From Dehalococcoidia bacterium (GTDB lineage: Bacteria > Chloroflexota > Dehalococcoidia > Lucifugimonadales > SHYF01): 13,018 nucleotides of DNA. Made by a program: the position numbers and the translations under genes. Numbering within the stretch: position 1 is the first letter of the stretch; the number at the start of each line of letters is the position of its first letter. Location: the NCBI GenBank assembly GCA_009692985.1, contig SHYF01000034.1, positions 1 to 13,018 on the forward strand. Direction: 5' to 3'. This document shows positions 1 to 13,018 of the stretch, piece after piece. The notes beneath the pieces were generated by a model. That model was not told the origin of the DNA. It searched no databases and saw only the letters and a list, made by a program, of their open reading frames with translations.

Positions 1-404
1 GCGACAGCCACAGGCCATGTTATGCCGTGAGATGCGCCGCTGGTTCCTATGGACACTACCATCAGTGCCAGGTAAAAAGACGATATGGAGTGGATAGTGC
101 TCAAAAGCACCATGCCAGCGCCGGTGCAAATTACACTCACCAATATGACTGTTCTGGGGCCCCATTTATCGACCAGGAAGCCCACTACAGGTGCCAGAAA
201 ACCCGATTCCAGTTGGCGAAGCGAGTAAGCACCTGAAGTGAGGGCACGGCTCCAAGTAAATTCTGTCAGAATAGGCAGGAAGAAGACCTGGAAGCCCTGG
301 AAAAACACAATCGATAAGTAGAAGTTGAGTGCAACACTTGCCAGGACTATATACCACCCATAGAAAACGCGGGGATGGTTTCTGCTGGTAACTACTGCGT
401 TCAA
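1..404 (-). CDS. MFS permease, N-terminal part (runs off left edge)
   Basis: The gene is a major facilitator superfamily transporter; about 134 residues are visible and the rest lies beyond the window. The open minus-strand frame has its nearest upstream in-frame stop at 450-452. The only plausible start is a TTG at 404, which gives about 13 residues before the FYGWYIV motif typical of the oxalate/formate-antiporter and monocarboxylate-permease branch. TM1 is WYIVLASVALNFYLSIVFF. TM2 ends in GFLVDKWGPR, the conserved MFS loop 2-3 motif (G-x-x-x-D-x-x-G-P-R). TM3 is TVILVSVICTGAGMVLL and TM4 begins SSFYLALMVVSIG. It probably imports or exports a small carboxylate, but the substrate cannot be read from this half. 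The ribosome site is weak (AAGG about 11 nt upstream of the TTG). The gene is divergent from the selenoprotein gene. Family assignment is sure; the start is less so. Confidence 0.85.
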   Translation of the reverse strand, partial: MNAVVTSRNHPRVFYGWYIVLASVALNFYLSIVFFQGFQVFFLPILTEFTWSRALTSGAYSLRQLESGFLAPVVGFLVDKWGPRTVILVSVICTGAGMVLLSTIHSISSFYLALMVVSIGTSGASHGITWPVAV

Positions 405-515
405 CGAATCGCTTGCCTTATTTCGGCGAGGGGCGTTAGTTTTGGGAGCCTAAGGCGGCCCACAGGACATTGATTGTACCACTCAGTGGGTCAAAAGTAT
501 CAACCTCTGGACCTA

Positions 516-544
516 TGGACAAAATACCGTCCTTGAGGTACACT
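516..544 (+). promoter_or_regulatory. Candidate sigma-70 promoter of the selenoprotein gene
   Basis: TGGACA at 516-521 (5 of 6 matches to TTGACA) is separated by 17 bp from TACACT at 539-544 (4 of 6 matches to TATAAT). This would start transcription near 551 and leave a leader of about 40 nt before the ATG at 592. Inverted segments GGAC/GTCC (517-532) overlap it and could be regulatory. The match is moderate and rests on sequence alone. I see no other feature in 405-591 apart from the short odd palindrome CCACTCAGTGG near 479-489. Confidence 0.35.
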
Positions 545-575
545 GCACGTCAGCTTTCTTGTTTTTGGCTAAATA

Positions 576-587
576 TAAGGAGGTGAT
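576..587 (+). promoter_or_regulatory. Exceptionally strong Shine-Dalgarno sequence
   Basis: TAAGGAGGTGAT is an exact 12-nt complement of the usual 3' end of bacterial 16S rRNA (AUCACCUCCUUA). It ends 4 nt before the ATG at 592, so the GGAGG core (579-583) has a spacing of 8 nt. It fixes the start of the selenoprotein at 592 and argues against a start at the in-frame ATG 658, which has no such site and lies after the UGA. Confidence 0.9.
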
Positions 588-591
588 GCTT

Positions 592-879
592 ATGTCACAA
601 CATTCAGGTAAGCTTCAAATGGAGATACGGTACTGCCTCGGTTGAGGCTTCCTTCCCATGGCGGCGTGGATCGCCACCGAGTTCTGGTCCGAATTCAAGG
701 GTACGTTAGGAATTAGCCTGACCCCCGTGGACGGGGGCCGGTTAGAGGTTATGTTGGAAAATGAAATGCTCTTCGACCGCGTAGCGGAAGGGGGCGCGTA
801 CCCGGGGTTAGACAAGGTTCGGGCCATGAAACGGACGGTCAAGGAGAGGATGGGGCAGTTGGCCGTAGTTTCCAGATGA
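592..879 (+). CDS. Rdx/SelW-family selenoprotein with UGA-encoded selenocysteine
   Basis: This is a small thioredoxin-like-fold redox protein of the Rdx family (SelW/SelT/SelH group), 95 residues. It reads through an in-frame UGA at 643-645. The N-terminus contains EIRYCLG-U-GFLPMAAW, so the family CxxC/CxxU redox motif is C15-L-G-U18. Downstream of the UGA the family pattern continues without a break: AAWIATEFW helix, a strand rich in hydrophobics, GGRLEVMLENEMLFDR, then EGGAYPGLDKVRAMKRTVKER, as in bacterial Rdx proteins (GG-x-FE-x, then GGFP-x-x-K-x-LK-x-x-VR). The perfect Shine-Dalgarno sequence, the SECIS-like hairpin just after the UGA, and a strong terminator 30 bp past the stop at 877-879 define a single-gene unit. 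Sec-containing SelW-like proteins are known from bacteria and marine metagenomes, so the family is not new. The alternative is a nonsense mutation of a Cys homologue; the UGA sits exactly at the redox Cys position, which makes that unlikely. Confidence 0.88.
659..676 (+). promoter_or_regulatory. Bacterial SECIS hairpin within the selenoprotein coding region
   Basis: TGGCGG (659-664) pairs with TCGCCA (671-676): five Watson-Crick pairs plus a closing G-U pair, around the loop CGTGGA (665-670). The apical loop starts 19 nt after the UGA and has a G in its first two positions. Both features fit the known bacterial SECIS pattern: a stem of at least 4 bp, a small loop with an early G, and a loop roughly 16-37 nt from the UGA. 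It would recruit SelB with Sec-tRNA. It was recognised by eye and not folded computationally. Confidence 0.7.
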
Positions 880-908
880 AGCGGCCTTTACCTTGAACAA
901 GGCGAAAT

Positions 909-946
909 AGCGGGGTCCCGATGTTATCGGGGCCTCGCTTTGTTTT
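909..946 (+). terminator. Rho-independent terminator of the selenoprotein gene
   Basis: AGCGGGGTCCCGAT (909-922) pairs with ATCGGGGCCTCGCT (926-939) over 14 bp, with two G-U pairs and a GTT loop. It is followed by a T-rich tail (TTTGTTTT, 939-946). It starts 29 bp after the selenoprotein stop and faces the converging hyi gene. Confidence 0.9.
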
Positions 947-1127
947 GTGGCCGAGGCTCCGTGGTTATCTCGCGACTGCCCGCTTAGCACGAAAAGGCAG
1001 GCAAACCCAGTAACGAATTCACCAAACTAATTGATTAGGACTACCGCAACAGCCATGACTTCCACCAAAGGGCCCTGCTCACCAATAAAAAGGAGCGCCC
1101 ACCCGGCCCGCCGGACTGCGTCCGTTG
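947..1127. other. Intergenic stretch without a recognisable feature
   Basis: This lies between the selenoprotein terminator and the 3' end of hyi. I looked for tRNA signatures (in particular selC), for a minus-strand terminator for hyi and for small ORFs, and found nothing convincing. On the minus strand a small GGAC-GCA-GTCC hairpin and a T-run (TTTTTATT, about 1084-1091) lie near each other, but not in a terminator arrangement I would defend. Confidence 0.4.
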
Positions 1128-1904
1128 TTACAGATACGGCCTAACCCATTCAAGGCTGGTCTCCGTGACGCTGGAAGGGTTGTACTCACACGCTATCCAG
1201 CCGTCGTAACCTGCCTCATCTATGAAACGGAAGAGGTTGGCATAGTTGATCTCGCCAGTCCCCGGTTCGTGCCGGCCCGGATTGTCTGCAAGTTGCATAT
1301 GCGCGATACGTGGCAAGTTGTCCCGAATGGTCCTGGTCAGATTACCCTCCATGACCTGCATATGGTAGATGTCGTACTGGAGCCAGAGGTTGGCGTGGCC
1401 CGCATCGTGGAACAAACGGAGCGCATCCCGCGTACGCACCAGGTAGAACCCAGGGAAGTCCTGGCTGTTCAATGACTCCACCAGCAGCCGGATGCCCTCC
1501 TTCTCCAGTGCGGCAGCGGCGAATCTGAGATTATCTACCAGGGTCTGGCGGAGCTTCTCCGCGTGGACGCCCGCGGGCGCAATGCCAGCAAGACAGTTCA
1601 GGCGGGTGCAATTTAGCGCCTTGGCGTAGGCGATGGCCAGACCGACGCCATCTTGGAACTCACCCACCCGATCTGGTAGGCAGGCGATGCCGCGCTCCCC
1701 AGCCTGAAAGTTGCCAGCCGGCAGGTTGAACAGCACCTGCTCCAGGCCATGTCTCTGGAGTTGCTCCACCAATTGCTCTTTCTGCCATGCATAAGGGAAC
1801 AGGTACTCCACTGCCGTGAATCCGGCCCTGGCTGCACGCTCAAAACGGGACAGAAAATCCACCTCGGTAAAAAGCATTGTCAGGTTGGCATCGAACCTGG
1901 GCAT
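1128..1904 (-). CDS. hyi: Hydroxypyruvate isomerase (TIM-barrel)
   Basis: This cytosolic enzyme interconverts hydroxypyruvate and tartronate semialdehyde in glyoxylate/glycerate metabolism. With the ATG at 1904 the protein is 258 residues, the same length as E. coli Hyi, and it begins MPRFDANLTMLFTE, which lines up with the E. coli start (MLRFSANLSMLF). A TTG at 1922 would add six residues and is less likely. Recognisable blocks are LFNLPAGNFQAGERGIAC (59-75), LVESLN (141-146), LQYDIYHMQ (175-183), ADNPGRHEPGTGEINY (206-221) and WIACEYNP (236-243). The metal/catalytic residues expected in this AP-endonuclease-2 type barrel are present: E143, D178, H181 and E240. The ribosome site is weak (GGTG 8 nt upstream). 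The gene stands alone, converges with the selenoprotein gene and diverges from mfd. OtnI or another paralogue of the same fold is possible, but the similarity to Hyi itself is close. Confidence 0.9.
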   Translation of the reverse strand: MPRFDANLTMLFTEVDFLSRFERAARAGFTAVEYLFPYAWQKEQLVEQLQRHGLEQVLFNLPAGNFQAGERGIACLPDRVGEFQDGVGLAIAYAKALNCTRLNCLAGIAPAGVHAEKLRQTLVDNLRFAAAALEKEGIRLLVESLNSQDFPGFYLVRTRDALRLFHDAGHANLWLQYDIYHMQVMEGNLTRTIRDNLPRIAHMQLADNPGRHEPGTGEINYANLFRFIDEAGYDGWIACEYNPSSVTETSLEWVRPYL

Positions 1905-2049
1905 GATGGCACCACTGTACAAGAGAGTAGGGAAGGCGTCAACGAAGCCGCCGTTGAGTCGCTCCCCTTCCTCTGCTACAATCTTCCGTGGGCTAGGGTC
2001 GTTGTTCTAGCCCCTTTAGGCGTTATACCGTTAGAAGCTGTTCCAAAAA

Positions 2050-2130
2050 CCTTCACCCCTTGGCCCCCTCTCCCGCCACAGCGGGAGAGGGGGAAGAAAG
2101 GAAGCTGGGGGACACCCCCAGTCCCCCAGA
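2050..2130 (+). repeat. Dispersed double-hairpin repeat, copy 1
   Basis: Hairpin A is CCCCCTCTCCCGC (2064-2076) with GCGGGAGAGGGGG (2081-2093), 13 perfect pairs and a 4-nt loop. An A-rich spacer follows, then hairpin B, CTGGGGG (2105-2111) with CCCCCAG (2115-2121) around ACA, then TCCCCC. The same order recurs in the other copies. It lies between the divergent hyi and mfd genes, about 45 bp upstream of the mfd start and past the likely hyi promoter region. The rest of 1923-2173 holds no gene; short ORFs there are products of the repeat and antisense reading. Confidence 0.85.
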
Positions 2131-2173
2131 GGTAAATTTCGGAATAGCCTCTACATAAAGAGAGGTCATCACA

Positions 2174-5100
2174 TTGCTAAAAGGCGTTGCCGAAATCCTA
2201 ACTGGCCTACCTCAGTTCCGGCGCATGGCAGATAACCTCCAGGCCGGCCAGAAGGAGTCGTTGTCCATCCTTCCGTCAGCCAAAGCCCTGGCCCTGGGGG
2301 CTATCTGGCAAGAGATGCAGGTCCCAGTGTTGGTGGTAGTGCCCCGACCTGAAGACGCGCGCCGCCTTTACGACCAGCTTACAGCCTACTGGGGAGATAA
2401 CGCCCCTATACACCAGTTCGCGGAGTTGGAGGCTCTGCCCTTTGAGCACATGACCGCTGACAACGCCACCACTCAGCAGCGCCTGTGGACTCTGGCGGCG
2501 TTGGCGGGCGTCCATTCTCAGGAGTACCCTCCCATAGTGGTGGCGTCCGTCCCCGGGGTCGCCCTGAAGACTCTCGCTCCACCGGTGTTCCAGCTCCCAG
2601 ATGGGTGTCATGTGGTGCGGCACGGCGATAGGGTTGCTATAGGATCGCTCCTTGCCAGGTGGGCGGCCATGGGCTACCGGATGGAGAGGGTTACCCAGGC
2701 CCCCGGAGCCATGAGCCGGCGCGGAGGCATTGTGGACATATTTCCCGTGGGTGAGCGTTTGCCTGTACGCCTGGAGTTCTGGGGCGATGTTCTGGAGAGC
2801 CTGCGCACATTCGATCCAGGCACCCAGCGCTCTCTGGAGCCTGTTGAGCAGACGACTGTGATACCTGCGCGGGAGCTTCTGCCAGCAAAGGCAGACCATA
2901 CCTGGGTGGAGCAGGCCATCCGTAACCTGGATGCCTCTAAATGTTCGCCCCAGATATGGAGTCGCATAGAAGAGGATCTGTCCTTGCTGATGGCTGGGCA
3001 GGAGGTGGAGGATGCCAGCTTCTACGCAGGGTTCTTCAGTCGCCACTCCGTACTGGAGTTTCTGCCAGCTAAGGCGGTGCTGGTGGTGGACCAGCCTTCG
3101 GAGGTGGAGGAGGCATTCCGAGAGATTGACAGGCGTTCCTTCCAGCTCCGAGAGGGCAAGCTGGGCCGGGGCGAGCTCCCTGGCGCGTTCCCTTCCCCCT
3201 ATTTCGTCTGGGAGGAGGTGGCGCAGCGATTGCAACAGCTACCCCGACGACTGGATGTTAGCCGCTGGGCCGGAGAGCAACCAGCCTCGTTTCCTTTCAC
3301 TCAGGCGCCTTCCTTCGTGGGCAGGATGGACTCCTTTCTGGAAGAGGTGCGGACTCGCAGCCAGGGCAGCCAGCGAGTTGTGGTTGTGACAGGCCATGCC
3401 CAGCGGCTCCAAGAGCTGATGGCCGAGGCGGGCCTGGGGCCAAGCTCGGTGGATTCCATAGACCACCTGCCACCCACAGGCTCCATTACGCTGGTGCACG
3501 GTTCTCTGGCCGAGGGGTGGATAGCCTCCAGCGAGCCAGGCACCGTGCTCTTCACCGATACAGAGGTGTTTGGGACCGCAAAGATTCACCGTCCACGGCG
3601 CGTGTCCGTGGCATCCCGGCAGCCACTTGCGGCTGAAATCACGCCAGGGTCATTCGTGGTACACACCGATCACGGTGTGGCCAGATTCGCCGGCACCACG
3701 ACTATGGGTGAAGCCGCAGAGGAGCAGGAGTACCTTGTGCTGGAGTACGCCGAAGGAGACAAGCTGTACGTCCCATCGGAGCATACAGATCGCGTAACCC
3801 CCTATGTAACCCCCGGCGACCAGCCACCGACCCTGACCCGCCTGGGAACCCAGGAATGGGCGCACACCAAGGCACGGGTGAAGCGCTCCGCTCACGAGAT
3901 GGCCCAGGAGCTTCTGGCCCTCTACGCGGTGCGAGAGTCCACTCCAGGCTTCGGCATGGGCGAGGACACGCCCTGGCAGCGGGAGATGGAGGATAGCTTT
4001 CCCTACCAGGAGACACCAGACCAGATTGCCACCATTGCCCAGGTCAAAGAGGACATGGAGCGCTCTAGGCCCATGGACCGGCTGGTCTGCGGCGACGTTG
4101 GGTACGGCAAAACGGAGATAGCTCTTCGAGCCGCCTTCAAGGCAATTGCCAGCGGAATGCAGGTGGCCGTCCTTGTCCCCACCACGGTGCTGGCCCAGCA
4201 ACACTACACCACATTCAGCCAGCGCCTCAAGCCGTACCCAGTCACCGTGGAGGTGCTTAGCCGCTTCCGCACCGACCAGGAACAGCGGGCCGTTGTAGAA
4301 GGACTGGCCTCTGGGAAGGTGGACATCTGCATCGGAACGCATCGCCTGCTCCAGAAGGACGTGCAGTTCAAGAACCTGGGCCTGGTGATTGTGGACGAGG
4401 AGCACCGCTTTGGCGTGGCCCACAAGGAGCGGTTCAAGCAGATGCGCGCCCAGGTGGACGTGCTTACGCTCACCGCCACGCCCATTCCACGCACGCTGCA
4501 CATGGCGCTATCCGGCATTCGAGATATGAGCACCATGGAGACGCCGCCGGAGGAGCGGCTGCCCATCAAGACCTACGTCTCCGAGGACAGCGACGATATG
4601 GTGCGGGAGGCCATTCTACGGGAACTGGACAGGGGTGGCCAGGTCTACTACTTGCACAACCGCGTTCAAAGTATCGCACGGGTGGCGGAGGGCCTGCGCC
4701 AACTGGTGCCCGAAGCGACTTTCGCCATTGGGCACGGTCGAATGCAGGAGGACGATCTGGAGAAGGTGATGAATGACTTTTCTAAGGACGAGTTCGACGT
4801 GTTGGTGTGCACCACCATCATAGAATCGGGCCTGGACCTGCCCAACGTCAACACGCTCATTGTGGACAGGGCCGATGCCCTGGGGCTGGCGCAGCTATAT
4901 CAGCTCAGGGGGCGTATCGGCCGGGGCAGCCACCGCGCCTACGCCTATTTTATGGTGCCTCGCGGGAAGCGCATCACCGAGACAGCCCAGAAGCGCTTGG
5001 AGACCATACTGTCGGCGTCGGAGCTTGGCGCTGGCTTCCACGTCGCCATGAAAGACCTGGAGATTCGCGGCGCTGGCCGTGTGCTGGGCGGCGAGCAAAG

Positions 5101-5674
5101 CGGGCACATCCACGCCGTGGGGTACGAGCTATACTCCCAACTGCTGGCCCAAGCCGTGGAGGAGCTCAAGGCAAGTCCAGATGCTCCGATGCCTGCCGTG
5201 GGCGCACCCCAGGAGGAGCAGGCACAGATAGCAGTGAACCTGCGACTGCCAGCACGCATACCAACCGACTACGTAGAGGACTTACCAACGCGATTGGCAC
5301 TGTACCAGCACCTCAGCCGCGCCCGTTCCCTGGAAGAGGTAGATCAGGTACAAGCAGAGCTATGGGACAGGTTCGGCCCGCTACCGCGGGAGGCACACAA
5401 CCTGCTGTACACCATACGCGTGCGAGCGCTGGCCCATGCTGCCGACGTTGAGACTGTGACCAAGGAGCCAGAATCAGTGATGGTGAGGCTGCGTGAAGAT
5501 GTGGGCGGAGCCAGGCCGGCGCTGGAAAAGGAGCTGGGGCCGCAAGTCCGCGTGGGCGGCACGCTTCTGCACCTGGATTTCAAGCACCTGGACAGGCCCT
5601 GGGGACAGGCGTTGTTGGAAATGCTGGAGCGGCTGGCCGCCTTCCGCCAGCGGGTAATGGCCAGCGCGGGGTAA
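2174..5674 (+). CDS. mfd: Transcription-repair coupling factor Mfd
   Basis: This ATP-dependent DNA translocase removes stalled RNA polymerase and recruits UvrA to template-strand lesions. It has 1166 residues (E. coli Mfd has 1148). The order is: a UvrB-like N-terminal region (about 10-340, with [15 protein letters not shown] and PVRLEFWGD); the CarD-like RNA polymerase interaction domain from about 491 ([28 protein letters not shown]); a RecG-like helicase with Walker [10 protein letters not shown] (640-648), DEEH (741-744), [17 protein letters not shown] (880-888) and QLRGRIGR (910-917); and the TRCF C-terminal domain. The start is a TTG at 2174, supported by GAGAGG 8 nt upstream and by the usual N-terminal pattern ([14 protein letters not shown]); a later ATG at residue 18 would cut into that. 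The gene converges on the dehydrogenase with only 29 bp between the stops and no obvious terminator. Confidence 0.97.
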
Positions 5675-5703
5675 GAGCATCGGCAAGCTGAGGCACGGCT
5701 GCG

Positions 5704-8700
5704 CTACTTTTCTATCGCCGCCCTCAGTATCTCCGCCACGTGCTCCGGGCAGCGGCCCGTGCCGTCGCGGACCTGGATCCGGCAGGAGAAGCCGGTGATG
5801 GCTATCCGAGCTTCGGACGCTGACCGCACCACCGGGAACAACTGCCGCTCGCCAATGGCCATAGAGATGTCGTAATGCTCCTTCTCGTAGCCGAAGGCCC
5901 CCGCCATACCACAGCAGCCGGCGTCCACCTCCTCCACCTGAAGCCCAGGTATGAGCCGCAGCGCCGCCAACGAGTCTGCACTCCCCGCCAGTGCCTTCTG
6001 ATGGCAGTGGCCCTGAAACAGCACCTTGCCGGGCGTCTCTTTGAAGCGCAGGACTAGCTGACCCTCCCGGTGTAGCTTCATCAGGAACTCGTCCAGCAAA
6101 TAGGAGTGGTCCGCCACCGCTTTGGCCTCCGGGCTGCGCAGTAGGTCTGGATATTCGTCGCGCAGGGTAAGCAGACAGCTAGGCTCGCACCCAATGATGG
6201 GCACGCCAGCCTGGGCATAGGGAAAGAGGAGTTCTACGTTGTAGCGGGCGTTCTCTTTGGCCTTCTCCAGCATCCCCTTGGAGATCATGGGCCGGCCGCA
6301 GCACCGAGGATTGGCCAGCAAGACCATGAAGCCTGCTGTCTCCAGCAGCTCCACCGCTGCTTGGCCCACCTGCGGCTCACTGTAGTTCATGAAGGTGTCG
6401 TTGAATAGCACTACCTGGCCCAGGGGGAAGGCGACCTCACCCCCTGTGTCCCCCTCTCCGTCTCGGAGAGGGGGATTTTCAATTCTGGGGGACACCCCCA
6501 GTCCCCCGGCGGGAACCGAGGTTCCCTGCACCTTCCTGACTTGCGTATGCATATGGTACCACTGAGGAAAAGTCTGACGGGCCAGCGTAGGCAGTCGGCG
6601 GCGCCGGTCTATGCCCACGAACCTATCCAGTAGCCACCGGCTAGCCGGATTGGCCACGGCGGCGTTGGCCAAAGGCCCCATCCGCGACCCCCACCGGTTC
6701 AGAGTGGCGATGCCGGCGAACATACGCGAGCGCAGGGGCATACCGTGGCGTTTGTAGTAGCTGGACAGGAACTCGTACTTCATCTTGGCCATGTCGACGT
6801 TGGATGGGCACTCGCCCTTGCACCCCTTGCATTCCAGGCACAAGTCCATAACGTCATAAAGCCGCTTGCTGGTGAACTCCGACGCAGGCAGCGCCCCGGA
6901 CAGCACCGACCGCAGGGCATTGGCCCGGCCCCGTGTGGAGTGCTCCTCTTCGTGGGTGACCATATAGGATGGGCACATGGTTCCGCCCAGTGTCTTGCGG
7001 CAAGCTCCCACGCCGTTGCACAGCTCCACCGACCGCGCGAAACCTCCGTCGCCGGAGAAGTCCAGGATGGTGAACGGCTCGGTGGCGCGATAGCCAGGGC
7101 CAAGGCGCAGGTTTTCGGTGAGCGGAGGGCAGTCCACTATCTTGCCCGGATTCATGATCCCCAATGGGTCGAAGGTGCGCTTCAACTCGCGGAAGGCATT
7201 GTAAAGCGCGGTACCGAACATCTTCTCCGTCCACACCCCCCGCACAATGCCGTCGCCGTGCTCGCCGCTCAGGGAGCCGCCGAACTCCAGTACCAGGTCG
7301 CTTATGTCCGTAGCGATGGCAACCAGCTTGTCCAGACCGTCCTGCTGCTTTATGTTTATCAGCGGGCGGATGTGCAGGCAACCTTCGCTGGCGTGGCCGT
7401 AGTACGCCGCCTGTGTACCGTGGGAACGCACGACCTCATCGAAGCGGCGGACGTACTCCGGCAGCTTCTCCGGCATTACGGCTGTGTCCTCCACGAAGGG
7501 CAATGGCTTGGTGTCACCCTTGACGCCCATGAGCAGCCCCAGGCCGGCGGTGCGGATGGCCCAGATATTGGCCTGCTCCTCCGGCTTTGTGGCTACAACG
7601 CAAGCGTAGCCCAGCCTACGGCGCTGCATGTCATATTTCAAGGCTTCTATCTTGGCCCGCAACTCCTGGTCCGATTCGCCGAAGAACTCCACTACCAGCA
7701 GCGCTTGGGGATCTCCCTCCACGAATGTGATGCGCCGGGCGAAGCCGAGGGATTCGCGGCTGCGCTGAATTATCATCCTGTCCACCAACTCCACGGCCGA
7801 GGGCGCGTGGCCTAGGACGGCCACGGTGGCCTCCATCGCCTCCACAAGCTCGCGGAAGTGGAGCACTGCCAGGGCCTTCATTTTGGGCATGGGTTCCAGG
7901 TTCAGCTTGGCTTCGGTCACCGCCACCAGAGTGCCCTCGGAACCTACCACCAGCTTGGTCAGGTCAGCGGTGTCGCCTAGCATCAGGTCCAGGTTGTAGC
8001 CGGAGACGCGCCGTCTGAGTTTGGGGTATCGCCGCTCTATCTCCTGGCGCTGCTCGGCGGCGATACGCGGCACGCCCCGGTATATGCTGCCTTCCAGGTC
8101 CTGCTGGACCAGCTTCGCTTCCAGAGCAGCGCCGGTGAGGGGACGAAAGGCTGCTGGCTGGCCATCGGAAAGCACAACCCTTAGCTCTTTCACGTGGTCG
8201 CATGTCTTACCGTACACCACCGAGTGAGCGCCGCAGGAGTTGTTGCCGATGGCACCGCCCACGGTGGCGCGGCTGCTGGTAGTCGGGTCGGGCGTGAAGT
8301 GGAGGCCATGGGGCCGCAGGTGATGGTTTAGCTCGTCCAGGGTGATGCCCGGCTGGGCACTGACCCACCACTCCTCCTGGTTCACATCCAAGACATTGCG
8401 CATGTACTTGGAGAAGTCCAGCACCACGGCGTGGTTCACAGTCTGGCCTGCCAGGCTGGTGCCGCCGCCTCTGGACAGCACCGCCACGCCTGCCTTGGCG
8501 CAGGTGGATATGGCCGCCGCCACGTCATCAGCATCGCGGGGTATGACTACGCCCACAGGCTCCATCTGGTAGATGGATGCGTCTGTGCTGTACATGGCGC
8601 GGGAGTAGGCGTCGAAGCGCACCTCGCCAGAGATGCGATTTCGCAGCTCTGATTCCAGAGCGCGGGTGTCTGAAGTTCTCTTGTACACATCACGCTGCGT

Positions 8701-8724
8701 TTGCATATGAAGGGCACGCTCCAT
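5704..8724 (-). CDS. FAD-linked 2-hydroxyacid dehydrogenase fused to Fe-S and CCG domains (YdiJ type)
   Basis: This 1006-residue fusion combines a GlcD-like flavin oxidase with a GlpC-like electron-transfer part; E. coli YdiJ, a D-2-hydroxyglutarate dehydrogenase, is 1018. It probably oxidises a D-2-hydroxyacid (hydroxyglutarate, lactate or glycolate). The FAD_binding_4 domain (about 50-280) has SRGGGTSLAGQ (84-94) and PTTSSRATVGGAIGNNSCG (147-165). The oxidase C-terminal domain (about 280-530) has YYGHASEGCLHIRP and GGSLSGEHGDG. The ferredoxin part has C569, C575, C584-PSY then HSTRGRANAL, and C629-x2-C632-x2-C635-x3-C639-P. Two CCG blocks follow: NPRCCGRP with CEPSC, then GHCHQK with DAGCCGMAGAFG. 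Residues about 737-767 are encoded by a repeat insertion and are not expected in homologues. The ATG at 8724 has a poor ribosome site; an ATG at 8706 is an alternative. The gene sits 13 bp downstream of the interrupted small gene. The exact substrate is unknown. Confidence 0.9.
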   Translation of the reverse strand: MERALHMQTQRDVYKRTSDTRALESELRNRISGEVRFDAYSRAMYSTDASIYQMEPVGVVIPRDADDVAAAISTCAKAGVAVLSRGGGTSLAGQTVNHAVVLDFSKYMRNVLDVNQEEWWVSAQPGITLDELNHHLRPHGLHFTPDPTTSSRATVGGAIGNNSCGAHSVVYGKTCDHVKELRVVLSDGQPAAFRPLTGAALEAKLVQQDLEGSIYRGVPRIAAEQRQEIERRYPKLRRRVSGYNLDLMLGDTADLTKLVVGSEGTLVAVTEAKLNLEPMPKMKALAVLHFRELVEAMEATVAVLGHAPSAVELVDRMIIQRSRESLGFARRITFVEGDPQALLVVEFFGESDQELRAKIEALKYDMQRRRLGYACVVATKPEEQANIWAIRTAGLGLLMGVKGDTKPLPFVEDTAVMPEKLPEYVRRFDEVVRSHGTQAAYYGHASEGCLHIRPLINIKQQDGLDKLVAIATDISDLVLEFGGSLSGEHGDGIVRGVWTEKMFGTALYNAFRELKRTFDPLGIMNPGKIVDCPPLTENLRLGPGYRATEPFTILDFSGDGGFARSVELCNGVGACRKTLGGTMCPSYMVTHEEEHSTRGRANALRSVLSGALPASEFTSKRLYDVMDLCLECKGCKGECPSNVDMAKMKYEFLSSYYKRHGMPLRSRMFAGIATLNRWGSRMGPLANAAVANPASRWLLDRFVGIDRRRRLPTLARQTFPQWYHMHTQVRKVQGTSVPAGGLGVSPRIENPPLRDGEGDTGGEVAFPLGQVVLFNDTFMNYSEPQVGQAAVELLETAGFMVLLANPRCCGRPMISKGMLEKAKENARYNVELLFPYAQAGVPIIGCEPSCLLTLRDEYPDLLRSPEAKAVADHSYLLDEFLMKLHREGQLVLRFKETPGKVLFQGHCHQKALAGSADSLAALRLIPGLQVEEVDAGCCGMAGAFGYEKEHYDISMAIGERQLFPVVRSASEARIAITGFSCRIQVRDGTGRCPEHVAEILRAAIEK
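6432..6508 (+). repeat. Dispersed double-hairpin repeat, copy 2, inside the dehydrogenase gene
   Basis: Hairpin A is TCCCCCTCTCCG (6449-6460) with CGGAGAGGGGGA (6464-6475), 12 pairs and a TCT loop. Hairpin B is CTGGGGG (6485-6491) with CCCCCAG (6495-6501) around ACA, then TCCCCC. The order and the hairpin B sequence equal those of copy 1. It is antisense to the host gene, stays in frame there, and encodes a Gly/Pro-rich stretch (VPAGGLGVSPRIENPPLRDG and a few more residues) in the linker before the first CCG domain. Confidence 0.85.
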
Positions 8725-8737
8725 TGCTATCTGGCTC

Positions 8738-9205
8738 TCATTGTGATGCAGGCGAATGCCGTACTGAACTCAGCAATTGCTCTATCTTCCTGATAGGGCC
8801 AACCATATTGAATTCCAGAATCAGTTGCATCCGTTTCGGTAAAGACTTCAACGGCACTGCGATGGGACCTTGTGCCCAACATGTCACTGTCACACGTGCA
8901 GACATCGGCTGCAATAAAATGTCTTCAAATGAAACCCTTTCCCAGGCTTGCCCACGATTTATGTCTGCTTGAGCTATGGATTTCTTCCAGAACCATAGGC
9001 GACGCTTTTCCCAATCAAGAGTCACTTGATTGATGCGTTCTACGCGGTCAGTTCTGTTATTGATAAATGTGATGTCGAGCCAGGTAAAGATGTGCGGATT
9101 GTCTTCATTGACAACAACTTAGGTTATTGGGCTACTATCCGCTATGTGAATTCCTGTCCGCCATGGGGAGGGCACATGGTTGGGGGCGTGAAATGTTATT
9201 TCCAT
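8738..9205 (-). pseudogene. Small unrecognised gene interrupted by an in-frame TAA
   Basis: I do not recognise the family. An ATG at 9205 has a good ribosome site (GGAG 6 nt upstream) and opens a frame that reads MEITFHAPNHVPSPWRTG and on to a TAA at 9119-9121 (codon 29). It then continues in the same frame for 126 sense codons to a TGA at 8738. The part after the TAA looks protein-like, with alternating hydrophobics and aromatic pairs: NPHIFTWLDITFINNRTDRV, then VTLDWEKRRLWFWKKSI, then LKSLPKRMQLILEF. It suggests a beta-rich domain of about 155 residues in total. The only start after the TAA is a GTG at 9025 without a ribosome site, and protein-like sequence begins well before it. The stop 13 bp before the dehydrogenase ATG suggests a former two-gene operon. 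It is more AT-rich than its neighbours. A sequencing error or a true nonsense mutation would both explain the TAA. Confidence 0.5.
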
Positions 9206-9241
9206 TTGCCGCTCCAATAACCAACGCCAGAATGTCCGTAT

Positions 9242-9255
9242 GAGCGGCACCGCTC
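9242..9255. other. Small perfect inverted repeat in the leader of the interrupted gene
   Basis: GAGCGG (9242-9247) and CCGCTC (9250-9255) flank a 2-nt centre, between the minus-strand promoter and the ATG at 9205. It could be an operator half-site pair or a leader hairpin. It has no T-run and its function is unknown. Confidence 0.3.
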
Positions 9256-9298
9256 CGATACCTGCTCGAACATAGGTCTGAGGTTCCATAACGCCTGT

Positions 9299-9326
9299 AT
9301 TCTAACCGCAGCGCATAAATATGCAA
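9299..9326 (-). promoter_or_regulatory. Candidate minus-strand promoter for the interrupted gene and dehydrogenase
   Basis: On the minus strand, TTGCAT (9326-9321) is followed after 16 bp by TAGAAT (9304-9299). The -10 box is good (5 of 6) and the -35 is only partial. It would give a leader of about 85-90 nt before the ATG at 9205. It lies back-to-back with the yebC promoter, with 10 bp between the two -35 boxes. Confidence 0.4.
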
Positions 9327-9336
9327 CACGCTCTCT

Positions 9337-9366
9337 TTGACCCTTCCGTTTCCACAGTGCTAGAAT
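9337..9366 (+). promoter_or_regulatory. Sigma-70-type promoter of the yebC operon
   Basis: TTGACC (9337-9342) is followed after 18 bp by TAGAAT (9361-9366), preceded by TGC, an extended -10 element. The start of transcription would fall near 9373, about 37 nt before the yebC ATG at 9410. This is the best promoter match in the window. Confidence 0.7.
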
Positions 9367-9409
9367 GAGTTGATTTCTTTCCAACAACGCCGTCCCGTGG
9401 ATAAAAGCT

Positions 9410-10171
9410 ATGTCAGGACACTCCAAATGGTCCAACATCAAACGTTCCAAAGGGGCCAACGACGCCCGCAGGAGCCAGATTTTCACAAAGCTGGCTAGAG
9501 AGGTCACCGTGGCCGCCCGCCAGGGCGGCGCAGACCCAGAAATGAACGTGCGCCTACGTCTGGCCATCCAGAAGGCCAGGGACCAGAACATGCCTACTGA
9601 CAACGTGGAGCGCGCCATCAAACGTGGTACGGGGCCGGGCGATGGCGCCCACACAGCTATGGCAGAGGTGCTCTATGAAGGATACGGGCCAGGCGGTGCG
9701 GCCATCTTCTTGGAGGCTTTCACGGACAACCCCACACGCACCGTGTCGGAGCTTCGAAATGCCTTTACCCGCGGCGGCGGCAATCTGGGCGAGCGCGGGT
9801 CCGTTGCGTGGATCTTCGAGTCCAAGGGAATTGTGGTGGTGGATGCCTCTCCGGCGCAGGCGGAGGAGCTGGCACTCACGGCCATTGACGCCGGCGCCGA
9901 CGATTTCGACATAGAAGGCAGAACCCTGGAGATCCGGACATCTATAGGGACATTTGAGCAGGTGCGCAAAGCTATAGAGAAGGCCGGTGGCGCCATATCA
10001 AGGGCCGAGCTTTCCATGGTGCCCAAGACCACCTTGTCCCTGGATGTCAAACGCGCAACCCAGACAATGCACCTCATGGACCGGCTGGAGGAGCTGGACG
10101 ACGTCCAGCGCGTCTATACCAACGCTGATTTCCCGGACGAGGCGCTGGAGGAGTACCAAAAGGCAAGCTAG
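9410..10171 (+). CDS. yebC: YebC/PmpR (TACO1) family protein
   Basis: A cytosolic protein of 253 residues, of normal family length. Members are described as transcription regulators (PmpR) and, more recently, as ribosome-associated factors that help translate proline-rich stretches. The N-terminus MSGHSKWSNIKRSKGANDAR is the family signature; the usual form has KHKKA where this has KRSKGA. Other conserved blocks are FTKLAREVTVAARQGGADP, NVRLRLAIQKARDQNMP, ERAIKRGTG, YEGYGPGGAAIFLEAFTDNP and GGNLGERGSVAWIF. The start is clear from alignment to the family, although the ribosome site is weak (GGAT 8 nt upstream). It heads the yebC-ruvC-ruvA order known from many bacteria, here with a repeat element between yebC and ruvC. 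Confidence 0.97.
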   Translation: MSGHSKWSNIKRSKGANDARRSQIFTKLAREVTVAARQGGADPEMNVRLRLAIQKARDQNMPTDNVERAIKRGTGPGDGAHTAMAEVLYEGYGPGGAAIFLEAFTDNPTRTVSELRNAFTRGGGNLGERGSVAWIFESKGIVVVDASPAQAEELALTAIDAGADDFDIEGRTLEIRTSIGTFEQVRKAIEKAGGAISRAELSMVPKTTLSLDVKRATQTMHLMDRLEELDDVQRVYTNADFPDEALEEYQKAS

Positions 10172-10205
10172 GTAACTCGTCTTGCAGGCTTGGCAGGTTG
10201 ATGAA

Positions 10206-10327
10206 AAACGCCTTCGACCATTCACCTTGCCTCCTTCCTCGCAGGAAGGGGGTAGAAGAGAAAATAACTGGGGGGGATACCCCAGTTCCCCCACCAAGGG
10301 GGCTTCGCCCGCCTGGACTCCCCAAAA
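10206..10327 (+). repeat. Dispersed hairpin repeat, copy 3, between yebC and ruvC
   Basis: Hairpin A is CCTCCTTCCT (10230-10239) with AGGAAGGGGG (10243-10252), 10 pairs with one T-G. Hairpin B is CTGGGG (10268-10273) with CCCCAG (10280-10285). A third, imperfect hairpin C (CCAAGGGGGC, TTC, GCCCGCCTGG; 10294-10316) and GGACTCCCC follow. The left flank CCTTCGACCAT and hairpin C match copy 4 in inverted orientation, so the full element is about 120 bp. It fills most of the 191-bp yebC-ruvC gap. Confidence 0.8.
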
Positions 10328-10362
10328 CCAGATGTCACGATATTATCGTAAGCAAGTATTAG

Positions 10363-10911
10363 ATGGGTGAAAAAGCCATTGCTCGTATTCTAGGCATAGA
10401 CCCAGGCACAATCCAGATGGGCTACGGCCTGATAGAGGCCAGCGAGTCGGATGAACCCAAGGTGATGGCCTGGGGCGTCATCACAGCCAGCTCCCGCCTT
10501 CCACTGGGAGAGCGTTTACACCATATGTACTTGGAGCTGTTGGAGCTTGCAGCTCGGCATACTCCCAGCGAGATGGCTGTTGAAGAGCCTTTCGTGGCCA
10601 AGAATGCCAGGACAGCCATGGCTGTAGGCCAGGCCCAGGGCGTGGCCCTCATGGCTGCCGCCGCTCGCGGCATAACGGCCGTCAGGTATACACCCACACA
10701 GGTGAAACACGCCGTGACAGGCTACGGCGGCGCCTCCAAGGAGCAGGTCCAGCAGGCCTTGGTGTTGCACTTGCGACTGGATGCCATCCCCGAGCCTGAG
10801 GATGCCGCCGATGCCCTAGCCGTAGCCTTGTGTCACTGCCAGGCTCTTAGAACTGCTACTTTGGTGGAGTCCGGGAACCCATATGATCACCTCAGTTCAC
10901 GGAATACTTGA
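10363..10911 (+). CDS. ruvC: Holliday junction resolvase RuvC
   Basis: This endonuclease cuts Holliday junctions symmetrically during recombinational repair, acting on the RuvAB-DNA complex. It has 182 residues (E. coli 173). The four acidic catalytic residues are visible: D13 in LGIDPGT, E74 in MAVEEPFVAKN, and D147 and D150 in EPEDAADALAVALCH. The conserved VGQAQGVALMAAA and TPTQVKHAVTGYGGASKEQV blocks are present. The ATG at 10363 is the first start of the frame and gives a seven-residue lead before ARILGIDPG; the ribosome site is poor. Its 3' end overlaps ruvA by 29 nt, so translation of the two is probably coupled. Confidence 0.97.
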   Translation: MGEKAIARILGIDPGTIQMGYGLIEASESDEPKVMAWGVITASSRLPLGERLHHMYLELLELAARHTPSEMAVEEPFVAKNARTAMAVGQAQGVALMAAAARGITAVRYTPTQVKHAVTGYGGASKEQVQQALVLHLRLDAIPEPEDAADALAVALCHCQALRTATLVESGNPYDHLSSRNT

Positions 10912-11467
10912 GTCCATGGGCGCTGACCACGTGGTCGTCCGGGTGGGCGGCATCGGCCTTCAGGTGTACGTACCAGGCCCGGTGACTGAGACACTGGGAG
11001 CCGTGGGCCAGCAGGTCACGTTGTACACCATCTTTCTGCTTCGCGACGAGGTCCCGATGCTGTTTGGGTTCCCCACATTGCAAGGCAAGCGTCTATTCGA
11101 CCTGCTCCTGGGAGTCAGTGGCGTGGGGCCGCGACTCGCCATGGGCATCCTATCGGCCTTCGCCCCGGACGAGGCTGCCATAGCCATCGCCTCCGGCAAC
11201 ACCGATGCTCTATCGTCCGTGCGCGGCATCGGCAAACGGACGGCAGCCCGGGTTGTTGTGGACTTGCAGGCCAAGCTGCAGAAGGAGTGGGAAGCCGCGG
11301 CTCCTGCAGCAGCAGGGGACACTCATGGAGACGTTGCCGCCGCGCTCCAGGCGCTGGGCTACTCCACCCCAGAGGTGCGAAAGGCAATAGCGGCCCTGGG
11401 GGACGAGGCCGGGCTTTCCCTTGAGGAGCAGGTCCGCCACGCCTTGCAGCAGCTGGCCAAGGAGTGA
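10883..11467 (+). CDS. ruvA: Holliday junction DNA-binding protein RuvA
   Basis: RuvA binds four-way junctions as a tetramer and loads the RuvB motor. The protein has 194 residues (E. coli 203). The N-terminal OB domain begins MITSVHGILESMGADHVVVR, which matches the family from residue 1 and so supports the ATG at 10883 despite the 29-nt overlap with ruvC. The acidic pin is present as D55-E56 in FLLRDEVPMLFGF. The two helix-hairpin-helix motifs are LLLGVSGVGPRLAMGIL (74-90) and LSSVRGIGKRTAARVVVDL (110-128). The short C-terminal RuvB-binding domain is DVAAALQALGYSTPEVRKAI (150-169). No ruvB follows: the next gene is a methyltransferase. Confidence 0.97.
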   Translation: MITSVHGILESMGADHVVVRVGGIGLQVYVPGPVTETLGAVGQQVTLYTIFLLRDEVPMLFGFPTLQGKRLFDLLLGVSGVGPRLAMGILSAFAPDEAAIAIASGNTDALSSVRGIGKRTAARVVVDLQAKLQKEWEAAAPAAAGDTHGDVAAALQALGYSTPEVRKAIAALGDEAGLSLEEQVRHALQQLAKE

Positions 11468-11474
11468 TGGGCAA

Positions 11475-12248
11475 ATGAGCTCCTATGGCGACTCCTGGGC
11501 GGACATCTACGACATGGCGCACAGCGCCGTTACCGAAGATATTTCCCTCTGGGTGGAGGAGGCGAAGGCCTCGGCCGGTCCTGTTCTGGAGCTGGGATGC
11601 GGGACTGGCCGGGTGGCTGTACCCATCGCCCAGGCGGGCATAAGACTGGTGGGACTGGACAGCTCCGCCGCCATGCTAAGACTGGCCCGGGCCAAGGCCA
11701 GGAAGCTACGGCTGGGCGCTGACCGGCTGCGGTTTGTCCGTGGAGACATGCGAGAGCTTTCCCTGGGACAGCGATTTCCCCTGGTTATCATTCCATTCAG
11801 GTCGTTCCAGTTCCTTCTCTCCGTGGCCGACCAGTGCCAGTCCCTGGACGCCATCAGGAGGCACCTGACGCCTGGCGGACGGCTTGTCATGAGCCTCTTC
11901 GTCCCAGACCTGGAGAGGCTCACCAGACATCCGTCCATTCCTCTGTACGACGGGGAAATAACCTATCCCATCACCGGGCACCGACTCCTGTTTTGGTACC
12001 AGAACAGCTACGACAACTTTAACCAGATAGTGACCGTGCGTACCATCATCGAAGAGGTGGATGGGCAGGGAGACGTAGTACGCAAGACCTATCGCGACTA
12101 CCAGATACGCTACTCTTACCGATTCGAGGTGCAGCACCTGCTGGCGGCCTGCGGCTACGATGTGGTGGATGTGTACGGCTCGTTTGATCGAGAGCCGCTG
12201 AGCGAGTCCAGCGCGGAGATGATATGGGTGGCCACGCCCGCCGACTAG
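11475..12248 (+). CDS. Class I SAM-dependent methyltransferase
   Basis: A 257-residue Rossmann-fold methyltransferase of unknown substrate. Motif I is VLELGCGTGRVAVP (37-50), the acidic residue ending strand 2 is D62 in LVGLDSSAAML, motif II region is FVRGDMREL (87-95), and LTPGGRLVMSLF (131-142) follows motif III. The C-terminal part (about 155-257) is strand-rich, as in small-molecule methyltransferases. The ATG at 11475 is chosen because AGGAG at 11460-11464 precedes it by 10 nt and the protein then starts SSYGDSWADIYD, a usual beginning (Y-x-x-x-AxxYD) for this family; an upstream in-frame start would lie inside ruvA. It is 7 nt after the ruvA stop, so probably in the same operon, where ruvB is often found in other bacteria. 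Confidence 0.9.
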   Translation: MSSYGDSWADIYDMAHSAVTEDISLWVEEAKASAGPVLELGCGTGRVAVPIAQAGIRLVGLDSSAAMLRLARAKARKLRLGADRLRFVRGDMRELSLGQRFPLVIIPFRSFQFLLSVADQCQSLDAIRRHLTPGGRLVMSLFVPDLERLTRHPSIPLYDGEITYPITGHRLLFWYQNSYDNFNQIVTVRTIIEEVDGQGDVVRKTYRDYQIRYSYRFEVQHLLAACGYDVVDVYGSFDREPLSESSAEMIWVATPAD

Positions 12249-12375
12249 CAGGCTGCCGAAAAAGAGGGAGTCCAAAGGGGCGAAGCCCCTTTGGTGGGAG
12301 TCTGGGGGTATCCCCCAGATATACTTCTTGCCCCCTTCCTGGCCAGGAATGGGGCAAGGGGGATGGTCGTAGGAG
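12249..12375 (-). repeat. Dispersed hairpin repeat, copy 4 (inverted)
   Basis: Read on the plus strand the element is reversed. Hairpin C is CCAAAGGGGC (12272-12281) with GCCCCTTTGG (12285-12294), 10 perfect pairs. Hairpin B is TCTGGGGG (12301-12308) with CCCCCAGA (12312-12319). Hairpin A is TTGCCCC-C-TTCCTGG (12328-12342) with CCAGGAA-T-GGGGCAA (12343-12357), one mismatch. It starts directly after the methyltransferase stop and could also end transcription, but no T-run follows hairpin C on the plus strand. Confidence 0.85.
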
Positions 12376-12610
12376 TTTTCCCGCAGCCAAATAGGCTGGT
12401 TCAATGCGCTTTTGGCATGGAATAGTCACAGCCGCTCATTTGCTTCCCTTCGGCTCCGCTCAGGGTAAACTACGCTCAGGAGGAGCGGAAATAGCCAACC
12501 AGCCCCGAAGGCCGCTCGCATCGTCTTCCTGCCCCTGCGCGGCAATGGCAGGCTCGCCCATGACTTTGCCGAATGGGACGAGCGGAGCGCGGTCCAAGTT
12601 GTAAACAGAG
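12376..12610. repeat. Gene-free stretch with a short GCTCAGG-type repeat
   Basis: No gene is supported here. At 12446-12481 lies CCCTTCGGCTCCGCTCAGGG, closely followed by a second CGCTCAGGA, and CCGCTC (12432-12437) is complementary to GAGCGG (12483-12488). In my experience such CCTTCGGCTCCGCTCAGG sequences are dispersed in many bacterial genomes, but only this one is seen in the window. The plus-strand 66-codon frame across it has a composition and a peptide that look like repeat translation. The rest of the stretch shows nothing. Confidence 0.4.
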
Positions 12611-12636
12611 CTGAATAGCTTCTAGAAGCTATTCAG
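12611..12636. promoter_or_regulatory. Perfect 26-bp palindrome upstream of the lyase gene (probable operator)
   Basis: CTGAATAGCTTCT (12611-12623) is followed directly by its exact reverse complement AGAAGCTATTCAG (12624-12636), with no spacer. It ends 2 bp before a TATAAT and covers the position of the -35 box. That geometry suits a dimeric repressor or activator of the lyase gene. An RNA hairpin would need an unpaired loop of at least a few bases. No T-run follows. Confidence 0.6.
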
Positions 12637-12638
12637 AC

Positions 12639-12644
12639 TATAAT
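12639..12644 (+). promoter_or_regulatory. Consensus -10 box of the lyase gene
   Basis: TATAAT is a perfect -10 hexamer 27 nt upstream of the GTG at 12671. No good -35 is found 16-18 bp upstream; that place is taken by the palindrome, which suggests activator-dependent or operator-controlled transcription. The leader would be only about 20 nt. Confidence 0.55.
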
Positions 12645-12670
12645 CTTGCAATAGCTCCCAGGAGGTTGAT

Positions 12671-13018
12671 GTGGACCTGTTCCGTAGCCTGCTATTTGTC
12701 CCGGGGAACCGGCAGGATATGCTGGCCAAAGCCGCCACCCTGCCAGCCGATGCGTTGGTCCCAGATATGGAGGACTCTATCCCGGACAAGGAAAAGCAAC
12801 ACGCCCGCCAGGTGATCCGTGAGGGGGTGAAGGCCCTAGCGCAGCAGGGACAGACAGTCATACCCCGCATCAACGCACTGAACACGGGCCTGGCCAAAGA
12901 AGACCTGGCAGCCGTGGTGTGCGCCCAGGTGTACGGCGTCACAGTTGGTAAGATTGACTCGCCCTGGGAGATCCGCCAGCTCTGCGACCTGCTGGACGGG
13001 CTGGAGCGCCAGGCCGAC
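12671..13018 (+). CDS. CitE-like / HpcH-HpaI family CoA-ester lyase, N-terminal part (runs off right edge)
   Basis: Enzymes of this TIM-barrel family cleave or form C-C bonds in CoA thioesters such as malyl-, citramalyl- or citryl-CoA, using a divalent metal. 116 residues are visible. The protein opens with RSLLFVPGNRQDMLAKA (5-21), the family start motif. ADALVPDMEDSIPDKEK (26-42) carries the usual LDLEDAV-type metal-site block with E34 and D35. IPRINAL (64-70) supplies the conserved Arg, and TVGKIDSPWEI (91-101) corresponds to the usual PKVES block. The start is a GTG at 12671 with AGGAGG at 12660-12665. The ATG at 12669 overlaps it in another frame and leads to no similar protein. The substrate cannot be told from this part; a link to glyoxylate metabolism through malyl-CoA is only a possibility. 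Confidence 0.88.
   Translation, partial: MDLFRSLLFVPGNRQDMLAKAATLPADALVPDMEDSIPDKEKQHARQVIREGVKALAQQGQTVIPRINALNTGLAKEDLAAVVCAQVYGVTVGKIDSPWEIRQLCDLLDGLERQAD

Follow-up and report, generated by a model that had tools for sequence, protein, structure and literature searches.

Evidence for a SelW-like selenoprotein gene with an in-frame UGA codon and a conserved stem-loop in a Dehalococcoidia bacterium

Here, we describe a gene of the Rdx/SelW family on contig SHYF01000034.1 of the Dehalococcoidia assembly GCA_009692985.1. The stretch analysed, termed the window in the following, comprises 13,018 nt and is one contig (C34) of an assembly of 1.31 Mb in 128 contigs with a completeness of 71%. The forward-strand frame 592-879 is almost certainly a complete SelW-like selenoprotein gene in which the UGA codon at 643-645 is read as selenocysteine (Sec) with the aid of a hairpin at 660-678. 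This reading is based on the codon usage of related genes at this position, the Sec machinery of the genome, and the conservation of the hairpin.

The frame begins with ATG 592, ends with the stop codon TGA 877-879, and encodes 95 residues if the UGA is read through. In translation it is open except for the TGA at 643-645, which represents codon 18 and provides the second redox position in the motif Y14-C15-L-G-U18; the N-terminal part of the read-through protein is MSQHSGKLQMEIRYCLG-U-GFLP... Mechanical ORF listing reports only 658-879 (73 aa), in agreement with the initial annotation, which had described a gene broken at the UGA and reduced to the part from 658. Its claim that read-through yields a full-length Rdx protein with Y-C-L-G-U is borne out by the Pfam Rdx profile (PF10262, cut-off 22.6 bits), which the read-through protein matches with 45.5 bits (E 8.7e-12) and the part from 658 with 25.0 bits. 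The start signal and the terminator named in the same annotation were likewise found. A Shine-Dalgarno sequence, AAGGAGGTGA, can be read directly at 577-586 (+) and fits ATG 592; an in-frame GTG at 583 and an ATG at 586 are also present upstream and would overlap with it. Downstream of the gene, an intrinsic-terminator-like hairpin with 14 pairs and a loop of 3 (909-939, -25.4 kcal/mol, z -5.17) is followed by a T-rich tail, the whole element spanning 909-949 (+). A weak sigma-70-like promoter candidate (TGGACA, 17 nt, TACACT) with 9 of 12 consensus matches is located at 516-544 (+); the consensus scan of 400-1000 returned two sites, one per strand, against a shuffle mean of 0.3. Together, the promoter-like site, the Shine-Dalgarno sequence and the terminator-like hairpin suggest that the gene probably forms a unit by itself, on whose transcript the ribosome would start at 592. 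The neighbouring genes, a piece of an MFS transporter upstream and a sugar-isomerase-like gene downstream, are both located on the other strand and give no functional clue to the Rdx gene.

Related genes were collected by a protein search in 393 genomes of the same class, 143 of which gave a match at E<=0.001; the best 30 loci, the window included, were taken and the weaker matches in the class were left out. A second contig collection added three further loci from metagenome-assembled genomes titled Chloroflexi bacterium. The resulting 33 orthologue entries correspond to 32 distinct genes with the window counted, where entries L002 and L049, both the window itself, and L081, whose gene sequence is identical to L050, were each counted once. 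Codon 18 is TGA in 30 of these 32 best-matching orthologues and TGC in two. A more distant set of 30 Rdx genes consisted of 29 of the best 30 loci from a profile search (158 genomes with a match) together with L001, one locus (L032) having been dropped for want of a tblastn match at E<=1e-3; here the same codon is TGA in 4, TGC in 25 and TGT in one gene. Thus, as the initial annotation had expected of a Sec codon, Cys (TGC or TGT) is aligned with U18 in all 28 non-TGA homologues, and the random residue in relatives that it had named as an argument against Sec was looked for in the 62 distinct genes compared: no codon other than TGA, TGC or TGT occurs at this position. Among the weak matches of the class sample, some show odd stop patterns, with two TGA codons in G391, three in G352 and a TAA in G168. 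A protein search of plasmids gave nine records with 32-36% identity and no near relative. As regards the terminal stop, 28 of the 29 other TGA orthologues end with TAA or TAG; since the window gene ends with TGA, UGA must serve both as Sec codon and as stop in one mRNA.

The reading frame appears constrained on both sides of the TGA, as judged from the comparison with the closest relative (L079), which together with the translation supports the earlier statement that the frame is kept behind the UGA at 643-645. Mismatches by codon position number 2, 0 and 6 in the 14 codons before the TGA and 13, 15 and 33 in the 71 codons after it, with most substitutions at third positions. The corresponding values are pN 0.06 and pS 0.68 before the TGA, and pN 0.20 and pS 0.55 after it, compared with pN 0.30 and pS 0.22 for two wrong frames. 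In the protein alignment used for structure prediction, which comprises 28 of the 62 distinct genes, sequence is conserved on both sides of position 18. Each of the 28 rows has Cys in column 15 and either Cys or Sec in column 18; Tyr14, like Cys15, never varies, and at least 90% of the rows carry Ile12.

These data bear on two other explanations. According to the first, the locus is a pseudogene or an assembly or sequencing error, in which a Cys codon (TGC or TGT) was mutated or misread as TGA and no full protein is made. A single substitution indeed separates either codon from TGA, and the window gene, unlike most of its relatives, also ends in TGA. We nevertheless regard this as very improbable: TGA stands at the same codon in 29 other distinct orthologues from other genomes, the frame appears constrained before and behind it, and in-frame TGA codons are also found in a second Rdx gene and in selD of the same genome. 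A sequencing error in particular is very unlikely, given the TGA in 29 further genomes or records. The second explanation places the true start at ATG 658, so that a protein of 73 residues without the redox motif would be made and 592-657 would be a leader sequence. Although this start is the one given by the mechanical ORF listing and the truncated protein alone passes the Rdx cut-off, we consider it still less probable, given that the 5′ part is conserved as protein (the residues at 12, 14 and 15), that the low pN relative to pS stems from precisely these 14 codons, and that the Shine-Dalgarno sequence fits 592.

Sec insertion at the UGA, which the initial annotation had put forward as an inference, is supported as such by the 30 TGA and two TGC orthologues and by the Sec machinery of the genome. 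A search for selA, selB, selC and selD, as proposed earlier, detected all components in this one assembly, namely selA (570.9 bits, cut-off 267.9), selB (350.0 bits, cut-off 242.25), selD (373.2 bits, cut-off 125) and a tRNA-Sec (65.6 bits) with the anticodon TCA. Neither selB nor selC, the absence of which would have spoken against the reading, is therefore missing from this 71%-complete assembly. A second tRNA-Sec match over the cut-off (50.6 bits) was discarded, as ARAGORN calls it tRNA-Ser. The selD gene (L017:1483-2529) contains one in-frame TGA in the context HCAG-U-ASK, which we take to be the position of the catalytic Cys; therefore, this enzyme of the Sec pathway is probably a selenoprotein too. 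The second Rdx gene with a TGA in the same genome is located on contig C66 (L001:2-304, reverse strand) and reads EYCHN-U-GYAL.

Machinery in the relatives was surveyed in the 29 class-sample assemblies with a TGA orthologue in the compared set (28 and the own assembly), a set outside of which the assemblies of L079 and L080 lie. A selB-family match at E<=1e-60 was found in 22 of the 29. The remaining seven (G284, G196, G266, G260, G249, G234, G225) are each at most 87% complete and have best tRNA-Sec matches of 73.2-77.5 bits, called by score and not by anticodon; five of them contain selA over the cut-off, while G196 and G225 yielded no selA and no selB match at E<=1e-60.

Decoding of the UGA as some other residue, such as Trp under code 4, or unspecific read-through, is negligibly probable. 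Although the inserted residue cannot be read from DNA by itself, the non-TGA homologues have Cys in 28 of 28 cases and Trp in none, the window genes for RuvC and RuvA terminate with TGA, Trp is encoded by TGG in the seven other genes checked, and the genome possesses the Sec machinery. The lack of internal TGA codons in the checked window genes is no evidence here, because these genes were called as stop-free frames.

A stem-loop also forms behind the UGA. At 660-678 (+), GG 660-661 pairs with CC 677-678 and GGCG 663-666 with CGCC 672-675, with a C662/A676 mismatch between the two helices; the apical loop UGGAU lies at 667-671, and 21 nt separate it from the UGA. An RNA alignment of 51 bases from the TGA for the 30 TGA orthologues (27 distinct rows) gave one RNAalifold consensus structure with two pairs, a mismatch, four pairs and a five-base loop, and the loop UGGAU is present in 29 of the 30. 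Compared with column shuffles, 97.5% of the cells are paired (86.0 +/- 1.4%), 16 cells are changed on both sides in a compensatory manner (2.7 +/- 1.4), and the covariation score is 0.399 (0.169 +/- 0.022), values reached by none of 500 shuffles. Two of the five covariation measures are not extreme, namely three pairs with a double change, a value reached by 95 of 500 shuffles, and ten further pair types (46 of 500). Since the sequences are related, these shuffle counts are not probabilities; moreover, the slid control is biased towards the hairpin position, which was derived from the fold of the window itself. Because the sequences code for protein, a null of 500 synonymous recodings was applied as well: 6.00 of the 7 positions pair, compared with 4.64 +/- 0.15 and a highest value of 5.00 among the recodings.

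The position of the hairpin is similarly distinctive. A hairpin of four pairs whose loop lies exactly 21 nt past the UGA occurs in 29 of the 30 TGA orthologues, in 27 of them at -7.5 kcal/mol or below. It occurs in one of the two Cys orthologues and one of 26 other Cys Rdx genes, with none of either kind at -7.5 kcal/mol or below. Of the four distant TGA Rdx genes, a single one has it, namely the second Rdx gene of the own genome, there with an identical UGGAU loop 21 nt after the UGA. The number of fixed-position pairs lies below the synonymous null in 25 distinct other Cys Rdx genes (2.76 vs 3.09) and in the four distant TGA Rdx genes (2.75 vs 3.30), and the two Cys orthologues have 4.00 pairs against 4.15 +/- 0.60 (n=2).

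The model of the bacterial SECIS (bSECIS) as quoted in the literature comprises a loop of 3-9 nt situated 16-37 nt after the UGA, a stem of 4-16 bp, a G in the first two loop positions and a minimum free energy of -7.5 kcal/mol or less (PMC13188914). With 21 nt between UGA and loop UGGAU, a stem of 4 bp plus 2 bp, G as second loop base and -10.2 kcal/mol, the window hairpin agrees with this description. So do 27 of the 30 TGA orthologues and all four distant TGA Rdx genes, but also 20 of the 26 other Cys Rdx genes; thus, the generic scan is unspecific and was rejected as evidence, and it is the conserved position and the covariation, not the model, that carry weight. Local folding energy as sole evidence was set aside too, as the 25 distinct other Cys Rdx genes fold about 2 sd more stably than their own synonymous null (-10.37 vs -9.29 +/- 0.50); a small alignment of Cys genes was likewise put aside. 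Folded alone at three lengths, the window hairpin shows no extra stability over shuffles (z 0.75, -0.22 and 0.28), and single-sequence folding gave z 0.37 for the second Rdx gene and 0.68 for L079, the region past the UGA of selD reaching -1.75. The hairpin reported earlier behind the UGA is therefore present, yet modest by itself and distinct only through its conservation and covariation. An Rfam scan of the window gave nothing over threshold. On the comparative evidence we identify the stem-loop at 660-678 as a predicted bacterial SECIS element. A complex of SelB-GTP and Sec-tRNA-Sec bound to it would insert Sec at 643-645 instead of termination.

A small natural experiment is provided by the two Cys orthologues. 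In a tree of 62 Rdx proteins, calculated with the Sec/Cys column masked and midpoint-rooted from few columns (with a warning by the tool), the 32 orthologues form one starred group (100/99). Within this Sec clade, the two Cys orthologues join the window gene and L079 in a smaller group that is also starred (98/87). Weak points of the tree are the very long branch of L001 (2.88) and the pairing of the window gene with L079 (96/32). The hairpin is weakened in L050, where the four inner pairs form with one G-U and the best fold is different, and broken in L080, where the four inner pairs are not formed. The simplest reading would be that Sec gave way to Cys in one sub-lineage and that the hairpin decayed with it, a direction that we infer, as the tree is midpoint-rooted with few columns. 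The Cys-orthologue genome G347 keeps selB, selA and tRNA-Sec, and it holds another Rdx match with a TGA.

The predicted product is a small thioredoxin-like protein. An AlphaFold2 model based on the 28-row alignment (mean pLDDT 92.1, pTM 0.82) has the SelW-type thioredoxin-like fold, and the 22 PDB chains matched by Foldseek at E<=0.001 all come from the six bacterial structures 3dex, 2fa8, 2obk, 2oka, 2ojl and 2p0g, several of which are named SelW-related or Se-binding, and from mouse SelW (2npb). The motif C15-L-G-U18 is placed in the model between the strand 8-15 and the helix 21-35, apparently as in thioredoxin-like redox proteins. As Cys15 lies at the end of strand 1 and Sec18 before helix 1, an oxidoreductase activity of this redox pair is likely; the protein is probably a thiol/selenol oxidoreductase acting via a Cys-Sec bond. 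Apart from Pfam Rdx, the protein stays below the cut-offs of NCBIfam TIGR02174 CXXU_selWTH (30.0 vs 34.2 bits), under which it is therefore not filed, and of the equivalog NF041051 SelTWH_Campy (38.7 vs 88 bits).

Regarding function, the relatives offer a testable lead. Directly upstream and on the same strand, a gene of one family is found in 14 of the 33 locus entries (32 distinct loci), which include the window and the duplicate L081 and have flanks of differing length, some too short to tell. In these 14 loci, L052, L060 and L073 among them, it ends 69-163 bases before the Sec codon. Three of the upstream genes were scanned and match FeS_assembly_P (PF01883) with 59.5-86.3 bits; in L052, the upstream gene (1170-1472, stop 1470-1472) is separated by 10 nt from the Rdx start at 1483. 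This neighbour is absent at the window gene, and the single PF01883 match of its genome is on another contig. A conserved long frame, presumably squalene/hopene-cyclase-like as judged by eye, lies downstream of the Sec-Rdx gene on the other strand in 11 loci. To our knowledge, the function of bacterial SelW-like proteins is not known. It is conceivable, though doubtful at present, that the orthologues are an Rdx subfamily of their own, with Sec in most members, and act together with iron-sulphur assembly; if so, Fe-S maturation would draw on the Sec protein as a selenol reductant or carrier, and a bacterial SelW-like protein would be tied to a pathway.

SelW-like selenoproteins with CxxU have been known in bacteria for about 20 years, and the window gene adds one more. 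A survey from 2006 lists 10 bacterial SelW-like selenoproteins and counts three selenoproteins in Chloroflexi (PMC1794560), and SelW-like proteins (CxxU, 427) head the prokaryotic family table of the GOS survey (PMC2398784). The accessible text of a study on Chloroflexi single cells treats selenocysteine in the context of dehydrogenases and mentions neither SelW nor Rdx (PMC4959059). No prior report of the gene or of the Fe-S neighbourhood was found in titles and abstract openings of the literature on SelW, Rdx, Chloroflexi and DUF59 selenoproteins; papers on SelW with Rdx in bacteria were, at this level, mainly mammalian reviews. The present study contributes a well-supported selenoprotein gene that is shortened by default ORF calling; in its class, 254 of the 393 sampled genomes have a selB match over the cut-off.

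Compared with known systems, the window gene shares with bacterial SelW-like selenoproteins the C-x-x-U motif, the size, the thioredoxin-like fold, the Rdx profile, and the UGA followed by a hairpin. It differs from them as a member of a divergent subfamily (EIxYCxxU-GYLPxAAWxATE) below the TIGR02174 cut-off, and the five best-scoring Cys Rdx genes outside this subfamily are 37-42% identical to it over 56-89 columns. The bacterial Rdx structures 2fa8, 2obk, 3dex, 2oka, 2p0g and 2ojl, which we take to have Cys in place of Sec, resemble the protein in sequence (E 4.1e-9 to 3.5e-7) as well as in structure (Foldseek E 1.8e-7 to 3.7e-6). Mouse SelW (2npb) carries a C-x-x-U motif and is alike in fold (Foldseek E 3.2e-5, TM 0.74/0.79), although its identity to the window protein is only 22%. 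Sec insertion in mouse SelW depends on a SECIS in the 3′UTR, whereas the hairpin of the window gene is located inside the coding region.
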